64,000 nt of DNA from contig JAHFST010000001.1 in NCBI GenBank assembly GCA_023265625.1, positions 285,265 to 349,264 of the forward strand, given 5' to 3'. Source of the DNA: Deltaproteobacteria bacterium (GTDB lineage Bacteria; UBA10199; JACPAL01; JAHFST01). Each line of letters starts with the position of its first letter. Position 1 is the stretch's first letter. Below are positions 1 through 64,000 of the stretch, piece after piece. The translations under genes and the position numbers were made by a program. The notes beneath the pieces were generated by a model. That model had not been told where the DNA came from. It made no database searches and saw nothing but the letters and a program-made list of their open reading frames with translations.

Positions 1-615
1 GAGGCGGGATGGGAGGATCATGATGGCGACGGAATCTTAGACAAAGACGGCGTCCCGTTTAAATTTGAATTTTTAATCCCCTCCGGCCGCCGTTCCGCCG
101 AGCAGGTGGCGACCATTCTCAAGGAAAATCTGAGAGGACAGGGAATCGACATGTCGATTCGGCAATTGGAGTGGGCCTTGTTCATCAAAAATTTGGATGA
201 TCGTAAGTTTGACGCTGTTACCCTGGGTTGGGTCTTTGGTTTTGATCAGGACCCGTATCAAGTCTGGCATTCCTCTCAGGTGAAGCAGGGCTCAAACTTT
301 GGCGGCTTCTCAGACCCGGAGGCCGACCGAATTATCGAGGCCGCCCGCGTTGAATTCGACGACGCCAAACGCAATCAGCTGTACCGGCGCTTTCACCAAC
401 TGGTCGATGAGATTCAGCCTTACTCGTTTCTCTATTCCACACCTTCTTTAGTGGCCTTGCATCGCCGCTTTGAGAATGTTCAGGTCTATCCCGGTGGGAT
501 GGATCCGCTGGAATGGCGGGTGAGGGGGGAGCTTAGTGGGGATGTTTCTTGGAGGAGCGCCGATCCAGGATTGCCAATGATACTGCAATCAGCGCAACCA
601 CCCAAGCTCCAATGA
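1..615 (+). CDS. ABC transporter peptide-binding protein, C-terminal part
   Basis: The reading frame is open from the first base, so only the C-terminal part (about 204 residues) of the gene is present. It begins with a WEDHDGDGILDKDG stretch followed by FKFEFLIPSG, which is typical of the C-terminal lobe of family 5 (OppA/DppA type) extracellular solute-binding proteins. This family delivers oligopeptides or similar ligands to an ABC permease from the periplasm. Later segments (DAVTLGWVFGFDQDPYQVWHS, then a PYSFLYS segment) also fit the family. The last 30 or so residues after DPLEWRVRG look unlike the usual family end and may reflect a late frameshift. Signal peptide and N-terminal lobe lie outside the window. 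Confidence 0.85.
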   Translation, partial: EAGWEDHDGDGILDKDGVPFKFEFLIPSGRRSAEQVATILKENLRGQGIDMSIRQLEWALFIKNLDDRKFDAVTLGWVFGFDQDPYQVWHSSQVKQGSNFGGFSDPEADRIIEAARVEFDDAKRNQLYRRFHQLVDEIQPYSFLYSTPSLVALHRRFENVQVYPGGMDPLEWRVRGELSGDVSWRSADPGLPMILQSAQPPKLQ

Positions 616-631
616 CAAAAGTGACCATATT

Positions 632-844
632 CTAATTATCCTCCTTTCTTTTCAAAAAAGTCAACCCGCCATAAATGGTGGCCATGGACGCCAGACATCC
701 AAGCAACATCAGGAGGATGTCAATTGGTTTTTCACCCCGATTTAAGAGAGGTCCCAATACGGATCCTCCAAACAGGATTTTTGCCACATCCAGAAAGAAA
801 TCCGATAGTTTTTCCCGTTGTTGGTGATTCAATCTCATCCTCAT
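632..844 (-). CDS. small two-helix membrane protein
   Basis: About 70 residues from ATG 844, or 68 from ATG 838; a longer frame needs a TTG at 874. A basic N-terminus (RLNHQQREK) is followed by a hydrophobic segment around FFLDVAKILFGGSVLG and a second one around DILLMLLGCLASMATIYGGLTFL, ending in charged KRKEDN. This is the layout of many small inner-membrane proteins of unknown function. No clear ribosome binding site is visible. It lies downstream of trxB but is separated from it by a terminator-like hairpin, so it is probably transcribed separately. I do not recognise the family. Confidence 0.5.
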   Translation of the reverse strand: MRMRLNHQQREKLSDFFLDVAKILFGGSVLGPLLNRGEKPIDILLMLLGCLASMATIYGGLTFLKRKEDN

Positions 845-922
845 CGCTGAATTTATAAGCAATTTTTGTGCCAAGAATGTTGAGCTAGATTGAGCGTCGG
901 ATGGTGAAAAAGGGTTCGAAAA

Positions 923-940
923 TCGGACGGTGGCGTCCGA
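923..940 (-). terminator. hairpin terminator after trxB
   Basis: A perfect 7-bp inverted repeat (TCGGACG / CGTCCGA) with a 4-base loop lies 29 bases past the trxB stop on the minus strand and is followed there by TTTT and later TTTTT. This fits a rho-independent terminator for trxB. The same stem core (CGGACG-N4-CGTCCG) recurs at 53061-53102. Confidence 0.55.
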
Positions 941-969
941 ATTCCGGACGGTTGTCTAACTTGATGACT

Positions 970-1911
970 TCAGGAATGAAGAGATTCTAAATACCGCTCA
1001 GCATCCAGTGCCGCCATGCAACCACTGCCGGAGGCGGTGATGGCTTGGCGGTAGACGTGGTCTTGGACGTCGCCGCAGGCGAAGACGCCGGGGACGTTGG
1101 TTTTGCTGCCGTCGTGGGTCAGGAGGTAGCCGTTTTTGTCGCTCTCGATTTGACCCGAGAAAAGTTTGGTATTGGGATCGTGCCCGATGGCGACAAACAG
1201 ACCGGTCAGGTCGACGGTCTTTTCTTGGTTGGTCTTGAAATCTTTGATACGAACTCCAGTCACTTCTTTGTCTCCCAAGACCTCGGTGACCGCGGCATTC
1301 CAGATGAACTCGATTTTTTTATTGGCAAAGGCGCGTTCTTGCATGATCTTGGAGGCCCGGAGTTGGTCGCGCCGATGGATCACATAGACCTTGCTGGCAA
1401 AGCGCGTCAGAAAGTTGGCCTCTTCCATGGCGGAATCGCCACCCCCGACCACGGCAATGTTCTGATTGCGAAAAAAAGCCCCGTCACAGGTGGCACAGGT
1501 CGAAACCCCATGCCCCATCAGTCGTTTTTCCGATTCTAGACCGATCAGTCGTGCGGAGGCGCCGGTGGAGATGATGACCGCCTTGGCCTCATATTTCTGG
1601 TCCCCGACCCAGACGGCGTGGGTGGGCGGGGTCACCCCGCCCCTACACAACTCAACGCGTGTGACATCCTGTGTGATAAAACGGGTGCCAAATCGTTCCG
1701 CCTGTTTACGAAAATTTTCCATTAATTCCGGACCCATGATCCCGGTCGGAAACCCTGGATAGTTTTCCACCTCCGTCGTGAGCATGAGTTGACCACCGGA
1801 TTGATAACCCTCGATCATGAGGGGTTTTAAATCCGCACGACCGGTATAGATGGCGGCCGTGAGCCCGGCGGGGCCGGAGCCGATGATGATGATGTTTTCG
1901 ATGTTGGGCAT
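970..1911 (-). CDS. trxB: thioredoxin reductase
   Basis: 313 residues, normal for TrxB, which reduces thioredoxin with NADPH using FAD and a redox disulfide in the cytosol. The FAD-binding GSGPAG motif is at residues 11-16, the catalytic CATC at 139-142 followed by DG, the NADPH-binding GGGDSAMEE near 156, and the C-terminal FAD motif near [10 protein letters not shown]. The start at ATG 1911 leaves the FAD motif at the usual distance. Residues about 89-97 (CRGGVTPPT) are not part of the family pattern; they are encoded by a GC-rich palindromic repeat inserted in frame (1624-1646), in a surface strand region before VWVGDQ. The neighbouring DUF2442 gene is on the same strand but belongs to a different unit. 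Confidence 0.95.
1624..1646. repeat. palindromic repeat inside trxB
   Basis: GGGCGGGGT-C-ACCCCGCCC, followed by CTAC, is a perfect 9-bp inverted repeat. On the minus strand it begins GTAGGGGCGGGG, the same 5' end as the palindromes at 16954, 58679, 61833 and 62139. It lies in frame within trxB and adds residues foreign to the family. Confidence 0.75.
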
Positions 1912-1917
1912 AGTGTG

Positions 1918-2181
1918 TTATTTTTTGAAGGTTAGTGGATAGTGTTCCGGATGTTCCAAAGATTCAAGCTCCAGATCAACATCTAGAGCAGGCCAATAGA
2001 GGTGATGAGACGCTGAAAATTCGAGGTGGTAGACATCCTTGACCCGAGCCTCTTGAAACCACGGAAAATCTCGGTATGAAAGAAAATGTTCCCGATCATT
2101 CACAAAAAGCCAGATGCCCTGGGGCGTGATCCCTTGGACCTCAGCTTTTGAAGTGCTTTTTCCAAGCGCCTGTGAGTTCAT
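1918..2181 (-). CDS. DUF2442 domain protein
   Basis: 87 residues from ATG 2181 (a longer frame would need a TTG inside the IS element). The core ITPQGIWLFVNDREHFLSYRDFPWF followed by HHLYWPALDVDLELESLEHPE is the DUF2442 signature. Function is unknown; genes of this family usually follow a DUF4160 gene, sometimes in toxin-antitoxin-like pairs. Here the expected DUF4160 partner lies at 4838-5002, separated by the IS1-family element whose left end abuts the target duplication at 2179-2186. Before insertion the DUF4160 stop and this ATG would have overlapped (ATGA). Expression is now probably uncoupled from its original promoter. Confidence 0.85.
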   Translation of the reverse strand: MNSQALGKSTSKAEVQGITPQGIWLFVNDREHFLSYRDFPWFQEARVKDVYHLEFSASHHLYWPALDVDLELESLEHPEHYPLTFKK

Positions 2182-2186
2182 AAAAT
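2179..2186. repeat. target-site duplication, left copy
   Basis: CATAAAAT immediately precedes the element and is repeated in direct orientation at 4851-4858. An 8-9 bp duplication is normal for IS1-family insertion. The next base (G) also matches on both sides, so 9 bp is possible. Confidence 0.85.
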
Positions 2187-2203
2187 GGTAGTGTCCTAAT
2201 TTG
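2187..2203 (+). repeat. IS terminal inverted repeat, left
   Basis: 17 bp, GGTAGTGTCCTAATTTG. The stop codon of the 54-aa cargo gene (2196-2198) lies inside it. Confidence 0.88.
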
Positions 2204-2360
2204 ATTTCTTGATCTGAAACCAGAAATAAGTCAGGCCAAGTGACAATAACGATGCTCCTACCCAAAATTTTTCTCCTTCGTCATCAGAAAAAAAGATTAC
2301 GACGCTAACCGAAATGAATAAGAAAGCGGCAAAAGTGGGGATAACTTTGAAGATTTTCAT
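2196..2360 (-). CDS. 54-aa membrane protein, IS cargo
   Basis: The product begins MKIFKVIPTFAAFLF. It has two hydrophobic segments (residues about 6-24 and 34-48) separated by a charged SDDEGEKF turn, and ends QIKKSN. Its ATG lies two bases after the stop of the 99-aa gene, suggesting one transcript with the transposase. The final codons and stop are made by the terminal inverted repeat, so the gene fills the end of the element exactly. I do not recognise a family; a role in transposition control or a passenger function are both possible. Confidence 0.6.
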   Translation of the reverse strand: MKIFKVIPTFAAFLFISVSVVIFFSDDEGEKFWVGASLLSLGLTYFWFQIKKSN

Positions 2361-2362
2361 GG

Positions 2363-2662
2363 TCAATTCAATTTCCTCACCGCATTCACAATAGAAGCCT
2401 GAACCGCCGTCTTTGGGCTATCAACGGGCGGGATCTCTAGCACAGTCACAAAGCACGTGTCATTATCTCCTTCACCCTCCTTGTGGCTCCATGCGTAACA
2501 TCGCTTGGCTTTCGGGTGTCCTTCAATAGAAAATACTTCCACCGTCCCATTCCAAACAGTCTGGCCCTTAAAAACTTCATGAATAGGCACGGATTCAAGA
2601 TACTCTGCATCGCATCCGTGAAGGCGTTTTATCGCTTCTTGCAATGACTCGATGTAACTCAT
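2363..2662 (-). CDS. 99-aa protein coupled to IS1 transposase
   Basis: The start codon overlaps the transposase stop (TAATG), so it is probably translated by reinitiation on the transposase message. The sequence (LQEAIKRLHGC, then HPKAKRCYAWSH, FVTVLEIPPVDSPKTAVQASIV) is compact and soluble with no membrane segment. I recall similar small proteins beside IS1-like transposases but cannot name a domain. Its position inside the element between transposase and terminal repeat makes it either an accessory factor or a passenger. Confidence 0.65.
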   Translation of the reverse strand: MSYIESLQEAIKRLHGCDAEYLESVPIHEVFKGQTVWNGTVEVFSIEGHPKAKRCYAWSHKEGEGDNDTCFVTVLEIPPVDSPKTAVQASIVNAVRKLN

Positions 2663-3486
2663 TATCCGTTACACATATCAACAAGATCACCCACAGTCCA
2701 GAGCGTAGGTGTCACTCCCGCTGCCATTGCGGGGGTTGTTCTCAATGTCTTGTGGATCTTCACGAAATTGTAATACACAAAATGAAGGGCAACCGCCGCC
2801 TTGAAGTTTTCCAGCTTCTTGCTGAAAGCGTTTGTGAGGCGGGTCAACCTTCGGCAGTGCATTCTCATGGTGAGGTTTTGTCGCTCCACATAAGAGGTGG
2901 AAATGTTATCAACAGAGGGATTCCCGGCAATAACGTTCTTTTCGATCCTCACCACTTCGGGAGGGCTGTACCTACCTTGCGGGGTTCCTTCGGCGGTTGA
3001 GAAGGTCTTTACGATTTGAGCGTAATCCACTTCACTTCCGAAGCCTCGCTCGACTGCCTCAATATAGGCTCTCAACCCATCCGTAGAAATTTGAGGCCGG
3101 TTTTTGAGGCGGCTGGAAAGGTCTTCGACGAAAGCGTTTGCCGTCTCCGCGTCTCTCTTGCCGACTTTGAAACAAGGGACAACTTTGGAGTCGGAATCAA
3201 TAGCAACGAATGTCCAAGCATCGCCAACCCCTATTTCTCCCTCTTGAACATTCTTTTGTTTTTTACCGATGAAACCCCAAATCTCGTCGAGTTGGAGTTG
3301 ATCGCAAGAAAGGTCTCTCATTTTTTCATCAAGAATCTTTTGGCATTTCTCCCCGATCCTCACACCCAAGCGCATAATGCTATCGCGGTGAATTCCCGTC
3401 ATCCTTTCGATGGAACGAATAGCTGTTCCTTCTGCCAGCGCTCCGATCACTGTCACTTGTTTATCTTTGGGAAGAACGTTTGCCAT
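2662..3486 (-). CDS. IS1-family transposase
   Basis: 274 residues in one uninterrupted frame, unlike classical IS1, which needs a frameshift between InsA and InsB. The N-terminal region (VIGALAEGTAIRSIERMTGIHRDSIMRLG) is a helix-turn-helix, followed by acidic catalytic candidates in LDEIWGF, AIDSDSK and STDGLRAY, and the very typical SYVERQNLTMRMHCRRLTRL ... AFSKKLENFKAAVALHFVYYNF segment of the IS1 DDE domain. It should cut and join the 17-bp ends of the element. A GAGGGG ribosome binding site precedes ATG 3486, and a TTGACT-17-TACAAA promoter lies upstream, overlapped by a palindrome. Confidence 0.93.
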   Translation of the reverse strand: MANVLPKDKQVTVIGALAEGTAIRSIERMTGIHRDSIMRLGVRIGEKCQKILDEKMRDLSCDQLQLDEIWGFIGKKQKNVQEGEIGVGDAWTFVAIDSDSKVVPCFKVGKRDAETANAFVEDLSSRLKNRPQISTDGLRAYIEAVERGFGSEVDYAQIVKTFSTAEGTPQGRYSPPEVVRIEKNVIAGNPSVDNISTSYVERQNLTMRMHCRRLTRLTNAFSKKLENFKAAVALHFVYYNFVKIHKTLRTTPAMAAGVTPTLWTVGDLVDMCNG

Positions 3487-3511
3487 GACAACCCCTCTTT
3501 CTTATAGACTT

Positions 3512-3551
3512 TTTGTAATACAATAAGTAAGTTTAGTCAACACTTATTGTA
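3512..3551 (-). promoter_or_regulatory. transposase promoter with overlapping operator
   Basis: On the minus strand TTGACT (3535-3540), a 17-bp spacer and TACAAA (3512-3517) make a good sigma-70 promoter for the transposase. A 10-bp inverted repeat, TACAATAAGT (3519-3528) and ACTTATTGTA (3542-3551), brackets the -35 box and touches the ATG of the divergent small DNA-binding protein. This layout suggests that the small protein represses the transposase and perhaps itself. Confidence 0.65.
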
Positions 3552-3745
3552 TGACAGAAAGTAAAAAAATGGGGAGGCCAAAACTTCCTAAAAATAAGGC
3601 AAAGGACAGCGTGTTCACTCTTCGACTAAGTGAAGAGGAGAGGACGAGCCTAGAACAAGCGGCTAAAAGCGAAGGACTAACTCCGTCGGAGTTTGCCAGA
3701 ATCGTATTGCAAAAAGCTTCAACTCGTATTAAACGTATTACATAA
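3551..3745 (+). CDS. ribbon-helix-helix-like protein, candidate repressor
   Basis: 64 residues. A basic tail (KKMGRPKLPKNKAK) is followed by SVFTLRLSEEERTSLEQAAKSEGLTPSEFARIVLQKA, which matches the strand-helix-helix pattern of Arc/CopG-type DNA-binding proteins. It is divergent from the transposase and its ATG abuts a palindrome that overlaps the transposase promoter. No ribosome binding site precedes the first ATG, so the message may be leaderless, or translation may start at ATG 3569. Predicted role: transcriptional control of the element. An antitoxin without a toxin is the alternative. Confidence 0.65.
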   Translation: MTESKKMGRPKLPKNKAKDSVFTLRLSEEERTSLEQAAKSEGLTPSEFARIVLQKASTRIKRIT

Positions 3746-3750
3746 AGTTA

Positions 3751-3844
3751 CGGAGGCCACGGGAGTCGAACCCCTTCGCTGCTATAACAGCGAGTCCTAG
3801 GCGTGTAAAAGGCCGTTAGTCACCCACGTGAAGGAATGGCCCCC
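3751..3844 (-). ncRNA. tRNA-like RNA inside the IS element
   Basis: On the minus strand GGGGGCC pairs with the distal GGCCTCC plus a discriminator G, an acceptor-like stem. Next to it is a T arm with TTCGACT loop (stem with one G-G mismatch), and a 6-bp hairpin TCGCTG/CAGCGA sits where the long variable arm of class II tRNAs lies. The 94-nt length also fits class II. The anticodon region (GGCCTTTTACACGCC) does not make a proper 5-bp stem with a 7-base loop, and the D arm is irregular. TATACT lies 6 bases upstream, placing a start site at the first G. It may be a decayed tRNA or a tRNA-mimicking RNA; no anticodon is assigned. Confidence 0.45.
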
Positions 3845-3866
3845 ATAACAGTATATGTAGGACCTT

Positions 3867-3912
3867 CCACCCCTAGAGGGCCGGTTTAGCGGCCAAGACC
3901 CTCTAGGGGTGG
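3867..3912. repeat. 14-bp perfect inverted repeat
   Basis: CCACCCCTAGAGGG and CCCTCTAGGGGTGG are separated by 18 bases that contain a further GGCCG/CGGCC pairing. It lies just upstream (minus strand) of the tRNA-like RNA and downstream of the 243-aa gene. No T-run follows on either strand, so a simple terminator is unlikely. Confidence 0.7.
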
Positions 3913-3997
3913 TCTCATTTGATGTCGTTGCGCGCTTAGGGACGATCCATTTCAGCCATTCGCGCTTTAAACTGATACCATTAGGTATCCTCCAAAA

Positions 3998-4729
3998 TTA
4001 TTTTTTTATAACAGTCCATTTTTTTGATGTCCCCTTCTGCCTAACCCTATGTTCATCTCTCATCACAAATAGATCCGCCTTAATGAGATCTTTGGAAAGT
4101 GGTGTTTTAAGCCACTTCACTTCCTTTAAGTCCCTATAAATCTGCATTAATTGCATCCCATCATGACTTGTATCCAGCAGATACCTGACCGCCATTCTTC
4201 TAAAGGCAGCTAAATCCTGTTTCTGTAGAAGAGATTTTGGCGCCCAAATATAGTCTTCGCAAAGAATGGGCGCTTTTACTCCTTCTTTAAGTGACCATCC
4301 GCGCTCCGTCCTTTGAATTACCTTATCGTCTAGTTGCGTCCCAAGATTTGATACGCTCCCTTCATTTGCGTCAGGGAGAATTTGTTTAACTTGGGCAATC
4401 AACTCTTTAACCGGAATTGACACCCCTTGGTTTAGAAGGGCCAAAACAACCGTGCGAAGCGCCGCCTCCTTTTTATCGAGCCAAAACCAGTCCCCGCTTG
4501 CCTCTTTAGGCATAGAAGGCTTGTCGGGAGGAGGGATCGTCATTCGCTTTGGCTGACTTCTGGCAGCCCCAACCTGACTTGGGTATTCCGTAAGAGAGCG
4601 CTTTAAAGTATCAGGAACCGGAATGCCCTCCTGTTCAAAGATCGTCCACACTTTCTTCCCTTCTTCTATCCAGCGAAGAAACGCTTGATAGGCTTTCGCT
4701 TCGGGCGGAAGGTAGGATTCATCAGTCAT
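3998..4729 (-). CDS. unknown 243-aa protein, IS cargo
   Basis: First gene of the element when read on the minus strand. The N-terminal 75 residues are helical and charged (AYQAFLRWIEEGKKVWTIFEQEG), then a proline-rich linker leads to a region of winged-helix character (AALRTVVLALLNQGVSIPVKELIAQVKQIL ... IQRTERGWSLKEG) and a second basic C-terminal region ending KKWTVIKK. Two winged-helix-like modules would suit a DNA-binding protein, but this is inference from pattern only; I do not recognise a named family. It is AT-richer than the host genes. It could serve target choice, regulation or a passenger role. Confidence 0.6.
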   Translation of the reverse strand: MTDESYLPPEAKAYQAFLRWIEEGKKVWTIFEQEGIPVPDTLKRSLTEYPSQVGAARSQPKRMTIPPPDKPSMPKEASGDWFWLDKKEAALRTVVLALLNQGVSIPVKELIAQVKQILPDANEGSVSNLGTQLDDKVIQRTERGWSLKEGVKAPILCEDYIWAPKSLLQKQDLAAFRRMAVRYLLDTSHDGMQLMQIYRDLKEVKWLKTPLSKDLIKADLFVMRDEHRVRQKGTSKKWTVIKK

Positions 4730-4833
4730 ACCTGTTCGATATCACTTCACCTACCCGTCGTCAAGGGTGTGATATGATTTTTTGGGGTGAAGTTTGATTT
4801 TAAGGGGACTGAATATGGGAGGGCTTAAAGCGG

Positions 4834-4850
4834 CAAATTAGGACACTGCC
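4834..4850 (-). repeat. IS terminal inverted repeat, right
   Basis: 17 bp matching the left end with one mismatch. The reading frame of the interrupted DUF4160 gene runs into it and stops at its TAA (4838-4840). Confidence 0.88.
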
Positions 4851-5002
4851 CATAAAATGTAATTCTGTGCCAATGCGACCAAAGGTTCAAGCCAAAACTT
4901 GGCTTCGCCGTCAGGACAGGCGACATGGACATGCATCCTTGTTTCTTCCCTGGAAAAGAAGAAGAACCGGTAGTTTTTGTAACGCAGTATGGTAGGGCTC
5001 AT
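4838..5002 (-). CDS. DUF4160 protein with IS-altered C-terminus
   Basis: The first 50 residues (MSPTILRYKNYRFFFFSREE, then MHVHVACPDGEAKFWLEP) are DUF4160; the last four (WAVS) come from the IS end. Without the element the frame would end IL-stop, with the TGA overlapping the ATG of the DUF2442 gene now at 2181. The protein therefore remains almost intact, but its operon partner is 2.66 kb away. DUF4160 has no established function. The rest of the 4741-5090 interval contains only the outer 120 bp of the element and AT-rich upstream sequence in which I see no further gene. Confidence 0.75.
   Translation of the reverse strand: MSPTILRYKNYRFFFFSREETRMHVHVACPDGEAKFWLEPLVALAQNYILWAVS
4851..4858. 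repeat. target-site duplication, right copy
   Basis: CATAAAAT, identical to 2179-2186 and directly flanking the right end of the element. Confidence 0.85.
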
Positions 5003-5090
5003 AAAAGAGAAACGGGAATAGCACTTTGATTTTTTCTAGGCAACTTTTTCCGGAGGATGACGATAATCCTCATACAAATCGGGAGCGTGC

Positions 5091-7553
5091 ATGTCCACTG
5101 CTATTCTTACCTGCGGATTCATTAAAATGGCCCCAGTCGTTGATTTTCTGAACGGACTGGCTCCAGTTCCATTGGGTCGCGTCCTAGGCCAGGCGGTGGA
5201 GCAACTTCGTATTCAAGGGGACCCGGTTTCTTTGGAACGGGCCGGTCGATTGGAAACATTGGCGCAAGACGGCTCAGTTGATTTTGCAAGCATTCAGGCT
5301 GAACCTGAGCTGCTACGTGCCCTTTGGGCGCCGGGGGTCCATGCCTTGTTGCGCAGGCAGGGGGATCAGGTTCTGGCGGAGGTTCTTGACGAAACTCCCT
5401 ATCTGGACGAGCCGGAACTGATGGCAGCCTTGGAGGATTGCGATGACCAGCAACGCGTGGCTATTTTGGAGGCGATGCTTCGTCAGGTGGAGATGAGGGA
5501 CAGGGTGGTTGAACAGGATTTGATTCCCATGGAGATAGGAGCGCTGGCGCACTCCGGCGGGGATATGGATGCGGTGGTGATGGCCTTATTGGCCCAGGCT
5601 TATTCTCTTCGGGATGCTCGGCAAGGATCTGATTCTTCCCAGGGAACGTTCATGATGGCGGTCATGAGTCGTCCCCGTGTGGTGCACGATACGGATGCCA
5701 GGGGGCAGGATGTAGAACGCTTAGTGGGTGGTGTGGATGCGGTTCGTTACACCGCTGGGCGCCAGAAACGTCATTTGCCGCTTCATGGGATGCGTGTGCC
5801 TTATCGGACGACGGCCCTGCCGTTGGAATGCCTGGATGCTGTGGTGGGTCGTTTCGCCCTTCACGTTTTTACCCCCACGGCGCAGCAGATAGAATCAGCG
5901 ATGACTTCTGGGCTGATTGCGAAGATGTGCACAGGGGCATTGCTTGTTTACGGGCCCAAGTCATTTAGTCAAAGTGGCCAAGATGTCGACCAATGGATGG
6001 AGCATGTTTGCGATTTGGCAGCGAGGCCAGATATTGGAACCGGTTTTCTGGCTGGATACACAGGGGCCAAGGCCGTCTTGCAAAAGAGATTGCCCGAGCT
6101 GGATGGCACGGGGGGCGCTCGTGGCCTGGATCTGGGGCTAGGGGTTAATCACTTGCAACAGGGTTTGGCCCTGGCCTCACTCTTGACGGGTGTGGCCATC
6201 GAGGATGCCGAAATTAAAACGTTACCGGGAGGGGCAAATATTCATGTGTTTACCAATCTTGCCATGCCTATTTCTCTCCGGATCTCCGTGTATGATGACG
6301 CCGATCTGCGACGGACCCAGCGGCTGTTTGCCATCTACAAAAATGTGTATTCCTGTATTATTTTCAAGGAGCTCTATGCCTGGATCTGGCATGCACTGGA
6401 ACAGAACGGGGGAGAACTATCAGACTCGATAGTCAGGGACGCAGAATGTCGCCATGCAGAATTGATGCAGGAATCAGAGGTAGACATTGTTAAAATTATC
6501 ACGGAAGTGGAAGGGATGGATCCGGATAAGGCGGTCGTACTAGGTCTCTCTTTGAAGGATGCCCGTGAGAGTTGGCGGGTCAAGAAAATGCCGTTGTTGA
6601 TCCAATTGATTCGGAACCTGTTTTTTGCCAGTTATGAAAAACAGACCGTGGAGGGCATTGAGCGTTGGCGACTCAATTCCGCTAAGGTAAGGATAGCGAT
6701 CGATGAATGGTTAGCCCAAGTTACCGATGCGGTGGCGACCCGAAACCCTGTGGCGGGGATCTCGGTGCCTGCGAGCCGTGATGCGGTTCGCTACGGTTTG
6801 GCGACCAGTCTGAGTGCCTTGCGGCCCAAAGATATGACCTTTGAGGCCATGACCACGCTCTCGCGCCTCCTGATCCGACTTTCTGCCGACCAAATAGAAC
6901 GGATGCCAAACAGGATGAAGACCTTTATTGCGGAGGCCCGCCAGATGACGGTACCCCAGGTGATCCCTCCGGAGATTCGGGAAGACCTGGCAGATCTGGC
7001 TGGTTTCATCGCCAAGGCGATGGCTGGGAGAACTCCCTCGGCCGAGGAAGCCCATGCCTTTTTTCATGAGGCTATTTCGCAACGTACCCTGACCGGGTCG
7101 ACACGTTGGAAGGTGAGTACGGCAGAATTTTTTCTCCAGGCGGTTGACTCTTTGAAAAAACATCTGCAGATAGCCATGAGTTTGATTGACACCTATGGCC
7201 CCCAACATGCCAAACTTGCCGCGCCTTACCTGAGTCAGATGAAGGCCATGGTGACTAACATGGACCGGTTACTCGAAGCGACCCGTCGGGCGAATGGAAA
7301 AAAAGTTTTGCAACCGACTGAGATACGCATGCTCCTGGTCGCTTTAAAGGGATTGCTTGGTGAAGGCGATCGAATCTACGTGGGCGAAGAAGGCGGATCA
7401 GGGCAGGGTGTTGGAGAATCTTTCGCGGCGGTCATGACCGACCTTGGGGCGCGGATGGCGCTCATTTTTGCCTATCTGGACAGTGACGATCGTTCCGGGA
7501 GATTTCCTTACCCCACTGGCTACGGCCGATTTTTAGAGGTTCGACCCCAGTAG
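5091..7553 (+). CDS. large unknown protein (820 aa)
   Basis: Start at ATG 5091 is supported by GGGAG eight bases upstream; ATG 5127 is an alternative. No signal peptide or membrane helix is evident and the composition is that of a soluble, mostly helical protein. A central stretch (residues about 370-440, including LPGGANIHVFTNLAMPISLRISVYDDADL) looks beta-rich, and the C-terminal 150 residues are helical before a short GRFPYPTGYGRFLEV tail. Codon use is like the housekeeping genes. I do not recognise a family. The gene stands alone, followed by an AT-rich spacer. Confidence 0.7.
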   Translation: MSTAILTCGFIKMAPVVDFLNGLAPVPLGRVLGQAVEQLRIQGDPVSLERAGRLETLAQDGSVDFASIQAEPELLRALWAPGVHALLRRQGDQVLAEVLDETPYLDEPELMAALEDCDDQQRVAILEAMLRQVEMRDRVVEQDLIPMEIGALAHSGGDMDAVVMALLAQAYSLRDARQGSDSSQGTFMMAVMSRPRVVHDTDARGQDVERLVGGVDAVRYTAGRQKRHLPLHGMRVPYRTTALPLECLDAVVGRFALHVFTPTAQQIESAMTSGLIAKMCTGALLVYGPKSFSQSGQDVDQWMEHVCDLAARPDIGTGFLAGYTGAKAVLQKRLPELDGTGGARGLDLGLGVNHLQQGLALASLLTGVAIEDAEIKTLPGGANIHVFTNLAMPISLRISVYDDADLRRTQRLFAIYKNVYSCIIFKELYAWIWHALEQNGGELSDSIVRDAECRHAELMQESEVDIVKIITEVEGMDPDKAVVLGLSLKDARESWRVKKMPLLIQLIRNLFFASYEKQTVEGIERWRLNSAKVRIAIDEWLAQVTDAVATRNPVAGISVPASRDAVRYGLATSLSALRPKDMTFEAMTTLSRLLIRLSADQIERMPNRMKTFIAEARQMTVPQVIPPEIREDLADLAGFIAKAMAGRTPSAEEAHAFFHEAISQRTLTGSTRWKVSTAEFFLQAVDSLKKHLQIAMSLIDTYGPQHAKLAAPYLSQMKAMVTNMDRLLEATRRANGKKVLQPTEIRMLLVALKGLLGEGDRIYVGEEGGSGQGVGESFAAVMTDLGARMALIFAYLDSDDRSGRFPYPTGYGRFLEVRPQ

Positions 7554-7660
7554 AAACACCATAATTCATTATTAAATACCTTTATTTTTATCCAAAAAAG
7601 TGGTATTTATAGCCATATAAATAGCCAAATTTAAATATTTATTAATAAAATCATGCAGAT
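7554..7660 (+). promoter_or_regulatory. AT-rich spacer before the DUF4143 ATPase gene
   Basis: Strongly AT-rich compared with both flanks. It contains an inverted repeat TAAATACC / GGTATTTA and closely spaced ATAGCCA / ATAGCCA words. It probably holds the promoter of the next gene; no ribosome binding site is obvious before ATG 7661. Confidence 0.35.
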
Positions 7661-8956
7661 ATGAAAAGAGATCTTTTTCAGGAAATGAGGGCTTGGAAAG
7701 TGGCCCCCTCCAGGAAACCGCTGCTGATTCGTGGGGCGAGGCAGGTGGGTAAGTCTTGGTTGGTGCGGAAGTTGGGGGAGAGTTTTGAGAATTTTGTCGA
7801 GATCAATTTCGAAGAAAATCGGGAGATTGAGACTTTTTTTGCGGGAAATCTTGAGCCGGAGGCCTTGTTATTTCACTTATCAAACTATCTGGGTGTGTCC
7901 ATCACGCCGGGCAAGACCCTGCTTTTTTTTGACGAGATACAAACCTGCCCTCGTGCCCTTTTGGCGCTGCGATATTTTTACGAAAAGATGCCCGACCTGC
8001 ACGTGACGGCTGCGGGATCATTGATAGAGTTTGATCTGCAGCATCTCTCATTTCCAGTGGGACGCCTGCAGTGTCTCTATCTTCACCCCTTATCCTTTGG
8101 TGAATTTTTGCAGGCGATAGGCAGGGGGGCAATGAGGGAACTATTGCGGCAACAGCGGGAGGTGCCGGAACCGATTCATCGACAACTGATGGAGCATGTG
8201 CGTGATTACTCCATCATCGGGGGGTTGCCGGAGGTGGTGCAGTGTTTTGTCACTTCAAAAAATATTCCACGGTGTCAGGAAATACAGACCGGTATTTTAG
8301 AAACTTATCGGAGCGATTTTGGCAAATATGCGCGCCGGAGCCAGATCAAGTATGTTCGCCTCCTGTTTGATTCCCTGTGCCTGCAACTGGGAAAAAAGTT
8401 CCAATATGCCCATGTCTCGCAGGATGTGCGCAGTCGCGAACTCTCCCAAGCCTTGGACTTGTTGGAGATGGCGGGGATTGTCCACAAGGTGTACCATTCA
8501 AATGCCAATGCGATGCCGCTGGAGGCTGAGATCAATCGAAAAAAATTTAAGGTTCTCTTTTTTGATCTTGGATTGGCCAATCGAATTGCCGGATTCGAGA
8601 TAAAGGACTTATTCAAGGATCCCGACATTAGCGCGGTTCATAAAGGGCGCTTGGCCGAATTGTTTGTCGGTCTGGAACTGGCAGCGTACACCTCTCCCCT
8701 GGAACGTCCCCGACTCCACTACTGGCATCGCGAAGAACCGGCGAGTAACGCGGAAGTCGACTATGTCATCGTCAAGGAAGCGGAGATTGTCCCGATTGAG
8801 GTGAAGAGTGGTACGGGAGGCCGCCTGACTAGTTTGAGACGGTTTCTTTCGGAAAAAAACAAGCCTCTCGGTATCCGGATCGGCAGCAATCCGTATGCTG
8901 AAGAGGAGATGCTTCGTTTTGTGCCATTCTACGCGATCGAGTCCTTGAAAACCTAA
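7661..8956 (+). CDS. AAA ATPase with DUF4143 domain
   Basis: 431 residues. Walker A is GARQVGKS (about residues 25-32) and Walker B LLFFDEIQ (about 86-93), followed by TAAGSLIEF, the sensor-like motif of the AAA_14 family. The C-terminal half ([15 protein letters not shown] ... [19 protein letters not shown] ... PIEVKSG) is DUF4143, which resembles a PD-(D/E)XK nuclease fold with D, E and K in the expected order. Proteins of this class are common in many genomes, often horizontally acquired, with no settled role. Its stop overlaps that of the convergent ssb gene by 4 bases. Confidence 0.9.
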
Positions 8957-9396
8957 AACGGAATATCATCATCCGAACTCCCCAGCGCCGAAGGAACATC
9001 CGAAGAAAATTCAGGCTGAGGTTGGGAGCTCTCATGGCTGGCGGCCGCGTCGCCACCTCGACCGGCGCCCGATCCGAGAAATGTCACCTGATTGGCAATA
9101 ATTTCCGTGGTGCTGCGTTTGCCGCCTTCTTTGTCATTCCATTGCCGGGTTTGGAGCCGGCCTTCGATGTAAACCTGCCGTCCCTTTTTGAGGTATTCCT
9201 TGCAGTTTTCTCCCTGTTTGCCAAACACGACGATGCGATGCCATTCCGTCTTCTCTCCGGGATTGCCATCCTTGCCGCTCCAACGTTCGGTGGTCGCGAT
9301 ATTAAAATTAACCACGGCCTGACCACTGGGCAACGATCGCAACTCCGGATCACCGCCCAAATTTCCCACGAGGATCACTTTATTGACACTGGCCAT
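8953..9396 (-). CDS. ssb: single-stranded DNA-binding protein
   Basis: 147 residues. It begins with the OB-fold ([20 protein letters not shown] ... [30 protein letters not shown]), then a flexible glycine/serine/glutamine linker, and ends DDDIPF, the acidic tip that recruits replication and repair partners. It coats single-stranded DNA during replication, repair and recombination. GGAGGGG lies at the right distance before ATG 9396. Stand-alone, not in the common rpsF-ssb-rpsR arrangement. Confidence 0.96.
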
Positions 9397-9534
9397 AACC
9401 CCTCCTTTTTGGGATACCCTAAGGATCTTTCCTTGAGTTCGTCAATGAGAATGTGACGGTGGCGAGAACTTTTCTTGACGGGTGGCGTAAGCCCCGATAG
9501 AACACCGCCCCATGATCGTTGGGGACCTTCTCGG

Positions 9535-10845
9535 ATGACCGACCTCGCAGTTCTCATTCTGGCGGCTGGCAAGGGAGAAAGGATGCAATCCGAGCTCCCT
9601 AAGGTGCTGCATCCCTTGGGAGGGATTCCCCTGCTGGGTCATGTGCTCCAGGCGGCGGCCGTATTAAAACCAAAAAAAGTTGTCGCGGTGATCGGGCACA
9701 AGGCCGAAGAGGTTCGGCAGGCCTTTGTCAAACATCCGAGTGTTCAATGGGTTTTACAGCCCAAGCAGTTGGGGACGGCTCATGCGGTGCGCATGGCCCT
9801 GCCCCTGTTACGAGGGTTTAAGGGGCGGGTCTTGATTTTGTACGGCGATGTGCCGCTGCTGCGCGCGGAGACCTTGAGTCAGATGCTTCAACTGGCCAAG
9901 GAAAAAGACTCCGATGTGATGTTGGCGACCACCCATCTCCCCGTCCCGACCGGCTATGGCCGTATTGTCCGTAATGAGCGTGGTGAAGTTTCGGGGATTG
10001 TGGAAGAAAAAGAGGCCACACCGCAACAACGGGGTATCTTGGAGGTCAATCCCGGGATTTATTTGGTCAAGGCGGAGTTGCTGAACTTATTGAGCCGGAT
10101 CCAACCCAGCGCCGTCAAACGTGAATACTACCTGACAGACTTAATCGTGGAAACCTTGAAGGATGGAAAAAAGGTGACCTCCTACATTGTGAAAGACTCT
10201 GACGAAGTCTTGGGAATCAATACGCGTGTGGATTTGGCCCGTGTCAGTCGCCTCTTGCAACAAAGGGTCAATCGTTCGTGGATGGATCGAGGTGTCACGC
10301 TCGTCGCGCCTGATCATACTTGGATTGAAACCACAGTGGTGTTGGCGCGGGATGTCGTCATTCATCCCGGCGTGGTATTGACGGGGCAGACGAGGATTGC
10401 GAGCGGGGCCCAGATTTTTTCCCATTCGGTGATTGAAGACAGTGTCATTGAGTCGGGGGCTAGGATTGGCCCTTTTGCCCATCTGAGGCCGGGGACGGTG
10501 GTGGGGGAGAGATCGCATATTGGAAATTTTGTGGAGACGAAGAAGGCCATCTTGCAAAAAGACGTGAAGGCCAATCACCTGAGCTATTTAGGCGATGTCT
10601 CGATTGGTTCCGGCACCAACGTGGGGGCGGGTACGATCACCTGCAATTATGATGGGAAGAAAAAACATCGTACGGAGATCGGGAAAAATGTTTTTATCGG
10701 GAGCGATACCCAGTTGGTCGCCCCGGTCAAGGTGGGGGACCGGGCCTTGATTGGTGCTGGGACGACCGTGACGAAGGATGTGCCCGCCGGCAGTTTGGTA
10801 CTCTCGCGAGTTTCGCAAGTAAACGTCGGAAAAAAAAGAAAATGA
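9535..10845 (+). CDS. glmU: bifunctional UDP-GlcNAc pyrophosphorylase
   Basis: 436 residues from ATG 9535; the frame extends upstream to 9475 but the family begins at LAVLILAAGKGERM. The N-terminal nucleotidyltransferase has the LAAGKGERM loop, LYGDVPLL and a VEEKEAT segment; the C-terminal half is a left-handed beta-helix of hexapeptide repeats with GNFVETKKA and AGTITCNYDGKKKHRTEIG, the acetyltransferase signature. It acetylates glucosamine-1-phosphate and converts the product to UDP-GlcNAc for peptidoglycan and LPS. It forms an operon with glmS, 4 bases downstream. Confidence 0.95.
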   Translation: MTDLAVLILAAGKGERMQSELPKVLHPLGGIPLLGHVLQAAAVLKPKKVVAVIGHKAEEVRQAFVKHPSVQWVLQPKQLGTAHAVRMALPLLRGFKGRVLILYGDVPLLRAETLSQMLQLAKEKDSDVMLATTHLPVPTGYGRIVRNERGEVSGIVEEKEATPQQRGILEVNPGIYLVKAELLNLLSRIQPSAVKREYYLTDLIVETLKDGKKVTSYIVKDSDEVLGINTRVDLARVSRLLQQRVNRSWMDRGVTLVAPDHTWIETTVVLARDVVIHPGVVLTGQTRIASGAQIFSHSVIEDSVIESGARIGPFAHLRPGTVVGERSHIGNFVETKKAILQKDVKANHLSYLGDVSIGSGTNVGAGTITCNYDGKKKHRTEIGKNVFIGSDTQLVAPVKVGDRALIGAGTTVTKDVPAGSLVLSRVSQVNVGKKRK

Positions 10846-10849
10846 AATT

Positions 10850-12679
10850 ATGTGCGGAATAGTTGGGTACGTCGGCCATAGAAATTCCACCGAAATTTTA
10901 TTAGATGGGCTTCGCCGCCTGGAGTATCGCGGTTATGACTCTGCTGGTCTGGCTGTTTTAGGTGGACGCGGTGTCACGATTGTCAGGGCTCAAGGCAAGC
11001 TGAAGGCTCTCGAAGAAAAACTCAAACAACATTGGCCGCAGGGCCCGCTTGGTATCGGACACACCCGTTGGGCGACTCATGGTCGACCCTCGGAGACCAA
11101 TGCCCATCCTCATCAAGCCGGCCCGATTGTTTTGGTGCACAATGGTATCATTGAGAATTACCAGGAACTGCGTCACTTCCTGGCCAAGAAGGGACATACC
11201 ATCAAATCGGAGACGGACACGGAGATCGTCTGTCATCTCATCCAACAGCGCCTCTACGATGGGCTCAGTATGGAGCAGGCCTTTCATCATGTCTTGGGAG
11301 AGTTGCGCGGTTCTTATGCCCTCGTGGTGATGAACACCAACGAACCGGGGCGTCTTTATGTGGCCCGGCAGGGGAGTCCGCTTGTGATCGGGGTGGGCAA
11401 GGGGGAGTCGTTCGCCGCCTCGGATGTGTCGGCGTTTCTTCCCTATACGCGCCAGGCGATTTTTTTGGAGGACAATGATTGGGGGATGCTCAGCGCGAGC
11501 CAAGCGGTATTTTATGATCGTAAGGGCAATCGCGTGAAACGCCCCTTGAAGAAGATCGTTTGGAATCAGACACAGGCCGAAAAGGGCGGCTTTAAGCATT
11601 TTATGCTGAAGGAGATTTGCGAGCAGCCCCGTATTTTGATGGATACCTTGGCCAATCGGACGGTGGAAAAACAGAAGCGGGTTTTTTTGGAAGGGGTGGC
11701 AAAGGTCCTGAAGGGAAAATTCCCCTATAATAAGATTTATATCATCGCCTGCGGGACTTCTTATCATGCGGGGCTGGTGGGTAAGTATCTCATCGAGGAG
11801 ATGGCGCGTCTCCCCGTCATGGTGGATCAGGCCTCGGAGTTTCGTTATCGACGACCGATCATTGACCGTAGGACCTTGCTTATTGCCATCAGCCAATCCG
11901 GCGAGACGGCGGATACTTTGGCCGCCCTCAAAGAGGCGAAGTCTCAAGGGGCCAAGATTATCTCTATTTGTAATGTGATTGATGCCTCGATCCCACGCGC
12001 TTCGCATGCGACCCTCTACACGCGTGCCGGGCCTGAGATCGGGGTGGCCTCCACCAAGGCCTTTACGACTCAGGTGGCGGTTTTGATCTTATTGGCCCTC
12101 CATTTAGGACGGGGTCAGGGAAAAATTAGTTCCGGTTTTGTCGACGAGGCCATCTCGGCCTTGTTGCGCGTCCCCAGTCAAATGGAATGGATTTTGAAAC
12201 GGAGCAAGTCGATTGAGGCGATGGCTAAAAAGTATGCCAAACGTTCGAGCTTTCTCTATTTTGGCCGTGGGGTGAATTTTCCCATCGCCTTAGAGGGGGC
12301 CTTAAAGCTGAAGGAGATTTCCTATATTCATGCCGAGGGTTATTCGGCGGGGGAGATGAAACATGGGCCGATCGCCTTGATCGACAAGGGTATGCCGGTG
12401 GTGGTGTTGGCCCCCCAAGATAAGACCTATGAGAAGGTGTTGTCGAATATTGCCGAGGTCAAGGCACGCGGGGCCTCGGTGATTGCCGTGGGTACGGAGG
12501 GAGACCGGGAGTTGGCTCGGCATGTGGATGATCTCCTGCTGATTCCGCCAGCGCCTTGGTATGTGACGCCTTTGCTTGAGTCGATCCCCATGCAGCTGTT
12601 GGCGTATCATATGGCGATTTGTCGTGGAACGGATGTGGATCAGCCGCGGAATTTGGCGAAAAGCGTCACGGTCGAGTGA
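10850..12679 (+). CDS. glmS: glucosamine-fructose-6-phosphate aminotransferase
   Basis: 609 residues. The protein starts MCGIVGYVG; the N-terminal cysteine becomes the glutaminase nucleophile after methionine removal. The glutaminase domain has HTRWATHG and HNGIIENY; two SIS isomerase domains follow (IIACGTSYHAG ... ISQSGETADT; FGRGVNFPIALEGALKLKEISYIHAEGYSAGE) with the conserved C-terminal DQPRNLAKSVTVE. It makes glucosamine-6-phosphate, the first step of UDP-GlcNAc synthesis. It directly follows glmU with almost no spacer, so there is no room for a glmS ribozyme. Confidence 0.97.
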   Translation: MCGIVGYVGHRNSTEILLDGLRRLEYRGYDSAGLAVLGGRGVTIVRAQGKLKALEEKLKQHWPQGPLGIGHTRWATHGRPSETNAHPHQAGPIVLVHNGIIENYQELRHFLAKKGHTIKSETDTEIVCHLIQQRLYDGLSMEQAFHHVLGELRGSYALVVMNTNEPGRLYVARQGSPLVIGVGKGESFAASDVSAFLPYTRQAIFLEDNDWGMLSASQAVFYDRKGNRVKRPLKKIVWNQTQAEKGGFKHFMLKEICEQPRILMDTLANRTVEKQKRVFLEGVAKVLKGKFPYNKIYIIACGTSYHAGLVGKYLIEEMARLPVMVDQASEFRYRRPIIDRRTLLIAISQSGETADTLAALKEAKSQGAKIISICNVIDASIPRASHATLYTRAGPEIGVASTKAFTTQVAVLILLALHLGRGQGKISSGFVDEAISALLRVPSQMEWILKRSKSIEAMAKKYAKRSSFLYFGRGVNFPIALEGALKLKEISYIHAEGYSAGEMKHGPIALIDKGMPVVVLAPQDKTYEKVLSNIAEVKARGASVIAVGTEGDRELARHVDDLLLIPPAPWYVTPLLESIPMQLLAYHMAICRGTDVDQPRNLAKSVTVE

Positions 12680-12695
12680 ATCATAACACCCCCTA

Positions 12696-12718
12696 CCCCC
12701 TCTTACCTTAAGAGGGGG
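12696..12718 (+). repeat. hairpin covering the helicase ribosome binding site
   Basis: CCCCCTCTTA (12696-12705) and TAAGAGGGGG (12709-12718) are a perfect 10-bp inverted repeat with a 3-base loop. The right arm is the start of GGGGGAGGA, the ribosome binding site of the helicase gene. It also resembles the C-run/G-run palindromes at 36361-36470. Confidence 0.6.
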
Positions 12719-12728
12719 AGGACTACCT

Positions 12729-12760
12729 ATGGAACTAAACCCAGATGGAACTAAACCCAG
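12729..12760 (+). repeat. 16-bp tandem duplication at helicase start
   Basis: ATGGAACTAAACCCAG occurs twice in direct tandem (12729-12744 and 12745-12760). Each copy contains an ATG. Only the second is in frame with the helicase; the first, at the ideal distance from the ribosome binding site, is frame-shifted and stops after about 32 codons. Confidence 0.95.
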
Positions 12761-14943
12761 AACAATTGGTTGCCGTCCAACACATCGACGGCCCCATTCT
12801 CGTGTTGGCCGGCGCCGGGAGTGGTAAGACCCGGGTTATCATTCAGCGGATTGCCTACCTCGTCCAAGAACAGCATGTTTCACCTTACAACATCCTGGCG
12901 GTGACCTTTACCAATAAGGCGGCGGGGGAGATGAAGGAGAGGATCGCGCGTTTGTTGGGCGGTGGTAGCCAGTCGCTGTGGATTTCCACGTTTCACTCTG
13001 CCTGTTTGCGCATCTTGCGGCAATCCATCGATCGCCTCGGGTATCCGCGTGATTTTCTTGTCTATGATGACGACGATCAAAAAACCCTGCTCAAAAATTG
13101 CCTGAAGGAGTTGAAACTGGATGACAAGGTCTTTCCCCTCAAGGGCGTGGCGGCCAAGATTAATGCGGCCAAGAATGAGTTGATTGATCCGGACCACTAC
13201 GGGGCCAAGGATCAGGAGTTTTTTGTGGAACGGATGGTGGAGTTGTATCGTCTCTATCAGCGCAAGTTACGGGAAAACAAGGCCCTCGATTTTGGTGATT
13301 TGATCTGCAAATGCGTGGAACTGTTTCAACAGCATCCCCAGGTGCTCCATCATTATCAGAACCTGTTTCGCTATATCATGATCGATGAGTATCAGGATAC
13401 CAACCATGCCCAGTATGTCTTGGTCAGATTGTTGGCCTCGGGGCATCGGAATCTCTGCGTGGTGGGAGATGAGGATCAATCCATCTACCGCTGGCGCGGG
13501 GCCAACGTGCAAAACATCCTCGATTTTGAGAAAGACAATCCCGGGACGCGGGTCATTAAGTTGGAGCAGAATTATCGTTCAACCCAAACCATCCTCACCT
13601 TGGCGACGCGCGTGGTGGAGAATAATCAGAGTCGGAAGGGGAAGGTGCTTTGGACGCAAAACGAACCGGGCGAGAAGGGGTTGCATTTTTTGGCGGCCGA
13701 TGAACGGTTGGAGGCCGGGTTTGTGGCGGAGGAAATTACTCGACTGCAATTGGGGCAGCAGGCGCGTTACAGTGATTGCGCCATTTTTTATCGGACCAAT
13801 GCCCAGTCGCGGGTTTTTGAAGAAGAATTGCGGCGCCACAAGATCCCCTACAAGATTTTTGGCGGCATGAAGTTTTATGAGCGGATGGAGATCAAGGACA
13901 TCTTGGCCTATCTCCGCTTGCTGATTCATCCTGAGGATTCCGTGAGTCTCCAGCGCGTGCTGAATGTGCCGGCGCGGGGGATTGGGCAAAAGACCGTTGA
14001 ATCCATCATGGCCGAGGCGATGCGGGCGGGTATTTCTTTGTATGAGACGATCCAGCGCATCTGTGAAGGCGGCAAGGAAAAGATGCGTGACTTTGTGCAA
14101 CTGATCGAGGGGTTAAAGTTAGCGATGGATGAGCTTGGGTTAGCGGCCTTGGTGGAGGCGGTGATCGATAAAAGTGGTTACCGTGCGATGCTCAAAAAGG
14201 AAGGGACGATTGAGGCGGAGGGGCGCTTGGAGAATTTGGAGGAATTGCTCAATGTTTTGAGCGAGTATGCCACCGAACAGGCGGATCGAGAACCCCGACC
14301 GACGACTCGGGAACTCTTAGGGACTTTTTTAGATGAAGTTGCCCTCGTGGGGCAGACCGACAATGTTGATCCCGAGCAAGGGGTTGTGTCTCTCATGACC
14401 CTCCATCTGGCCAAGGGGTTGGAGTTTCCCTATGTTTTTTTGGTGGGGATGGAAGAAGGCTTGTTTCCGCATAGCCGTTCACTCGATGAGGAAGAGGAGA
14501 TGGAGGAGGAACGCAGGCTTTGCTATGTGGGGATCACCCGTGCTCGGAAGAAAATTTATCTCACGAATGCCCAGCGTCGCCGACTCTACGGGGGCGACCA
14601 ATTCAATCTCCCCTCCCGTTTCTTGGATGAGATGCCGCAGGAGTTGTTAGAACAGGCGGGTCTACCGCAAGGCTGGGGGCAAAAACCAAAAGGGCGATGG
14701 GGGGATGAGGTCTGGTCTCATGAAGCAATGCCTTCGTATGATCAACCAGATCCAACCTACAGTGACCACGGCGAGTCAGACGCAGGCGTCAAGATTGGCA
14801 TGAAGGTTCGTCATACCCTGTTTGGTCCCGGTGTGATCAAACGTCGTGAAGGGAAGGGTGAGGGTGAGAAAGTCACTGTTTACTTTGAAGATGGGCGGGT
14901 GAAGGTGTTGATGTTGAAATTTGCCAATTTGGATTTGGGGTAG
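12745..14943 (+). CDS. pcrA: UvrD/PcrA-type DNA helicase
   Basis: 732 residues, a superfamily 1A 3'-5' helicase for nucleotide excision and mismatch repair and for clearing protein roadblocks. Motif I AGAGSGKT is near residue 22, then motif Ia TFTNKAA, motif II DEYQDTN, motif III GDEDQSIYRWRGA, motif IV LEQNYRST, motif V VSLMTLHLAKGLEF and motif VI GITRARKK. The C-terminal 50 residues (GMKVRHTLFGPGVIKRREG ... VTVYFEDGRVKVLMLKFANLDLG) are the UvrD Tudor-like tail. The in-frame ATG is the second of a tandem duplication, 25 bases from the ribosome binding site. A diverged second copy of the 3' end lies at 16851-16952. Confidence 0.93.
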   Translation: MELNPEQLVAVQHIDGPILVLAGAGSGKTRVIIQRIAYLVQEQHVSPYNILAVTFTNKAAGEMKERIARLLGGGSQSLWISTFHSACLRILRQSIDRLGYPRDFLVYDDDDQKTLLKNCLKELKLDDKVFPLKGVAAKINAAKNELIDPDHYGAKDQEFFVERMVELYRLYQRKLRENKALDFGDLICKCVELFQQHPQVLHHYQNLFRYIMIDEYQDTNHAQYVLVRLLASGHRNLCVVGDEDQSIYRWRGANVQNILDFEKDNPGTRVIKLEQNYRSTQTILTLATRVVENNQSRKGKVLWTQNEPGEKGLHFLAADERLEAGFVAEEITRLQLGQQARYSDCAIFYRTNAQSRVFEEELRRHKIPYKIFGGMKFYERMEIKDILAYLRLLIHPEDSVSLQRVLNVPARGIGQKTVESIMAEAMRAGISLYETIQRICEGGKEKMRDFVQLIEGLKLAMDELGLAALVEAVIDKSGYRAMLKKEGTIEAEGRLENLEELLNVLSEYATEQADREPRPTTRELLGTFLDEVALVGQTDNVDPEQGVVSLMTLHLAKGLEFPYVFLVGMEEGLFPHSRSLDEEEEMEEERRLCYVGITRARKKIYLTNAQRRRLYGGDQFNLPSRFLDEMPQELLEQAGLPQGWGQKPKGRWGDEVWSHEAMPSYDQPDPTYSDHGESDAGVKIGMKVRHTLFGPGVIKRREGKGEGEKVTVYFEDGRVKVLMLKFANLDLG

Positions 14944-14944
14944 A

Positions 14945-15562
14945 TTATGCCTGTTTTCGTAATTTTTGTAAGGCGTAAAAACATCGATTCAAGCTGGGTG
15001 AATGTTTGATCGCTTCCCTGATACGCCAGGAGTGCGAAGGCTCCACTAAAAACTCAATCAGCTTATCCGAGTAACCGGGGCCAACGGTTCGACCTGATCC
15101 AGATCTTGGGAGCATCAGTTTTTTGATGATGCGATCGGTTGAGCTTGCTAACAAGCTGATGACCTCTTGTTTGGGATCCTTCAATAAATCGGGTTTATCT
15201 GGAATAGAGTCACTTGGAAGCTTGAAAAATGATGCAAACCTTTCTCGATCGGCCAGTAACCAGGCCTCCATTTCGTGAACAGCGACACGAAAACACATTT
15301 TTTTGGCGGGATGAGGTAGGTATTTTTTCATAAGGTTTGGCGCGCACTTCTCTTTGTCGAGATCCACCAAAACCAGCCAAGGAATTTGGTTTGCCGAACG
15401 ATTGTAGTTGCCGATATTTTTTAAGACGTTCCCTCTGCCGTTGAGAGTCCCGACGAATTCTGTTTGTAAGAATCCAGCCTCCCTGGCCAAGACTCTCGCA
15501 ACTTCCTGATCGATCAAGCCTTCGACGACGCAACGTAACAAGGGTAAGCTCGATCTTGTCAC
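14945..15562 (-). CDS. DUF4276 (TOPRIM-like) protein
   Basis: 205 residues from a GTG whose GTGA overlaps the stop of the upstream ATPase gene. Acidic positions fit a TOPRIM-like fold: CVVEGLIDQEV near the N-terminus, LVLVDLDKEKC, and VAVHEMEAWLLAD, where DUF4276 has its conserved EAW. Proteins of this kind paired with an ABC/AAA ATPase occur in antiphage systems such as PARIS and OLD-like pairs, where the TOPRIM partner is the effector nuclease. That role is inferred here. A second such pair lies at 42340-44180 with clearly different sequence. Confidence 0.78.
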   Translation of the reverse strand: MTRSSLPLLRCVVEGLIDQEVARVLAREAGFLQTEFVGTLNGRGNVLKNIGNYNRSANQIPWLVLVDLDKEKCAPNLMKKYLPHPAKKMCFRVAVHEMEAWLLADRERFASFFKLPSDSIPDKPDLLKDPKQEVISLLASSTDRIIKKLMLPRSGSGRTVGPGYSDKLIEFLVEPSHSWRIREAIKHSPSLNRCFYALQKLRKQA

Positions 15563-16752
15563 GAAACTTGTCCTCCTCCAAATGCAAATGAGAGCTGGTT
15601 GACTTGATCGGGAGCCGTCAGGGGCATTACTAGGTCGGAGAGGGAAATCTTGTCTTCGAGCAAACGATCCACATCCCGGATGTTCTTTGCGGTTGTTATC
15701 TGTGTCCCGTTTTCATCAGGACGGAGCAGGAGGACCTCATCGAGTCCGATACCTGGATCCTTGAGCAGATCGGCAGAATGGGTAGTGATGAGAACCTGAC
15801 GTCCGCTGACTGCGTGCATTCGAGCCAGTAAACCTGGCAAACGTTGGATGATTGCGGGATGCAGCGACAGCTCCGGTTCTTCCAGTAAGATAGGCCCGCC
15901 GCTTTCCAAGAGGGACCAAAGTAGGCCGATAAAGCGCAAGGTTCCATCGGAGAATTGATCCTCATTTTGCCAAGCCCCTTGCGGTCGCCAATGTTGGTAC
16001 TTGGCCCTCAAGTGAGGTTTGCCCGTCTTCTTGTCCTGATGAAATTCAAGATCCTTTATTTGAGGCAGGATTTTTTGCAGCGCCTTTTCAATACGCGTTA
16101 ATCGTGTAGACCGGTCTCTGGAATTAATGCCTGCCACCGTCTCCAGAAAATCGCCGCCGTAGGGATCGTGACGGATGCCGAGCGAGCGTTGTGGGTCACG
16201 AATCAGCTGGGGGACAATATGTAAATATTCCACCGAGGCGAAGAAATCAGCCAGCTCACGGAAACTTTCATTTTCACCTAACTGTTCGAGTGCTGTGGCG
16301 GTGAGACGACGAGGGTCTCTTTTATCCTGATCGTCAGGCCGACGGCGAATCACCTGTCCATTATTTTCAATGACCTCCTCCAAGATAACGGGACTTTCAT
16401 CTTGAGAGGTTTGTCCGAAGTGAAGTCGGTAGGCCCAAAGGTTGCTTGACTCATCCGTACCCACTTGGAAGCGAAGCGCAATATCGGAATTAGCACGGGC
16501 TGCAAGAGAACGAACCTTGCTCACTCCGCCTCTGAGTCCCAAGGCATTCTGAAAACCACCACCGCGCTCCGAACTGCTAGAGGCGATGTCGCGAACAAAA
16601 CGAAAAACATCCAGAAAATTTGACTTGCCAGAGGCATTGGGACCTACCAAAAGAACTCGGGAGGCTAACGGGACAGACACGTGTGAAAAATTGCGCCAGT
16701 TGTCTATTTCCAAACAAGTGAGCCGCCATTCTTTATGAACACCATTCTTCAT
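15559..16752 (-). CDS. AAA/ABC-type ATPase of a two-gene module
   Basis: 397 residues. It opens CLEIDNWRNFSHVSVPL and Walker A GPNASGKSNF, as in RecF/OLD/SMC-type ATPases (AAA_21 class). The signature motif is FSDGTLRFIGLLW, Walker B PILLEEPELSLHP, and the H-loop LITTHSADLL. No nuclease domain is fused; the partner DUF4276 protein, overlapping by 4 bases, probably supplies it. The pair sits directly at the helicase 3' end, bounded on the other side by a duplicated helicase tail, which marks it as an inserted cassette. Likely role: defence against foreign DNA, by analogy with AriA of PARIS. Confidence 0.85.
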   Translation of the reverse strand: MKNGVHKEWRLTCLEIDNWRNFSHVSVPLASRVLLVGPNASGKSNFLDVFRFVRDIASSSSERGGGFQNALGLRGGVSKVRSLAARANSDIALRFQVGTDESSNLWAYRLHFGQTSQDESPVILEEVIENNGQVIRRRPDDQDKRDPRRLTATALEQLGENESFRELADFFASVEYLHIVPQLIRDPQRSLGIRHDPYGGDFLETVAGINSRDRSTRLTRIEKALQKILPQIKDLEFHQDKKTGKPHLRAKYQHWRPQGAWQNEDQFSDGTLRFIGLLWSLLESGGPILLEEPELSLHPAIIQRLPGLLARMHAVSGRQVLITTHSADLLKDPGIGLDEVLLLRPDENGTQITTAKNIRDVDRLLEDKISLSDLVMPLTAPDQVNQLSFAFGGGQVS

Positions 16753-16850
16753 AGGTTTGCCCCCTCAGTTCCTTGACGATGATATTTCTAGAGGGTTTTA
16801 AGGCAGGAGAGATGGAAAGTCTAGCGATTCTGAGGCGTTAAATCTAAAAG

Positions 16851-16952
16851 TCAAAGGGTCGTTGGGGCGAGGCGGAGAAGGTGACGGTCTATTTTGAGGA
16901 TGGCCGGGTGAAGGTGCTGATGTTGAAATTTGCCAATTTGGATTTGATCTGA
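16851..16952 (+). pseudogene. remnant of a second pcrA 3' end
   Basis: The frame ending at TGA 16950-16952 reads EKVTVYFEDGRVKVLMLKF then ANLDLI, the same tail as the helicase ending at 14943 apart from the last residue. Nucleotide differences in the first part are almost all synonymous, and the last 27 coding bases before the final codon are identical. No start or upstream helicase sequence is present. It is best explained as the host gene's original 3' end, displaced when a cassette carrying its own version of the tail integrated. Confidence 0.85.
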
Positions 16953-16953
16953 A

Positions 16954-16981
16954 GTAGGGGTTCAAAATTTTGAACCCCTAC
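16954..16981. terminator. 28-bp perfect palindrome, bidirectional terminator
   Basis: The arms read GTAGGGGTTCAAAA and TTTTGAACCCCTAC with no loop. It sits between the helicase remnant and the convergent receiver gene. The receiver's TAG stop (16978-16980) lies inside the palindrome. It shares the GTAGGGG ends of the dispersed family at 1624, 58679, 61833 and 62139. Confidence 0.7.
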
Positions 16982-17424
16982 AAACTCCAGACATGAATAT
17001 TCACATCATTGGGTTTTTTGATGGAGAGATCGTCGGAATCTTCTAAGGTGGGGTCTTCGGCGATGAGGCGTTTGACGAATTTTTCGATTTGGTCGATGTC
17101 GTTGTAGGGCTTGAGCAACACGTGAATGCTTTGCGCCGCCATGTCGAGTTTGATACGGCCGAAGTCGCAGGTGTAGCCGGTGGTGAGGACGATGCGCATG
17201 TTGGTGCCAAAGCGTTGGGCCCGTTGGATCAGGTCAAAGCCGTCGATTTGGGGCATGACAATGTCGCTGATCAGGATGTCGGCCCCTTCCTCTTCGAGGT
17301 AGTGCAACGCCGCCTGAGGGTTGGTGGTCATGACGTAGGTGCAGTCTTCGTTCTTGAGGATCCGCTCCCAGGCCCGTAACAGGTATTCATTGTCATCCAC
17401 GACCAAGATCTTCTTTTTTGTCAT
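16978..17424 (-). CDS. stand-alone response regulator receiver
   Basis: 148 residues from ATG 17424, chosen because GGGAGA precedes it and because a sigma-54-like promoter would start transcription near 17441, after the alternative ATG at 17442. The receiver fold shows KKILVVDDNEYLL, the phosphoacceptor in LISDIVMPQIDG, VLTTGYT and the conserved lysine in LLKPYN. There is no output domain, only an acidic tail ending VNIHVWSL. Such proteins relay phosphate or act by protein contact. No kinase gene is adjacent. The stop codon is provided by the palindromic repeat. Confidence 0.88.
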   Translation of the reverse strand: MTKKKILVVDDNEYLLRAWERILKNEDCTYVMTTNPQAALHYLEEEGADILISDIVMPQIDGFDLIQRAQRFGTNMRIVLTTGYTCDFGRIKLDMAAQSIHVLLKPYNDIDQIEKFVKRLIAEDPTLEDSDDLSIKKPNDVNIHVWSL

Positions 17425-17451
17425 TACGTCTCCCACCGTCATGATTACTTA

Positions 17452-17467
17452 AGCAATTAATATGCCA
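17452..17467 (-). promoter_or_regulatory. sigma-54-like promoter of the receiver gene
   Basis: On the minus strand TGGCAT-ATTAA-TTGCT matches the -24/-12 consensus TGGCAC-N5-TTGCW with one mismatch. The expected start site, about 12 bases after the GC, leaves a short leader carrying the GGGAGA ribosome binding site of ATG 17424. Confidence 0.55.
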
Positions 17468-17629
17468 TGTGTCAGGGTAGAATGAGGGACGGGATGGATC
17501 AATAAGATGTTGTATTTATTTGACTATTTTTTATGGGATGAGGTGTAGGTCGGAGAGGGGGCCAACCAGTAGCTTGTCAGGTGGGTAAAAAGCCACTCAA
17601 TACGAACGGGATTTTGACAGGAGGTGGTG

Positions 17630-18007
17630 TCAATAACGCAGGTCGTCAACCAGCTGTGTAATGACGCCCGTTTCGTCGATGGAGGCCCTGTCCAGGGTCG
17701 CATCCCGGTCGATGTTGCCGCTGCATTCGATCAGGAAACCACCCTGGGAGTGAGGTGGGAGTAAGGTAAACTGGAAGTGGGTGCCGTTGAATGGTCGCTC
17801 GAGTGATTGGAGATTGGAGGCATAAGACTGATGGGTTTGGAAGTAGCGTTGTTGTGCCTGGAAAAAATTTTTGAGTTGAAAATGGCATTCCTGACGTTTC
17901 TTTTCGATCTTTTGTTCTAAGTAATGGGGGACCCAGAGCGAAGCGATGACCGACAAGATGGCGACGGCGACCATGATCTCTATCAACGTGAATCCGGATT
18001 TTTTCAT
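17630..18007 (-). CDS. type IV pilin-like / pseudopilin protein
   Basis: 125 residues from ATG 18007, which overlaps the aroE stop (ATGA). The N-terminus MKKSG-FTLIEIMVAVAILSVIASLWVP is a classic type III signal: a short basic leader, the G/F cleavage site, glutamate at mature position 5 and a hydrophobic helix. The rest is a small globular domain with ECSGNIDRDATLD near the end. It would be processed by PilD and enter a pilus or type II secretion pseudopilus. Its place at the end of an aroE operon is unusual, as no other pilus genes are near. Confidence 0.85.
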   Translation of the reverse strand: MKKSGFTLIEIMVAVAILSVIASLWVPHYLEQKIEKKRQECHFQLKNFFQAQQRYFQTHQSYASNLQSLERPFNGTHFQFTLLPPHSQGGFLIECSGNIDRDATLDRASIDETGVITQLVDDLRY

Positions 18008-18834
18008 AAATGGGTCCATAGGGCTTTTTTCATGGTTGGTACGGGAGGTTTGAGTCCCGTCCACAACTCGAAGGCCAGGACTCCTTGGTAGAGTAACATC
18101 CCCCAACCCTCATGAATAGCGAGCTTACGTTGTTTGGCGGCGGCTAACAATGGCGTGATGCGGGGCCGGTAGACCAGGTCAGAAACGAGACAGCCCTTGG
18201 GAAGAAAATCCACGGGGAGGGAGGAATGATTTTTATCAAGTCCCAGCGAGGTGGCATTGATCATGAGGTCGGGCTGCACGTTTTTTTGGCTCAGCTTAGT
18301 CAATGACAATGAGTCGATTTGTCTGTTGGGAAAAAAAACGCGAAGTGTCTCGACTAGTTTCTCGGCACGCGTCAAGGTGCGGTTGGCGATTGTGAGTTGC
18401 GCAACGCCCGCCTTGAGGAGGGCGTGGGCCAGACCTCGTGAAGCACCACCGGCGCCGACCAACAGGACGCGTTTATGACGAACCCGAAATTTCGCCTCGT
18501 GTTGCAGGGAGAGCAGATAGCCAGCCCCATCCGTGTTAAACCCAACCCATTGGCCGCGCGTTCGTATCACCGTGTTGACGGCCCCCATTTCGCTTGCCCC
18601 GGGTTCGATCTTGTCCAAATAACGCAGTATTTTTTCTTTGTGAGGGATGGTGACATTGAAGCCGCGGATGCCCAACTTTTTCAGTCTTTCCAAAAAAGTG
18701 TCAAGCTCTTGGGGGCGGACGCGAAAGGGAAGATAGACCCCCGGAAACTTGAGCTTGGTAAAGGCGGCATTATGCATGGCGGGTGAGAGACTGTGCGTGA
18801 TGGGATCCCCGATGATGCCATACAGCGAGGTCAT
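18004..18834 (-). CDS. aroE: shikimate dehydrogenase
   Basis: 276 residues. It opens LYGIIGDPITHSLSPAMHNAAF, the shikimate-binding region, then FNVTIPHKEKI with the catalytic lysine, NTVIR, the NADP-binding loop VGAGGASRGLA, the basic NRTLTRAEKL segment and a LLYQGVLAFELWTG C-terminus. It reduces 3-dehydroshikimate to shikimate in aromatic amino-acid synthesis. It overlaps ribF by ATGA and the pilin gene by ATGA, so the three are probably translated from one message. Confidence 0.95.
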   Translation of the reverse strand: MTSLYGIIGDPITHSLSPAMHNAAFTKLKFPGVYLPFRVRPQELDTFLERLKKLGIRGFNVTIPHKEKILRYLDKIEPGASEMGAVNTVIRTRGQWVGFNTDGAGYLLSLQHEAKFRVRHKRVLLVGAGGASRGLAHALLKAGVAQLTIANRTLTRAEKLVETLRVFFPNRQIDSLSLTKLSQKNVQPDLMINATSLGLDKNHSSLPVDFLPKGCLVSDLVYRPRITPLLAAAKQRKLAIHEGWGMLLYQGVLAFELWTGLKPPVPTMKKALWTHL

Positions 18835-19772
18835 GAACGCCTCCCGCGGCGGGTGAAGTATTGCTGGGCCAGGTGGATATCATTTTGAATTTGCACCGTG
18901 AGCTCTTTGGCCGACGGAAAGGTGATTTCTTCGCGTAATTTTTTGAGAAATTCGACGCGGATTTTCTTTTTGGCAATGGTGCGGTCAAAATGAAGGAGGT
19001 GAGTTTCAATGGAGATCGGGGCCGGCCCAAAAGTCGGGTTGGGTCCGATGTTAGTGACACTCTGGTATTTTCTGCCGAGCACCTCGGTGCGGGTAATGTA
19101 GACACCGGTGGGAAGGATCAAATCATTGTCCGGTTGCAGGTTGGCGGTATGGATGCCCAAGTTTCCCCCAACGCCGCGTCCTTGGACCACGAGGCCTTCC
19201 ATAAAATAGGGATGTCCCAACAAGTCATTGGCCGCCTCCGCTTGGCCACTGGCGAGGCGTTGACGGATTTGTGTGCTGGAAACAATCGTCTCCTTGAGAA
19301 GATAAGGCTTGATGACGTTGATGTTAACGTCACTGGCCTGCGCCAGTTCTTTAAGAACGGACAGGGTCCCGCTGCGATGGACCCCAAAGGTGAAATCATA
19401 ACCCACCCATAAACTTTTTGTCCCCAATCGGCCGACGATGATTTTTTTAAAAAATTTCTCGGGCGTTTGACGGGCATAGGCCCTGGTGAAGGGTTCCACG
19501 ACGACCGCGTCGACGCCCATGGCCTTCAATAAGGCGAGTTTTTGTTCGAGGGTATTCAGCATGAAGGGGCAGGCGTCGGGCACGAGGACGCGGGCGGGAT
19601 GCGGGTGAAAGGTGTAAATCAGGCTCATGCCATTTTGGCGACGGGCTGCTTCGACCAGTTTTTTAAAAATATGCTGGTGGCCGCGATGGACCCCGTCGAA
19701 GACCCCGATCGTGACGGCGGTGTTACGGCGCAGACGGGCAGGGACGTGCTGCGAACCGGTGATGATCTTCAC
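18831..19772 (-). CDS. ribF: riboflavin kinase / FAD synthetase
   Basis: 313 residues from GTG 19772, two bases after the protease stop, preceded by an AGAAAG-type ribosome binding site. The N-terminal adenylyltransferase shows TIGVFDGVHRGHQHIF, FHPHPARVL and SSTQIRQRLASG; the C-terminal riboflavin kinase shows GNLGIHTANL, LPTGVY and NIGPNPTFG with ETHLLHFD. It makes FMN and FAD from riboflavin. Cotranscribed with the S41 protease upstream and aroE downstream. Confidence 0.94.
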   Translation of the reverse strand: MKIITGSQHVPARLRRNTAVTIGVFDGVHRGHQHIFKKLVEAARRQNGMSLIYTFHPHPARVLVPDACPFMLNTLEQKLALLKAMGVDAVVVEPFTRAYARQTPEKFFKKIIVGRLGTKSLWVGYDFTFGVHRSGTLSVLKELAQASDVNINVIKPYLLKETIVSSTQIRQRLASGQAEAANDLLGHPYFMEGLVVQGRGVGGNLGIHTANLQPDNDLILPTGVYITRTEVLGRKYQSVTNIGPNPTFGPAPISIETHLLHFDRTIAKKKIRVEFLKKLREEITFPSAKELTVQIQNDIHLAQQYFTRRGRRS

Positions 19773-19773
19773 G

Positions 19774-22500
19774 TTACTTCTTTCTCCAGACCACCCACTG
19801 TTTTTGAACGCTGAGTTCCTCGTCGTCCTGGGCAATCACCTGGATGACATTGAAGCCCTTTTTCAACTTGACCGATGTGTCAAAGGGCAGCGTTTTTTCG
19901 GAGGAGGGATTGGGGAGCATGAAGGTTTTGTCGCCATTCACGAAGATCATCAGATGTTTCACCTTTTGGTCGTCCGAGCTTATGCCCTTGATGGGATAAG
20001 AATTGCTGCTGGTCTTAAAGACAAGTTCCGAGAGGGTAATTTGCGGCGGTGTTTGAGCCGAGTTGGGGGCTGGGAACCAATGGGCGCCATCCCAAGTGAG
20101 GTGGTCGGACAGTTCTTCCCCCATCTTGCTGTCGACAATCGACAATTCCATATCGAACTTCTTGGTGGCCTGCACGTGGAGGAGCAACAACCCGTTGGCT
20201 TCTTGTCCCGGGGCCAGAGGGGCCAATTCGATGCGACCTTTTTCAATCAAGATTGTTTCATCATCGGCGTCGTCACCTTTTCTCAGATTGATGAAGGGTT
20301 TTGGGCTCGCGGCCGGGCCGACATTTTTGACCGTCACCTTGATGCCAAGCGTTTCGCCTTTTTCCGGTTGCCCATTGCCATTGCCTTGGGTTCCTTTGCC
20401 GGCGATATCGATCACTTCATAGCGGTAGCTAAAGCGAGGATGGGGAGGTTCGTCGATGGCAATATCCACCTCTTTGTCAGGAGGGGTGCGGTCATTCAAT
20501 TCATGAAAGACCAGGGTGATGGGTTCGCTGCGTTGCGAGGTCATATCCTGAATTTTTAGCGGAACCGACCACTCCTTCTTTTCCCCTGGGTTGACGATGC
20601 CGAACGGAAACTCTAAATTGGCAAAGATGGGATCATCACTTTTGGTGACGGCCGCCAATCGATAGAAGGGGGCGGTGCCGTTGTTTTCCACGGTGACGAT
20701 AAGCTTTCCCGTTTCTCCCGGGAGGATTTTTTTCTTCAGATTGCCCTGGTCATCGGTCAGGCGAAGCGACACGATCGCTTCGGGTTTACCGGTCTTTTTC
20801 TCGCTGCTGACGGGTTTTTCCCAATTGACACCGACCTTTTTGAGGGATTGTTCCATCTTCGTTTCTTCTTCGCCCTTCCAGCGTTCCAAGAGCGCCTTAA
20901 TTTCCTTATCCTTAAAGTCGGAGCAATGGAGGGAGCCCTCGTGAGACAAGATCAGTTCTTGGGCCAAGCGGACCGGGGGATCTTGATCCAACACCACCTT
21001 GGCGGCATTTTCCTCCGCATCGGGATCCTTCTCTTGTGAGAGAAAGCGGAGTTGATAGCGCGAAGGGGGGAGCGGGGGCGATTTGCGTTCTTCGTCGTCA
21101 AGGGATTCACGGAGGTCGTCTTCCCGTCTTTTGACATTTTCAAACAGGTCCATCTGCTTGGCGCCAATGGTGACGGGGATGAGGTTAATGTCAGGCGTGA
21201 TCCCGACGGATTGGACTTCGTAATCATGGGCGGTCAGGTATTTGGCAATGGTGAGTTTCAGGGCGGAGCCGTCTTTGAGATCAAAGACCGTCTGGACGGA
21301 GCCCTTGCCAAAGCTACGGGTCCCCATCACGCAACTGCGGTCATTTTGTTGCAGGGCTCCGGCGACAATCTCGGCGGCCGAGGCGCTGCCTTCATTCACC
21401 AGGACCATGAGGGGGATATTTTCAAATGGTTCCCCCGGGCCGGCGTTTTCCGTTTCCACCTTGAACTCGCTGGCTCCCACCGTCTTGACGATCAATCCTT
21501 CCTTCAAAAACAGATCCGAGACGGCCACGGCCTGGTCCAGGAGACCTCCCGGGTCATTTCTTAAGTCGAGGATGATCCCCTTCAGTTTTCCGCTTTGGGC
21601 GATCAGGCTCTTGATGTGGGTCACTAGTTCGGCGCTGGTGTCTTCTTGAAAACTCTTCACCTTGACGAGCCCCACCTTGCCTCCGGGCAATAAGGTGGAA
21701 CCGACGGCCTTGATTTGGATCAGCGCCCTCTTGAGGGTGACATGGATTGGCATTGCAGAGGATTCACGTTGGATCACCAAGGTAATGACACTGCCCACGG
21801 GACCGCGGAGTCGCTCCACCGCCTCGGTCAATGAGAGGTTTGTGGCCGCCTCCTCGCCAATCTGGATAATATGATCATTGGCCTTGATCCCCACTTCATA
21901 GGCAGGTGTTCCTTCAATGGGGGAGATGACGGTGAGCTGGCCCTCACGAATCCCAATGACGATCCCCAGGCCGCCAAAATTGCCCTTCGTCCCGATCCGG
22001 AACTCATTATAGACCTTGGGGGGGAGAAAGTTGGAATGGGGATCGAGTCCCTCTACGATCCCCGATAGGGCGAGGTACTCACGTTCAGAATCTTTGATCC
22101 TCCCGGTGTAGTACTGATCCAAAAAACCCAATAATTGTCGAAAGGTAGGGACTAAATATTCGAAGGACATGGGGCGGTCGATGGCAATCTTGGTCGCATG
22201 GTCCCCAAGGGTTGCCTCCAAGGTCTTACCGGATAGATTGACGTGCAGGGGGGCGATGGCGCGTTCTAGTTCCCGGAGTGACTTGCGGAGCAGGCGTTCT
22301 CCATCCAATTGGCTTGGGTCAACATAGTTCCTTTTAATAAAGTGGAGGGCACGACCTAGGATCTTGGTTTCCTTAAGATCCTGCGGGACAGGGGACTCCG
22401 TCTTGACCCGACCGGCGATCAAGGTTGTCAGGATGATAGGAAAAGAGAGGAGGACCAATCTTTTCGCTAAAGTTTTCAAAATAGCGTTTTTTTTGTCCAT
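19774..22500 (-). CDS. S41 C-terminal processing protease with long extension
   Basis: 908 residues from ATG 22500. A basic start and hydrophobic stretch (LVLLSFPIILTTLIAG) act as signal or anchor. A PDZ domain (FGGLGIVIGIREGQLTVISPIEGTPAYEVG, residues about 165-235) precedes the S41 fold: nucleophile serine in VNEGSASAAEIVAGALQ and lysine in GTRSFGKGSVQTVF. CtpA/Prc-type proteases trim periplasmic proteins. The C-terminal 400 residues are beta-rich with several Ig-like/CARDB-like repeats (GETGKLIVTVENNGTAPFYRL; GETLGIKVTVKNVGPAA; a final SSNSYPIKGISSDD domain), an extension not found in Escherichia coli Prc. It starts the operon with ribF and aroE. Confidence 0.88.
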   Translation of the reverse strand: MDKKNAILKTLAKRLVLLSFPIILTTLIAGRVKTESPVPQDLKETKILGRALHFIKRNYVDPSQLDGERLLRKSLRELERAIAPLHVNLSGKTLEATLGDHATKIAIDRPMSFEYLVPTFRQLLGFLDQYYTGRIKDSEREYLALSGIVEGLDPHSNFLPPKVYNEFRIGTKGNFGGLGIVIGIREGQLTVISPIEGTPAYEVGIKANDHIIQIGEEAATNLSLTEAVERLRGPVGSVITLVIQRESSAMPIHVTLKRALIQIKAVGSTLLPGGKVGLVKVKSFQEDTSAELVTHIKSLIAQSGKLKGIILDLRNDPGGLLDQAVAVSDLFLKEGLIVKTVGASEFKVETENAGPGEPFENIPLMVLVNEGSASAAEIVAGALQQNDRSCVMGTRSFGKGSVQTVFDLKDGSALKLTIAKYLTAHDYEVQSVGITPDINLIPVTIGAKQMDLFENVKRREDDLRESLDDEERKSPPLPPSRYQLRFLSQEKDPDAEENAAKVVLDQDPPVRLAQELILSHEGSLHCSDFKDKEIKALLERWKGEEETKMEQSLKKVGVNWEKPVSSEKKTGKPEAIVSLRLTDDQGNLKKKILPGETGKLIVTVENNGTAPFYRLAAVTKSDDPIFANLEFPFGIVNPGEKKEWSVPLKIQDMTSQRSEPITLVFHELNDRTPPDKEVDIAIDEPPHPRFSYRYEVIDIAGKGTQGNGNGQPEKGETLGIKVTVKNVGPAASPKPFINLRKGDDADDETILIEKGRIELAPLAPGQEANGLLLLHVQATKKFDMELSIVDSKMGEELSDHLTWDGAHWFPAPNSAQTPPQITLSELVFKTSSNSYPIKGISSDDQKVKHLMIFVNGDKTFMLPNPSSEKTLPFDTSVKLKKGFNVIQVIAQDDEELSVQKQWVVWRKK

Positions 22501-22542
22501 CGGAAGCAACTTACCTTAAAAGATGACGAGGCATCATTTCAA

Positions 22543-23184
22543 GTGAAACTTTTGTGGAAAAGCATTATCATTACCAGACTATCTATGTTTAACCTCAAAT
22601 TTTTTATTGTTTTGATAGGAATTTTCTTAGGTGTTGGATTCTCTCATTCAGTTCAGGCTACTATGGTGATGCCAATGGGATTGCAATCGATGGTGCGGCA
22701 GGCCGATCGGATCTTTCTCGGCAAGGTGTTGGTGGTTGAACAGGACCTCGATGAGCAAAACATCCCCACGACCTATCTTCGTCTCCAGGTCTTGCAGGGG
22801 ATCAAAGGGGTTGCATCAGGCAGCCAAGTTTTGCTCAAACAATACGCCCCCCCTCCCCGCCAACTGGGAGGTATCCTAGGGATGAGCAAGTCGCAGGCTG
22901 AGGTGCCGATGCGCCTGCAAGTTGGGGATGAGGCCGTCCTGATGATCTATCCCGATAGCCGCTATGGTTTTACCTCACCGGTTGGGTTTGGTCAGGGGGC
23001 TTTTATTGTCTCGCAGGAAACGGATCGACAAGTGGTGAGCAATATTTGGCAAAATCACTTTTTGCATCTTTCCGATAAAAATCGCAATGCGACCACACTC
23101 CCTTCCCTTTCCCTCCCAGCAGAGGGTGGTCCCATTGAGCTGAATTCTTTTCTCACGACAGTTCGGAAGGTGGTGGGCCCATGA
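22543..23184 (+). CDS. small secreted protein paired with metalloprotease, copy 1
   Basis: 213 residues from GTG 22543, or 199 from ATG 22585, which starts a clean signal peptide (MFNLKFFIVLIGIFLGVGF, cleavage after VQA). The mature part shares a pattern with the 34367 gene: ADRIFLGKV, LQGIKG, PMRLQVGDEAVLMIYPDSRYGFTSPVGFGQGAF. It overlaps the metalloprotease gene by ATGA. Both paralogues have the same gene order, so a joint function such as inhibitor, chaperone or substrate-binding partner is likely; this is inference. No known domain recognised. Only 42 bases separate it from the divergent S41 protease gene. Confidence 0.75.
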   Translation: MKLLWKSIIITRLSMFNLKFFIVLIGIFLGVGFSHSVQATMVMPMGLQSMVRQADRIFLGKVLVVEQDLDEQNIPTTYLRLQVLQGIKGVASGSQVLLKQYAPPPRQLGGILGMSKSQAEVPMRLQVGDEAVLMIYPDSRYGFTSPVGFGQGAFIVSQETDRQVVSNIWQNHFLHLSDKNRNATTLPSLSLPAEGGPIELNSFLTTVRKVVGP

Positions 23185-24491
23185 CGCGGCTCAGGATGAC
23201 AGCCCTTTTACTCATGCTTTTTCTCCCAACCCTGGCTTGGTCGGCTGGTCCCATCTTGGTCGATACCGATGGGACAGGGCTGCCCATCTTTTGGGAAGGT
23301 CGTGTGGTCCATTACAATGCGGAGTCCGGGGCCGATTCCGGCCTGGGGCGGTTTACGAATGCCGAGGCCGTTCAACTGATCCGTGACTTGCTGGCCCAAT
23401 GGCAGGAAGTGACCATCAACGGTCGGGCGACGGTCAGCTTTGAGGTCTCGGAAGGAAGTGGTTTGGGAAATGTCGATGAAAATAATATAAATAACTTTTT
23501 TTCCTACTGTCCGCCGGATCAAAATTGTCCAGGTGAGGATGCCCCGTTTGTTATTGGGAGTGCTCGTACCGGCCAGAGTCCAATTATTTTTGATAGTGAT
23601 GGGTCGATTACCGACCTCATTGAAGGCAATGGGGCGAAGGACAGTATCTTAGGTTTCGCCGGTCCGAGGGTGGTTGAGTCCGTTGACGGGCAGATGGTTA
23701 TTACCGAAGGACAGGCGGTACTCAATGGCTACTTTATCGATTGCGCGGAAGGGGCGAGTGCTACGGATCCTTGCCAAGATACGGAAGTTTCCTTGGCGGA
23801 ATACGAAGGGGTTATTTTTCATGAAATGGGACATTTTATTGGCCTCGATCACACCCAGGTGAACTTAGCTTCAGCGCTCAAATCGCTCAATGGGGATGAT
23901 TCTGAAGTGGATGCCATCCCGACGATGTTTCCCCTGTTTGTGGATGGGGTGGCGCAAGGGACGCCTCATTATGATGACAAGGTGGCGGTCTCAACCCTCT
24001 ATCCTGCGGTTGTTTACAGCTCACAATTTTGCACCTTGTCCGGGACGGTTTACGAAGCTGATGGGAGTACCGAGCTGCAAGGGGTCAACGTGGTGGCGGC
24101 CCGCAGCGATAATACCCTGGAGGAAGCCACCAGTTTTGTCTCAGGTTCTTATTACACCGGAACTGTCGGGGCTTGTGGTCACTTGGTGGGAGATTTTTCC
24201 ATTGGCGGTTTGATCCCGGGGGCCTCGTATCAGTTGAGCATTGAACGACTCAGCCAGGCCTTTACCGGCGGTTCCAGCATCGAGCCCTGTGACCCTCCAT
24301 TGACTGGGTTTACGGCCAAGACTTTGGACGGTCTCTTTTCCTGTAGTAGCGCTGGGACAACCATTACTGCCGGGACGGTTGCAACGACCGAGATTGTGAC
24401 CAGTAAAACGTCCACAACCTCAACTACCACCGGTTCCGCCGGGGGCGGGAGTTCTTCCTCTTCTGCTCGCGGCTGTAGTTTGATTCCTTAG
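23181..24491 (+). CDS. secreted matrixin-like metalloprotease, copy 1
   Basis: 436 residues. A signal peptide (MTRLRMTALLLMLFLPTLAW) is followed by a catalytic domain with HEMGHFIGLDH at residues 214-224, the HExGHxxGxxH zinc motif of metzincins, and a later MFP turn that may be the Met-turn. A C-terminal beta domain (TLSGTVYEADGSTELQGVNVVA) looks like a carboxypeptidase regulatory-type fold. The last 40 residues are a Ser/Thr/Gly linker ending RGCSLIP. The copy at 34986-36350 ends GGCSLIPGF. The conserved cysteine after a low-complexity linker suggests a C-terminal sorting or anchoring tag that I cannot name. Confidence 0.85.
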   Translation: MTRLRMTALLLMLFLPTLAWSAGPILVDTDGTGLPIFWEGRVVHYNAESGADSGLGRFTNAEAVQLIRDLLAQWQEVTINGRATVSFEVSEGSGLGNVDENNINNFFSYCPPDQNCPGEDAPFVIGSARTGQSPIIFDSDGSITDLIEGNGAKDSILGFAGPRVVESVDGQMVITEGQAVLNGYFIDCAEGASATDPCQDTEVSLAEYEGVIFHEMGHFIGLDHTQVNLASALKSLNGDDSEVDAIPTMFPLFVDGVAQGTPHYDDKVAVSTLYPAVVYSSQFCTLSGTVYEADGSTELQGVNVVAARSDNTLEEATSFVSGSYYTGTVGACGHLVGDFSIGGLIPGASYQLSIERLSQAFTGGSSIEPCDPPLTGFTAKTLDGLFSCSSAGTTITAGTVATTEIVTSKTSTTSTTTGSAGGGSSSSSARGCSLIP

Positions 24492-24528
24492 TTGTGTTTC
24501 TCCACAAACTTGGCCATATTACCCGCCT

Positions 24529-26919
24529 ATGGCGAAGGCGGATTCGGGTAAACGGGCAGCAGAGACCGGTCGGTCTCGGCGTATTGTCAAAGAAATTTAC
24601 GGGATCTTTTTTCTGATGGCGGGGGTGTTTCTGACCCTTTGCCTGATTTCCTTTAGTTCCCGCGATCCTTCTTTCACCTCCTCGGCCACGAATGCGCACG
24701 TCCATAATTTGGGCGGGGTGGTGGGTTCCTATTTGGCCGACCTCTTTTTCAACCTGTTGGGGTACGCGGCCTATCTTGTTCCCCTGTCATTGGCTGGGAT
24801 TGCCTTGCTGCATCTGTCCGGGCGGCATGTGCACATCCCTGCGCTCAAAATATTTTCTTATCTGCTCCTGATTTTATTGGCGGCCGTGGGTGGGCATGTC
24901 TATCGGCACGAAGAGATGTTTGGGGGGCGACTCCTGGACGCTGGTGGTTTGGTGGGATGGTGGTTGGGTGGATTGCTGAATCGTTTTTTTGGCCAGATTG
25001 GCACGACCCTCCTGCTGGTCTCTGGAGGTTTTTTGGTGGCTATTTCGATCACGCAACTGTCATTGATTGCGGTACTCGCCGGATTACGACGTTGGGGCCT
25101 CGTGGCCTTGCGGCAGTTACAATCGCTCGTGATTTTATCGGGCGGCCGTTTGCGCACGGAATGGGATCGCTTGCAAGACCGTTTGAATGGTTGGTGGCGT
25201 GATCATCAGCGGGCCAAACGCAAGGTAAAGATCAACGCCCCTCCCAAAGTCGTGACGGCCCCGCCGGTGGTTTCATCTCCCAAGGTAATTCCCCTCAAGC
25301 CGCTGCGTGTGGTCGCGAAGCCGGTGGCAGAGCCAGTCAAGGAGCAGGGTGATGAGGTGGTTCGTTCCGAACTCGACCCGGCCCTGGCGGCGGAGTCTCG
25401 TGATATCACGCTTTCCGGCGATGGGCCCAAGATCCTGCCACGGGTTGACCTCAAAGAGGGGAAGGCCAAGCTACAGTTAGAGATGGCAGTGGCGACACGG
25501 GCGACTTACCAGTTGCCGCAACTCTCCCTCCTCGATGCAGATTTACAGGGAGAAGTGGCCAAGATTGACGAGGAAGGGCTGCGGATGAATTCCCGCCTCT
25601 TGGAGCAGAAGCTGCTCGACTACGGGGTGGCGGGAAACATCACGGAGATTCACCCGGGGCCCATCATTACCATGTATGAGTTTGTCCCGGCCCCCGGGGT
25701 CAAGGTCAACAAGGTGGTGAATCTAGAGGATGATCTCTCCATGATCATGGGAGGGAAGAGTGTGCGGATCATCGCCCCCATCCCGGGCAAGGCGGCGGTG
25801 GGGATTGAAATTCCCAACAATCATCGCGAGACCGTTTGGCTCAAGGATGCGGTTGGTCATGCCAAATTCCAAAAGACGGAGTCGCGCCTGACCCTCGCCT
25901 TGGGGAAGGACACGGAAGGCATCCCGTTTGTGGCGGATTTGGCGAAAATGCCCCATCTGCTGATGGCGGGTGCCACGGGGGTGGGCAAGAGCGTGGCCCT
26001 GAACTCGATGGTGGTTTCTTTTCTCTACAAGGGGACTCCGGACGAGGTCCGCTTGATCATGATTGATCTGAAGATGTTGGAATTATCCATTTATGAGGGC
26101 ATCCCCCATTTGTTGCTCCCCGTGGTGACGAATGCGAAGCGTGCCTCCCAGGCCCTGCGCTGGGCCGTATCGGAAATGGAACGGCGTTATGAGTTGTTGT
26201 CGCACAAGTCGGCACGGCACATTGCGGGCTATAACAAGTTGGTGAGTGCCGAGGAACGATTGCCGCTCATTGTGGTATTCATAGATGAACTAGCCGACCT
26301 CATGATGACGGCCTCGCGCGATGTCGAGGTCTCGATCACCCGTCTGGCCCAGATGGCCCGGGCGGCGGGGATCCATCTCATCTTGGCGACGCAACGTCCC
26401 TCGGTTGATGTCTTGACCGGCCTGATCAAGGCCAATTTTCCGGCCCGGATCTCGTTTAAGGTGACGTCCAAGCATGATTCCCGCACGATCATCGACATGG
26501 TGGGGGCGGAGCATCTCCTCGGTTCGGGCGATATGTTATTTATGTCCGGCGGGGCGTCGACCTTGCAACGTATCCACGGGGCCTATGTATCCGAGACCGA
26601 GATTTTGCGCATTGTCGAACATTGGAAGAAACAAGGGGATCCTAAATATCTGGATGAGTCGGTGCTCAAGCCCCTGGAAGATGAAAAAGAAGGCGGGGAA
26701 GATGGGGAAGAAATTGCCGATGATCTGTACGATCAAGCCATCGCGATTGTTTCGGAAACCCGCCAGGCCTCCATTTCTATGATCCAGCGCCGTTTGCGGA
26801 TTGGTTATAATCGTGCGGCCCGGATGATTGAGAAGATGGAGAAGGAAGGCGTGGTGGGCCCGGCGGATGGGGCGCGCCCTCGCGAGGTTTATGTGAATAA
26901 TTTACGGAGTGAGGGATGA
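24529..26919 (+). CDS. ftsK: FtsK/SpoIIIE DNA translocase
   Basis: 796 residues. The N-terminus has about four membrane helices (from GIFFLMAGVFLTLCLISF to LLLVSGGFLVAISI), then a charged linker, the FtsK beta-core, the motor with Walker A GATGVGKS and Walker B VVFIDELADLMM, and a C-terminal winged-helix gamma domain (YDQAIAIVSETRQASISMIQRRLRIGYNRAARMIEKME). It anchors at the septum and pumps chromosome ends toward the dif site during division. The linker is short compared with E. coli. It is the first gene of an operon with lolA, comF, suhB and a TPR gene, overlapping lolA by ATGA. Confidence 0.95.
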   Translation: MAKADSGKRAAETGRSRRIVKEIYGIFFLMAGVFLTLCLISFSSRDPSFTSSATNAHVHNLGGVVGSYLADLFFNLLGYAAYLVPLSLAGIALLHLSGRHVHIPALKIFSYLLLILLAAVGGHVYRHEEMFGGRLLDAGGLVGWWLGGLLNRFFGQIGTTLLLVSGGFLVAISITQLSLIAVLAGLRRWGLVALRQLQSLVILSGGRLRTEWDRLQDRLNGWWRDHQRAKRKVKINAPPKVVTAPPVVSSPKVIPLKPLRVVAKPVAEPVKEQGDEVVRSELDPALAAESRDITLSGDGPKILPRVDLKEGKAKLQLEMAVATRATYQLPQLSLLDADLQGEVAKIDEEGLRMNSRLLEQKLLDYGVAGNITEIHPGPIITMYEFVPAPGVKVNKVVNLEDDLSMIMGGKSVRIIAPIPGKAAVGIEIPNNHRETVWLKDAVGHAKFQKTESRLTLALGKDTEGIPFVADLAKMPHLLMAGATGVGKSVALNSMVVSFLYKGTPDEVRLIMIDLKMLELSIYEGIPHLLLPVVTNAKRASQALRWAVSEMERRYELLSHKSARHIAGYNKLVSAEERLPLIVVFIDELADLMMTASRDVEVSITRLAQMARAAGIHLILATQRPSVDVLTGLIKANFPARISFKVTSKHDSRTIIDMVGAEHLLGSGDMLFMSGGASTLQRIHGAYVSETEILRIVEHWKKQGDPKYLDESVLKPLEDEKEGGEDGEEIADDLYDQAIAIVSETRQASISMIQRRLRIGYNRAARMIEKMEKEGVVGPADGARPREVYVNNLRSEG

Positions 26920-27548
26920 TCCGGATTTTTCTGCTTTTGATTATGCTGCTACCAGCAGCAGCCCATGCCTCCGACCTCGTGGCCCGCGTCCAAGGCGTTT
27001 ACCAGAAAAATTCGAAGTTTCAGGCCGACTTTGTCCAGAAGACGCACATCGCCTTGCTCGAAAAAGATATTGAGGAACCAGGGAACATGATTTTTTCCAA
27101 GCCGGGGAATTTCATGATTCACTATCGCGGCAAGCAGGAACGGAAATACATTTGCAATGGAGCGACCCTGTGGATTTATCACCCCAAGGAGCAGGAGGCG
27201 GAGGTCTATCCCGACATCCAAAATTTATTGACCCATGAGGCCCTGGCCTTCTTGGGCGGGTTGGGACAAATGACCAAGGAGTTCCAGGTGCGCGTGGAGG
27301 CCGGCGGTTGGTTGTCCTTGGTACCGCGGAACAAGAGCTCTCCTTTTATGAAGATTCGCTTGCGGGCCGATCCCGTCTCGTATTTTGCCCAGGAGATTGT
27401 ACTCTACCCGCGTGCCGGCAACGAAAGTCACTATCAATTCTCGGACATCCGCACCAATCCTGAGCTGGGCTTCCAGTTTAATTTTGTGCCCCCTGCGGGT
27501 GTTGCCGTCTCCCATCCCAGTGGGGGACTGAACGGATCTACTCCATGA
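26916..27548 (+). CDS. lolA: outer-membrane lipoprotein carrier protein
   Basis: 210 residues with a signal peptide (MIRIFLLLIMLLPAAAHA). The mature protein starts with the LolA pattern: VQGVYQKNSKFQADFVQKTH, then GNMIFSKPGNFMIHYR and ATLWIYHPKEQEAEVY. LolA shuttles lipoproteins from LolCDE to the outer membrane through the periplasm, so this cell has an outer membrane. The order ftsK-lolA is common in Gram-negative bacteria and supports the call. It overlaps both neighbours by 4 bases. Confidence 0.92.
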   Translation: MIRIFLLLIMLLPAAAHASDLVARVQGVYQKNSKFQADFVQKTHIALLEKDIEEPGNMIFSKPGNFMIHYRGKQERKYICNGATLWIYHPKEQEAEVYPDIQNLLTHEALAFLGGLGQMTKEFQVRVEAGGWLSLVPRNKSSPFMKIRLRADPVSYFAQEIVLYPRAGNESHYQFSDIRTNPELGFQFNFVPPAGVAVSHPSGGLNGSTP

Positions 27549-28234
27549 TGAAGCCGCTCTTGCGGGTTATTTTCCCGGAACGTTGCCTGGCCTGTGAGAC
27601 CAGGATCGAGTCCGGTGATCCTTTGTGCGTCCGTTGTCATGCCGTGTTTCCTTGGTTGCCCGAGGCGCATTGTGAACGTTGCGCCGCACCCTTTGCGGCC
27701 CCCCAAGGGGGCTGTCATCTGTGTGCGACCTGTCTCCAGGGGAGTTACGCCTTAGGCAAGGTCTGGGCCTTGGGGGTTTATCGTGGTGTGTTGCATGACC
27801 TGATCATACGGCTGAAGTATCGTCATCAGGAATGGCTAGCCTCCCCGTTAGCGGACCAGATGTTTCATGGTTGGTCAGGCGAGGGGTATGACCTGGTCTT
27901 GCCGGTGCCGCTGCATCGGCGTCGGTTGCGGCAACGCGGGTTCAATCAAGCGGCCTGGTTGGCGCGTGACTTGGCCCGTCATGCCCATTTGCAGTATGAT
28001 CCGCTGAGGTTGCGCAAGCATCGTGAGACCGTGTCCCAGACAGAGTTGGGGCGGGAAGCCAGGATTAAAAATAACGCGACTAGTTTTTCCGTGACGGGTG
28101 ATGTGGCCGGGTTGACCATTTTGCTGGTGGATGATGTCTACACCACCGGGGCCACTTTGGAATCATGCGCCCGGGTGTTGCAAAAAGCCGGGGCCAAGGA
28201 GGTAGATGCCTATGTTGTCGCGCGCGCTGCTTAA
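27545..28234 (+). CDS. comF: ComF-family phosphoribosyltransferase-like protein
   Basis: 229 residues. Cysteine pairs at the N-terminus (RCLACETRIESGDPLCVRCH; HCERCAAPFAAPQGGCHLCATC) fit the zinc-binding region of ComF. The phosphoribosyltransferase fold follows with PVPLHRRRLRQRGFNQAAWLAR and the PRPP loop ILLVDDVYTTGATL. Family members are linked to DNA uptake and recombination, but many genomes carry them without known competence. The start overlaps the lolA stop (ATGA), and the tail overlaps suhB. Confidence 0.9.
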   Translation: MMKPLLRVIFPERCLACETRIESGDPLCVRCHAVFPWLPEAHCERCAAPFAAPQGGCHLCATCLQGSYALGKVWALGVYRGVLHDLIIRLKYRHQEWLASPLADQMFHGWSGEGYDLVLPVPLHRRRLRQRGFNQAAWLARDLARHAHLQYDPLRLRKHRETVSQTELGREARIKNNATSFSVTGDVAGLTILLVDDVYTTGATLESCARVLQKAGAKEVDAYVVARAA

Positions 28235-29015
28235 AAAAATGTTACAGGTGGCCACTCGGGCGGCTCAGGAGTCCGGGCGGATTCAACGACGTTACTATGG
28301 AAAGATTCGCCACCTGCGATTTAAAGGCGAGATTGATCCCGTCACCGAGGTGGATCTGAAGTGTGAAGAGGCCATCGTCAAGACCATCAAACGGGCCTTT
28401 CCCGGCCATAGCTTCTTGACCGAGGAGGGGAGTGTGGTGGCCAAAACGTCTCCCGTGGGTTCGGAGTTTCGTTGGGTCATCGATCCGCTCGACGGGACGG
28501 CGAATTACATCCATGGGTATCCGCTTTTTTGCACGTCGATCGGGTTGGAGTATCGTGGGGAATTGGTGCTGGGTGCGGTCTACGAGCCCAATATGGACCA
28601 GATGTTTTTTGCGGCGAAGGGGTTGGGGGCATATCGCAATAAAAAAAGGATCCATGTCTCGCCCATTGACACCCTGAAAAAAGCCCTGCTGTGCACCGGG
28701 TTTGCCTATAACGTCAATCAGGTCGAAAAAAACAACATCCGTAATTTTGGCAATTTTATCAAGGCGGCCCAGGCCGTGCGGCGTGATGGGGTGGCCGCGA
28801 TGGATCTCTGCTACGTGGCGTGGGGCCGTTATGAGGGTTTTTGGGAGTTGGAACTGTGGCCCTGGGATGTGGCGGCCGGGATGGTGATTATTCAAGAGGC
28901 CGGGGGAAGATTGTCGCGGTTCGATGGGAGTGCTGTGACGATGCAAGACAAACAAATTGTCGCCTCCAATGGCCTTTTGCATCAGGATATGGTAAAAATC
29001 CTTCAACATGGCTGA
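28206..29015 (+). CDS. suhB: inositol monophosphatase family protein
   Basis: 269 residues from ATG 28206; ATG 28212 or 28239 would remove most of the overlap with comF. Metal-binding motifs are EEG in FLTEEGSVV, DPLDGTANYIHGYP and ELWPWDVAAGMVIIQEAGG, in the order known for IMPase/SuhB. The enzyme hydrolyses inositol-1-phosphate or related sugar phosphates; SuhB of enterobacteria also joins ribosomal RNA antitermination complexes. Which role applies here cannot be told from the sequence. Confidence 0.9.
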   Translation: MPMLSRALLKKMLQVATRAAQESGRIQRRYYGKIRHLRFKGEIDPVTEVDLKCEEAIVKTIKRAFPGHSFLTEEGSVVAKTSPVGSEFRWVIDPLDGTANYIHGYPLFCTSIGLEYRGELVLGAVYEPNMDQMFFAAKGLGAYRNKKRIHVSPIDTLKKALLCTGFAYNVNQVEKNNIRNFGNFIKAAQAVRRDGVAAMDLCYVAWGRYEGFWELELWPWDVAAGMVIIQEAGGRLSRFDGSAVTMQDKQIVASNGLLHQDMVKILQHG

Positions 29016-29646
29016 ATCTTCCGTCCAACAAGAAATCTACGTGGCCTTTGAGCAGATGAAACAGAAGAATTTTTCTGGGGCCGAGACAACGCTGCGCCAG
29101 GCCTTGGAAAAAAATCCGGAAGTGTCTCATCCCGCCCAGGCAGGGCTCCTTTTGTCCACCATGGGGGTGCTCTACAAGTTGAAAGACGAACCCAAAGAGG
29201 CCTGGCGTTGTTATGAAAAGGCGGAAAAGTTGATGCCGGATGATCCCTCCTTGAAACTGATCATGGCCAAATTTTTGATTGATAAGTTCGCGCAGTATGA
29301 TGCCGCCATTAAAAAATTAGAAAAAGTGCTTAAACTGGCCAAGGGGAGTCCTTCTTTTGAACATCAGGCCCATGCCACTATCGGTTTGGCCTATCTAAAA
29401 AAGGGAAATAAAAAAGACGCCATCCGGATGTTGGAAAAGGCCATGGAGGCGGATTTTGTCGGGATTGTCTCGGCGCAAAACATCAATTTTGACCTCCTCG
29501 AGGCCTTTTTGGCCCGCAACTTGGAGCGAGATCGATGCCAGGTCTACCTCCAAAAAGCCCTGCGCTTGGCGGAGTCGCGCAAGGAACACAAACAGGCCGC
29601 TTTTCTCACTAAATTACTCGATAGCTTTGAAATTACCGCACAGTAA
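29008..29646 (+). CDS. TPR-repeat protein
   Basis: 212 residues, soluble, no signal peptide. Helical repeats of about 34 residues with TPR spacing are visible (FSGAETTLRQALEKNPE; GVLYKLKDEPKEAWRCYEKAEKLMPDD; YDAAIKKLEKVLKLA; GLAYLKKGNKKDAIRMLEKAMEAD). TPR proteins mediate protein contacts. It overlaps suhB by 8 bases and closes the ftsK operon. Confidence 0.85.
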   Translation: MAESSVQQEIYVAFEQMKQKNFSGAETTLRQALEKNPEVSHPAQAGLLLSTMGVLYKLKDEPKEAWRCYEKAEKLMPDDPSLKLIMAKFLIDKFAQYDAAIKKLEKVLKLAKGSPSFEHQAHATIGLAYLKKGNKKDAIRMLEKAMEADFVGIVSAQNINFDLLEAFLARNLERDRCQVYLQKALRLAESRKEHKQAAFLTKLLDSFEITAQ

Positions 29647-29679
29647 GCAACTTGTTTGTCGAGTTGCCGAAATGGGACC

Positions 29680-30936
29680 ATGATTGCTTTCTCCATATCA
29701 GGGGCTGTGGGAACACTGGCGTCTCTTGTCCAGGAAATCTCCCGACAATTCGATCGGGGGGGGAGGCCTGAGTCGTTGGAGCCAATGGTGGAAAAGGCTG
29801 TGACGCAGGCGCGCCGTCTCAACCAGGTAAAGCTCCTTCCCAAGGATCTGCCTCCTTTGGACGCCATTGAGGCGGAACTCTCGTACCGTGACACCTTCGC
29901 CGACGGTTTGAAAGATCTCCGATTGGTTGTCGCAAGGTTTCGCAATGCCGACGGATCGGGATTCACGGCCCCGCGAGGCATGGATATCGTTGGGAGTCAA
30001 GCGCGGGAAGGCTTTGGGGCCAGGCAATGGAAATGGCTCGGTCAGAACGGTTGTTCCGAGTCTCTGCTGGCCCACGTTTCTTCGCAGGGGGTGAAGGATC
30101 ATTTTGTGCCTTACTGGACGGGGCGGATTGGTGGGGTGGTTCGGGACCGTCTTGCGGCGCTAGGGCTTTCTGAGGTGTCCTCTCCACGGATGCGTCCGCG
30201 CCTGATCCCACTCCAAGCTCGTTTTGATCCTAGGAGTGGAATTTTGCGACAAGTGACCTCTCTCGAGGATGATGCCAGTCTTCCGCGTGGTATGGCGGTG
30301 GCGCGATTTTTTTACAGCACTCAATTGGGGAAGATCCTGATGGAGGACCGATTGCCGGATCCGGACAACCCCGAGTCTTTTGCGGCGACTTTGAGGCAGT
30401 TGCGCGGTGAAGCCGGGTTGAGTCGGGAGGAGTTGTCGGCGCTTTTGAGCGAGGCGGTGCAAGGAGTGTCTAGTCAGGAATTGGAAGAGTGGGAAGAGGG
30501 GATGTATGTTCCGTGGCGAGGCATTCCGTGGGTGGCGGCGGCGTTGAGTTGTCAATTGGGACGGAGTGTCCTGGAGTCGTTGGATGAGGCTCGGAGTCAT
30601 GAATGGATTTCAGGTGAAACCTCTCGGATTCATTTGACGGGACTGATGGAGGCGGCCGGGCTTAACGTCCCTCAGCTTTCCTTGAAGGCCAAGGTTCATG
30701 GCGGGGTTCTTCGCGATTGGTGGGAGGGACACAGTTTTCCCAACATCATGGTCCGGACTCGGATTGTTTGGATCCTGGCGGCGCAATTGAGACGGGCCCC
30801 CGACCAGGTTTGGCGGGAATTGCACCAATCAGATCCATGTCCTCCCTTGTTGCAACTGGCCCAGGGGGTTGAAGTGCCGCTTGCCCCTTGTCTCATGCAG
30901 CTTATCAACGAACTTCATGATCAAAAGTTGCGATAA
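29680..30936 (+). CDS. unknown protein with two XRE-like repeats
   Basis: 418 residues from ATG 29680, with GGGA upstream. The first 230 residues are not recognisable. The C-terminal half has two segments with XRE-type helix-turn-helix spacing: FAATLRQLRGEAGLSREELSALLSEAVQGVSSQELEEWEEGMYVPW and IHLTGLMEAAGLNVPQLSLKAKVHGGVLRDWWEGHSFPN, each followed by a hydrophobic helix. This suggests a DNA-binding or protein-binding regulator, but no family is assigned. Alanine- and arginine-rich like the 820-aa protein at 5091, though I see no clear homology between them. Confidence 0.65.
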   Translation: MIAFSISGAVGTLASLVQEISRQFDRGGRPESLEPMVEKAVTQARRLNQVKLLPKDLPPLDAIEAELSYRDTFADGLKDLRLVVARFRNADGSGFTAPRGMDIVGSQAREGFGARQWKWLGQNGCSESLLAHVSSQGVKDHFVPYWTGRIGGVVRDRLAALGLSEVSSPRMRPRLIPLQARFDPRSGILRQVTSLEDDASLPRGMAVARFFYSTQLGKILMEDRLPDPDNPESFAATLRQLRGEAGLSREELSALLSEAVQGVSSQELEEWEEGMYVPWRGIPWVAAALSCQLGRSVLESLDEARSHEWISGETSRIHLTGLMEAAGLNVPQLSLKAKVHGGVLRDWWEGHSFPNIMVRTRIVWILAAQLRRAPDQVWRELHQSDPCPPLLQLAQGVEVPLAPCLMQLINELHDQKLR

Positions 30937-30993
30937 TCCCTTGGACTTTGCCCCAAGCGGGTGCTACCGTCCGCCGCAAAACAAGGAGAGTTT

Positions 30994-31236
30994 ATGTCCA
31001 AAGGAGAACAGGCCCTCAATTTTCTCATGTCGCTCAATCAAAAGGACGAGAGCGGTTATGCCTCGATGATCAAGGATGATATCGGGCCTGAGTTGATTAT
31101 GGTGTTTGAAAAATATTGCAAAGGTATCGCCCCCGAGGCCGATGTGACGATCGTGAATACCCTCGTTCACCTGATGATTACCGGATACTTAGTCAAGAAT
31201 AACGAAGCGGGTGCCGCCCCTAAAATTATAATCTAG
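30994..31236 (+). CDS. small unknown cytosolic protein
   Basis: 80 residues from ATG 30994, preceded by AAGGAGAG at good distance. Sequence: SKGEQALNFLMSLNQKDES followed by an amphipathic stretch and ITGYLVKNNEAGAAPKIII. No signal peptide or known domain. It is transcribed alone after the 418-aa gene and its stop overlaps the convergent beta-barrel gene by 11 bases. Confidence 0.6.
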   Translation: MSKGEQALNFLMSLNQKDESGYASMIKDDIGPELIMVFEKYCKGIAPEADVTIVNTLVHLMITGYLVKNNEAGAAPKIII

Positions 31237-31864
31237 GCGGGAGGCGAAAGACGGGGCCTACCAGGGCGGTAAAATCACTTTCGAAGTTGCTGCCGTTCGG
31301 ATTTTGGATGGAGAGGAAGTAGTTTCGGACTTCCACCTTGATGGCGAACCATTGATGTTTCCCATAAATCTTCATGCCACCGCCAATAAAGCCCGCGCCG
31401 CGGTTGCTGTTGTTGATCTGTAAGATGCCGCCGCCGATCAGGCTGTAGAGATCGATCTCCACCACGCCCTTTTTACTCCGATAGGCCCCCGGTTTTGAGA
31501 TGGCTAATGCCCCATCGTAGAGCCAGATATTTTTGTTGGTAAAACTACTTCCTAGCAGGCTGCTGCCGTCGACAACAGCGGGACTGTAACCAAAATCGGC
31601 GAGGAATGACAGGGCCGGAGTCAAATTCACGGCCATATTTAAGCCGGTGATGAAGCTGTGGCCTAGCTTGTCTCCGACATAATCCCCGATGAATGGGTTG
31701 AGCTCGAAACGGTAGCCCTCGGTTTGGCGCTGATCAAAATCGAGGGCTTCGGGAATGACGGGTTCTTCAGCTTGTTGAGGGGCTTTTGGTGATTGGGCTC
31801 TCAACGGGAGTGGATGAAAGATCAGTGCGATGCATAACCATGTTAATAATTGTTTTATCCTCAT
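31226..31864 (-). CDS. outer-membrane beta-barrel protein
   Basis: 212 residues with a signal peptide (MRIKQLLTWLCIALIFHPLP, cleavage after RAQ). The mature part alternates hydrophobic and polar residues in strands (YRFELNPFIGDYVGDKLGHSFITGLNMAVNLTPALSFLADFGYSP; EVRNYFLS), ending FTALVGPVFRLPPRL. This matches the outer-membrane beta-barrel domain often seen in myxobacteria and related groups. It overlaps the aminotransferase gene upstream by ATGA. Function unknown, probably structural or a small porin-like protein. Confidence 0.75.
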   Translation of the reverse strand: MRIKQLLTWLCIALIFHPLPLRAQSPKAPQQAEEPVIPEALDFDQRQTEGYRFELNPFIGDYVGDKLGHSFITGLNMAVNLTPALSFLADFGYSPAVVDGSSLLGSSFTNKNIWLYDGALAISKPGAYRSKKGVVEIDLYSLIGGGILQINNSNRGAGFIGGGMKIYGKHQWFAIKVEVRNYFLSIQNPNGSNFESDFTALVGPVFRLPPRL

Positions 31865-33288
31865 GAAGCGGCCATCACTTTTTCGACTTCATCGGAGGAT
31901 TTTCCCAACAGGGTTTTTTTGCCGAGATCCATAATGACTTCCCAGGCGGATCCGGGAAACCGGTGTGCCTCGGCGACCACTTGTTCGAAGGCGGTTAAAA
32001 AATAGCGCACATCGTCTTCCGTGATGATCAGCGGGGGCAGGAGTTTGACGAGATCGATGTTATGCCCCGCGACCTGGGTCAAGATCCGGTGCTTGCCCAT
32101 CAAGGGGACGACGATGATTTGGCCAAAGAGTCCCTTATTCATCGCATGGATCATGGTCCAGGCCGTCTTGAGCTTGAGCGACTTCGGGCTGTGAAATTCG
32201 ATCCCGAGCATCAGGCCAAGCCCGCGGGCCTCCTTGAACATTTCATATTTGGCGCCAAGCGTTTGCAGCCCCGCCCGCAATTTTTCTCCCAAGACCTGGG
32301 CCCGTTCCGGAATTTTTTCTTCTTCAAGGATGTGGAGTGTCGCCAGACCGCAGCCCATGGCCAGGGTGTTTTTTCCAAAGGTATTGGAGTGGACCACACA
32401 ACGCTCCATCTTGGAAAAAACCTTCTGATAGATTTCCCGCCGATACAGAATCGCCCCGACCGGGACGAGGCCCCCGGACAAGGTCTTGGCGATGCAGATC
32501 AAGTCAGGTTGGATGCCGGAGTGCTCGACGGCAAACCACTTTCCGGTTCGTCCGAGCCCTGCCTGTACCTCATCGGCGATCATCAGGGTCCCGAATTTTT
32601 TGCAGAGACGCTCCGCCTCCTTGAGAAACGGGGTTGAAGGAACGTAAAGCCCCTTGCCTAGGATGGGTTCAAAGACGAAGGCGGCGACGTCTTTTTTCTT
32701 TAATTCGGTCTCGAGGGCGGCGATATCTTCCAGAAGAATTTTTTGACCCGGGAGTAGGGGGCCAAAGCCGTCACGAAACTCCGCATTGCCATTGGCCGAG
32801 AGCGAGCCCAAGGTCAGGCCGTGAAAGGCATGATCGAGAAATAAAATTCGGTCGCGCTTGGTGGCCCCACATGCAAACTTAATGGCCCCCTCGACGGCCT
32901 CGGTGCCTGAGTTGGTGAAAAAGACGGTGTCAATCTCGGGATTCCCGTGAGACTGGGCGAGTGAGATGAGTTTCTCGGCCAGCAACCCGGCTGGCAGGGC
33001 GCAGTCCATCTGCACCAGATTTGAGAGATCGAGATCCAACAGGTCTTTGACCGTCTGTTTAAGTTTGGGATGATTGCGACCCAAGGCAAAAACGCCGTAG
33101 CCGGATAAAAAATCCAGATAGCGATTATTGGATTCATCGTAGAGATACTGCCCCTCTGCGCGCCGGTAGACCTTGTCAAACCCGATGGTTTGAAGAACTT
33201 TCACCAATTGCGGGTTAACGTATTGCCCATGGAGCTCATAGTTCTCTCCCCAGCGGGTTTCCAGCAGCTTTTTCAGGTCAAAGGCCAT
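31861..33288 (-). CDS. class III aminotransferase
   Basis: 475 residues. PLP-dependent fold type I: TNSGTEAVEGAIKFA, DHAFHGLTLGSLSANGN, ADEVQAGLGRTGKWFA with the PLP-contacting aspartate, and the Schiff-base lysine in CIAKTLSGGLVPVGA. The long N-terminus and HSNTFGKNTLAMGCGLATL resemble acetylornithine/ornithine and putrescine-type aminotransferases, but the substrate cannot be fixed from sequence. The beta-barrel gene follows with a 4-base overlap, an odd pairing that may only reflect dense packing. Confidence 0.85.
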   Translation of the reverse strand: MAFDLKKLLETRWGENYELHGQYVNPQLVKVLQTIGFDKVYRRAEGQYLYDESNNRYLDFLSGYGVFALGRNHPKLKQTVKDLLDLDLSNLVQMDCALPAGLLAEKLISLAQSHGNPEIDTVFFTNSGTEAVEGAIKFACGATKRDRILFLDHAFHGLTLGSLSANGNAEFRDGFGPLLPGQKILLEDIAALETELKKKDVAAFVFEPILGKGLYVPSTPFLKEAERLCKKFGTLMIADEVQAGLGRTGKWFAVEHSGIQPDLICIAKTLSGGLVPVGAILYRREIYQKVFSKMERCVVHSNTFGKNTLAMGCGLATLHILEEEKIPERAQVLGEKLRAGLQTLGAKYEMFKEARGLGLMLGIEFHSPKSLKLKTAWTMIHAMNKGLFGQIIVVPLMGKHRILTQVAGHNIDLVKLLPPLIITEDDVRYFLTAFEQVVAEAHRFPGSAWEVIMDLGKKTLLGKSSDEVEKVMAAS

Positions 33289-33365
33289 GGGGCTGGATTG
33301 CTAGCAGATCTAAGAAAAAAGGCAATGGGTGTTGACATTTGCCAGGAAGTTGCTCTGTTGGGACC

Positions 33366-34184
33366 ATGAGAAAATGGTTGTTTGTTGTATTTTTATTATT
33401 GAGTTGGAATGCGCACGCGGATGAGCGCTGTCCGTTGGCGGATATTCCGGCGCCGCGGGTGGTGCCGGCGGATTTTTCCGGGTTGGTGTCCGCGTTGAAG
33501 AACTTACAGGATGTGGGTGGTCGGCCCTTGGTGGACATGACTCCGGAGGGTGAGTCCGAGTTGCGAAATGTCTTTCAAGGATCGGCCCCCATTTCCAAGT
33601 TGGAACAGTTTTATCAACTCCTCTATTGGATCCAGCGCCATGTGCCCGAGTCGAGATTGCCAGTGACGATCAAACCGCCTGGCATTACCGAGGTATTGTT
33701 GGCGGCGAAGGTTTTTAAGAATCCGGATTTCCCCAAAAAGATAATGGCCACGACCTTGACCAAGGACGATAAGCTCAAGGCTCCCAAGATTCAGGTGGCG
33801 TTTGCCAATCCTGAGGTGAGATTTCCCCTCAATGAGGGAATTGGTTTTGCGAGTTGGGATCAGGGGAAATGCCAGGTGGCGCGCGAGTTGGTTTTTTATA
33901 ATCCCTTTTCTTTCCGGCTTCGGACGGCGCGTAATTCCAAAAATCTGGTGGTCGATGATTTTACGGGAGTGAATCTTTATGGTGATTTTGGGTCGGTGAT
34001 CGTGGTGCATATTGATTTGAAATACATCGATTTGGAAAAGGTCGAATTTATTCGCGGCACCGAAGAAGGCAAGGTCACGGCCCGGGTGGCCAAGCGGGAA
34101 TTTGTGGAAAATGAGCATTCCAGCCTGTTCAAATTCGTCGGCACCCTCATCCCCAATACCTCCCGGCAGAGGATAGATTGGTAA
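33366..34184 (+). CDS. secreted protein of unknown function
   Basis: 272 residues from ATG 33366, with GGGA just upstream. The signal peptide MRKWLFVVFLLLSWNAHA is cleaved before DERCPL. The mature part has no recognisable domain; it contains FASWDQGKCQVARELVFYNPFSFRLRTARNSKNL and VIVVHIDLKYIDLEKVEF. Two cysteines (in DERCPL and QGKCQV) could form a disulfide. Divergent from the aminotransferase gene across a 77-base promoter region. Confidence 0.7.
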   Translation: MRKWLFVVFLLLSWNAHADERCPLADIPAPRVVPADFSGLVSALKNLQDVGGRPLVDMTPEGESELRNVFQGSAPISKLEQFYQLLYWIQRHVPESRLPVTIKPPGITEVLLAAKVFKNPDFPKKIMATTLTKDDKLKAPKIQVAFANPEVRFPLNEGIGFASWDQGKCQVARELVFYNPFSFRLRTARNSKNLVVDDFTGVNLYGDFGSVIVVHIDLKYIDLEKVEFIRGTEEGKVTARVAKREFVENEHSSLFKFVGTLIPNTSRQRIDW

Positions 34185-34213
34185 GGAACTGCACCAAAAT
34201 AATATGGACATGG

Positions 34214-34264
34214 TGAGCTTGTCGAACCATTAATTCGACCCCAATTTATCCTTCGACAAGCTCA
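34214..34264. repeat. inverted repeat TGAGCTTGTCGAA
   Basis: TGAGCTTGTCGAA (34214-34226) and TTCGACAAGCTCA (34252-34264) are 13-bp inverted arms separated by 25 bases. Such words occur as dispersed intergenic repeats in many bacteria. It lies 30 bases past the preceding gene and may act as a transcription stop. Confidence 0.7.
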
Positions 34265-34311
34265 GGATGTCCCTGAATGTTGCTCAAGTTATTTTAGTGA
34301 AGCTCCTAAGA

Positions 34312-34340
34312 TTGACTTTGTGATTACGCTCATTTACTAT
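34312..34340 (+). promoter_or_regulatory. sigma-70 promoter of metalloprotease cassette 2
   Basis: TTGACT (34312-34317), 17-bp spacer, TACTAT (34335-34340). The predicted start near 34347 leaves a 20-base leader with GGGGG before the GTG at 34367. Confidence 0.55.
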
Positions 34341-34366
34341 CACTTCTTCTTCATAGGGGGAAATCA

Positions 34367-34984
34367 GTGAAAAAAAATATTTGTCGGATATTGTTGGGTT
34401 GGGTGTTGGTCCTGTGTTTCGTTGGCCAGGCCCATGCCCTGTTGTTGTTACGACTTAATTTGGAACAATTGACAGCGATGTCGGATCGTATTTTTTCCGG
34501 GGAATGCATCTCCATTCGATCCGGGGAGGATGTCAATGGGTTGCATGTGCGTTATGTGACCTTCCGAGTTACGGAGACCTTGAAGGGGCCGGAGGATACC
34601 CAGATTACCTTTAAGCAAATCAGCGCACCCGAGGGGGGTGTCAAAATGTCTGGGATTGCTGGGCAGAGTGCGTTTGCCGAGATGCCGCGTTATCAGGTGG
34701 GGCAGAGTGCGGTGGTTTTTTTGAGCGGGGAGAGTGAGATTGGGCTGACATCTCCGGTGGGACTGCATCAAGGGCTGTTTTCTGTGACGGAGTCGGGGGG
34801 GCAGTCCGTCGTGGTGAATGGGTTTGGTAACAAAGGTTTGATGTTGGGGATGAAAAAGAGTCCAAAGGTGAAAGCCTTGAGCTTGGTTACCTCGGAGACA
34901 AAATTGTTAGAGAGTTCGGGGCAGCCCCTGGCCTATACCCCGTTTATTTCCCTCGTTAAGAAATTGGTCGAGGTGAAAAATTAA
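34367..34984 (+). CDS. small secreted protein paired with metalloprotease, copy 2
   Basis: 205 residues from GTG 34367, with GGGGG upstream. Signal peptide MKKNICRILLGWVLVLCFVG, cleavage after AHA. The mature part follows copy 1 (22543): SDRIFSGEC, ETLKGPEDTQITFKQ, PRYQVGQSAVVFLSGESEIGLTSPVGLHQGLFSV. Identity appears modest and concentrated in these blocks. The next gene is a metalloprotease, two bases downstream, as in copy 1. Predicted to work with that enzyme outside the cytoplasm; no named domain recognised. Confidence 0.75.
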   Translation: MKKNICRILLGWVLVLCFVGQAHALLLLRLNLEQLTAMSDRIFSGECISIRSGEDVNGLHVRYVTFRVTETLKGPEDTQITFKQISAPEGGVKMSGIAGQSAFAEMPRYQVGQSAVVFLSGESEIGLTSPVGLHQGLFSVTESGGQSVVVNGFGNKGLMLGMKKSPKVKALSLVTSETKLLESSGQPLAYTPFISLVKKLVEVKN

Positions 34985-34985
34985 C

Positions 34986-36350
34986 ATGAAAAATATTTTA
35001 AAATTATGGGTCACCGGGTTGGTGCTTATCCCAGCGGTTGCCTTGGCTTATGGGCCTCAATCCGTGATTACGTCCACCGGTCAGCCCGTGAAATGGACCC
35101 TCCCGATCGCTTATGATATTGAGAGTGATTTGGATGTGCGTGGTAAATCCGTGTCGACCTTGTTGGATGATGCCGTGGCTGAATGGACCGCTATTACCGA
35201 GTCCTCCATATTGATCACTAAGGGGAGTTTGGGGGTGTCGATCGATAACGATAATGTGTGTTGCTATCTTTATGATTCGGCGGCGTGTCCAAGTGCCTCA
35301 TTGACGGATGGAATCAATCCCATTGTGGTCGATGATGACGGTTCGATTGTGGCCCGCTTTTTTGGCACGGCCAATCGTTTTGGCGTACTCGGTTTTGCGG
35401 CCATCATCAGTTACGATTCGGCGACGGGTGTGGCCGCCAAGGGTGAGGCGGTCTTTAATGCGGCTTGTCTCAATACCGTTGAGATTACGGGTTGTGGGAG
35501 TTTAAGTTTTAGTGATGATGATTTCACTTCATTCATTGTTCACGAGACCGGCCATTTCTTGGGGCTGAATCATACCCAAGTGAATGATGATGCGGCCAAT
35601 GACAGCGATACTTCCAATGATGATTTAATTACGACCATGTACCCCATCTTCACCGTTGGGAATGGAACCAATTTTAAGTCTCCGGAGCGGGATGACAAGG
35701 TTGGATTGGCCTTTCTTTACCCGGCTTCTGATTTTGCCTCTACCACGGGCAAGTTGAGTGGAACGGTCAAAAATAGTTCAGGGACGCAGTATCAATGCGC
35801 CAATATGATTGCACGAAATACCACGTCCAGTCTCTCCAAGACAGACGCCATCTCTTTTATCTCTGGGGCCTTGTCGGCCGGTGGGACGGCCGATGGGACT
35901 TATGAGATCTTGGGCTTGACGGCGGGACAAAGCTATTCGGTGGAGGCCGAGCCGATCAATGCCAACTTCACTAGCTCTTCGGGATTGCCCCCCTGTGATG
36001 GCAGCGGCAGTAACCCGGGGCCTTCGAGCAAACAGTTTACCGACCAGACCAGCGGGACGACGGTGAGTGCGACGGCAGGAAGTAGTGCGACGGGCGTTGA
36101 TTTTACCCTGGCGGGAACCAGTAGTTTACGATTGCCCACCTTGGAGGTGGGTAATGTGGAGCAGGCCCCGGAACAAGATGAAGAGATTCCTGATTTGGAT
36201 GCGGAGAGTCAGCAGGTCATTGCCGCCGATATTGCCGCCTTGGAGCTTCGTTCGAAAAATGCCTCTAGTTGTTCTAGCAGCACGGTTGGGACGGTTACGA
36301 CTGGCAGTAGTGCCAGTTCTGGCGGGTGTAGTTTGATTCCGGGGTTTTAA
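34986..36350 (+). CDS. secreted matrixin-like metalloprotease, copy 2
   Basis: 454 residues. Signal peptide up to about VALAYG; zinc motif HETGHFLGLNH at residues 186-196, then HTQVN shared with copy 1 and TTMYPIF as a possible Met-turn. A C-terminal beta domain (TGKLSGTVKNSSGTQYQCANMIARN) is followed by an acidic stretch with EEIPDLDAESQQVI and a serine-rich tail ending SSGGCSLIPGF. The catalytic glutamate and three histidines are intact. The enzyme should act in the periplasm or on the cell surface. The shared GCSLIP end and linker composition suggest a common processing or anchoring signal. Confidence 0.85.
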   Translation: MKNILKLWVTGLVLIPAVALAYGPQSVITSTGQPVKWTLPIAYDIESDLDVRGKSVSTLLDDAVAEWTAITESSILITKGSLGVSIDNDNVCCYLYDSAACPSASLTDGINPIVVDDDGSIVARFFGTANRFGVLGFAAIISYDSATGVAAKGEAVFNAACLNTVEITGCGSLSFSDDDFTSFIVHETGHFLGLNHTQVNDDAANDSDTSNDDLITTMYPIFTVGNGTNFKSPERDDKVGLAFLYPASDFASTTGKLSGTVKNSSGTQYQCANMIARNTTSSLSKTDAISFISGALSAGGTADGTYEILGLTAGQSYSVEAEPINANFTSSSGLPPCDGSGSNPGPSSKQFTDQTSGTTVSATAGSSATGVDFTLAGTSSLRLPTLEVGNVEQAPEQDEEIPDLDAESQQVIAADIAALELRSKNASSCSSSTVGTVTTGSSASSGGCSLIPGF

Positions 36351-36360
36351 ATCCCCCCAT

Positions 36361-36470
36361 CCCCCCTTTTTCAAAGGGGGGTAATACACAACTCTCTCAT
36401 TTGCGAAGGGATGCGATCCACAGCCTCCCCCTTTGAAAAAGGGGGATTAAGGGGGATTAAGGGGGATTTA
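36361..36470. repeat. paired CCCCCTTT/AAAGGGGG palindromes and GGGGGATTAA repeats
   Basis: Hairpin 1: CCCCCCTTT (36361-36369) with AAAGGGGGG (36373-36381). Hairpin 2: CCCCCTTT (36427-36434) with AAAGGGGG (36438-36445). Then a GGGGGATTAA unit repeats to about 36470. In the ispG frame this region would encode [13 protein letters not shown], a well-known spurious peptide from such repeats. It can act as terminator for the metalloprotease gene. Confidence 0.75.
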
Positions 36471-36512
36471 ACGCTTGCCAACCCCCCCCAACCCTGGCAA
36501 AACCACCCTCCT

Positions 36513-37640
36513 ATGCTCCCAGAACGCAGCACCCGCGAGGTGCAAGTCGGTCCCGTCAGGATGGGCGGACACAATCCCATCACCGTGCAAAGCATGTGTG
36601 CGACCCGCACCCAGGATTTGGTGGGGACCCTGCGCCAGATTCGGATCTTGGAGGCCGCCGGGGCGGACCTGATTCGGATTGCCATTGATAGCAAAAAGGA
36701 CGTCGAGGCCTTGCAGGAATTGCGGCAGCAGACCGATGCGGCCCTGGTGGTGGATCTTCAAGAGAGCTATCGCTTGGTGGAAGACCTGGCCCCGCTGGTG
36801 CAAAAGATCCGCTACAATCCGGGACATCTGCATCATCACGAGAAGGAAAAAACCGTGTCGGACAAGGTCGCCTGGATTGTGGAGCGGGCGGTGAAACACA
36901 ACTGTGCGATTCGCATTGGGGTCAACTGCGGCTCGCTGGATCCCCGCTGGCAAGAACGTTATCCGGGAGATGATATCGAGGCGATGGTGGCCTCGGCGGC
37001 CGAGCATTGTGAGATCCTGGATCGTTTGGGTTTTTCCAATTATCTCGTCTCGTTGAAAGATTCCGATCCGCAAAAGGTGATTGCCGGCAACAAGCGTTTT
37101 GCGGAACTGCGTCCCGATGTGCCCTTGCATCTCGGGGTGACCGAGGCGGGACTGCCGCCCGAGGGGATCATCAAGACGCGCATCGCCTTTGAGCAGCTCT
37201 TGAGCCAGGGCATTGGGGATACCCTCCGGGTTTCCTTGACGGTCCCGTTTGATGACAAGGGCGAAGAAATCCGGGTGGCGCGGCAGATTATTCAGGATGT
37301 CAAAGACGGCCGGTTTCGTTCCGTTCCGGATCTTTCAGGATTGAATATCATCTCGTGTCCTTCCTGTTCCCGAGTTGAGAATGAAAAATTTGTGGAGTTG
37401 GCCATGGCCGTCAAAGAGATGGCCCAGTATGCCAAGGAATATGATGTCACGATTGCGGTCATGGGATGCCGGGTCAATGGCCCCGGTGAGACCGATGACG
37501 CCGATCTTGGCCTCTGGTGCGCCCCGAATTTTGTCAATCTCAAGAAGGGTGAGGAATCGTTGGGGCAGTATTCTTATGACGATATTTTACCGCGTTTAAA
37601 GTCCGAACTGGATGTCGTGATTCAAAGCAAATCACATTAA
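36513..37640 (+). CDS. ispG: 4-hydroxy-3-methylbut-2-enyl diphosphate synthase
   Basis: 375 residues from ATG 36513. The frame continues 34 codons upstream into palindromic repeats, which are not part of the gene. The protein opens with [19 protein letters not shown], and its Fe-S ligands are in ISCPSCSR (CxxC) and [10 protein letters not shown], with HLHHHEKEK and RIGVNCGSL in between. It converts MEcPP to HMBPP in the MEP pathway of isoprenoid synthesis, which also supplies the menaquinone side chain. The ribosome binding site is weak. Confidence 0.94.
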
Positions 37641-37738
37641 ATGGTCATCCACTTTAATCCGAGCCATACCTCGAAAAATCTCTTTATATCTCTAAAATAT
37701 TGATATAAAAAGAGAATATTGAAATTAATCCTCCAAAA

Positions 37739-37945
37739 TTTCTATCAGATGTGCCTGATGTCATGATGCTTCTTGATGAGTAGTATGGTGTTGCGCGGAT
37801 GGCCAAACAAATTGCCTTATCCAGATTGGGGCTACACAAGACTCTTTCCAAAAAAGGGAATCCTGAGTTTCGCACGCTGTTAAATATTTTTGAAGTTGCC
37901 AGGGTTCAGCTGTCTTTCAAACCAAAAATGCGGCGGGCGGCTTAG
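37739..37945 (+). pseudogene. decayed HigA-type addiction antidote
   Basis: In frame after a stop at 37781-37783, YGVARMAKQIALSRLGLHKT and LSKKGNPEFRTLLNIFEVARVQLSFKPK match the C-terminal helix-turn-helix of the putative addiction module antidote family (usual pattern: ARAKGMSQIARETGL-RESLYKALSE-GNPEF). Upstream codons in the same frame (FLSDVPDVMMLLDE) look like its degraded N-terminus. No toxin partner is left. The rest of the 37641-38103 gap is AT-rich, with a degenerate GTAGGGG / CTCCTAC inverted repeat around 37947-37973. Confidence 0.65.
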
Positions 37946-38103
37946 AGTAGGGGGGGGAAATTTGAACTCCTACCACCAAGACAATGTCGAGACATTTTTA
38001 TAAACCGCGAACTTGGAGGAAATTTTGTCATTCTCGAATTCACATCAGCATTATTCTCAAACTTTTCTCGGAACTGATTGGCTGATTTGAGAATACCAGC
38101 AGT

Positions 38104-38970
38104 CTACTCAAAATATTGAAGTATTGACACGCCATTAAGTTGAGCCAGGTTTGGTGGTAGTGCTAGGTCTTTAGAGAGGTTGAGGTAGATAGTTCCATCA
38201 TTTTTTAAATAAATGTGCATTCTCTCTGATCCTTGGCCTTGATGTTGCCGCAAATATATTTTTTGAGCGCCATCACCTCTATAGCCTATATTTATCTTAT
38301 CAGGATCGATGTGTGTGATTTCCCCTGAATCACAGTTGACATCAGCCAAGAGGTAAGGGACTTCATCACTCCATTCAAAATTTGGTTCTAAGTTAGCAAA
38401 AAATATTCTAGCGATTTGCTGCGCATAGGTTTTTACTGGTTCGGGGAGTATCGAAGATGTAATAGGTGATCTTTGGCGTAGTACTTCTACCAAGCCTCGA
38501 CTTGCCCTGGCCTCCTTGAGCAACTCTACTTGCCTGGCTTTCCGTTTTTCATGTGCAAACCGCTCGCATCGCTCAAGAATGATCGATGGATTTGGTAACT
38601 CCACTGTTGTTATCTCATCCCCATTGCAAACGGCCCAGCTACCAGCTTCAAGTGCGATACTAGTTGCTACTTCCCATTGATTCATTTGCGGGCTAAACCA
38701 CAGGTTCGGTAATGAACAGGAGTAATCTACTGAACTAATCCTTATAACATCTCGATCCTTCTTTGTGGATAGGCTTACGTGCCATTTGGCAGCACGAACT
38801 GTGCCTGTGATCTCAAAAAGGACGTAGGGGCCGCTTTTGTTGGCAAAAGGTATAGTTGCACTTGAGTTTTCAGAAGCTACGCTTAATGGACCTCCCAATC
38901 CAAAGGACTTGACTGATTCGGGAAGAGATAGGGAGCCGACTTTGATCGTAGGGGTGCCAATGGTGCTCAT
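38104..38970 (-). CDS. unknown 288-aa protein
   Basis: Start at ATG 38970, with GGAG at good distance; a longer frame begins 8 codons earlier. No signal peptide. The first 130 residues are beta-rich (TIKVGSLSLPESVKSFGLGG; YVLFEITGTVRAAKWHVSLS), the middle is a charged helix (ERCERFAHEKRKARQVELLKEARASRG), and the end is again beta-rich (QKIYLRQHQGQGSERMHIYLKNDGTIYLNLSKD). This resembles phage baseplate or cell-surface accessory proteins only in general pattern. AT-richer than its neighbours, flanked by AT-rich gaps and an antitoxin remnant, so probably acquired. Confidence 0.6.
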   Translation of the reverse strand: MSTIGTPTIKVGSLSLPESVKSFGLGGPLSVASENSSATIPFANKSGPYVLFEITGTVRAAKWHVSLSTKKDRDVIRISSVDYSCSLPNLWFSPQMNQWEVATSIALEAGSWAVCNGDEITTVELPNPSIILERCERFAHEKRKARQVELLKEARASRGLVEVLRQRSPITSSILPEPVKTYAQQIARIFFANLEPNFEWSDEVPYLLADVNCDSGEITHIDPDKINIGYRGDGAQKIYLRQHQGQGSERMHIYLKNDGTIYLNLSKDLALPPNLAQLNGVSILQYFE

Positions 38971-39147
38971 ATGTTTCTCCTGTAGTTTGGTCAAACCAAT
39001 CTTGTGTTATGTTATCGGCGTGGACTGTTAAAAGTTGCTTATTTTATTTAAATTATTTAAAAAAAGAGAATTCGATCTAACTGCCATATTTTATTAGTAT
39101 TTTTTGTAATTTTTCTGACCTCGATGTTGCTATCTTGGAAAAAGTTC

Positions 39148-40539
39148 TTACGCTTTATCCATAGCTCCCCCCACCACCAACTCCGGAATTCGCAACGTTG
39201 GCTGGGCATCCCCAACTGGGACTCCCTGGCCATCTTTGCCGCAGGTGCCGAGGGAAAATCCCAAATCAGTCCCTATCTTATCGATCGTTTGCAGGACCTT
39301 AGGCCCATTCCCAGTCAGGATGGCCCCGCGCACGGGGTCGCCGATTTTTCCCTTGTCGATCAAGTAGGCCTCATTGATCTCGAAGACAAAGTCGCCATTC
39401 ACGGTATTGACTTGGCCCCCGCCCATTTTTTTGACGAAGAGGCCGCGTTCGGTTGTCTTGATGATCTCATCTGGATCGTCTTGACCAGGTAAGATCATGG
39501 TGTTGGTCATGCGACAGATGGGTTTGTAACGGTAGGACTCGCGACGGCCATTTCCGGTGGGGCGGCCGCCGTGTTTCATGGCCATGTGGCGGTCGTACAT
39601 GTAGTTCACCAAGGTGCCGCGCTCGACCAGGATGGTGCGCTCGGCTGGGACGCCCTCGTCGTCGAATAAAAAGGAACCGCGCTTGTTGGGCACGGTGGCA
39701 TCATCGACCACGGTGACTTTTTTATTGCCGACCTCAGTCCCTAGTTTGCCGTGATACACTGACAAACCCTCGCAGGCGAGATCGGCCTCGAGGCCGTGAC
39801 CGATCGCCTCATGGACCATCGTCCCACCGGCCTCTGAGGAGATCACGACCGGCATCGTTCCAGAAGGTGGGCGGCGCGCCTTGAGCATCAAGAGGGCCTG
39901 AGCCACCGCCCGTTGGGCGATTTGTTCGGGTGGGTTTTGTTGTAAAATTTCGAGCCCCACCAAACCGCCGACGGGATAATATCCCGTCTGGATCTGTTCC
40001 CCTTCACGCGCCACAACTTGAACAAACATCAGGGTATAAATACGACGATCTTGGGCGAGCTCTCCCAGAGAATTGGCCATCGTGACCCGCTTATCGATAT
40101 CGGCGTACAGGATTTTTACCTGTTTGATGCGCGGATCTATTCCCCAGGCCGTTTCCTCTGCCCGCTTAACCAGTGCTTTCTTGGCGACGGCCGTCTCCGT
40201 TGCGGGAAACTGCGCGATCGGGCTCATCAACGGGGCGGAGACTTGTTTGGGTTTTATGATTTGCTGAAAATTTTTTCCCTGGACGGCGCTGGCCACTGAA
40301 TCAGCCAACGACAGTAACGATTTTTCGGTGATCTCGTTTGTAAAGCCGTAGGCGGTTTGTCCGTTCCACAGCACGCGGATTCCCACGCCTTGATCGATCC
40401 CGGAAATTAATTTTTCCAGTTTGTGTTCCTCCGCAATCATCTGGAGGTTTTCGGCGTGGTCGGCGTAGATCTCGGCAAAATCACCGCCGTTTTTGAGGGC
40501 CCTTTTGAGAATTTTTGTAAGGGAGAAATTTTCGATCAT
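39148..40539 (-). CDS. tldD: TldD metalloprotease subunit
   Basis: 463 residues from ATG 40539. The zinc site is in HEAIGHGLEADLACEG (HExxxH), and the C-terminal part shows VNTVNGDFVFEINEAYLIDKGKIGDPVRGA and TCGKDGQGVPVGDAQPTLRI, both typical of TldD. With TldE (PmbA) it forms a heterodimeric protease that degrades unfolded peptides and matures some peptide antibiotics. No tldE is seen in this window, so it must be elsewhere or absent. It follows the SulP gene on the same strand. Confidence 0.93.
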   Translation of the reverse strand: MIENFSLTKILKRALKNGGDFAEIYADHAENLQMIAEEHKLEKLISGIDQGVGIRVLWNGQTAYGFTNEITEKSLLSLADSVASAVQGKNFQQIIKPKQVSAPLMSPIAQFPATETAVAKKALVKRAEETAWGIDPRIKQVKILYADIDKRVTMANSLGELAQDRRIYTLMFVQVVAREGEQIQTGYYPVGGLVGLEILQQNPPEQIAQRAVAQALLMLKARRPPSGTMPVVISSEAGGTMVHEAIGHGLEADLACEGLSVYHGKLGTEVGNKKVTVVDDATVPNKRGSFLFDDEGVPAERTILVERGTLVNYMYDRHMAMKHGGRPTGNGRRESYRYKPICRMTNTMILPGQDDPDEIIKTTERGLFVKKMGGGQVNTVNGDFVFEINEAYLIDKGKIGDPVRGAILTGNGPKVLQTIDKIGTDLGFSLGTCGKDGQGVPVGDAQPTLRIPELVVGGAMDKA

Positions 40540-40548
40540 TTTTTCCAA

Positions 40549-42267
40549 TTATTTATTGTGGTGTTCAATGGCATCAGCCACGGTATGGCAGAAGAATAGT
40601 TTGGGGGACTGTGCCAGGGTTTCCGACTTGAGCATGAGTTCCCTGGGCTGGTCTTTGACTCCGATTAAGTAGACCTTGCGTTTGTGTTTGATCAGGTTCG
40701 CCACGGTGCCTTCGAGGGCGACGAGCCCCGTCACATCAATGACAGGCACATCCTCCATCAACAGAAAAACCACTCGGATGTTATCCTTGATGACATCAAG
40801 GGTCTCCATGGCCGTTTCTGCGGCCCCGAAGAAGAGCGGGCCGTTGATGTCATACAATAGGACATCCGGTGGAACCTGATAGTGATGTAACTTTGAATCT
40901 GCGGACACGATTTGCGAAGAGGTGGTGGCGGCCATGCGTTTCATGAAGAGCACGGCGGCGAGCAAGATGCCGGTGGTAACCCCCATGACCATGTCAAAAA
41001 CGATGGTTAAGCCGAAACACATGAGCAGCACGGCCACATCGCTCCTGGGTCCCACCTTGAGGATGTGTTTGAAGTGTTTGATCTCCGACATGTTGTAGGC
41101 CACCAGCATCAGCAGGGCGCTCAAGGCCGACATGGGCAAATAGGAGATGTGGGGCGCCAACAAGAGCACGACGCAAATCGTAAACAATCCATGGAAGACA
41201 GCGGATAAGGGGGATTTTGCGCCATATCGGATATTGGTGGCCGTCCGGGCGATGGCCCCCGTGGCGGCGATCCCGCCAAAAAAGGGGCAAACAATGTTAC
41301 CGATTCCCAGAGCCATGAGCTCCGAGTCCGGGTCGTGTTTGGTCTGGGCCATCCCGTCAGCGACCACCGCAGACAAGAGCGATTCTATGGCCCCCAACAT
41401 GGCAATGACGAACGCGGAAGGAATCAGAGATTCTATCGATTGTAACGAAAGTGAAAAGGACGGACTACCGTAGTGCCAGGGAAGAGACCAATGGGGCAGA
41501 ATCTGTGGAATGCCGCCAAATTTTGAACCAATGGTGGCAATCGTGAGGTTCGGATAGATGGATTTTAGTACGGCGGTGAGAATGGAGATAAAGACCAAGA
41601 CGACCAGCGGGGCGGGTATTTTGCGATTGATCTTAGGCCAGGCCACCAGCAAGGCAAGGGTGGTTAGCCCGATGCCGCATTCCACTAGGGAGGCCGATGG
41701 AGCCGCCTGCAGTAACACCCAAACCTTTTCGAGGTAATGCTCGGGCATGGGGCCGACTTTCAATCCGAAAAAATCTTTCAGTTGCAAGGTGGCGATGACG
41801 ATCGCGATGCCGGAGGTAAAACCGGTGGTGACCGGGTAGGGGATGAATTGTATCAACTTACCCATGCGGGCGATACCCATCACGAGTAAAATGATCCCTG
41901 CCAGTAAACCTGCCGTGAGCAATCCTCCCAACCCATAATGATTGGCAATCGGGGCCAGTATCACCACAAAGGCGGCCGTCGGCCCCGTGACTTGAAAGCG
42001 AGATCCCCCCAAGAACGCGACCAGGATCCCGGCGATCATGACGGTATACAGCCCATTCTGTGGGGCGACGCCACTCGCGATCGCCAAGGCCATGCCCAGC
42101 GGGATGGCCACCATCCCGACGACGATACCAGACATGAGATCGGCCCGTAAATCGGCTAGCGAGTATCCTTCCCGGAATTTTTCCCGCAGGGCGTGAAAGA
42201 GCCGCAACTTCGATTTAACGGGGCTGGTGGGGAGGGGGATGTTTTCTTGCTGATAACGGTGGGGCAT
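40549..42267 (-). CDS. SulP-family anion transporter
   Basis: 572 residues. The N-terminal 430 residues are hydrophobic with 12-14 predicted helices and the Sulfate_transp pattern (DLRADLMSGIVVGMVAIPLGMALAIASGVAPQNGLYT; GSRFQVTGPTAAFVVIL). A cytosolic STAS domain follows (VLLYDINGPLFFGAAETAMETL ... FLLMEDVPVIDVTGLVALEGTV). Such proteins carry sulfate, bicarbonate or dicarboxylates; the substrate cannot be named here. It ends 9 bases before tldD and may share its transcript. Confidence 0.9.
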   Translation of the reverse strand: MPHRYQQENIPLPTSPVKSKLRLFHALREKFREGYSLADLRADLMSGIVVGMVAIPLGMALAIASGVAPQNGLYTVMIAGILVAFLGGSRFQVTGPTAAFVVILAPIANHYGLGGLLTAGLLAGIILLVMGIARMGKLIQFIPYPVTTGFTSGIAIVIATLQLKDFFGLKVGPMPEHYLEKVWVLLQAAPSASLVECGIGLTTLALLVAWPKINRKIPAPLVVLVFISILTAVLKSIYPNLTIATIGSKFGGIPQILPHWSLPWHYGSPSFSLSLQSIESLIPSAFVIAMLGAIESLLSAVVADGMAQTKHDPDSELMALGIGNIVCPFFGGIAATGAIARTATNIRYGAKSPLSAVFHGLFTICVVLLLAPHISYLPMSALSALLMLVAYNMSEIKHFKHILKVGPRSDVAVLLMCFGLTIVFDMVMGVTTGILLAAVLFMKRMAATTSSQIVSADSKLHHYQVPPDVLLYDINGPLFFGAAETAMETLDVIKDNIRVVFLLMEDVPVIDVTGLVALEGTVANLIKHKRKVYLIGVKDQPRELMLKSETLAQSPKLFFCHTVADAIEHHNK

Positions 42268-42339
42268 AGTGGAGTATTGGCTCAGATTTGGGAAAATATC
42301 AATTGCAGAGTGAGCTATCTAGTTGTTAAAAGGGCATCG

Positions 42340-43557
42340 ATGATTGATCAAATATTTCTCAAAAGAGTGGTGCTTAATAACTACAAGAGCATCAGGGCGT
42401 GTTCGGTTGAACTCGGACCTCTTACTTTTCTTGTTGGGCAGAATGGATCGGGTAAGAGTAATTTTCTCGATGCTCTTCGACTTGTATCAGATTCTCTTAA
42501 CACATCTCTGGAGCACTCCTTGCGTGATCGGGGTGGAATACATGAGGTGCGTCGTCGTTCGTCGGGACATCCAACACATTTTGGGATTCGATTGGATTGG
42601 AAACTCAAGGATGGAAGCGAGGGAATGTATGCCTTCCGTATAGGTTCACAAAAGAAGCATGGTTTCGAAGTACAACGGGAGGAATGTCGTGTTTTTACCA
42701 AGAGTGGAATTGAGGAAACTTCCTACAAAGTCGAGAATGGAACCGTAGCAAAATCCACTATTGAGGTAGCGCCACCGGCTGCTAGTGACCGGCTCTATTT
42801 AGTTGCAGCGGCTGGTTTACCAGCATTTCGACCAATTTATGATGCATTGTTGCATATGGGATTTTATAACCTGAATCCTGGAGAAATTCGTGACCTTCAG
42901 CCTCCCGATTCTGGTGAGGTGCTGAAACGTGATGGTAGCAACCTCGCTAGCGTTTTAGATGTTATGGAGAAAGAACATGCAAAAATACATCAGCGTGTTG
43001 TCAGTTTTCTGTCCAAGGTTGTGCCTGGTATACAAGGGATTGATGTGAAGCACATAGGTAAAAAGGAGACGCTTGAATTTCGACAACTGGTGGGCACCAA
43101 CAAAGATCCATGGCGTTTTTTGGCTGAAAACATGTCTGATGGCACTTTGCGTGCACTCGGTGTGTTAACTGCGCTATTTCAGTCTTCCAATGGTAGTGTG
43201 AAGAAAGTCCCATTTGTTGGGATTGAAGAACCTGAGGTTGCCCTGCATCCAGGAGCAGCAGCTATCTTGCGTGATGCTCTGCGGATTGCTTCAAAAACAA
43301 CGCAAATAGCGGTTACTAGTCACAGTCCTGATCTTTTAGACGACAAAGAAATTGCCGACGAATATATCTTGGCGGTCACAAATCGAAATGGAGAAACCAA
43401 GATTGGACCGCTGGATAATGCGGGGAGATCGGCCATTAAGGATCGACTTTATACAGCTGGAGAGCTTCTACGCTTGAATCAATTGGAACCGGATGAGGGA
43501 GTTGTTGATGCCATTTCTGATACTCAATTAGATCTGTTTTCAGATTACAAACAATGA
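42340..43557 (+). CDS. AAA/ABC-type ATPase of second two-gene module
   Basis: 405 residues from ATG 42340, with AAGGG upstream; the frame extends further but overlaps the SulP gene. It opens FLKRVVLNNYKSIRACSVELGPLTFLVGQNGSGKSNFLDALR with Walker A GQNGSGKS. The signature is MSDGTLRALGVL, Walker B PFVGIEEPEVALHP, H-loop IAVTSHSPDLLDD. Same class as the ATPase at 15559 but differing along most of its length. The partner DUF4276 gene overlaps by ATGA. AT-richer than the flanking SulP and KdpE genes, suggesting acquisition. Role inferred as defence. Confidence 0.85.
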   Translation: MIDQIFLKRVVLNNYKSIRACSVELGPLTFLVGQNGSGKSNFLDALRLVSDSLNTSLEHSLRDRGGIHEVRRRSSGHPTHFGIRLDWKLKDGSEGMYAFRIGSQKKHGFEVQREECRVFTKSGIEETSYKVENGTVAKSTIEVAPPAASDRLYLVAAAGLPAFRPIYDALLHMGFYNLNPGEIRDLQPPDSGEVLKRDGSNLASVLDVMEKEHAKIHQRVVSFLSKVVPGIQGIDVKHIGKKETLEFRQLVGTNKDPWRFLAENMSDGTLRALGVLTALFQSSNGSVKKVPFVGIEEPEVALHPGAAAILRDALRIASKTTQIAVTSHSPDLLDDKEIADEYILAVTNRNGETKIGPLDNAGRSAIKDRLYTAGELLRLNQLEPDEGVVDAISDTQLDLFSDYKQ

Positions 43558-44180
43558 CGGAAATAAAAATAGCAGCCATCGTTGAAGGTCATGGAGAATG
43601 TGAAGCCGTTCCCATATTGATACGCCGAATTGCCTTGGAGTTAGCTCCCGACTTCGTGCCGCGTGTCTTACCTCCTATCCGTGTCCCCGCGTCTCGTTTG
43701 ATTAAACAAGGGGAAATAGAGAGAGCAATTGATTTAGCTGCTCGGAAATTGCAAGGCCAGGGTGGCATTGTTGTCATTCTTGATTGTGATTGGGACGATG
43801 CTTGTCCAGCACATATGGGGCCTCAACTTCTAGCACGTGCCCGTAAAGCTCGGAGTGATATGTTAATTTCTGTTGTGTTAGCGAAGAAAGAATTTGAAGC
43901 TTGGTTTATTGCAGCAGCCAATTCGCTACGTGGCAAATGTGGACTGACTGAAGATCTAAAGAGCCCATCCAATCCTGAAAACATTCGAGATGCAAAGGGC
44001 TGGTTAAGTGCCCGAACAACATCAGGTATAGGTTATTCTGAGACCGATGATCAGTCGACTCTTGCCGCCATTTTTGATATGAGTTCTGCCCGTAAGGTTG
44101 ATTCATTTGACAAATGTTACCGTGACATTAGCTCGATGCTTGAACAACTTCGGCAATCACAAGGGTGTGTAAAAGAGTAA
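43554..44180 (+). CDS. DUF4276 (TOPRIM-like) protein, second module
   Basis: 208 residues with a clear DUF4276 profile: AAIVEGHGECEAVPILIRRI, then VVILDCDWDDACPAHMGPQLL and VVLAKKEFEAWFIAAANSLRG. The glutamate of EGHGE and the aspartates of DCDWDD are the expected TOPRIM metal ligands. With the upstream ATPase it forms a two-gene unit like that at 14945-16752. A nuclease effector triggered by phage or plasmid is the likeliest role, by analogy with AAA plus TOPRIM antiphage systems. Confidence 0.85.
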   Translation: MTEIKIAAIVEGHGECEAVPILIRRIALELAPDFVPRVLPPIRVPASRLIKQGEIERAIDLAARKLQGQGGIVVILDCDWDDACPAHMGPQLLARARKARSDMLISVVLAKKEFEAWFIAAANSLRGKCGLTEDLKSPSNPENIRDAKGWLSARTTSGIGYSETDDQSTLAAIFDMSSARKVDSFDKCYRDISSMLEQLRQSQGCVKE

Positions 44181-44181
44181 T

Positions 44182-44880
44182 TTACACTAATTTCAACCGA
44201 TAGCCAACCCCGGGCTCATTGATGAGCCACTTGGGCCGTGCGGGATTATCCTCCAACTTGTGCCGGAGTTGGTGCATGTGGATACGCAAATAATGTCCCT
44301 GTTCGGCCGAGTTTGGTCCCCAAATTTCCTTGAGAATCTGGCGTTGGGTCAAGACTTTCCCGGCATGCCGCGCCAGCAGGGTCAGGAGTTTGTATTCGGT
44401 GGGGGTCAGATGGATCTCATGTTTGCTGACAAAGACCTGGCGGGCGACAAAATCAATCTTCAATGTGCCATTCTCAAAGACTGGTTCGTCATCCGCACCG
44501 GAGCTTTGCAGGTTGTGGCGGAGCGCGACGCGAATCCGGGCCAGGAGTTCGCCGATGCCAAACGGCTTGGTCAGGTAATCATCGGCGCCCTGGTCGAGGG
44601 CGGTGACCTTGTCTTGTTCCTTCTCGCGCGCGGTGAGCACCAAGATGGGGATTTTTGACCAGGAGCGGACTTGCGCGATAAACTCAAGGCCGTCCATGTC
44701 GGGCAGGCCCAGGTCCAAGATCACCAAATCGGGGACCCGTGTGGTTAGTTCTGCCAACCCGGCTTTTCCGCAATGGGCCTCTTCATAATGATAGCCGTTG
44801 CTCTCTAACCCCACTTTAAGAAAACGGCGGATTTGCGAATCATCTTCGACGACTAAAATGGAGGTTAATTTACTGGGCAT
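44182..44880 (-). CDS. kdpE: KdpE-like OmpR-family response regulator
   Basis: 232 residues from ATG 44880. The receiver has ILVVEDDSQIRRFLKVGL, phosphoacceptor D in LVILDLGLPDMDG, and LTAREKEQDKVTALDQGADDYLTKPF; the C-terminal winged helix shows LTPTEYKLLTLLARHAGKVLTQRQIL and YLRIHMHQLRHKLE. It overlaps the kinase gene by 16 bases. By family it would control potassium transport; the nearby KimA-like transporter on the same strand is the obvious target, as no kdpFABC genes are in the window. Confidence 0.88.
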   Translation of the reverse strand: MPSKLTSILVVEDDSQIRRFLKVGLESNGYHYEEAHCGKAGLAELTTRVPDLVILDLGLPDMDGLEFIAQVRSWSKIPILVLTAREKEQDKVTALDQGADDYLTKPFGIGELLARIRVALRHNLQSSGADDEPVFENGTLKIDFVARQVFVSKHEIHLTPTEYKLLTLLARHAGKVLTQRQILKEIWGPNSAEQGHYLRIHMHQLRHKLEDNPARPKWLINEPGVGYRLKLV

Positions 44881-45944
44881 GATGTTAACGGTAAAACAAA
44901 ATAAAAAATACTGCCACCCCCTTCCCGATCCCTCATCCCGATCGAGCCTCCGTGGGCCAGCAGGATACCTTGGCAAATGGCGAGTCCCAGACCGCTTCCC
45001 CAGGTGTTTTTTTTCGGGCCGCTGCGATAAAATTTTTCAAAGATGCGCGTGTGGTCTTCCCGGGGGATACCCGGCCCGCGGTCCAGGACCTCTACCTGCA
45101 CCTGCCCGTTATGCTGAAAGGCCCGAATTTCCAAGATGGAACCGGCTGGGGTATAACGGATGGCGTTTTCCAACAGGTTGATCATGACTTGCTCGATCAA
45201 CAGATCGTCCATGGGCACCAAGGGAAGATCTTCCGGGATGTCGGTGGTCAAGGGACGATCTTTCAGCGAGGGAGTCAGGCGATCGAGTGCACTGCCAATA
45301 ATCTCCTCCAAGGAATGAAGTTCCTTGCGCACGTGGATATGGCCGGACTCAATCTTGGTGATCTGGAGAATATTGCCCACCAAGCGATTGAGCCGGTCCG
45401 ACTCACTGTTGATGGTCTCGAGCAGTCGTTGTTGATCCTCTGAGGGGAGATGTGTTTCTGCCAAGAGGGTGCTGGCTGCCCCCGAGATGGACGTCAGTGG
45501 GGTACGTAAGTCATGTGAGACTGAACTCAACAGGGCGCTGACAATACCCTCTCGTTCCGCCATTTTTTCGGCCGTAACGGTCTTCTCGGCGCTGTGGCGT
45601 AGCTGAATCATCAAACGGCTGGTTAGCATGGTGACGGCCAGCATGATGAAGAAGGTGGCCAAATATTTAACATCGGCCACTGCGAAGGTAAAATAGGGAG
45701 GGACAAAAAAGAAATTAAAACATGCCACGCTCAATAGGGCCGAGGCCACGGAAGGGCCTTGACCATAACGCAGCGTAATCAAGACATTGATGAGGAGGTA
45801 GCTCATGGCTAAATTGACCAGCTCTATGGTCGGAAGAAAGCATTTTAGCAAGGCCGTCCACCCGCCTACTGTCAACAGGGCAAAGGCATACTGGACCCAA
45901 GAAGTGGGTGGCACATCAGGTGTGAAGCGAACGCGATCAGACAT
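44865..45944 (-). CDS. short KdpD-like sensor kinase
   Basis: 359 residues. Four membrane helices of the DUF4118 type (residues about 17-115, with LLINVLITLRYGQGPSVASALLSVACFNFFFVPPYFTF as in KdpD) are followed by HisKA with SVSHDLRTPLTSISGAAS, then HATPase motifs LLENAIRYTP and DRGPGIP, and GSGLGLAIC. The N-terminal KdpD and universal-stress domains of full-length KdpD (about 900 residues) are missing, so it corresponds to the C-terminal half only. The phosphorylated histidine is intact. It should sense potassium or osmotic state and act on the KdpE-like regulator it overlaps. Confidence 0.87.
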   Translation of the reverse strand: MSDRVRFTPDVPPTSWVQYAFALLTVGGWTALLKCFLPTIELVNLAMSYLLINVLITLRYGQGPSVASALLSVACFNFFFVPPYFTFAVADVKYLATFFIMLAVTMLTSRLMIQLRHSAEKTVTAEKMAEREGIVSALLSSVSHDLRTPLTSISGAASTLLAETHLPSEDQQRLLETINSESDRLNRLVGNILQITKIESGHIHVRKELHSLEEIIGSALDRLTPSLKDRPLTTDIPEDLPLVPMDDLLIEQVMINLLENAIRYTPAGSILEIRAFQHNGQVQVEVLDRGPGIPREDHTRIFEKFYRSGPKKNTWGSGLGLAICQGILLAHGGSIGMRDREGGGSIFYFVLPLTSCPVN

Positions 45945-45983
45945 GAGGCCATTTTATAAAATAAAACGACCTTAAAAGCCAAG

Positions 45984-46094
45984 TTAACCTTCTCTTTTTT
46001 TTACGGATCCCAAGGCCCTTAGGTAACGGTAGTTCAAATATTTACTGTATCCCCAGACAAGCCATACGAATGGACCCACGAAAAAATATTTCAT
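45984..46094 (-). CDS. 36-aa single-helix membrane peptide
   Basis: It starts at ATG 46094 with GGGAG five bases upstream. The sequence begins MKYFFVGPFVWLVWGYSKYL and ends in basic LGSVKKREG: one membrane helix and a positive tail. It lies between the KimA-like transporter and the KdpD-like kinase on the same strand. The position recalls KdpF, the 29-residue peptide of the Kdp pump, but no sequence kinship is claimed. It may stabilise the transporter or signal to the kinase. Confidence 0.5.
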   Translation of the reverse strand: MKYFFVGPFVWLVWGYSKYLNYRYLRALGSVKKREG

Positions 46095-46186
46095 AAATCT
46101 CCCGAGCTGAAAAATATTAAGCCCGCGGAGGCCCGGCTGTCGCGTTAAGAAAGGTCATAAGAGGGTAAAGATAGTGTTAAGGCAAA

Positions 46187-48166
46187 CTAGGCGGCGGCTT
46201 CTTCAAGCACGCGAATGGGTAGGACAATCACGGAAAGCCCCGCAAATTGCAGGCGGCGTTGGATGGCAAAGGCTGTCTCGTGATGGAGGATGCGGTGGTA
46301 AAATTTTTCGTTCTGAAAAATAAGTTTGCCGGAAAAATAGGTTGTTTTCGGGAAGTCTTGTTTGACTTCTTTGCACATTTTTTCCAGGGCCTGAATGGTT
46401 TCCGTGTCGACGGCCATGCGATAATCAGCGGCCCAGCCATTCGCGTGACACCACTGGACGTATTTTTCCAAATGCCCCTTGGTTTCCACCTCCACCTGCT
46501 TGACCCCCTCAATCCCCTTGAAATTCCCGGAGTCGAGGATCCCGACGGAGATGAAGATGAAATTCTTAAAATAATTGGGAAACTGCATGTGAATCGACAT
46601 GAGTTGATGCAGGCCAAACCCGGAAAATCCCCCGACCATCACGACTGCCGTCGGCAAGTCGGCGTTAATTTTTGGCATTTCATTTACTTTGGCGGCGGGG
46701 ACGATCGGGGTGCTGGTTAATTCATCCAATCTCCTCAGACTCTTTTTGACCTTGCGATAATGTCCCCGGATCAGGAAGCAGATGCAGATGACGGCACTTG
46801 TGATGACAGATGTCATCCAGCCGCCTTCGGAAAATTTTTCATACAGGGTAATGATGAGGATGCAGAGGCACATGATGAATCCAGTGCCCTGAATGGCCAG
46901 CTGACTTTTCCATTGAGGTTCTTGATGTCGTGCCACAATCCAATGGGTGGCCATCCCCAGCTCGGTGAGGACAAAGGTGATAAAGACATTGATCGAGTAC
47001 ATCACGACCAACATGGTGATGTTGCCGTGCGTATAAAGCAGCGTGCCCGCGGCGGCGGCTCCCATCAAGTAGATGCCGTTTTTTGTGACCAGGCGATCCG
47101 AGAATTGCGCAAAATGGCGGGGCACCCAGGAGTCTAGGGCCATGTTGGCCAGAACTCGCGGGCCGTCGATAAAACCGGTTTGGGCCGCCAGAAACAGCAG
47201 GGCAGCCTCGGACACCAAAGTGACGATGACCAGCCCGCGGCCCACGGAAATACCGCCCAAGTTCCAAGCGCCGAAGAGATTGTCCACTAGCACGGCATTC
47301 ATGGTCTTGCCGGTGACGGGGATGGAATGGGTCAATAAGTAGGAAAATAGAATGCCCCCCGCGGTAAAGGCGAGCGAGGTGGCCATCAAAAACATGGTCT
47401 TCTTGCCGGTTTTGACCCGCGGTTCGCGCAGTGTGGCGACCCCGTTGGAGACGGCTTCAATGCCGGTGTAAGTCCCACCCCCCATGGAGTAGGCGCGCAG
47501 CATGATGAGAGCGACGGGGAAAAAACCCAGCGATTGGACGGAACTATGAAAATGAGAGACAGACCCTTGAAAGAGCGAGGGGAGCTCTGTGAAGTGACTC
47601 CCGATGGCGTAGAGGATCATGAAAACATGAGTCACTACAAACAACATAAAGACGGGGGCGACCACCGTCACGGATTCCCTAATGCCGCGTAGATTGAGAA
47701 TGACTAAAAAGAACAGGGCCACGACCTCGGCGGTCAGTTTAAACCCGGCGAAATGGGGCGGTAAAAAGGACCAGAGCGCATCACATCCTGCCGCGACGGA
47801 AACTGAGATGGTGAGGAAGTAGTCAACCAGTAGGGCGCAGCCCGAGACCACCCCGGCCTTCTTGCCCAACAACTTGGTGGCCACTAAATACCCGCCGCCT
47901 CCTCCCGGGAAGTGTTGAATCAGGTTGGAATAGGCAATGGAGATGACAAAGATGGTGGTCGCCATCATGACGACCAGGAAAATGGCCAGCGGGGCATGTA
48001 GGCCCAGGGCTCGATAGGCCTCTTCCGGCCCATAAGCCGAGGAAGACAGCCCGTCACACCCCAACCCCACCCAAGCCAAGAAGGCCGCAAGTGAGAGCTT
48101 ATGCCCTAGTGCTGGGTCATGGAGATCCCGGGCCGGCCCAATGATGATGTTTCGTATTTTTCCCAA
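46187..48166 (-). CDS. KimA-like APC-superfamily potassium transporter
   Basis: 659 residues. The N-terminal 490 residues hold about 12 helices with DGLSSSAYGPEEAYRALG, FPGGGGGYLVATKLLGKKAG and RAYSMGGGTYTGIEAVSNGV, a pattern seen in KimA (YdaO) high-affinity potassium importers of the APC superfamily. A cytosolic C-terminal region of about 170 residues (TAVVMVGGFSGFGLHQLMSI) completes it, as in KimA. The KdpDE-like genes downstream support a potassium role. In Firmicutes KimA is tied to c-di-AMP, but no such riboswitch fits in the 110-base upstream gap. Confidence 0.82.
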   Translation of the reverse strand: MGKIRNIIIGPARDLHDPALGHKLSLAAFLAWVGLGCDGLSSSAYGPEEAYRALGLHAPLAIFLVVMMATTIFVISIAYSNLIQHFPGGGGGYLVATKLLGKKAGVVSGCALLVDYFLTISVSVAAGCDALWSFLPPHFAGFKLTAEVVALFFLVILNLRGIRESVTVVAPVFMLFVVTHVFMILYAIGSHFTELPSLFQGSVSHFHSSVQSLGFFPVALIMLRAYSMGGGTYTGIEAVSNGVATLREPRVKTGKKTMFLMATSLAFTAGGILFSYLLTHSIPVTGKTMNAVLVDNLFGAWNLGGISVGRGLVIVTLVSEAALLFLAAQTGFIDGPRVLANMALDSWVPRHFAQFSDRLVTKNGIYLMGAAAAGTLLYTHGNITMLVVMYSINVFITFVLTELGMATHWIVARHQEPQWKSQLAIQGTGFIMCLCILIITLYEKFSEGGWMTSVITSAVICICFLIRGHYRKVKKSLRRLDELTSTPIVPAAKVNEMPKINADLPTAVVMVGGFSGFGLHQLMSIHMQFPNYFKNFIFISVGILDSGNFKGIEGVKQVEVETKGHLEKYVQWCHANGWAADYRMAVDTETIQALEKMCKEVKQDFPKTTYFSGKLIFQNEKFYHRILHHETAFAIQRRLQFAGLSVIVLPIRVLEEAAA

Positions 48167-48240
48167 GATGGCGGCGGTCTATAGGCCGGTGGCCACGCGG
48201 GGGCGAGTTAATTTTGTGTTAATTTTTGTGAAAAAAATAG

Positions 48241-48255
48241 TTCCCATTTTGGGAA
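48241..48255 (+). promoter_or_regulatory. palindromic operator before higBA
   Basis: TTCCCA-TTT-TGGGAA lies 22 bases before the GTG of the toxin gene in an AT-rich promoter region. Autoregulation by HigA at such a palindrome is usual for the family; this site is a candidate. Confidence 0.5.
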
Positions 48256-48276
48256 TTTTGGGTTACCTTATCCCTA

Positions 48277-48576
48277 GTGCGGGTCATCTCAGTTAAAAGA
48301 TTAAGAGAGTTTTGGAAGCAGCCGGATTGTAAGGATTCAGAACAGGCGTTGCGTGCTTGGTACACAGAGGCAAAGAAGGCTTCTTGGAAAGGTCCTCACG
48401 AGATTAAAGCTCAGTACAAAAATGCGAGCATCGTGGGAAAAAATAGAGTAGTTTTCAATATTTGCGGCAATAAATATCGACTCGTGGTTGCCATTAAATA
48501 TGATTTTGGTATCGTCTTTGTCAGGTTCATCGGGACCCACAAGCAATACGACCGTGTTCAGGTTGAGGAGGTATAG
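48277..48576 (+). CDS. higB: HigB-type mRNA interferase toxin
   Basis: 99 residues from GTG 48277. The pattern MRVISVKRLREFWKQ ... DSEQALRAWYTEAKKASWKGPHEIKAQYKNASIVGKNRVVFNICGNKYRLVVAIKYDFGIVFVRFIGTHKQYDRV is that of HigB, a ribosome-dependent mRNA endonuclease of the RelE superfamily. The toxin comes before the antitoxin, as normal for higBA. It starts an accessory patch between the K+ transporter and the tRNA genes. Confidence 0.92.
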   Translation: MRVISVKRLREFWKQPDCKDSEQALRAWYTEAKKASWKGPHEIKAQYKNASIVGKNRVVFNICGNKYRLVVAIKYDFGIVFVRFIGTHKQYDRVQVEEV

Positions 48577-48578
48577 CT

Positions 48579-48935
48579 ATGAAGATAAAACCAATCCGGA
48601 CTGACAGGGATTATCAAGAAGCCTTGTCCTTCATTGAAAATCTCTGGAATGCGAAGCCTCGCACTCCCGAAGGGGATAAACTGGAAATCCTTACGACGCT
48701 CGTTGAAGCCTACGAACAGAAAAAACATCCCATATTGCCTCCGGACCCGATTGAGGCGGTTAAATTCAGAATGGAACAATTGGGGATGTGTGATGCCGAT
48801 TTGGCCCCTTGTCTCGGTGGTCGAAATCGTGTTTCCGAAATACTCCACCGAAAAAGATCCTTGACTGTCACCATGCTGAGAAATCTCCATCAAAAATTGA
48901 AGATTCCCGCAGAGTCTCTATTGGCAACTTCTTAA
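48579..48935 (+). CDS. higA: HigA-type antitoxin
   Basis: 118 residues, starting two bases after higB. The N-terminal part (TDRDYQEALSFIENLWNAKPRTPEGDKLEILTTLVEAYEQKKHPI) is the HigA dimer and toxin-binding region, and the C-terminal helix-turn-helix (IEAVKFRMEQLGMCDADLAPCLGGRNRVSEILHRKRSLTVTMLRNLH) binds the operator. It neutralises HigB and represses the operon. The stop lies 19 bases from the 3' end of convergent tRNA-Leu. Confidence 0.93.
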   Translation: MKIKPIRTDRDYQEALSFIENLWNAKPRTPEGDKLEILTTLVEAYEQKKHPILPPDPIEAVKFRMEQLGMCDADLAPCLGGRNRVSEILHRKRSLTVTMLRNLHQKLKIPAESLLATS

Positions 48936-48953
48936 TTTTCTTCGATTTTATTA

Positions 48954-49041
48954 TGCCCGGGGCCGGACTCGAACCGGCATGGACCTTTTTAAGTCCGACA
49001 GATTTTAAGTCTGTTGTGTCTACCGATTTCACCACCCGGGC
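48954..49041 (-). tRNA. tRNA-Leu (TAA)
   Basis: 88 nt, class II. Acceptor GCCCGGG/CCCGGGC, anticodon loop CTTAAAA with stem CAGA/TCTG, variable arm, and T loop TTCGAGT. Discriminator A at 48954; CCA is not encoded. Its 5' end directly follows the stop codon of the LAGLIDADG gene. Confidence 0.95.
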
Positions 49042-49686
49042 TTATAACGATTGCAGACATTGCAATGCCTGCGCGCGTTTTCGTGACAAGGCAAATTCTG
49101 CATTTTCATAGCATAACCCTAAAAATTTTTTCAGGGAATATTTACTACTAATCTTCAAAATATACGCACTACTTTCACCGTAATGCTCCAGATGAATAGA
49201 CCCTTTTATGGCATAAACCTCTCTGAGCCTCTGATCGATCCAACCCAAGAACGCTTGAGATCCTGATGTTATCTTGCAATACCACTGGCTAATCCGCTTG
49301 GCATGATCTTGCCAATTCCTAATGCAGCCGTCCCCATCCATCACACCGCGCAGAAAATGGCCAAAATGTTCCTCCGGTACCTCAATTTTCCTGATGGTCT
49401 TACTTTTATTCGGGGTTAACCCTTTTTCCTGTAAGAATTGGTGAAAAGATTTGGAACTTATTTGAACCCTAAAGGATTGTTGTCCCTGACCATTCATCTT
49501 CTTTGCCACGGAGCATTTAAATTCCATTTCAGATCTTAATAAGTGCAGAAAATCCTGCTCCTTTGCCGTGATGTCTATATGCCTCCCATCTTTACTTAAA
49601 CAGCCATCGCTGGTGATCAGTCCAACAAGGTACCACAGTTTTTTAGGAGCCAGGGATTCCCAAAAAAATGACCTTTTTTTACCCAT
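49042..49686 (-). CDS. LAGLIDADG homing endonuclease, free-standing
   Basis: 214 residues from ATG 49686, with AGGG and AGG just upstream; GTG 49695 is an alternative. Two LAGLIDADG-type helices are visible: LWYLVGLITSDGCLSKDG (residues about 20-37) and FLRGVMDGDGCIRNW (about 111-125), each ending in the catalytic acid. The spacing fits a single-chain two-repeat enzyme. There is no intein or intron around it; it occupies the spacer between tRNA-Cys and tRNA-Leu, with the tRNA-Leu 5' end starting at the base after its TAA. The tRNAs and the gene are on the same strand and probably processed from one transcript. Confidence 0.88.
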   Translation of the reverse strand: MGKKRSFFWESLAPKKLWYLVGLITSDGCLSKDGRHIDITAKEQDFLHLLRSEMEFKCSVAKKMNGQGQQSFRVQISSKSFHQFLQEKGLTPNKSKTIRKIEVPEEHFGHFLRGVMDGDGCIRNWQDHAKRISQWYCKITSGSQAFLGWIDQRLREVYAIKGSIHLEHYGESSAYILKISSKYSLKKFLGLCYENAEFALSRKRAQALQCLQSL

Positions 49687-49707
49687 GACCTGCACCCTAT
49701 CTTACTG

Positions 49708-49779
49708 AGGCGGCGACCGGATTTGAACCGGTGCATAACGGTTTTGCAGACCGTCGCCTTACCACTTGGCTACGCCGCC
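49708..49779 (-). tRNA. tRNA-Cys (GCA)
   Basis: 72 nt. Acceptor GGCGGCG/CGCCGCC, anticodon loop CTGCAAA in stem ACGGT/ACCGT, T loop TTCAAAT. Discriminator T is usual for tRNA-Cys. CCA is not encoded. Upstream (49780-49914) is AT-rich and probably holds the promoter for this tRNA, the endonuclease and tRNA-Leu. Confidence 0.95.
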
Positions 49780-49914
49780 TTTATCTCTTTAATAATCACA
49801 ACATACTGAAAATATTAATAAAACACATCATTATGTTTTTTTTCTCAAGTGCTTTTAGCCTCAAAATGACAGGTTTCTACTGAAATGGTAGAAAAAACAG
49901 TAGAAACTTTTCCG

Positions 49915-50187
49915 CTAATCATTCTGTCGATCATAAACAGTATGTGGCAAGGATGGTAAAGATGGTAGTCTTGGCATATCATAAGCCGGTTGAGTGCCCC
50001 GATTACCATTGTAAGGATTCACGTTGCCCTGAGTAGTCCAGTTATTAAGCCGAGAGTTATCCGGTGCGGTACGATAGTGACCTTCCACATATGTACCATT
50101 CTGCCTAGTGTATGGGTGCACATACGCTTGAGCCAAAAGAACTCCTGGCATAATCATCAGAGAAATAATGGCGATGAGAGTTTTCAC
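49915..50187 (-). CDS. small secreted protein with GTY-GHYRTAPD motif
   Basis: 90 residues. Signal peptide MKTLIAIISLMIMPGVLLAQ. The mature part YVHPYTRQNGTYVEGHYRTAPDNSRLNNWTTQGNVNPYNGNRGTQ follows a motif common in short proteins of phages and many bacteria (YxRxDGTYVxxHxRTxPDxNPxNNWSxxGNxNPYTGxxG), function unknown, often repeated in longer proteins. Last gene of a three-gene minus-strand unit with 50196 and 50589. Confidence 0.75.
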   Translation of the reverse strand: MKTLIAIISLMIMPGVLLAQAYVHPYTRQNGTYVEGHYRTAPDNSRLNNWTTQGNVNPYNGNRGTQPAYDMPRLPSLPSLPHTVYDRQND

Positions 50188-50195
50188 GCATCCTC

Positions 50196-50576
50196 CTATT
50201 TGCAGTGCTGATTCAAAACTTTTGCCACATCTTCATTTTTGTAGCTGTGCTGCTTTCCATCTTTTGAATAAATAGCTATGTTGGCGTAGGTATTATTTTG
50301 CAACTTATCCTCTGTAACCACTACGCAACCGGTCTCGCTATCATAAGCATAGCCACGACTGTGACCATCTACATCCAAAGTAACATCAAAAAAAACTGCC
50401 TCATCACCTCGCACCACATAACTCTGAGCGGTTGGGAAATGCAGGAAATTTCCCATACAAATGACCTGCTTTGTAACTCTATAGCACTTAAATCCATTTG
50501 CTGAAATCACGGGATGTTCATCTGCCCATAATGGGAACCCAACAAGAATAATTACAAACAACATGACAAGCCGCAT
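50196..50576 (-). CDS. small secreted protein of unknown function
   Basis: 126 residues with AAGGGG before ATG 50576. Signal peptide MRLVMLFVIILVGFPLWA, then DEHPVISANGFKCYRVTKQVICMGNFLHFP and GYAYDSETGCVVVTEDKL, with four cysteines in the mature part that could make two disulfides. No family recognised. It precedes the GTY-motif gene by 8 bases, so both are probably exported together. AT-rich compared with the core genome. Confidence 0.65.
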   Translation of the reverse strand: MRLVMLFVIILVGFPLWADEHPVISANGFKCYRVTKQVICMGNFLHFPTAQSYVVRGDEAVFFDVTLDVDGHSRGYAYDSETGCVVVTEDKLQNNTYANIAIYSKDGKQHSYKNEDVAKVLNQHCK

Positions 50577-50588
50577 TCATTCCCCTTT

Positions 50589-50738
50589 TTATAGTTTCTT
50601 AATCCTTATGGTTATTTTAAAACATCTGAGCCGAGCATCTTTCCCTTTCACTTCTACCGGTGCATATTTGGGATTGGTAGCAATCAATAAAATTGATCCG
50701 TCATCTTTAATGATAAAGTCGCTTTGCCATTTTGCCAT
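50589..50738 (-). CDS. 49-aa possible protein
   Basis: ATG 50738 opens a frame reading MAKWQSDFIIKDDGSILLIA and ending FKITIRIKKL. GAGG is directly adjacent to the ATG, too close for a good ribosome binding site. It is 12 bases before the next gene on the same strand, which favours a real small gene. No family recognised. Confidence 0.4.
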   Translation of the reverse strand: MAKWQSDFIIKDDGSILLIATNPKYAPVEVKGKDARLRCFKITIRIKKL

Positions 50739-50898
50739 CCTCAGTTTTTATTAGCTAAAACATTAAAGTTTATCATGAGTTTTCCTCTGCCTCGCGAAGC
50801 CATCATTCATTGTCTGGACCGAATAAATCGGATCCAGCCAATACTCACTCGTTAATGAGCTGTCACCATTAACCTTTTATTCAAGAACGAGTCAATAT

Positions 50899-51150
50899 TT
50901 AGCTCTGGGCGACGCGGTGGATGAGTTCGGCGAGGAAGGTTTGGTAGTGGATGCCGTGCCGTTTGGCCTTTGATTTCAACTCCTCCAGATCCTTATGGTT
51001 GACCCGGATGTTTAAGACCGCGTCTTTCTTCCGGGCCGCGACTGCCTGGGCGATTTGGTTGAATTCGTACCGGTCCACGTCAAGAAATTCCCCACTTATT
51101 AGCGCATCCTCGATTTCTTTCTCTTCTTTTTTTAGACGGGCTTTTTTCAA
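50899..51150 (-). CDS. orphan CopG/RHH-type antitoxin
   Basis: 83 residues, highly charged. The N-terminal KKARLKKEEKEIEDALISGEFLDVDRYEFNQIAQAVAARKKDAVLNIRVNHKDLEELKSKAKRHGIHYQTFLAELIHRVAQS matches antitoxins of the BrnA/CopG type with a ribbon-helix-helix at the C-terminus. No toxin gene is adjacent on either side (KamA gene upstream, AT-rich gap downstream), so it is an orphan or works on a distant toxin. Confidence 0.75.
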   Translation of the reverse strand: MKKARLKKEEKEIEDALISGEFLDVDRYEFNQIAQAVAARKKDAVLNIRVNHKDLEELKSKAKRHGIHYQTFLAELIHRVAQS

Positions 51151-51241
51151 TCTAATCTCCCTTAAAAATCCTCAAAAAAATCCCTTCTAGCATATTAATA
51201 TTTGTCTATACAGTAGGATTAATAGTGGCCTATGAGCTATT

Positions 51242-52990
51242 TTATCCGGCACTTGCCGAGGGGTAGTGTTCCGCCCAGAATTCCTGGCCCGCATCGGGAA
51301 GCGTGTCGATGGGGTCATAATAATGGTAAAAATCACGTCTTAAATCTGGGTGCGCCCGGTCGAGGGCCGTGTCGTAGGCCTTGACCCAGGAGGAGACTCC
51401 CAAGGTGCGATCGTAGAAACTCTCCTGATGGGTCCAGCGTTTTCCCACGAACGGGACATCGCAGAGGATGCGCGGCGTGTGGAAACCGGAAGGGAACCCC
51501 ATCATCGAGCTTTGCAGCATTTGGGCATGGGCCAGTGAGATGCGCCAATGTTCCGAATTGGGGATCATGTCGCACATGTAAAAATAGTACGGGGTGATCC
51601 GGGCCATGTTTGTCAGTTTAAAGCAGAGATCGAGCAGATCCTTGGTGGTTGCGTTGACCCCTCGGGCCAAAACTCCTTGGTTGCGCACGTCGCGGAAACC
51701 CATGTCCCGGAGCTTTACCACCACCTCCGCAAGGAGAGGAGTGACCTCGTTAGCGTGGCTAATGTGAGTGTGAAAATGCAACCCGACCCCGCGCTCGTTG
51801 GCTTTTTTGGCCAGCCGTTCGAGTGCCCATAGGATTTCATCCTGGAGAAAATATTGCGGACGTCCCATCAATCCCTTGCTGGCCAGTCGGATGTCTTTGA
51901 TGTGCTCGATGTCCAAAAGAGCGCTCACGAAGGCCTCCAGGTGGTGGATTTTGACGGCAGCGACATCGCCCCCGGAGACGACCACATCGCGTACCTCGGA
52001 GTGGGTGCGCAAATAACCTAATATGGCTTCGGCGCGTTGTTCAAAGGTCCCCGGAAGTTTTGCCTTCTCAATCAATTGGGTGCTTGGTCCTACAGAGTCG
52101 GTTCGGGTGCAGTATTGGCAATATTGCGGGCACCCGGTGGTTAATTCGGCCAAGACCTTGGTGGGGTAACGATGGGTCAAGCCTGGGACGACTGTCATAT
52201 CAGACTCATGCAGGCTGTCGCGGCTCGCCATCGGGTGGGAGGGCCAGCGGGGATCACGGTCTGAAAACATGGCCATCATGTAGCGGCGCACCGGGTCGTT
52301 TCGCAAGTCTTGGATGTTCATTAAATTCAACATGTGAGGGGGAATGAGGAGCCCCATCGTGGCTCGCTCGCGCATGTCACGTCCGATATCGGCGGCCATT
52401 GCATCGGTGAGAAACGGGCCGAGGGCTTCTTTTAGTCTTTTCAAGGAATTCAGGCCATTTTTGACCTGCCAACGATCACTGCGCCAATCCTCAGCGGACA
52501 CATCTTTGTAACCGGGAATCCGCCGCCAATCAGGTTCTGCAAAATCGGAGCGATATTGATAATGGTAGGGTGCCTCCAGAAGAGGCGTTTCGTAGACAGA
52601 CATGGCGGCGACCAAAGCAGCTAAGCTTGCTGAAATTCCCTCTTCACCTAAATCAATCCCATCTTTGAGCAGGGGGATTAAGGCCTTGGCGGCCTCTGCA
52701 ATCTGTTGGTCAAGGAGCCGCTTCAAGTCTGGACAATTGATTAATCTTTGTTCCCAAGACTCAAGCGTATCCGGCTCTTGTCTCAAGAGATCGGTGGCGA
52801 GCTTCTGACCGGTGATTGGTTGCGGTCGCGTTGAAATCCCCCCGTCTCGCAGGTATTGATCCGTTGTCCCTAACGCCAACCCCGCCTGATAATGAAATTC
52901 TAAGCTATGAGCTCCACTAGGAATGCTCGAGGCAAGTTTGGCAAGATCTTGAACTCTTGATACGGTATCAATAATAGCGCCTACACTCAT
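51242..52990 (-). CDS. KamA-family radical SAM enzyme
   Basis: 582 residues with GAGGGGG before ATG 52990. The radical SAM cluster motif is CPQYCQYC (CxxxCxxC, about residues 290-297) in ELTTGCPQYCQYCTRTDSVG, and the barrel continues with VVVSGGDVAAVKIHHLEAFVSALLDI and RLASKGLMGRPQYF. This is the lysine 2,3-aminomutase / KamA family, which shifts an amino group using SAM and PLP. The 250-residue N-terminal extension is longer than in EpmB or KamA of Clostridium. The exact substrate is not clear. It is preceded by an unusual 42-bp hairpin with a T-run. Confidence 0.88.
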   Translation of the reverse strand: MSVGAIIDTVSRVQDLAKLASSIPSGAHSLEFHYQAGLALGTTDQYLRDGGISTRPQPITGQKLATDLLRQEPDTLESWEQRLINCPDLKRLLDQQIAEAAKALIPLLKDGIDLGEEGISASLAALVAAMSVYETPLLEAPYHYQYRSDFAEPDWRRIPGYKDVSAEDWRSDRWQVKNGLNSLKRLKEALGPFLTDAMAADIGRDMRERATMGLLIPPHMLNLMNIQDLRNDPVRRYMMAMFSDRDPRWPSHPMASRDSLHESDMTVVPGLTHRYPTKVLAELTTGCPQYCQYCTRTDSVGPSTQLIEKAKLPGTFEQRAEAILGYLRTHSEVRDVVVSGGDVAAVKIHHLEAFVSALLDIEHIKDIRLASKGLMGRPQYFLQDEILWALERLAKKANERGVGLHFHTHISHANEVTPLLAEVVVKLRDMGFRDVRNQGVLARGVNATTKDLLDLCFKLTNMARITPYYFYMCDMIPNSEHWRISLAHAQMLQSSMMGFPSGFHTPRILCDVPFVGKRWTHQESFYDRTLGVSSWVKAYDTALDRAHPDLRRDFYHYYDPIDTLPDAGQEFWAEHYPSASAG

Positions 52991-53060
52991 AAATTTCCCC
53001 CTCTGAAACCTTGTTTCGCACTCCTATGAGAAAAGGTTGCGCAAAAAAAGAAAAAAATTA

Positions 53061-53102
53061 ATCGACCGAAATTCGGACGGTAGCGTCCGAATTTCGGTCG
53101 AT
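53061..53102 (-). terminator. 42-bp hairpin with T-run, upstream of KamA gene
   Basis: A perfect 19-bp inverted repeat (53061-53079 and 53084-53102) with a 4-base loop, core CGGACG-GTAG-CGTCCG. On the minus strand it is followed by a T-rich tract (TTTTTTT-C-TTTTTTT), as in a strong rho-independent terminator, but no minus-strand gene ends there. It lies 71 bases upstream of the KamA start, so it may be an attenuator, or block antisense transcription from the divergent gene. The core is shared with the trxB terminator at 923-940. Confidence 0.65.
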
Positions 53103-53141
53103 TGGGTCATCCTTGCGACACAAATCGTGCGTAAAATTCTC

Positions 53142-53157
53142 TGGCATCAATCTTGCT
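53142..53157 (+). promoter_or_regulatory. sigma-54-like promoter
   Basis: TGGCAT-CAATC-TTGCT fits the -24/-12 consensus with one mismatch and lies 15 bases before ATG 53173. The expected start site, near 53168, would leave almost no leader, so either the message is nearly leaderless or the match is fortuitous. Confidence 0.4.
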
Positions 53158-53172
53158 TTAGCCAAACGTTCT

Positions 53173-53760
53173 ATGCGTCTGATTTTTTGTTTCATTTGGA
53201 TCTTGATGGCCCAAACTGTGTGGGCGGGGGAGCCTGCGGTGTTGGAGGTGCAGCGGGAGGCCCTGCGTTATGCGGGTTATGATCGTGCAGATATTAGCGA
53301 ATGGGGGCATCGGGCGCGGTGGGCGGCGGCCTTGCCGCGGTTGCAGGTGGGTTTCAATCGGGACGTGCGGGATACGGTGAGTTTGACTACCAAGGACTCG
53401 GTCTCGATCACCGGGGGGACGGTCTTGGTGGGGCCTGGGGAGAATAACTTTGATGATAATGTGCGGCAGGGGACCAGTGTGGAGGTGCGGGCGGTGTGGG
53501 TCCTGAATGAGTTGGTCTTTAATCGGGACACGCTCGACGTGAGTTCGGAACAGCGGCGCTGGCATCAGGACCAACAGCGTCTCTTGGCCGAGGTGAATAA
53601 GAATTATTATGACCGTCTGGAGATCTTACGTGAATTGCAGAAGCGTGATGTGAAGGCCGAGGATAAATCCAAGTTAAAAATTCAATTGGCCAAGACCGTG
53701 GCCACCTTAGATGCCTTGACGGGGGGATGGTTTTCCCAAGGGATAGGAGGGCAGCCATGA
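53173..53760 (+). CDS. secreted protein of unknown function
   Basis: 195 residues from ATG 53173; no ribosome binding site is visible. Signal peptide MRLIFCFIWILMAQTVWAG, then EPAVLEVQREALRYAGYDRADISEWGHRARWAAALPRLQVGFNRDVRDTVSL and a helical end (LLAEVNKNYYDRLEILRELQKRD). The order (short conserved strand region then long helix with NxxYxDRLE) recalls periplasmic parts of outer-membrane efflux proteins, but it is too short for one. It overlaps the lipoprotein gene by ATGA, so the two probably work together at the cell envelope. Confidence 0.7.
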   Translation: MRLIFCFIWILMAQTVWAGEPAVLEVQREALRYAGYDRADISEWGHRARWAAALPRLQVGFNRDVRDTVSLTTKDSVSITGGTVLVGPGENNFDDNVRQGTSVEVRAVWVLNELVFNRDTLDVSSEQRRWHQDQQRLLAEVNKNYYDRLEILRELQKRDVKAEDKSKLKIQLAKTVATLDALTGGWFSQGIGGQP

Positions 53761-55043
53761 GGCGTTGGTGGCTGTCATTGGGGATTTTTTGCCTGGTTGC
53801 CTGCGGTCGTGTCCCGGCTCGGCCTGCCCCGTTATCGGATCAAATACCCACCTTACTTCAGGTACTGCCGTCGGGGGCACAGGCGTTGGGTTTGCGGCCC
53901 AAACTACTCTTGTTGTTTTCTCAGGCGATGGACCCAACGACGATTGATGAGCAATCCATCCTGTTACTGCCCATTGTCTTGTCACAGGACTTAGTGGATT
54001 CATCGCTGAAACTGAATCGTGAAGTTGATCAAGAGAACCTGACCAGTGTCCCCCTCAATTTTGCCATGACACCCGATCAAACGTTGATTGTGGTGGAGCC
54101 GGCCTATGACCTGCAGGCAGGGGTGGAGTATACTTTTGTTGTCACAACTCGGGTGTTATCTCAGGCACGCTTGTCTTTTCAGCAAGGCGGTCTGCATCCA
54201 TTTGCGCGCTATTATCGAACCCTCTCCCCCAGCGCGGAACCAGCGCCTATCGCTCCTCAAGTATCCTCTTCACAACCCATGACGGAACCTGAACCCGCTA
54301 GTCCGAATGAACCCACGGCTGCTTGGGATGATTTTGAGGCCGAGATCATTGACAAGTCCCAGGAGGCGATTCCGTTGCCGCCTGAGCCTCCTCTGGTAGA
54401 ACCAATGCAACCTGTCGCACCGCTTCCAACCGAAGAACCATCAGAACCATTGCCACCGGAAACACAACCATTTATCCCTCCGACAGATCCGCCGGCTGAG
54501 ATACCTGTTGAGACACCAATAGTGGCTCCTGTTGGCAAGGTCGTCATCAATGAACTCTTCTACGATGCGGTGGGTACCGATACCAACGGCGTGCTCTTTA
54601 TTGAACTGTACGGTCCAGCGGGTCAGGATATTTCCGGGTATCAATTACTCTTCATCAATGGAGATGACGGCAAGATTTATGACACTCTGAGTTTGCCTAC
54701 CAGTGCGCACCTTGGAGCGGATGGTTTTTATGTGATCGCCGATGCCAAGAGTAGTGCGGCAATCGAGTCCTTTGTAGTCCAAGCCGATCTGATCAAAAAC
54801 TTTGATCCCCAGAATGGTCCGGATGCCCTGCAGTTGTTCGATCTGCAGGGAAAAATAATGGATGTGTTAGGCTATGGGACCGGTCTGCCGCCTCAGGCCG
54901 AGAATGGCCTGGCTACCTTTGAGGGAACGGCCGCCCCGGATGTGATCAATGGGCATACCCTGGGACGGAAGGTGGCGGGCCAAGACACGGATGACAATCA
55001 GGCTGATTTTATCGATCAGGCCGTGCCGACCCCTCGACTGTAG
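53757..55043 (+). CDS. lipoprotein with Ig-like and lamin-tail domains
   Basis: 428 residues. Lipobox LVACGRV in SLGIFCLVACG. Residues about 25-150 are a bacterial Ig-like (Big_5) fold (ALGLRPKLLLLFSQAMDPTTID). A proline- and glutamate-rich linker (EPPLVEPMQPVAPLPTEEPS and more) leads to a lamin-tail domain (KVVINELFYDAVGTDTNGVLFIELYGPAG ... ALQLFDLQGKIMDVLGYG). These domains bind partners or nucleic acid in secreted proteins; here it should sit on the outer membrane. Its TAG stop (55041-55043) is the start of a dispersed repeat. Confidence 0.82.
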   Translation: MRRWWLSLGIFCLVACGRVPARPAPLSDQIPTLLQVLPSGAQALGLRPKLLLLFSQAMDPTTIDEQSILLLPIVLSQDLVDSSLKLNREVDQENLTSVPLNFAMTPDQTLIVVEPAYDLQAGVEYTFVVTTRVLSQARLSFQQGGLHPFARYYRTLSPSAEPAPIAPQVSSSQPMTEPEPASPNEPTAAWDDFEAEIIDKSQEAIPLPPEPPLVEPMQPVAPLPTEEPSEPLPPETQPFIPPTDPPAEIPVETPIVAPVGKVVINELFYDAVGTDTNGVLFIELYGPAGQDISGYQLLFINGDDGKIYDTLSLPTSAHLGADGFYVIADAKSSAAIESFVVQADLIKNFDPQNGPDALQLFDLQGKIMDVLGYGTGLPPQAENGLATFEGTAAPDVINGHTLGRKVAGQDTDDNQADFIDQAVPTPRL

Positions 55044-55094
55044 GTGATATTTCAGCCGGAGGCTGACCCGCCTCTGGCGGGTATGGCGCCCTTG
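55040..55094 (+). repeat. TTCAGCCGGAGGCTGA dispersed repeat
   Basis: TTCAGCCGGAGGCTGA-CCCGCCTCTGGCGGG and a GGCGCCC end, beginning GTAGG. The same unit with small changes is at 62139-62195. Contains two inverted pairs (CAGCC/GGCTG and CCCGCC/GGCGGG). The lipoprotein's stop codon lies in its first bases. Confidence 0.7.
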
Positions 55095-55114
55095 ATCTTT
55101 CTTCAAAAATATGG

Positions 55115-55135
55115 CATATATGACAGTCATATGCA
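55115..55135 (+). promoter_or_regulatory. palindromic operator at vapB start
   Basis: TATGAC-A-GTCATA (55119-55131), extended by ATA and TGC, covers the start codon region of the antitoxin gene. A candidate site for VapBC autoregulation. Confidence 0.45.
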
Positions 55136-55376
55136 TCGTACCATGGTTTATCTGGAAGAACAGGACTACCAAATGCTGATCAAACGGGCGGCCTCCCTGG
55201 GGCGGCCTTTTTCAGAGCTGATCCGGGAGTCGATCCGCCGTTATCTGGCAGAGGTGGTGAAATGTCCTGCGTGGGAAGAAGACACTCTATGGAGGCTCAA
55301 TGGAGCCGGTAAGGGGAATGTCTCCAACACCGATTCGCGGGATCATGACAAGATTTTGTATGGGTTGAAAAAATGA
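55131..55376 (+). CDS. vapB: VapB-type (RHH) antitoxin
   Basis: 81 residues from ATG 55131. A ribbon-helix-helix N-terminus (MHRTMVYLEEQDYQMLIKRAASLGRPFSELIRESIRRYLAEV) is followed by a toxin-binding tail. It overlaps the PIN toxin gene by ATGA. It would bind a palindrome at its own start to repress the pair. Confidence 0.88.
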   Translation: MHRTMVYLEEQDYQMLIKRAASLGRPFSELIRESIRRYLAEVVKCPAWEEDTLWRLNGAGKGNVSNTDSRDHDKILYGLKK

Positions 55377-55792
55377 GTCTCCGCGTCTTCGTCGATACCA
55401 GCGCTTGGAAGGCCTATCTTGACAAAAAAGACGTATTTCACGAGGCGGTCAGCGAGCAATTCTTGCGTTGTCGGCGCGATCATACCGTTTTGGTGACCAC
55501 GGACTACATTCTATCGGAAACCGTTACATTGCTTCGCATGCGTCGTGGCCTGGGACATCGGCTGGCGGTGCAATTCGGCAAAATGATACTGAACAGCCAA
55601 GTGGTTCATCTTAGGCATGTGGCTTCAGCCGATTTTCACCGGGCTTGGGAGATCTTTGAGCGGTATGCGGATAAAGATTTTTCCTTCGTCGACTGCGCTT
55701 CTTTTGCCGTGATGGAGAATGAAAAACTCAGTAGTGCCCTAGCGCTGGATGACCATTTCGTCCAATATGGTTTTCAAAAATTGCCGGATTAA
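55373..55792 (+). CDS. vapC: VapC-type PIN-domain toxin
   Basis: 139 residues. The PIN fold is clear: VFVDTSAWKAYLDKKD with the first acidic residue, TDYILSETVTLLRMRRG with the second, and DKDFSFVDCASFAVMENEKLSSALALDDHF with the last two. VapC toxins cleave tRNA or rRNA. The last 4 bases overlap the end of the convergent aldolase/dehydrogenase gene. Confidence 0.92.
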   Translation: MSLRVFVDTSAWKAYLDKKDVFHEAVSEQFLRCRRDHTVLVTTDYILSETVTLLRMRRGLGHRLAVQFGKMILNSQVVHLRHVASADFHRAWEIFERYADKDFSFVDCASFAVMENEKLSSALALDDHFVQYGFQKLPD

Positions 55793-57801
55793 CGCGGAAA
55801 CGCCTCTTTGACGCCACCATCCACGGTGATGGTACACCCGGTGGTCTTGGCGGAGCGATCCGAGGCCAAAAATAAGATGGTCTCGGCCACGTCCATGGGG
55901 GTGACTTGGGCGTGGAGTAGGTTTCTCTTGCGGTAAAAATCTTCCAATTGTTCAGGCGGGATCCCATGAGCTTGGGCGCGCTCGCGGCGTACCGTTTCTG
56001 ACCAGAGCTTTGAATCGCCAAACACGGCATCAGGATTGACGATATTGACCCGAATGCCCAACGGGCCGTTTTCAATGGCCAACACTTTTGCGAGTTGTGC
56101 CTCCGCCGCCTTGGAGGCGCTGTAAGCCGCAAAGTCTTTGCCCGGGGCCATCACGTTTTTGGTGGCCACAAAGACGATGTTGCCGCCGATGCCTTGCTGC
56201 TTAAAGATGGCCAAGGCTTCCTTGGCGCATAAGAAATGTCCCCTAGTGTTGACCGCAAAACTTTGCTCCCATTCCTCCAATGAGATTTGATCCACCGGGT
56301 GCGAGACGGCGATGCCGGCGTTGGAGACCAAGAGGTCGAGCCCGCCAAAGTGGAGCACCGCTTGGGCAAATGCCTGGGCTACTGACTCCGGTGATGTCAC
56401 ATCCATCCGGATCGCGATACAGACATCGGGCCCAAATTTCTTTTGTATCTCTTGCCCCACTTGGCTGACAGATGCTTCGTCGACATCGCCAATCACGAGG
56501 TGGGCGCCTTCTTGGGCCAGGCGAAACGCGGTGGCCCGTCCGATACCGCTGCCGGCTCCGGTGATCAGCGCAATCCTTCCCGCCATTTCTGGATCCGGTG
56601 GGGCCAGCGTGAGTTTAAAAAGTTCCAGCGGCCAATACTCCATTTCAAATATTTCAGCCTCGGTGAGTGAGGTGTAGTCATCGATCGTCATGGCATCCCG
56701 ATAAACGGAGATGGTGTGTTGATAAATATCACGAACAATCTTTGCCGCTGTTAAATTCTTCCCAATGGAGATCAATCCGACCTCTGGGATCAAGACAACT
56801 CGGGGAAAAGAATCTTGCAGTTTTGTTTCAGGGTTGGCGTGCTTATTAAAATAAGCGGTATAGTGATCCTGGTAATTTTGTAAATCCCGGGTCAAATCGT
56901 TTTGCACAAACAGGGCGCTGCATTTGGTGCGGAGTAGATGGTCGGGTGTGACCGGTCCTCGACGGCTAATCTCAGGACCAATCTCAGAATTGGCAAACTC
57001 TAGGATGGGTGGCGTGTCAGCGAGTGTGAGGATAAATCTTTTTTGGGGAGAGACCAATCCGCGCAAGATGGGGGCGATTTTTAGGTAATTTTGTTGGCAG
57101 CATTCCGTGGTGTGTGTGTTGCCAAATGGTTTGAGAGCGGGGGTTGCCGAGACGAATTGTTCAGCGCGTGTCACCATTTCGATCATTGTCTCATAGCTTT
57201 CCCGTGCTGTTTTTCCCCAGGTGAAGATCCCATGTTTTTCCAAGATGGCCCCGCGGGCCCGGCTATTTTTTCGGACGGCTTGGGCTACGGCCTTGGCGAG
57301 GGGAAAGCCAGGCTTGATGTAGGGAACCCAAACCATGTCTTGCGCAAAGACTTGGGCAAAGATCTTTTGGTTATTTTTGGTGTTGGTCAGCGCCAAGATG
57401 GCATCGGCATGACTGTGATCGACATGATCGTACGGGATAAAGGCATGCATCAGGGTTTCAATGGAGGGCCTGGGGCTCTTGGGATTTAACAAACAGGCGT
57501 TGAGGTAATCGACCATCTCCTCATCAGACATGACTTCGCGTTGTTCCACGGCCAATAATTCTTCGAGACGCAGTGGGGAAAAATCTTTGGCCTGGGAGAA
57601 CTTCAGATCCGAACCACTCCCTTTGACTCGGAGCACGCGCACCTTGCGTCCCAGGTGATCCGTCTCGGTTAATTTCATGGAGGTATTGCCACCACCCCAG
57701 AGGACCAGGTTGGCCTCCTTCCCGATCAGCCGAGAACGATAAACCAACAGATCTATCCCTGATAGTTTTGCGGCGGTTGTTTCTGACCAGAGATTTTTCA
57801 C
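55789..57801 (-). CDS. bifunctional class II aldolase / short-chain dehydrogenase
   Basis: 670 residues. The N-terminal half is a class II aldolase: GGGNTSMKLTETDHLG, HAFIPYDHVDHSHADAIL with metal histidines and KHGIFTWGKTARESYE. The C-terminal 260 residues are a short-chain dehydrogenase: Rossmann motif ALITGAGSGIGRATAFRLA, NAG in DLLVSNAGIAV, and catalytic YxxxK in AAYSASKAAEA. This fusion is known as bifunctional rhamnulose-1-phosphate aldolase / lactaldehyde dehydrogenase (RhaD/RhaB-like) in many bacteria and breaks down deoxy-sugar phosphates. The exact sugar is uncertain. No other sugar genes are adjacent. Confidence 0.9.
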   Translation of the reverse strand: MKNLWSETTAAKLSGIDLLVYRSRLIGKEANLVLWGGGNTSMKLTETDHLGRKVRVLRVKGSGSDLKFSQAKDFSPLRLEELLAVEQREVMSDEEMVDYLNACLLNPKSPRPSIETLMHAFIPYDHVDHSHADAILALTNTKNNQKIFAQVFAQDMVWVPYIKPGFPLAKAVAQAVRKNSRARGAILEKHGIFTWGKTARESYETMIEMVTRAEQFVSATPALKPFGNTHTTECCQQNYLKIAPILRGLVSPQKRFILTLADTPPILEFANSEIGPEISRRGPVTPDHLLRTKCSALFVQNDLTRDLQNYQDHYTAYFNKHANPETKLQDSFPRVVLIPEVGLISIGKNLTAAKIVRDIYQHTISVYRDAMTIDDYTSLTEAEIFEMEYWPLELFKLTLAPPDPEMAGRIALITGAGSGIGRATAFRLAQEGAHLVIGDVDEASVSQVGQEIQKKFGPDVCIAIRMDVTSPESVAQAFAQAVLHFGGLDLLVSNAGIAVSHPVDQISLEEWEQSFAVNTRGHFLCAKEALAIFKQQGIGGNIVFVATKNVMAPGKDFAAYSASKAAEAQLAKVLAIENGPLGIRVNIVNPDAVFGDSKLWSETVRRERAQAHGIPPEQLEDFYRKRNLLHAQVTPMDVAETILFLASDRSAKTTGCTITVDGGVKEAFPR

Positions 57802-57810
57802 GGGGGCACT

Positions 57811-58671
57811 CTACGAGATAAGAAGTGAGTAGGCAACCCCTGAGAGGTAAAGTAGCGAAATAAATCCATTGATCGTAAAAAAGGCGGCGTTGACCCGGGA
57901 GAGATTTTGGGGCGAAACGAGCGAGTGTTCGTAAGCCAACAAAATACCAACCCCCACGAGGCAAACATAATAGGCAAGTGTGAGGTGATTATAACTTCCG
58001 AACCAGATCAATAGAGTGAGGGTGAGGAGATGCAGGAGTCGTGCACCATAAAGGGCTCGGGGAATTCCCAGGGCGACGACCAGGGAGTGCAGCCCCGTTT
58101 GTCGATCAAACTCCGCATCTTGGGTGGCGTAGATCATGTCAAAACCGGCCACCCAAAATAATACGGCGATCCCGAGCAGGATCGGGGCTAACTCGAAGCT
58201 TCCTCGTGCGGCGATCCAGGCCCCAATGGGTGCGATGCCAAGAGCCAGACCTAACACGAGGTGGCTCAATGCGGTGAAACGTTTGGTGTAAGAGTAGCCA
58301 AACAGGATGAGTAGGGCGATGGGCGACAATCGAAAGACCAATGGATTGATCCAATAGGTTACTAAGACAAAAAGTATGGCTGATCCCAGGCTGACCAGGA
58401 GCACAAAGCGCTTGGAGAGGAGCCCGGCTGGGATGTGACGCGTGGCCGTGCGAGGATTACGCGCATCAAAATCGGCATCGATCCAACGGTTAAAGGCCAT
58501 GGCCGCCGTGCGGGCGGTGACCATGGCGGCGATGACCAGCAGGAGAAGACGCGCGGGTGGTCGACCACCGGAGGCCACCAGCAAAGAGGCCAGGGCAAAA
58601 GGAAGGGCAAAAATGGTGTGGCTGAATTTGACGAGTTCGCCGACGTGGTAGATTTTTTTTAGGTAATTCAT
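57811..58671 (-). CDS. ubiA: UbiA-family prenyltransferase, menaquinone type
   Basis: 286 residues from ATG 58671; the extra N-terminal frame comes from the palindrome at 58679-58706. About eight helices with the two acidic prenyl-diphosphate motifs NRWIDADFDARNPRT and DMIYATQDAEFDRQ. This is UbiA/MqnP-like and joins a prenyl chain to the aromatic ring precursor. It is the last gene in a row with ubiX, ubiE, ubiD and an amidohydrolase, the set found with the futalosine menaquinone pathway. Confidence 0.9.
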   Translation of the reverse strand: MNYLKKIYHVGELVKFSHTIFALPFALASLLVASGGRPPARLLLLVIAAMVTARTAAMAFNRWIDADFDARNPRTATRHIPAGLLSKRFVLLVSLGSAILFVLVTYWINPLVFRLSPIALLILFGYSYTKRFTALSHLVLGLALGIAPIGAWIAARGSFELAPILLGIAVLFWVAGFDMIYATQDAEFDRQTGLHSLVVALGIPRALYGARLLHLLTLTLLIWFGSYNHLTLAYYVCLVGVGILLAYEHSLVSPQNLSRVNAAFFTINGFISLLYLSGVAYSLLIS

Positions 58672-58678
58672 TGTTTTT

Positions 58679-58706
58679 GTAGGGGCGTATTGCAATACGC
58701 CCCTAC
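58679..58706. repeat. 28-bp perfect palindrome between ubiX and ubiA
   Basis: Arms GTAGGGGCGTATTG and CAATACGCCCCTAC, no loop. The ubiX stop TAG (58703-58705) is the first triplet after G on the minus strand. Same family as 16954, 61833 and 62139. It may weaken transcription into ubiA. Confidence 0.8.
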
Positions 58707-59248
58707 ACGCCATACCGAGGCCGCAGATTATTTTCTACCCCCATATGATCCAGAATTCGTGCCACCACCGTATCAACTGCCTCCTCAATCGTCTTGGGCT
58801 TGCTGTAGAAGGACGGGATGGCGGGAATCACCGTGGCCCCGGCAAGTGTGACCAGGCGCATATTTTCGATATGAATCAAACTCAACGGTGTCTCGCGTGG
58901 CACCAGGATAATCTTGCGGCGTTCCTTAAAAAAAACATCCGCCGTCCGGCTCAGCAAGTCATCAGAGAGACCATGCGCGATACGTCCCAAGGTTCCCATG
59001 CTACAAGGGACGATCGCCAAGACATCGTACCGCGCCGAACCACTGGCAAAGGGGGCGGTGAAGTCGCGAGGGGTAAAAAACGGAAAACCGCATTCCCGGT
59101 AATCAATCCCCGCCTCCTCCTGCCCGATCTGGAGGGCATTCTCACTGGCCGTCAGGGAAATATCGTGACCACTGGGTTTCAAGGCGGCGAGCAGTCGTTG
59201 CGCATAGATCGCCCCGCTGGCGCCAGAGATGCCGATCACCATCTTCAT
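58703..59248 (-). CDS. ubiX: flavin prenyltransferase UbiX
   Basis: 181 residues from ATG 59248, overlapping the ubiE stop (ATGA). GISGASGAIYAQRLLAAL is the flavin/prenyl-phosphate loop; VPCSMGTLGRIAHGLSDDLLSRTADVFFKERRKIILVPRETPLS is the family signature. It makes prenylated FMN, the cofactor of UbiD. The C-terminal end (RPRYGV) and stop run into a palindromic repeat. Confidence 0.94.
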   Translation of the reverse strand: MKMVIGISGASGAIYAQRLLAALKPSGHDISLTASENALQIGQEEAGIDYRECGFPFFTPRDFTAPFASGSARYDVLAIVPCSMGTLGRIAHGLSDDLLSRTADVFFKERRKIILVPRETPLSLIHIENMRLVTLAGATVIPAIPSFYSKPKTIEEAVDTVVARILDHMGVENNLRPRYGV

Positions 59249-59940
59249 GGGTTGCCTCGCTCGGCGGTCAACAGGCACGAGATCCCGCCGGTCTGATGCT
59301 TGATGGCGACATTTTGAAAGCCGATTAATTTTAACAGCTCCGCATAGGCGACGGGTGTGTAGAAACCTTGGATGGAGCGTTGCAAATATTCATAGGCGTT
59401 GCGGTGACGGGACAAGAGACGCCCCAACATCGGGATGAAAAAGTGGCCATAGGTGGCGTAGAAGAGGCGCGAGGCCCAGCGATCGGGGGCGAAGAAATCG
59501 AGCACGACCAACTTGCCCCCCGGTTTTAACAGCCGAAAAATTCCCTCGAGGGCCCGGCGGTTGTCGTCCAAATTTCTCATGCCGTAGGCGCACATGATGC
59601 CGTCAAAGGAGTGGGGGGGGAAGGGCAACTGCATTGCGTCGGCATTTTGGATTTTTACCCGAGCTAGATCACCGTAGGGAAGTTTCTTCAGCCCGATCTG
59701 CAGCATCGTTTCCGAAAAATCAACCGCCGTAACATGGCAGTCGAGGTTGACCTGCAAGAGTTGCTGGGTCATCGCCAGGGTGCCGGCGCAGAGGTCGAGG
59801 ACCTGGCGATAGCGATCTCCGGCGAGATGCTTGATGGCGGCTCGCCGCCAGAGTTGATCGATCTTCAGGCTCAAGAGGCTGTTGATCTGATCGTAGCGCG
59901 GGGCGATCTCGGTGAAGAGTTGTTTGACTTGTTCAGACAT
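59245..59940 (-). CDS. ubiE: demethylmenaquinone methyltransferase
   Basis: 231 residues from ATG 59940, overlapping ubiD by 8 bases. UbiE/MenG pattern: FTEIAPRYDQINSLLSLKIDQLWRRAAIK, SAM-binding VLDLCAGTLAMTQQLL, and IMCAYGMRNLDDNRRALEGIFRLLKPGGKLVVLDF. It adds the final ring methyl group of menaquinone. The glycine-poor SAM loop (CAGTLAM rather than GTGD) is normal for this family. Confidence 0.93.
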   Translation of the reverse strand: MSEQVKQLFTEIAPRYDQINSLLSLKIDQLWRRAAIKHLAGDRYRQVLDLCAGTLAMTQQLLQVNLDCHVTAVDFSETMLQIGLKKLPYGDLARVKIQNADAMQLPFPPHSFDGIMCAYGMRNLDDNRRALEGIFRLLKPGGKLVVLDFFAPDRWASRLFYATYGHFFIPMLGRLLSRHRNAYEYLQRSIQGFYTPVAYAELLKLIGFQNVAIKHQTGGISCLLTAERGNP

Positions 59941-61393
59941 GGATTCCCAATTGTTTCCAAATAGTGTCAATTTTTCTTTTTACGTCTTCAGTCATCTTGA
60001 TCAATGGCGGCCACTCGCGGGGGAAGCCTTCTTCTTTCCACTTGGTGGTGGCGTCGATGCCCATCTTGGAGCCGTAGGCGAATTGGTCGGCAGAGTGGTC
60101 GAGGGCGTCCAGGGGGCCTTCGGCGAAGGTGATGTCGCGGCGCGGGTCGATGTTGTTGGCGACGCGCCAGGTGACTTCCCGCAAGTCTTGCACATTCACA
60201 TCGTCGTCCACGACAATGATGCACTTGGAAAACATCAGCTGTCCCATCCCCCAGAAGGAGTGCATCATCTTCTTGGCATGACCGGGGTATTGTTTCTTGA
60301 TCGAGACGATGGCCAAGTTGTGAAAACAGGCCTCAATCGGGAGATTCATGTCGCGGATCTCCGGAAAGGTGGTCTTGATCAGGGGGAGAAAGATTCGTTC
60401 CGAGGCCTTGCCAATAAAACCATCCTCTTGCAAGGGAGGGCCGACAATCGTGGTCGGATAAATCGCGTCTTTTCGGTGGGTGATGGCCGTCACATGGAAG
60501 AGGGGATAGTTGTCCGCGAGGGAATAGTAACCGGTGTGATCACCGAAGGGCCCTTCCTGGACGAGCGGTTCCATCGGGTCGACGTAACCTTCCAAGATAA
60601 AATCCGCATCGGCCGGGACTTCCAGGTCAATGGTCTTGCAACGCACCATTTCGACGCCCTGCTTGCGGATAAACCCCGCCAAGATCATTTCATCGACATT
60701 GTCGGGTAATGGCGCCGTGGCCGCATAACCGTAGGTAGGGTCTCCCCCTAAAACGACGGCGACGGGGATTTTTTGTCTTAATTCACGATAGCGCTGAAAG
60801 TGTTTCGCGCCTCCCTTGTGGATCTGCCAGTGCATCCCGGTTGTTTGCTTGTCAAAGACCTGCATGCGGTAAGTGCCCACATTGCGAATCCCGGTGTCCG
60901 GGTCCTTGGTGATGACGACGGGGAAGGTGATGTAAGGGCCGCCATCTTGAGGCCAACATTTTAGATAAGGCAAGATGCTCAGGTCGACTGGTGCCTGGAC
61001 CACCTGCTGGCAGGCTCCCTTAGAAACTGTTTTGGGCAGGTAGCTCCCCAGTTTGGCCAACTTGGGGATCATGCGCAATTTGTCGAGCAGACCGGACGGC
61101 GGTTGGGTCTTGATGACTTCATCGATCTCGCGCGCGATTTGTTCGACATCCTCCACCCCCAGGGCCCAGGCCATGCGTTGCCAGGTGCCATAGCTGTTGA
61201 TGAGCAGGGGAAACTGGGATTTTTGTCCATCCACCTTAATGACATTCTCAAAGAGTAGGGCAGGGCCCCCGGCCTTGGTGACGCGATCGGTGATCTCCGT
61301 GATCTCGAGTTCGGCGCGGATGGGATCCTGGATGCGGATCAGTTGGTTTTTTGATTCTAAAAAATTTATAAAATGACGCAGTGAAGGATACAT
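59933..61393 (-). CDS. ubiD: UbiD-family decarboxylase
   Basis: 486 residues from ATG 61393. The segments MYPSLRHFINFLESKNQLIRI, GPYITFPVVITKDPDTGIRNVGTYRMQVFD and FGDHTGYYSLADNYPLF match UbiD. It needs prenylated FMN made by UbiX and decarboxylates an aromatic acid, in this context a prenylated dihydroxynaphthoate. Its start overlaps the amidohydrolase end by 28 bases. Confidence 0.94.
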   Translation of the reverse strand: MYPSLRHFINFLESKNQLIRIQDPIRAELEITEITDRVTKAGGPALLFENVIKVDGQKSQFPLLINSYGTWQRMAWALGVEDVEQIAREIDEVIKTQPPSGLLDKLRMIPKLAKLGSYLPKTVSKGACQQVVQAPVDLSILPYLKCWPQDGGPYITFPVVITKDPDTGIRNVGTYRMQVFDKQTTGMHWQIHKGGAKHFQRYRELRQKIPVAVVLGGDPTYGYAATAPLPDNVDEMILAGFIRKQGVEMVRCKTIDLEVPADADFILEGYVDPMEPLVQEGPFGDHTGYYSLADNYPLFHVTAITHRKDAIYPTTIVGPPLQEDGFIGKASERIFLPLIKTTFPEIRDMNLPIEACFHNLAIVSIKKQYPGHAKKMMHSFWGMGQLMFSKCIIVVDDDVNVQDLREVTWRVANNIDPRRDITFAEGPLDALDHSADQFAYGSKMGIDATTKWKEEGFPREWPPLIKMTEDVKRKIDTIWKQLGIHV

Positions 61394-62538
61394 ATTTTTC
61401 CGTTTATCATCATCCAACTGACCTGCTTGGCTCGCAACACCATTTCATACGGATCGGTTACAGAGGCATCGCATGGTACCGCAATCAGATCCGCTTTTTT
61501 TCCGGGCGACAGACTGCCAATTTCCGTTTCCATCCGCAGGGCCTTCGCCCCATTTTGGGTGGCCATGGTCACCAGGTCTTGTGCGGCCAAATCGGGCCAG
61601 GTGATGCGCGCCAGGGCCAGCTCACGCAACATGCTGATCTCGTCGTTGCTCGCCAGGCTGTCGGTCCCCAGGGCCACGTTGATCCCTCGTTTTGTGAGTT
61701 CCTGCAAGGGAAAAGGCCGGTGTCCAAAAAACCGGTGACTCCCCGGGCAGTGGATAACACTCACATTTTGTTTGCGCAAGAGATCCATTTCGGCTGGGTT
61801 GAGGTAGTTGCCGTGGACGATGATGTTGGTTGGTAGGGGCGTATTGCCATACGCCCCCACGCCGTCCCGCTCCCGAACATATTCCGCCAAAGGCCCTGTC
61901 CCAGCACGCCACCATTGTTCCTCTTCCAAGGATTCCAGGAAATGGGTCGATACAGGAATCAATTTTTCCAAGATATTGGGATGAACCGCATATAGAGAAT
62001 GGGGGGTGATCCAGGCGGCGATCCCGGCATCTTGTAGTGTGCGTTGCATTTCGTGTGCGGCTACGAGGCTGGCCCGGGCGCGATCCTCTGCTGACCCTAA
62101 GACCTCTAAAAAAAACACTGTGCGCAAAGGGGTCAAATGTAGGGGCGCCGCTTCAGCCGGAGGCTGATCCGTCTCTGGTGGATGCTGCGCCCCTATTCCC
62201 ATATGATTGGCCAAGGTGGTAGTTCCACCGAGCAGCAATTGACGAATATTCTCTTGAAAGATGGCAGGTTGTGATGGCTCACAACCCATCAAGGCCTTGA
62301 CCCACTGGGTAAATGAATTTCGCGGCAGTCCCTCTCTCTTGGGAAATTCCAAATGCGCGTGCGCATTGACCAATCCGGGTAGGAGAATTTGGTCTGTTAG
62401 TGAGACCCGAGCCCCTCGGTAATCTTGAAACTGCCGCTCCGGCCCCACCGCGATAATCCGTTCTCCCTCCAGCAGCACCGCCCCTAATGGCAACGGCGGA
62501 GAAGAAACCGGCAAAACCCAAGGGGCGGTGAGCAGCAT
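61366..62538 (-). CDS. amidohydrolase, probable aminodeoxyfutalosine deaminase
   Basis: 390 residues from ATG 62538, whose TAATG overlaps the lipoprotein stop. Metal-dependent amidohydrolase: LLPGLVNAHAHLEFP (HxH at residues 60-62), PHSLYAVHP, NIIVHGNYLN, VIHCPGSHRFFGH and the acid in LGTDSLASND. MqnX, which deaminates aminodeoxyfutalosine, belongs to this fold and is often found with ubiD/ubiX/ubiA. Two segments (about 115-136 and 226-237) are encoded by palindromic repeats inserted in frame and are probably surface loops. The substrate is inferred from gene context. Confidence 0.72.
   Translation of the reverse strand: MLLTAPWVLPVSSPPLPLGAVLLEGERIIAVGPERQFQDYRGARVSLTDQILLPGLVNAHAHLEFPKREGLPRNSFTQWVKALMGCEPSQPAIFQENIRQLLLGGTTTLANHMGIGAQHPPETDQPPAEAAPLHLTPLRTVFFLEVLGSAEDRARASLVAAHEMQRTLQDAGIAAWITPHSLYAVHPNILEKLIPVSTHFLESLEEEQWWRAGTGPLAEYVRERDGVGAYGNTPLPTNIIVHGNYLNPAEMDLLRKQNVSVIHCPGSHRFFGHRPFPLQELTKRGINVALGTDSLASNDEISMLRELALARITWPDLAAQDLVTMATQNGAKALRMETEIGSLSPGKKADLIAVPCDASVTDPYEMVLRAKQVSWMMINGKICILHCVIL
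61833..61860. repeat. palindromic repeat in frame inside amidohydrolase gene
   Basis: 28 bp starting GTAGGGGCGTATTGCC, imperfect copy of the 58679 palindrome. On the coding strand it gives GVGAYGNTPLP. Confidence 0.75.
62139..62195. repeat. compound repeat in frame inside amidohydrolase gene
   Basis: Begins GTAGGGGCGCCGC, contains TTCAGCCGGAGGCTGA as at 55052, and ends GCGCCCCTA. It encodes about 20 residues (GIGAQHPPETDQPPAEAAPL) between NHM and the HLTPLRT strand. Confidence 0.75.
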
Positions 62539-63644
62539 TACCGACAAGCGGCCCATTCCTGCGGGATCGCCCAGCCCTTGGCCCAGACATGGCAAATTTT
62601 GTAGCAACCGCCTTCAACCGTTTCTCCCTTTCTGGAGACATAACAGTCGATCATGCAGGCATCCCCGGGGCCGCAACGCTTGGCTAAGGCGTTCACTTCA
62701 CAACGTTCCAGGGCATAGAGCGGCTTAAGAGATCCCTCATCGCGCAGGCACCCAGTGGGTCGCGCTTTTTCAGGTGCGGGGGTGGGTGGGCTTTCCACCT
62801 CTTTTTTGACGACCGGGACTGCTTCTGGCTCAGGGATCGGAAGAGGGGCGGCGGGTTTTGGTTGCGAAGGAACGGTTTCTGCCGGCGAATGATGTTTTGC
62901 AATTCTTGTCTTCACAGGCTTGACCGGCTTGACGGCTTCTCGATTTTTATACTGGGCCACCAGCTTTTGGGAACATTCCTTGGTGGCTGTCCCGATCTCA
63001 CCCCGGACCAACTGCCCGTCACCCGTCGACAAGTCCTTGAACGTCGGCCGCGCCTGCTTCTCATCTTTCTCTTGATACGAACAAATCCCCTGCCAAAACA
63101 CCTTTCCGGTGGAGGGCTGGAGTAAACGCGAACGGACCATATAGATAAAACGGTAATGACTCCAAGATGTCGGGTAATAGCTGTACTCCCAAACGATCGT
63201 CTTAAAATCCAAAACCAATGACTCACCGAACCGATGCTTCAAGTCCTTCATTTTATCCGTGCTCGCCGCCGCCTCCTCCCGAGGCCGGCCGGCCAAATCG
63301 GAATCGAGATTCTCGAGAAAGTTCTGCTTGATCGCCGTCGCCGGGTCCTCCAGGTGATAAGCCAACCGCAGTTTTTCCCCGTCGCTCTCTGCCCCCATGT
63401 AAGTTGCCGCCCCTCCGATTGCCCCACCCACTGCTCCGCCGAGTCCAGCTGAAATAAACATATTCCAAAATGCCTTTTTGGAACGCAATAACATAAACTT
63501 GGGCGCATCATACTGAACAACAAAGAGCTTGGCAGGCGGCTGATCCTTCAATGACTCAGGATTTAATGGAATGGGACGCATCGATGCACATGCCGAGGCA
63601 AGGAGAGAGATGCTGATCAGTAGGGCCAGTGAATAAGATTTCAT
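62538..63644 (-). CDS. lipoprotein with C-terminal cysteine-rich domain
   Basis: 368 residues. Signal peptide with lipobox LLASACAS. A glycine-rich segment (AGLGGAVGGAIGGAATYMG, residues about 69-87) follows, as in many outer-membrane lipoproteins. The middle carries YPTSWSHYRFIYMVRSRLLQ. A proline-rich linker leads to a cysteine-rich end (RCEVNALAKRCGPGDACMIDCYVSRKGETVEGGCYKICHVW). No family named. First gene of the menaquinone operon, with no obvious functional link to it. Confidence 0.72.
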   Translation of the reverse strand: MKSYSLALLISISLLASACASMRPIPLNPESLKDQPPAKLFVVQYDAPKFMLLRSKKAFWNMFISAGLGGAVGGAIGGAATYMGAESDGEKLRLAYHLEDPATAIKQNFLENLDSDLAGRPREEAAASTDKMKDLKHRFGESLVLDFKTIVWEYSYYPTSWSHYRFIYMVRSRLLQPSTGKVFWQGICSYQEKDEKQARPTFKDLSTGDGQLVRGEIGTATKECSQKLVAQYKNREAVKPVKPVKTRIAKHHSPAETVPSQPKPAAPLPIPEPEAVPVVKKEVESPPTPAPEKARPTGCLRDEGSLKPLYALERCEVNALAKRCGPGDACMIDCYVSRKGETVEGGCYKICHVWAKGWAIPQEWAACR

Positions 63645-63888
63645 ATCCGGTTCACACGTTCATGATTCACATGATTTCAGCCGCTTACTGACATTTTTCC
63701 AGACTGTCAAACCTTGATTGATTGGATATTAGCTCACAATATTTGTAAATCACCATCTGTTCAGCTCTGGGCCAAAGGAACTGCTGAGTTTTATCCTCAG
63801 ATTGAGGTGAGCCGTATTGCAACTCTAACCATTGATTTTGGGAACTTCTCATTATAATAGGGGTATCATTTAAACTGGAGGAGTCGTC
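63645..63888. other. AT-rich intergenic region
   Basis: No gene seen. It separates the divergent lipoprotein and the gene starting at 63889. TATAAT at 63853-63858 with TTGATT about 15 bases before it is a possible promoter for the latter, though the spacer is short. Confidence 0.4.
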
Positions 63889-64000
63889 ATGGGTGATAAA
63901 GGTGTCGGAGAAGTAGAAGTCAGATATCGTTTTAGTCCTAATCCTTCGCTGTTGCGAAAGGTTTCAGTTCACCAAGACTCAAATTATAAAATTCACGATG
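63889..64000 (+). CDS. start of an unknown gene, cut by window end
   Basis: ATG 63889 has a strong GGAGGAG at 6 bases. The first 37 residues read MGDKGVGEVEVRYRFSPNPS followed by LLRKVSVHQDSNYKIHD. No signal peptide. Too short to identify. Confidence 0.6.
   Translation, partial: MGDKGVGEVEVRYRFSPNPSLLRKVSVHQDSNYKIHD

Follow-up and report, generated by a model that had tools for sequence, protein, structure and literature searches.

Classical IS1 elements are about 0.8 kb long and consist of two ORFs, insA and insB, that are joined by a -1 frameshift. Other mobile elements, the recoded phages, carry suppressor tRNAs with stop anticodons. With regard to charging, G3:U70 is an alanine identity element, and a long variable arm together with G73 fits seryl-tRNA synthetase (SerRS). 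A review of allo-tRNAs, which include 9/3 and 8/4 types (Mukai 2017), applies the same identity logic to them (PMC7609411). Most allo-tRNAs were discovered in raw metagenome reads, the stated source of the 9/3 species (PMC7590224). Examples of 9/3 allo-tRNAs with ochre anticodons have been reported, and some allo-tRNAs insert alanine or serine in E. coli (PMC7609411). An allo-tRNA pseudogene from Edaphobacter overlaps a transposon-related ORF and belongs to a type that is inactive in E. coli; polycistrons of irregular tRNAs have also been reported, and a link to transposons or toxin-antitoxin systems was guessed (PMC7609411). The purpose and genomic home of allo-tRNAs have remained open, and a connection with transposons was formerly just suspected.

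The window analyzed here, a stretch of 64,000 nucleotides of bacterial DNA, carries an IS1-like element of 2664 bp (2187-4850) that includes a gene for a 9/3 allo-tRNA (Table 1). Such tRNAs can now be given an address, in terms of element ends, neighboring genes and phylogeny. Allo-tRNAs as such are not new, but that they hold a fixed place in one delimited transposon group appears to be. Our literature search, whose coverage may be incomplete and did not include the original report (Mukai 2017), found no paper that places allo-tRNAs in defined IS1-like elements. The element is real and its kind is known, and its unusual conserved RNA passenger makes the open question directly testable.

Table 1. 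Features of the element and of its insertion site (window coordinates)
Feature	Positions	Strand	Basis
Host DUF2442 gene, start codon within duplicated target	1918..2181	-	profile and relatives
Left target duplication, 8 bp, CATAAAAT	2179..2186		sequence
Left terminal inverted repeat, GGTAGTGTCCTAATTTG	2187..2203	+	94% match; end shared with sister elements
Small membrane-type ORF (TTG start, 56 aa; ATG start, 54 aa), weak candidate for a gene	2196..2366	-	ORF call
99-aa accessory protein, kept in most close elements	2363..2662	-	comparison with relatives
IS1-like DDE transposase, 274 aa	2662..3486	-	Pfam, NCBIfam, relatives
Palindrome, ACTTTTTGTAATACAATAAGT / ACTTATTGTATGACAGAAAGT, between divergent ribbon-helix-helix and transposase genes	3508..3562		inverted repeats
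Ribbon-helix-helix (RHH; CopG/NikA-like) regulator, 64 aa, 'GRPKLP' family common to sister elements	3551..3745	+	profile and comparison
9/3 allo-tRNA, 93 nt, G73 at 3751, no encoded CCA	3752..3844	-	fold, alignment, covariance model
Hairpin, 14 bp with 18-nt loop, 22 nt upstream of tRNA	3867..3912	-	inverted-repeat search; similar hairpin in most sisters
243-aa variable cargo protein, stop TAA	3998..4729	-	ORF call
Right terminal inverted repeat, reverse complement GGCAGTGTCCTAATTTG	4834..4850	-	inverted-repeat search
Right target duplication, 8 bp, CATAAAAT	4851..4858		sequence
Host DUF4160 gene, 5' part	4859..5002	-	profile and relatives; 3' tail at about 2141-2180

The element and its IS1 kinship

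The original prediction described a complete IS1-type element with its own regulator and cargo, bounded by 17-bp inverted ends with one mismatch and by an 8-bp duplication, and inserted in a DUF4160-DUF2442 gene pair. The sequence bears this out, with the terminal repeats identical at 16 of 17 positions. Eighty relatives of its transposase (46-66% identity) were fetched, and more loci, designated by L numbers, were added from genomes and viruses. Overall, 84 elements have paired GGTAGTG-type ends and 7-9 bp duplications; thus, the ends and duplication in the window are not chance occurrences. These delimited elements are 1859-5180 bp long, with a median of 3148 bp. The gene content had also been described as well beyond that of a minimal IS1. 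Cargo is indeed present, but by comparison with the 84 elements it is not exceptional. Passengers are the rule in the divergent IS1-like group to which the element belongs.

It had been expected that the same gene set would recur between the same ends in relatives. The transposase, the 99-aa protein and the RHH regulator do so in other phyla, and within the close group the 99-aa gene usually follows the transposase gene, with a GRPKLP ribbon-helix-helix gene nearby. The expectation failed for the 243-aa protein and for the small membrane-type ORF, as BLAST detected no relative of either among the fetched loci. The host genome (2.93 Mb) holds one copy of the transposase gene only, and none of 45 other genomes of the host's phylum that were searched contains a close relative of it (best, 51%).

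IS1 profiles recognize the transposase. It matches Pfam DDE_Tnp_IS1 (PF03400) with an E value of 3.6e-8 and 34.3 bits, above the cut-off of 24.1, and the NCBIfam IS1 model (NF033558) at 5e-18 with 65.7 bits, below the cut-off of 100. A candidate catalytic triad, D97/D136/E201, is invariant among 13 aligned sequences, and plasmid-borne relatives are annotated as "IS1 family transposase." Also as in the IS1 family, the terminal repeats are imperfect and start with GGTA, and target duplications measure 8-9 bp. Unlike the insA/insB layout with its frameshift, however, the transposase is encoded by one uninterrupted 274-aa ORF, as it is in the relatives. In addition, members of the group span 2-5 kb with passengers, compared with about 0.8 kb for IS1, and the present element has a tRNA and regulators on board. 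Judged by these sequence features, the element is best filed as IS1-like and not as classical IS1.

Among the passengers, the 99-aa protein is predicted to adopt an alpha-beta4-alpha fold (pLDDT 92.9), and its model has no fold match in the PDB. The 243-aa protein has a probable winged helix at about residues 86-147; its structure model, made without an alignment, has a low confidence of 45.5 and merely hints at a winged-helix core. In sister elements, wHTH-type proteins occupy the position of this protein. PADLOC found no match among the window's proteins, and a defense role of the cargo is unsupported.

The old core of the element presumably comprises the transposase, the 99-aa protein, the RHH regulator and a two-part RNA gene made up of hairpin and tRNA. 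The transposase would have acted on the 17-bp ends, thereby moving the element and duplicating 8 bp. The palindrome is likely the operator of the RHH protein as well as a promoter region, through which this protein probably represses the divergent transposase promoter.

The insertion site

When the flanks are joined with one copy of the duplication, a 50-aa DUF4160 frame forms whose TGA overlaps the DUF2442 ATG. The original prediction regarded this junction as the restored ancestral state and anticipated uninterrupted DUF4160-DUF2442 pairs in relatives. Such pairs exist in eight relatives from the host phylum, but none matches the predicted junction. Instead, their DUF4160 has 79 aa (one copy is truncated) and shares about 38 nt with DUF2442; thus, the 50-aa/ATGA arrangement is not ancestral. 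The joined flanks can be aligned with these relatives apart from a roughly 50-nt gap whose position coincides with that of the element; this places the element inside the 3' part of DUF4160, just before the start of DUF2442. The tail of DUF4160, ELTGAWKKHFKS, is encoded by the same DNA that had been read as the start of DUF2442. Although the 8-bp duplication is perfect and the ATGA overlap appears on joining, the arrangement in the relatives and the gap make it improbable that the insertion split an intact operon exactly as it had been rebuilt. The alignment indicates that about 50 nt of flank was lost, either before or after insertion. Despite this loss, the duplication is good evidence of transposition.

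Allo-tRNA genes in the window and in sister elements

The ends of the window tRNA, GGGGGCCAT and GTGGCCTCC, pair over 9 bp to form the acceptor stem; on its inner side lies a T stem of 3 bp, whose loop is TTCGACT. This combination is the hallmark of 9/3 allo-tRNAs. Fold and alignment also reveal a long variable arm, and the anticodon loop, TTTTACA, presents UUA (ochre) in canonical geometry. Further likenesses to allo-tRNAs are the Sec/Ser-like body, G3:U70, which occurs in some of them, the ochre anticodon found among 9/3 species, and the one case of overlap with a transposon ORF. Unlike known allo-tRNAs, those described here lie inside delimited transposons with ends, target duplications, a hairpin and an RHH gene. 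The D arm of the window tRNA is also short. A long, Sec-like D stem is a further trait of 9/3 allo-tRNAs; by eye, the D stem has 4 bp (TCAC/GTGA) in the window and in L083, versus 5 bp in L010 and L131.

ARAGORN did not call the window tRNA gene, and an Rfam search of the window returned no credible known RNA family. A covariance model built only from L010, L131, L351 and L083 has the window tRNA as its sole match in the 64 kb (E 1.1e-10). No second copy or close relative of the gene is found in the host genome, and the tRNA DNA was unmatched in plasmid and phage records. Neither the tRNA gene, which is the chief conserved cargo, nor the hairpin had been noted in the original prediction. Bacterial tRNA-Sec (RF01852) is the best Rfam family for four 9/3 genes, which it matches over their full length with 31-34 bits. 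However, these scores fall below the gathering threshold of 47, the window gene has no tRNA-Sec match, the anticodons are UUA or CUA and not UCA, and the bodies are 9/3 and not 8/5. Identity as tRNA-Sec was rejected because of the anticodons and the scores.

Genes of the 9/3 type reside within elements in the window, L010, L131 and the viral locus L083, and beside the transposase gene in L351. In an alignment of the four element-borne genes, all 60 stem cells are paired and 13 are changed on both sides, whereas controls with slid partners reach at most 61% pairing. A perfect 12-bp acceptor branch with this loop occurs five times in 260 kb of elements, and is absent from 568 kb of flanks and from 2.6 Mb of shuffled sequence. 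A search of 162 Blastocatellia genomes for nothing but the loop and T-arm pattern produced three 9/3 genes, all of which adjoin this transposase and an RHH gene. In other sister elements, the same loop is carried by tRNAs with an ordinary 7/5 body at a comparable place (L004, L006, L008, L011, L012, L124, L128, L129 and L212), and in L151 a 7/5-body tRNA lies 686 bp outside the called ends. The density of ARAGORN-called tRNAs is not raised inside elements (6 in 260 kb versus 14 in 568 kb of flanks); thus, the case rests on this special class and not on tRNAs in general. Nor is the loop motif diagnostic by itself, because 173 of its 185 matches in viral contigs are ordinary tRNA-Val(UAC).

Such a tRNA is present at 15 loci, and the anticodon, read in canonical geometry, corresponds to a stop codon in 13. 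Nine have UUA (the window, L010, L131, L351, L006, L008, L011, L212 and L151) and four have CUA (L083, L004, L128 and L129); the exceptions are AUA in L012 and UUC in L124. C37 and A38 are found in all 15. G3:U70 is present in ten (the window, L004, L008, L011, L124, L128 and L212 and, as judged by eye, L012, L129 and L151). At 12 of 14 loci, the tRNA is preceded at a distance of 2-33 nt by a perfect hairpin whose stem has 9-15 bp and whose loop mostly has 17-21 nt, against a background in which 6% of random stretches contain an inverted repeat of at least 9.

In a 41-row tree of the transposase, presence of the tRNA requires 6 changes, compared with 12.4 when labels are shuffled (1 of 500 shuffles was as low). 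The tRNA is spread over deep branches and is absent from a 15-row, mainly Terriglobia branch; some rows that lack it (L002 and L084) are cut by contig ends. This distribution suggests that the association between tRNA and element is old and was later lost in one acidobacterial branch. Because hairpin and tRNA are found together again in sister elements of viruses and of several bacterial phyla, the unit looks like a long-kept working part and not like accidental baggage. We consider it probable that the anatomy given above is correct and that the tRNA is a maintained part of the IS1-like element, a judgment that does not extend to a role in suppression.

Possible roles of the tRNA

The most far-reaching reading, to which we give a probability of roughly 0.35, is that an IS1-like lineage distributed among Acidobacteriota, Verrucomicrobiota, Planctomycetota, the host's small phylum and viruses has kept a dedicated nonsense-suppressor tRNA (charged with Ala or Ser, with anticodon UUA or CUA, and with C37), preceded by a hairpin, as one of its core functional parts; some metagenome allo-tRNAs would then have their natural home in this lineage. 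Host seryl- and/or alanyl-tRNA synthetases would charge the tRNA, as its identity elements suggest, and of the functions considered, that of a weak mobile nonsense suppressor serving the element would be the leading, if tentative, candidate. Suppression is presumed to be weak because of C37 and the short anticodon stem; C37 is very unusual in a translating tRNA and counts against a suppressor, as do the two tRNAs of 15 that lack a stop anticodon and the branch that lives entirely without the tRNA. The element-borne stop anticodon resembles that of the phage suppressors; unlike in recoded phages, no recoded genes were found in the element. Reading TAA as sense across the element was rejected, since its only effects are a transposase lengthened on the upstream side and a 243-aa frame that continues into the tRNA, and it disclosed no convincing split gene or read-through target within the element.

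A regulatory tRNA mimic is nearly as likely as a nonsense suppressor. Hairpin and tRNA fold would then form a regulatory or processing module without use in translation, for example through cleavage by RNase P/Z or protein binding, that controls expression of the transposase or cargo. Conservation of the upstream hairpin, weak anticodon stems and invariant C37 are consistent with this possibility, as is the arrangement in L008, L128, L129, L212 and L124, where the tRNA closely precedes the transposase gene and points in the same direction; similar allo-tRNAs near transposon ORFs are inactive in E. coli (PMC7609411). However, a mimic needs no near-invariant stop-type anticodon, no aminoacylation identity elements (ten tRNAs have G3:U70, and the 9/3 genes have a long arm and G73) and no canonical T loop, which is nonetheless kept in most. 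Should the RNA be aminoacylated and decode stop codons, a small transposon carries its own altered reading of stop codons into every host that it enters; otherwise, the RNA is a new regulatory RNA built on the tRNA fold.

Two other readings fare less well. Mismatches in the anticodon stems and loss of the canonical T loop in L012 might point to a recently captured host tRNA that is decaying and useless to the element. We regard this as very unlikely, as it is already disfavored by covariation: compensatory changes extend across divergent elements and the covariance model finds the window gene, while the tRNA is clustered on the transposase tree and has no second copy or close relative in the host genome. 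Also unlikely, to a somewhat lesser degree, is decoding in a four-base or shifted frame, in which an 8-nt loop with the anticodon NUAC or UAC would read GUA or cause +1 frameshifts. ARAGORN calls L006 and L008 "Stop|Val" with "ttac," which makes an 8-nt-loop reading possible, UAC is always followed by A, as anticodons usually are on their 3' side, and most viral tRNAs that have this loop are tRNA-Val(UAC). On the other hand, U33 fails in the Val frame for L083, L004, L128 and L012, and N34 is mostly U or C, as in stop decoding. Anticodon stems also pair better in the 7-nt stop frame than in the Val frame shifted by one base; by eye, L010 (AAGGT[CTTTACA]CCCTG) and L131 (AAGGC[CTTTACA]CCCTG) each form three pairs in the stop frame.

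Accessory protein and transposase frames

The 99-aa accessory protein of the window element (2363-2662, minus strand) belongs to a family that is widespread in these elements, being matched by 69 fetched locus records. The protein produced no match in Pfam and NCBIfam searches; its fold is predicted confidently, yet comparison with the PDB gave no match.

In Terriglobia-type elements, the open transposase frame reaches far upstream, to a total of 565 to 848 codons. Such frames look as though the transposase had a cargo domain attached by fusion or translated in frame with it.

tRNA genes in related elements

In a planctomycete element (L212), the first tRNA is preceded by a second tRNA-like gene (4540-4610, plus strand), whose start is located 79 nt upstream. 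This second gene has the form GGGCGGA...TCCGTCC-ACCA and a non-standard T loop. The pair forms a tandem array, resembling reported allo-tRNA polycistrons.

The tRNAs of six more distant elements have Arg- or Leu-like bodies, as judged by eye, and anticodons for other amino acids (ACU, GCU, CGC, UCC). In several Tsuneonella rigui copies (L018, L019, L021, L022), a tRNA-Gly-like gene lies ~130 bp upstream of the transposase; its anticodon stem is disturbed, and the loop region reads TTTTTCCCAAT.

Features in loci with relatives of the window transposase (locus-internal coordinates)
Locus	Feature	Position	Remark
L014	tRNA, distant group element	4105-4180	
L096	tRNA, distant group element	4811-4882	
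L047	tRNA, distant group element	4836-4910	
L068	tRNA, distant group element	708-780	
L133	tRNA, distant group element	2316-2389	
L209	tRNA, distant group element	4232-4320	
L186	extended open transposase frame	538-3084	locus turned, transposase +
L204	extended open transposase frame	3990-5825	locus turned, transposase +
L205	extended open transposase frame	3948-5828	locus turned, transposase +
L207	extended open transposase frame	4104-5801	locus turned, transposase +

Elements on viral contigs

Phages may spread these elements, because one of them (L083, 1809-5564) is located within a 138-kb contig that is predicted to be viral. In this element, an HTH-ImmA/IrrE (RmrA-like) gene and its partner adjoin the tRNA. 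On another viral contig (L151), a tRNA gene (154-228, minus strand) lies 686 bp beyond the called element ends. It is of the same type as the element tRNAs (UUA anticodon, C37, G3:U70, hairpin) and may be what is left of an earlier insertion.

Follow-up and report, generated by a model that had tools for sequence, protein, structure and literature searches.

In a stretch of 64,000 nt (hereafter, the window), ARAGORN, Rfam and the list of open reading frames (ORFs) place a tRNA-Cys(GCA) gene, an ORF with two LAGLIDADG motifs and a tRNA-Leu(UAA) gene in this order on the minus strand (Table 1). As the sequence-only reading of this DNA had proposed, the LAGLIDADG gene is free-standing, with both flanking tRNA genes on its own strand (ARAGORN, Rfam and Pfam agree), and it fills the 665-nt spacer between them, leaving 0 nt to the tRNA-Leu gene, which starts at the base (49041) after the stop codon, and 11 or 20 nt to the tRNA-Cys gene, depending on whether translation starts at GTG 49695 (217 aa) or ATG 49686. 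The ATG is the more likely start, since the relatives align from it, and the leader in front of it holds AGGG 8 nt upstream, a possible ribosome-binding site. The same reading was right that neither intron nor intein is involved: Rfam finds the two tRNAs only and no intron in the window, the ORF has its own start and stop codons, and we rejected an intein since inteins score weakly and do not lie beside tRNAs. We found no other endonuclease copies in this genome, which thus holds a single one. On the opposite strand, a gene for a HigB-type toxin (HigB_toxin, E 1e-33) and then one for a small protein that matches HigA weakly (48277-48935, plus strand) end at a distance of 18 nt from the tRNA-Leu 3' end, and a CopG-like antitoxin ORF lies at 50899-51150 on the minus strand.

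Table 1. Features of the tRNA-Cys/endonuclease/tRNA-Leu locus in the window
Feature	Positions	Strand	Basis	Remark
tRNA-Cys(GCA)	49707..49779	-	ARAGORN; Rfam 72.3 bits	upstream gene
Leader, 20 nt, tRNA-Cys to likely ATG	49687..49706	-	sequence	
LAGLIDADG homing endonuclease ORF	49042..49686	-		214 aa from ATG; TAA at 49044-49042
LAGLIDADG motif 1, LWYLVGLITSDG, acid D27	49603..49638	-	alignments of relatives	
LAGLIDADG motif 2, FLRGVMDGDG, D117/D119	49327..49356	-	alignment of 80 members	
tRNA-Leu(UAA), cognate tRNA of the clade	48954..49041	-	ARAGORN, Rfam	

Judged by its motifs, acidic residues and profile, the encoded protein is a LAGLIDADG homing endonuclease. It matches Pfam LAGLIDADG_3 in two stretches (E 7e-9), a profile that also matches all 80 of the relatives that we aligned, and D27 and D117/D119 (numbered from the ATG) are invariant across these 80 sequences. 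Only LAGLIDADG-type profiles match the window protein, in which no GIY-YIG domain was found. The closest solved structure is 2dch, a putative homing endonuclease, when the single sequence is the query (E 2e-7); a family-profile query also returns 2dch first (8e-15), followed by an I-DmoI/I-CreI chimera and I-DmoI. These best PDB sequence matches of the family, 2dch and I-DmoI, are both encoded in archaeal rRNA introns.

As a single-protein query was too specific and gave no match, we searched the genome contigs with a profile built from 11 sequences, which detected 485 relatives in the candidate contig stretches, and kept the best 80, mostly from Patescibacteria, with some from Chloroflexi and Omnitrophota. 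Of these best 80, 77 are followed directly by a tRNA-Leu gene on their own strand, and the ORF mostly ends within 25 nt of the tRNA start or inside the tRNA; two of the other three lie just 3' of tRNA-Leu(CAA) and one is at a contig end. With all loci pooled, 106 of 108 distinct free-standing members sit directly beside a same-strand tRNA gene, which is downstream in 99 and upstream in seven; the two unassigned members are L161, which has an antisense non-canonical tRNA-Cys nearby (read by eye), and L137, at a contig end. The ORF overlaps the downstream tRNA in 47 of the 99 and ends 0-10 nt away from it in another 43. None of 62 viral relatives lies near a tRNA, and we therefore rejected a chance neighbourhood of endonuclease and tRNA; plasmids, phages and viral contigs gave distant matches only. 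The earlier view that free-standing homing endonucleases between tRNAs are rare does not hold for this family of hundreds of relatives, in which tRNA adjacency is the rule. Fixation in all relatives together with degraded motif acids had been named beforehand as what would speak against it; in the window's class, nine of 46 genomes have 11 strong free-standing members between them, and the motif acids are intact. More distant free-standing LAGLIDADG genes lie by tRNA-Ser (GGA, UGA, CGA) and tRNA-Pro(GGG) genes (L054, L055, L057, L044, L166 and L162), and three genomes (G062, G064 and G073) each contain three or four family matches; a single contig of G073 has three, next to Leu-CAG, Leu-GAG and Cys tRNAs.

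We built a quick maximum-likelihood tree and labeled its members by their tRNA (Leu-GAG, -CAG, -UAG, -CAA, -UAA, -AAG, Cys, Asp or Met), reassigning the labels of L003 and L007 from their context. The labels require 11 changes on this tree, compared with 32-38 in 200 shuffles; each clade is devoted to a single tRNA gene. The window protein falls in the Leu-UAA clade. Four members of this clade, searched against 384 genomes of the Omnitrophota group around G067 at E<=1e-30, gave matches in 46 genomes, 29 of which are Leu-UAA-type loci. Adding the window, G033 and G026 brings the clade to 32 members, all located 5' of tRNA-Leu(UAA), and 29 of them have tRNA-Cys upstream. Two further candidates, L280 and L284, were rejected as members, their scores being too weak and their aligned sequences resembling Cys-type members. 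The Leu-CAA clade (L006, L013, L113, L121 and L156) lies 3' of its tRNA, not 5', a position that is not directly explained by the replacement of a tRNA 5' half that we propose below.

Several observations suggest where the enzymes cut. Just 5' of the ORF, Leu-GAG loci have a sequence, for example AATTAGTAGACGCTACTACCTTGAGGTGATATAAT, that copies the stretch from D-loop to anticodon of the tRNA-Leu(GAG) gene in its common, endonuclease-free form, AATTGGTAGACGCACTACCTTGAGGTGG; we call it a mimic. It has one extra central base relative to the tRNA: the spacing from D-loop to anticodon measures 9 for 33 of the 38 mimics that were parsed and 8 for all 110 parsed tRNAs. The anticodon part of the mimic matches the cognate tRNA at 37 of 39 readable GAG-linked loci and at 8 of 8 CAG-linked loci, and a -10-like box follows it. 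In the Leu-GAG and Leu-CAG clades, the mimic overlaps the endonuclease promoter and is probably an operator for autorepression. Alternatively, the mimics could be what is left of tRNA genes after invasion and decay, or no more than promoter sequence, which we consider unlikely. Real stumps do occur in the family (L007, with L134 and L092 similar in look), and by inspection the mimic contains -35/-10-like hexamers; however, the acceptor-stem part is missing, one base is added in 33 of 38 cases, the mimics are alike across loci with different local tRNAs, and the anticodon part, although it falls in the spacer between -35 and -10, tracks the cognate tRNA. No operator mimic was found in the Leu-UAA clade, and the window has just 20 nt between tRNA-Cys and the ATG.

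The linked tRNA genes themselves are biased in sequence. The exact Leu-GAG core is present in 17 of 56 endonuclease-free tRNAs versus 0 of 14 and 0 of 57 linked ones, and the UAA core GGyAGACGC in 18 of 48 free versus 1 of 32 linked tRNAs (Fisher p=3e-4), both being counts over related genomes that ignore shared descent. Within one order, linked GAG tRNAs are less similar to the target (Mann-Whitney p=2e-4, likewise ignoring shared descent). Many endonuclease-free tRNAs are without the core as well. The sole linked tRNA that has the UAA core, the tRNA-Leu(UAA) right after the endonuclease in L003 (G026; positions 2189-2540), has its anticodon loop interrupted by a group I intron (Rfam 74.5 bits). 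The endonuclease gene lies outside this intron, and here a free-standing endonuclease and an intron may be homing collaboratively to one site. In G021, a 22-nt 5' stump of a tRNA-Cys gene precedes the endonuclease and agrees in 22 of 22 positions with the native gene in a genome of the same family, and the ORF runs through a complete, different tRNA-Cys (16 of 22 positions identical to the native gene). On the simplest reading of these sequences, the native tRNA-Cys was broken in its D-loop and the replacement came with the endonuclease. Stumps of this type were seen outside the Leu-UAA clade, and the window contains none. Mimics, missing core and stump all point inside the tRNA gene, so that the target probably lies there, between D-arm and anticodon, and not in the spacer; if so, insertion of the endonuclease would leave the target uninterrupted. 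Cleavage of the empty spacer, which the sequence-only reading had suggested as an assay, is by the same token probably aimed at the wrong target.

The empty sites that this reading looked for among relatives do exist. Adjacent tRNA-Cys and tRNA-Leu(UAA) genes with no endonuclease between them occur in many genomes, with spacers of 1, 3, 10, 13, 17, 18, 21, 22 and 28 nt, the 1-nt spacer belonging to G005, a member of the window genome's order; further endonuclease-free spacers measure 73-263 nt. Three long gaps, of 826 (L034, G037), 686 (L327, G044) and 546 nt (L300, G043), contain no relative of the endonuclease. Such empty spacers, together with the exact position of the window insertion in the spacer and the intergenic tRNA target of the T4 endonuclease SegB (PMC2988022), are what would be expected from ordinary intronless homing at the Cys-Leu spacer or the spacer/tRNA junction, in which insertion destroys the site and the tRNAs are mere flanking homology. 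We nevertheless consider this improbable, because the endonuclease-free spacers share no obvious sequence and are unrelated in length, and so cannot be a shared site; moreover, the clades track tRNA identity, the mimics reproduce sequence from the tRNA interior, and the stump ends inside the D-loop.

A LAGLIDADG protein may also be recruited by its host, as are WhiA in transcription and the LAGLIDADG maturases in splicing. That the window gene is a domesticated protein that helps to mature, modify or regulate the tRNA next to it would fit the tight linkage, the clade-specific tRNA identity, the overlap of ORF and tRNA and the known domestication of LAGLIDADG proteins (PMC3984707), but it is very hard to reconcile with the patchy presence of the gene in the Omnitrophota group at the threshold given above, the same tRNAs in endonuclease-free relatives, the invariant motif acids and the 22-nt stump, which shows invasion.

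We therefore favor, as the likely explanation, free-standing homing by a tRNA-dedicated LAGLIDADG endonuclease that replaces the tRNA gene with a resistant copy. The enzyme would recognize the tRNA gene from D-loop to anticodon and cut endonuclease-free copies; repair from the invaded donor would then copy both the endonuclease and the tRNA gene linked to it, or at least the 5' half of that tRNA gene, and regenerate a complete tRNA whose altered sequence in the D-arm and anticodon stem would protect it from being cut. Under this explanation, the window tRNA-Leu(UAA) probably belongs to the target family and is probably itself a replacement copy. It is at most 86% identical to that of any sampled relative, while the window tRNA-Cys reaches 96%, as would be expected if the tRNA-Leu had arrived with the endonuclease; the divergence is spread across the gene. 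In its D-arm, GGTAGACAC stands in place of the canonical core GGyAGACGC. Since GGTAGACAC is also present in some endonuclease-free relatives, and the locus has neither mimic nor stump, resistance and replacement in the window are proposed by analogy with the other loci.

As for expression, no terminator-like site and no convincing promoter were found in the interval from tRNA-Cys to the ORF, and the promoter-like matches that lie upstream of tRNA-Cys do not exceed those in shuffled sequences. We infer a joint tRNA-Cys/ORF/tRNA-Leu transcript, in which read-through from tRNA-Cys would probably provide for expression of the endonuclease. By cutting at the 5' end of tRNA-Leu, RNase P would make the stop codon the end of the mRNA and may thereby limit expression; where the ORF of a relative extends into the tRNA, the cut would fall before the stop codon. 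A wider proposal takes the family as a natural cleave-and-rescue drive, in which tRNA genes are cut and linked resistant copies put in, a cut-proof mimic represses the endonuclease itself in some clades, and RNase P processing is built into expression control; we judge this to be evenly poised between right and wrong. In synthetic Cleave-and-Rescue (ClvR), a cutter is coupled with a recoded version of its target gene that resists cutting; the pairing of cutter and resistant copy is alike, but ClvR is engineered, whereas the system proposed here would be a natural bacterial homing element.

Like the window gene, SegB is a free-standing endonuclease within a tRNA cluster, located between tRNA-Arg and tRNA-Ile of T4, and it promotes inheritance of the tRNA region (PMC2988022); however, it is a phage-borne GIY-YIG enzyme with an intergenic target, whereas the present family is LAGLIDADG, chromosomal and divided into many tRNA-specific clades, its target probably lying inside the tRNA gene. 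Mobile ORFs in fungal mitochondria (Allomyces and Glomus; atp6, atp9, cox2 and nad3) insert an endonuclease into a gene, bring a diverged replacement gene end and leave the native end as a stump (PMC3630166), much as in our model, although they concern the C-termini of protein genes in mitochondria, and the window family mostly the 5' parts of bacterial tRNA genes. The T4 intron endonuclease I-TevI represses itself through a mimic of its homing site that overlaps its own promoter and is bound but poorly cut, the cutting motif being at the wrong distance (PMC2988022); the mimic that the Leu-GAG and Leu-CAG sister clades have at the endonuclease promoter, longer by one central base and absent from the window, resembles it as a putative operator, though I-TevI is GIY-YIG and intron-encoded. 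LAGLIDADG enzymes also spread through conserved RNA genes in CPR bacteria, where they lie in rRNA insertions and are mostly single-domain, such as the homodimer I-ShaI (PMC11270868), unlike the two-motif members of the present family, which lie outside introns and beside tRNAs. Free-standing homing, SegB in a tRNA cluster, the I-TevI operator and gene-end replacement are known already; for tRNA-dedicated LAGLIDADG genes in bacteria, we found no description in the literature covered, which left out most subscription journals and preprints, and the bacterial family is large and apparently undescribed.

If our explanation is correct, selfish nucleases dedicated to single isoacceptors would be reshaping the tRNA genes of small-genome bacteria, which would account for diverged tRNA-Leu genes and for horizontal tRNA replacement. 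The family would also offer a natural precedent for synthetic cleave-and-rescue drives, as well as a great many two-motif enzymes whose targets in conserved genes could be predicted, with the operator mimics as a guide to their recognition sequences.
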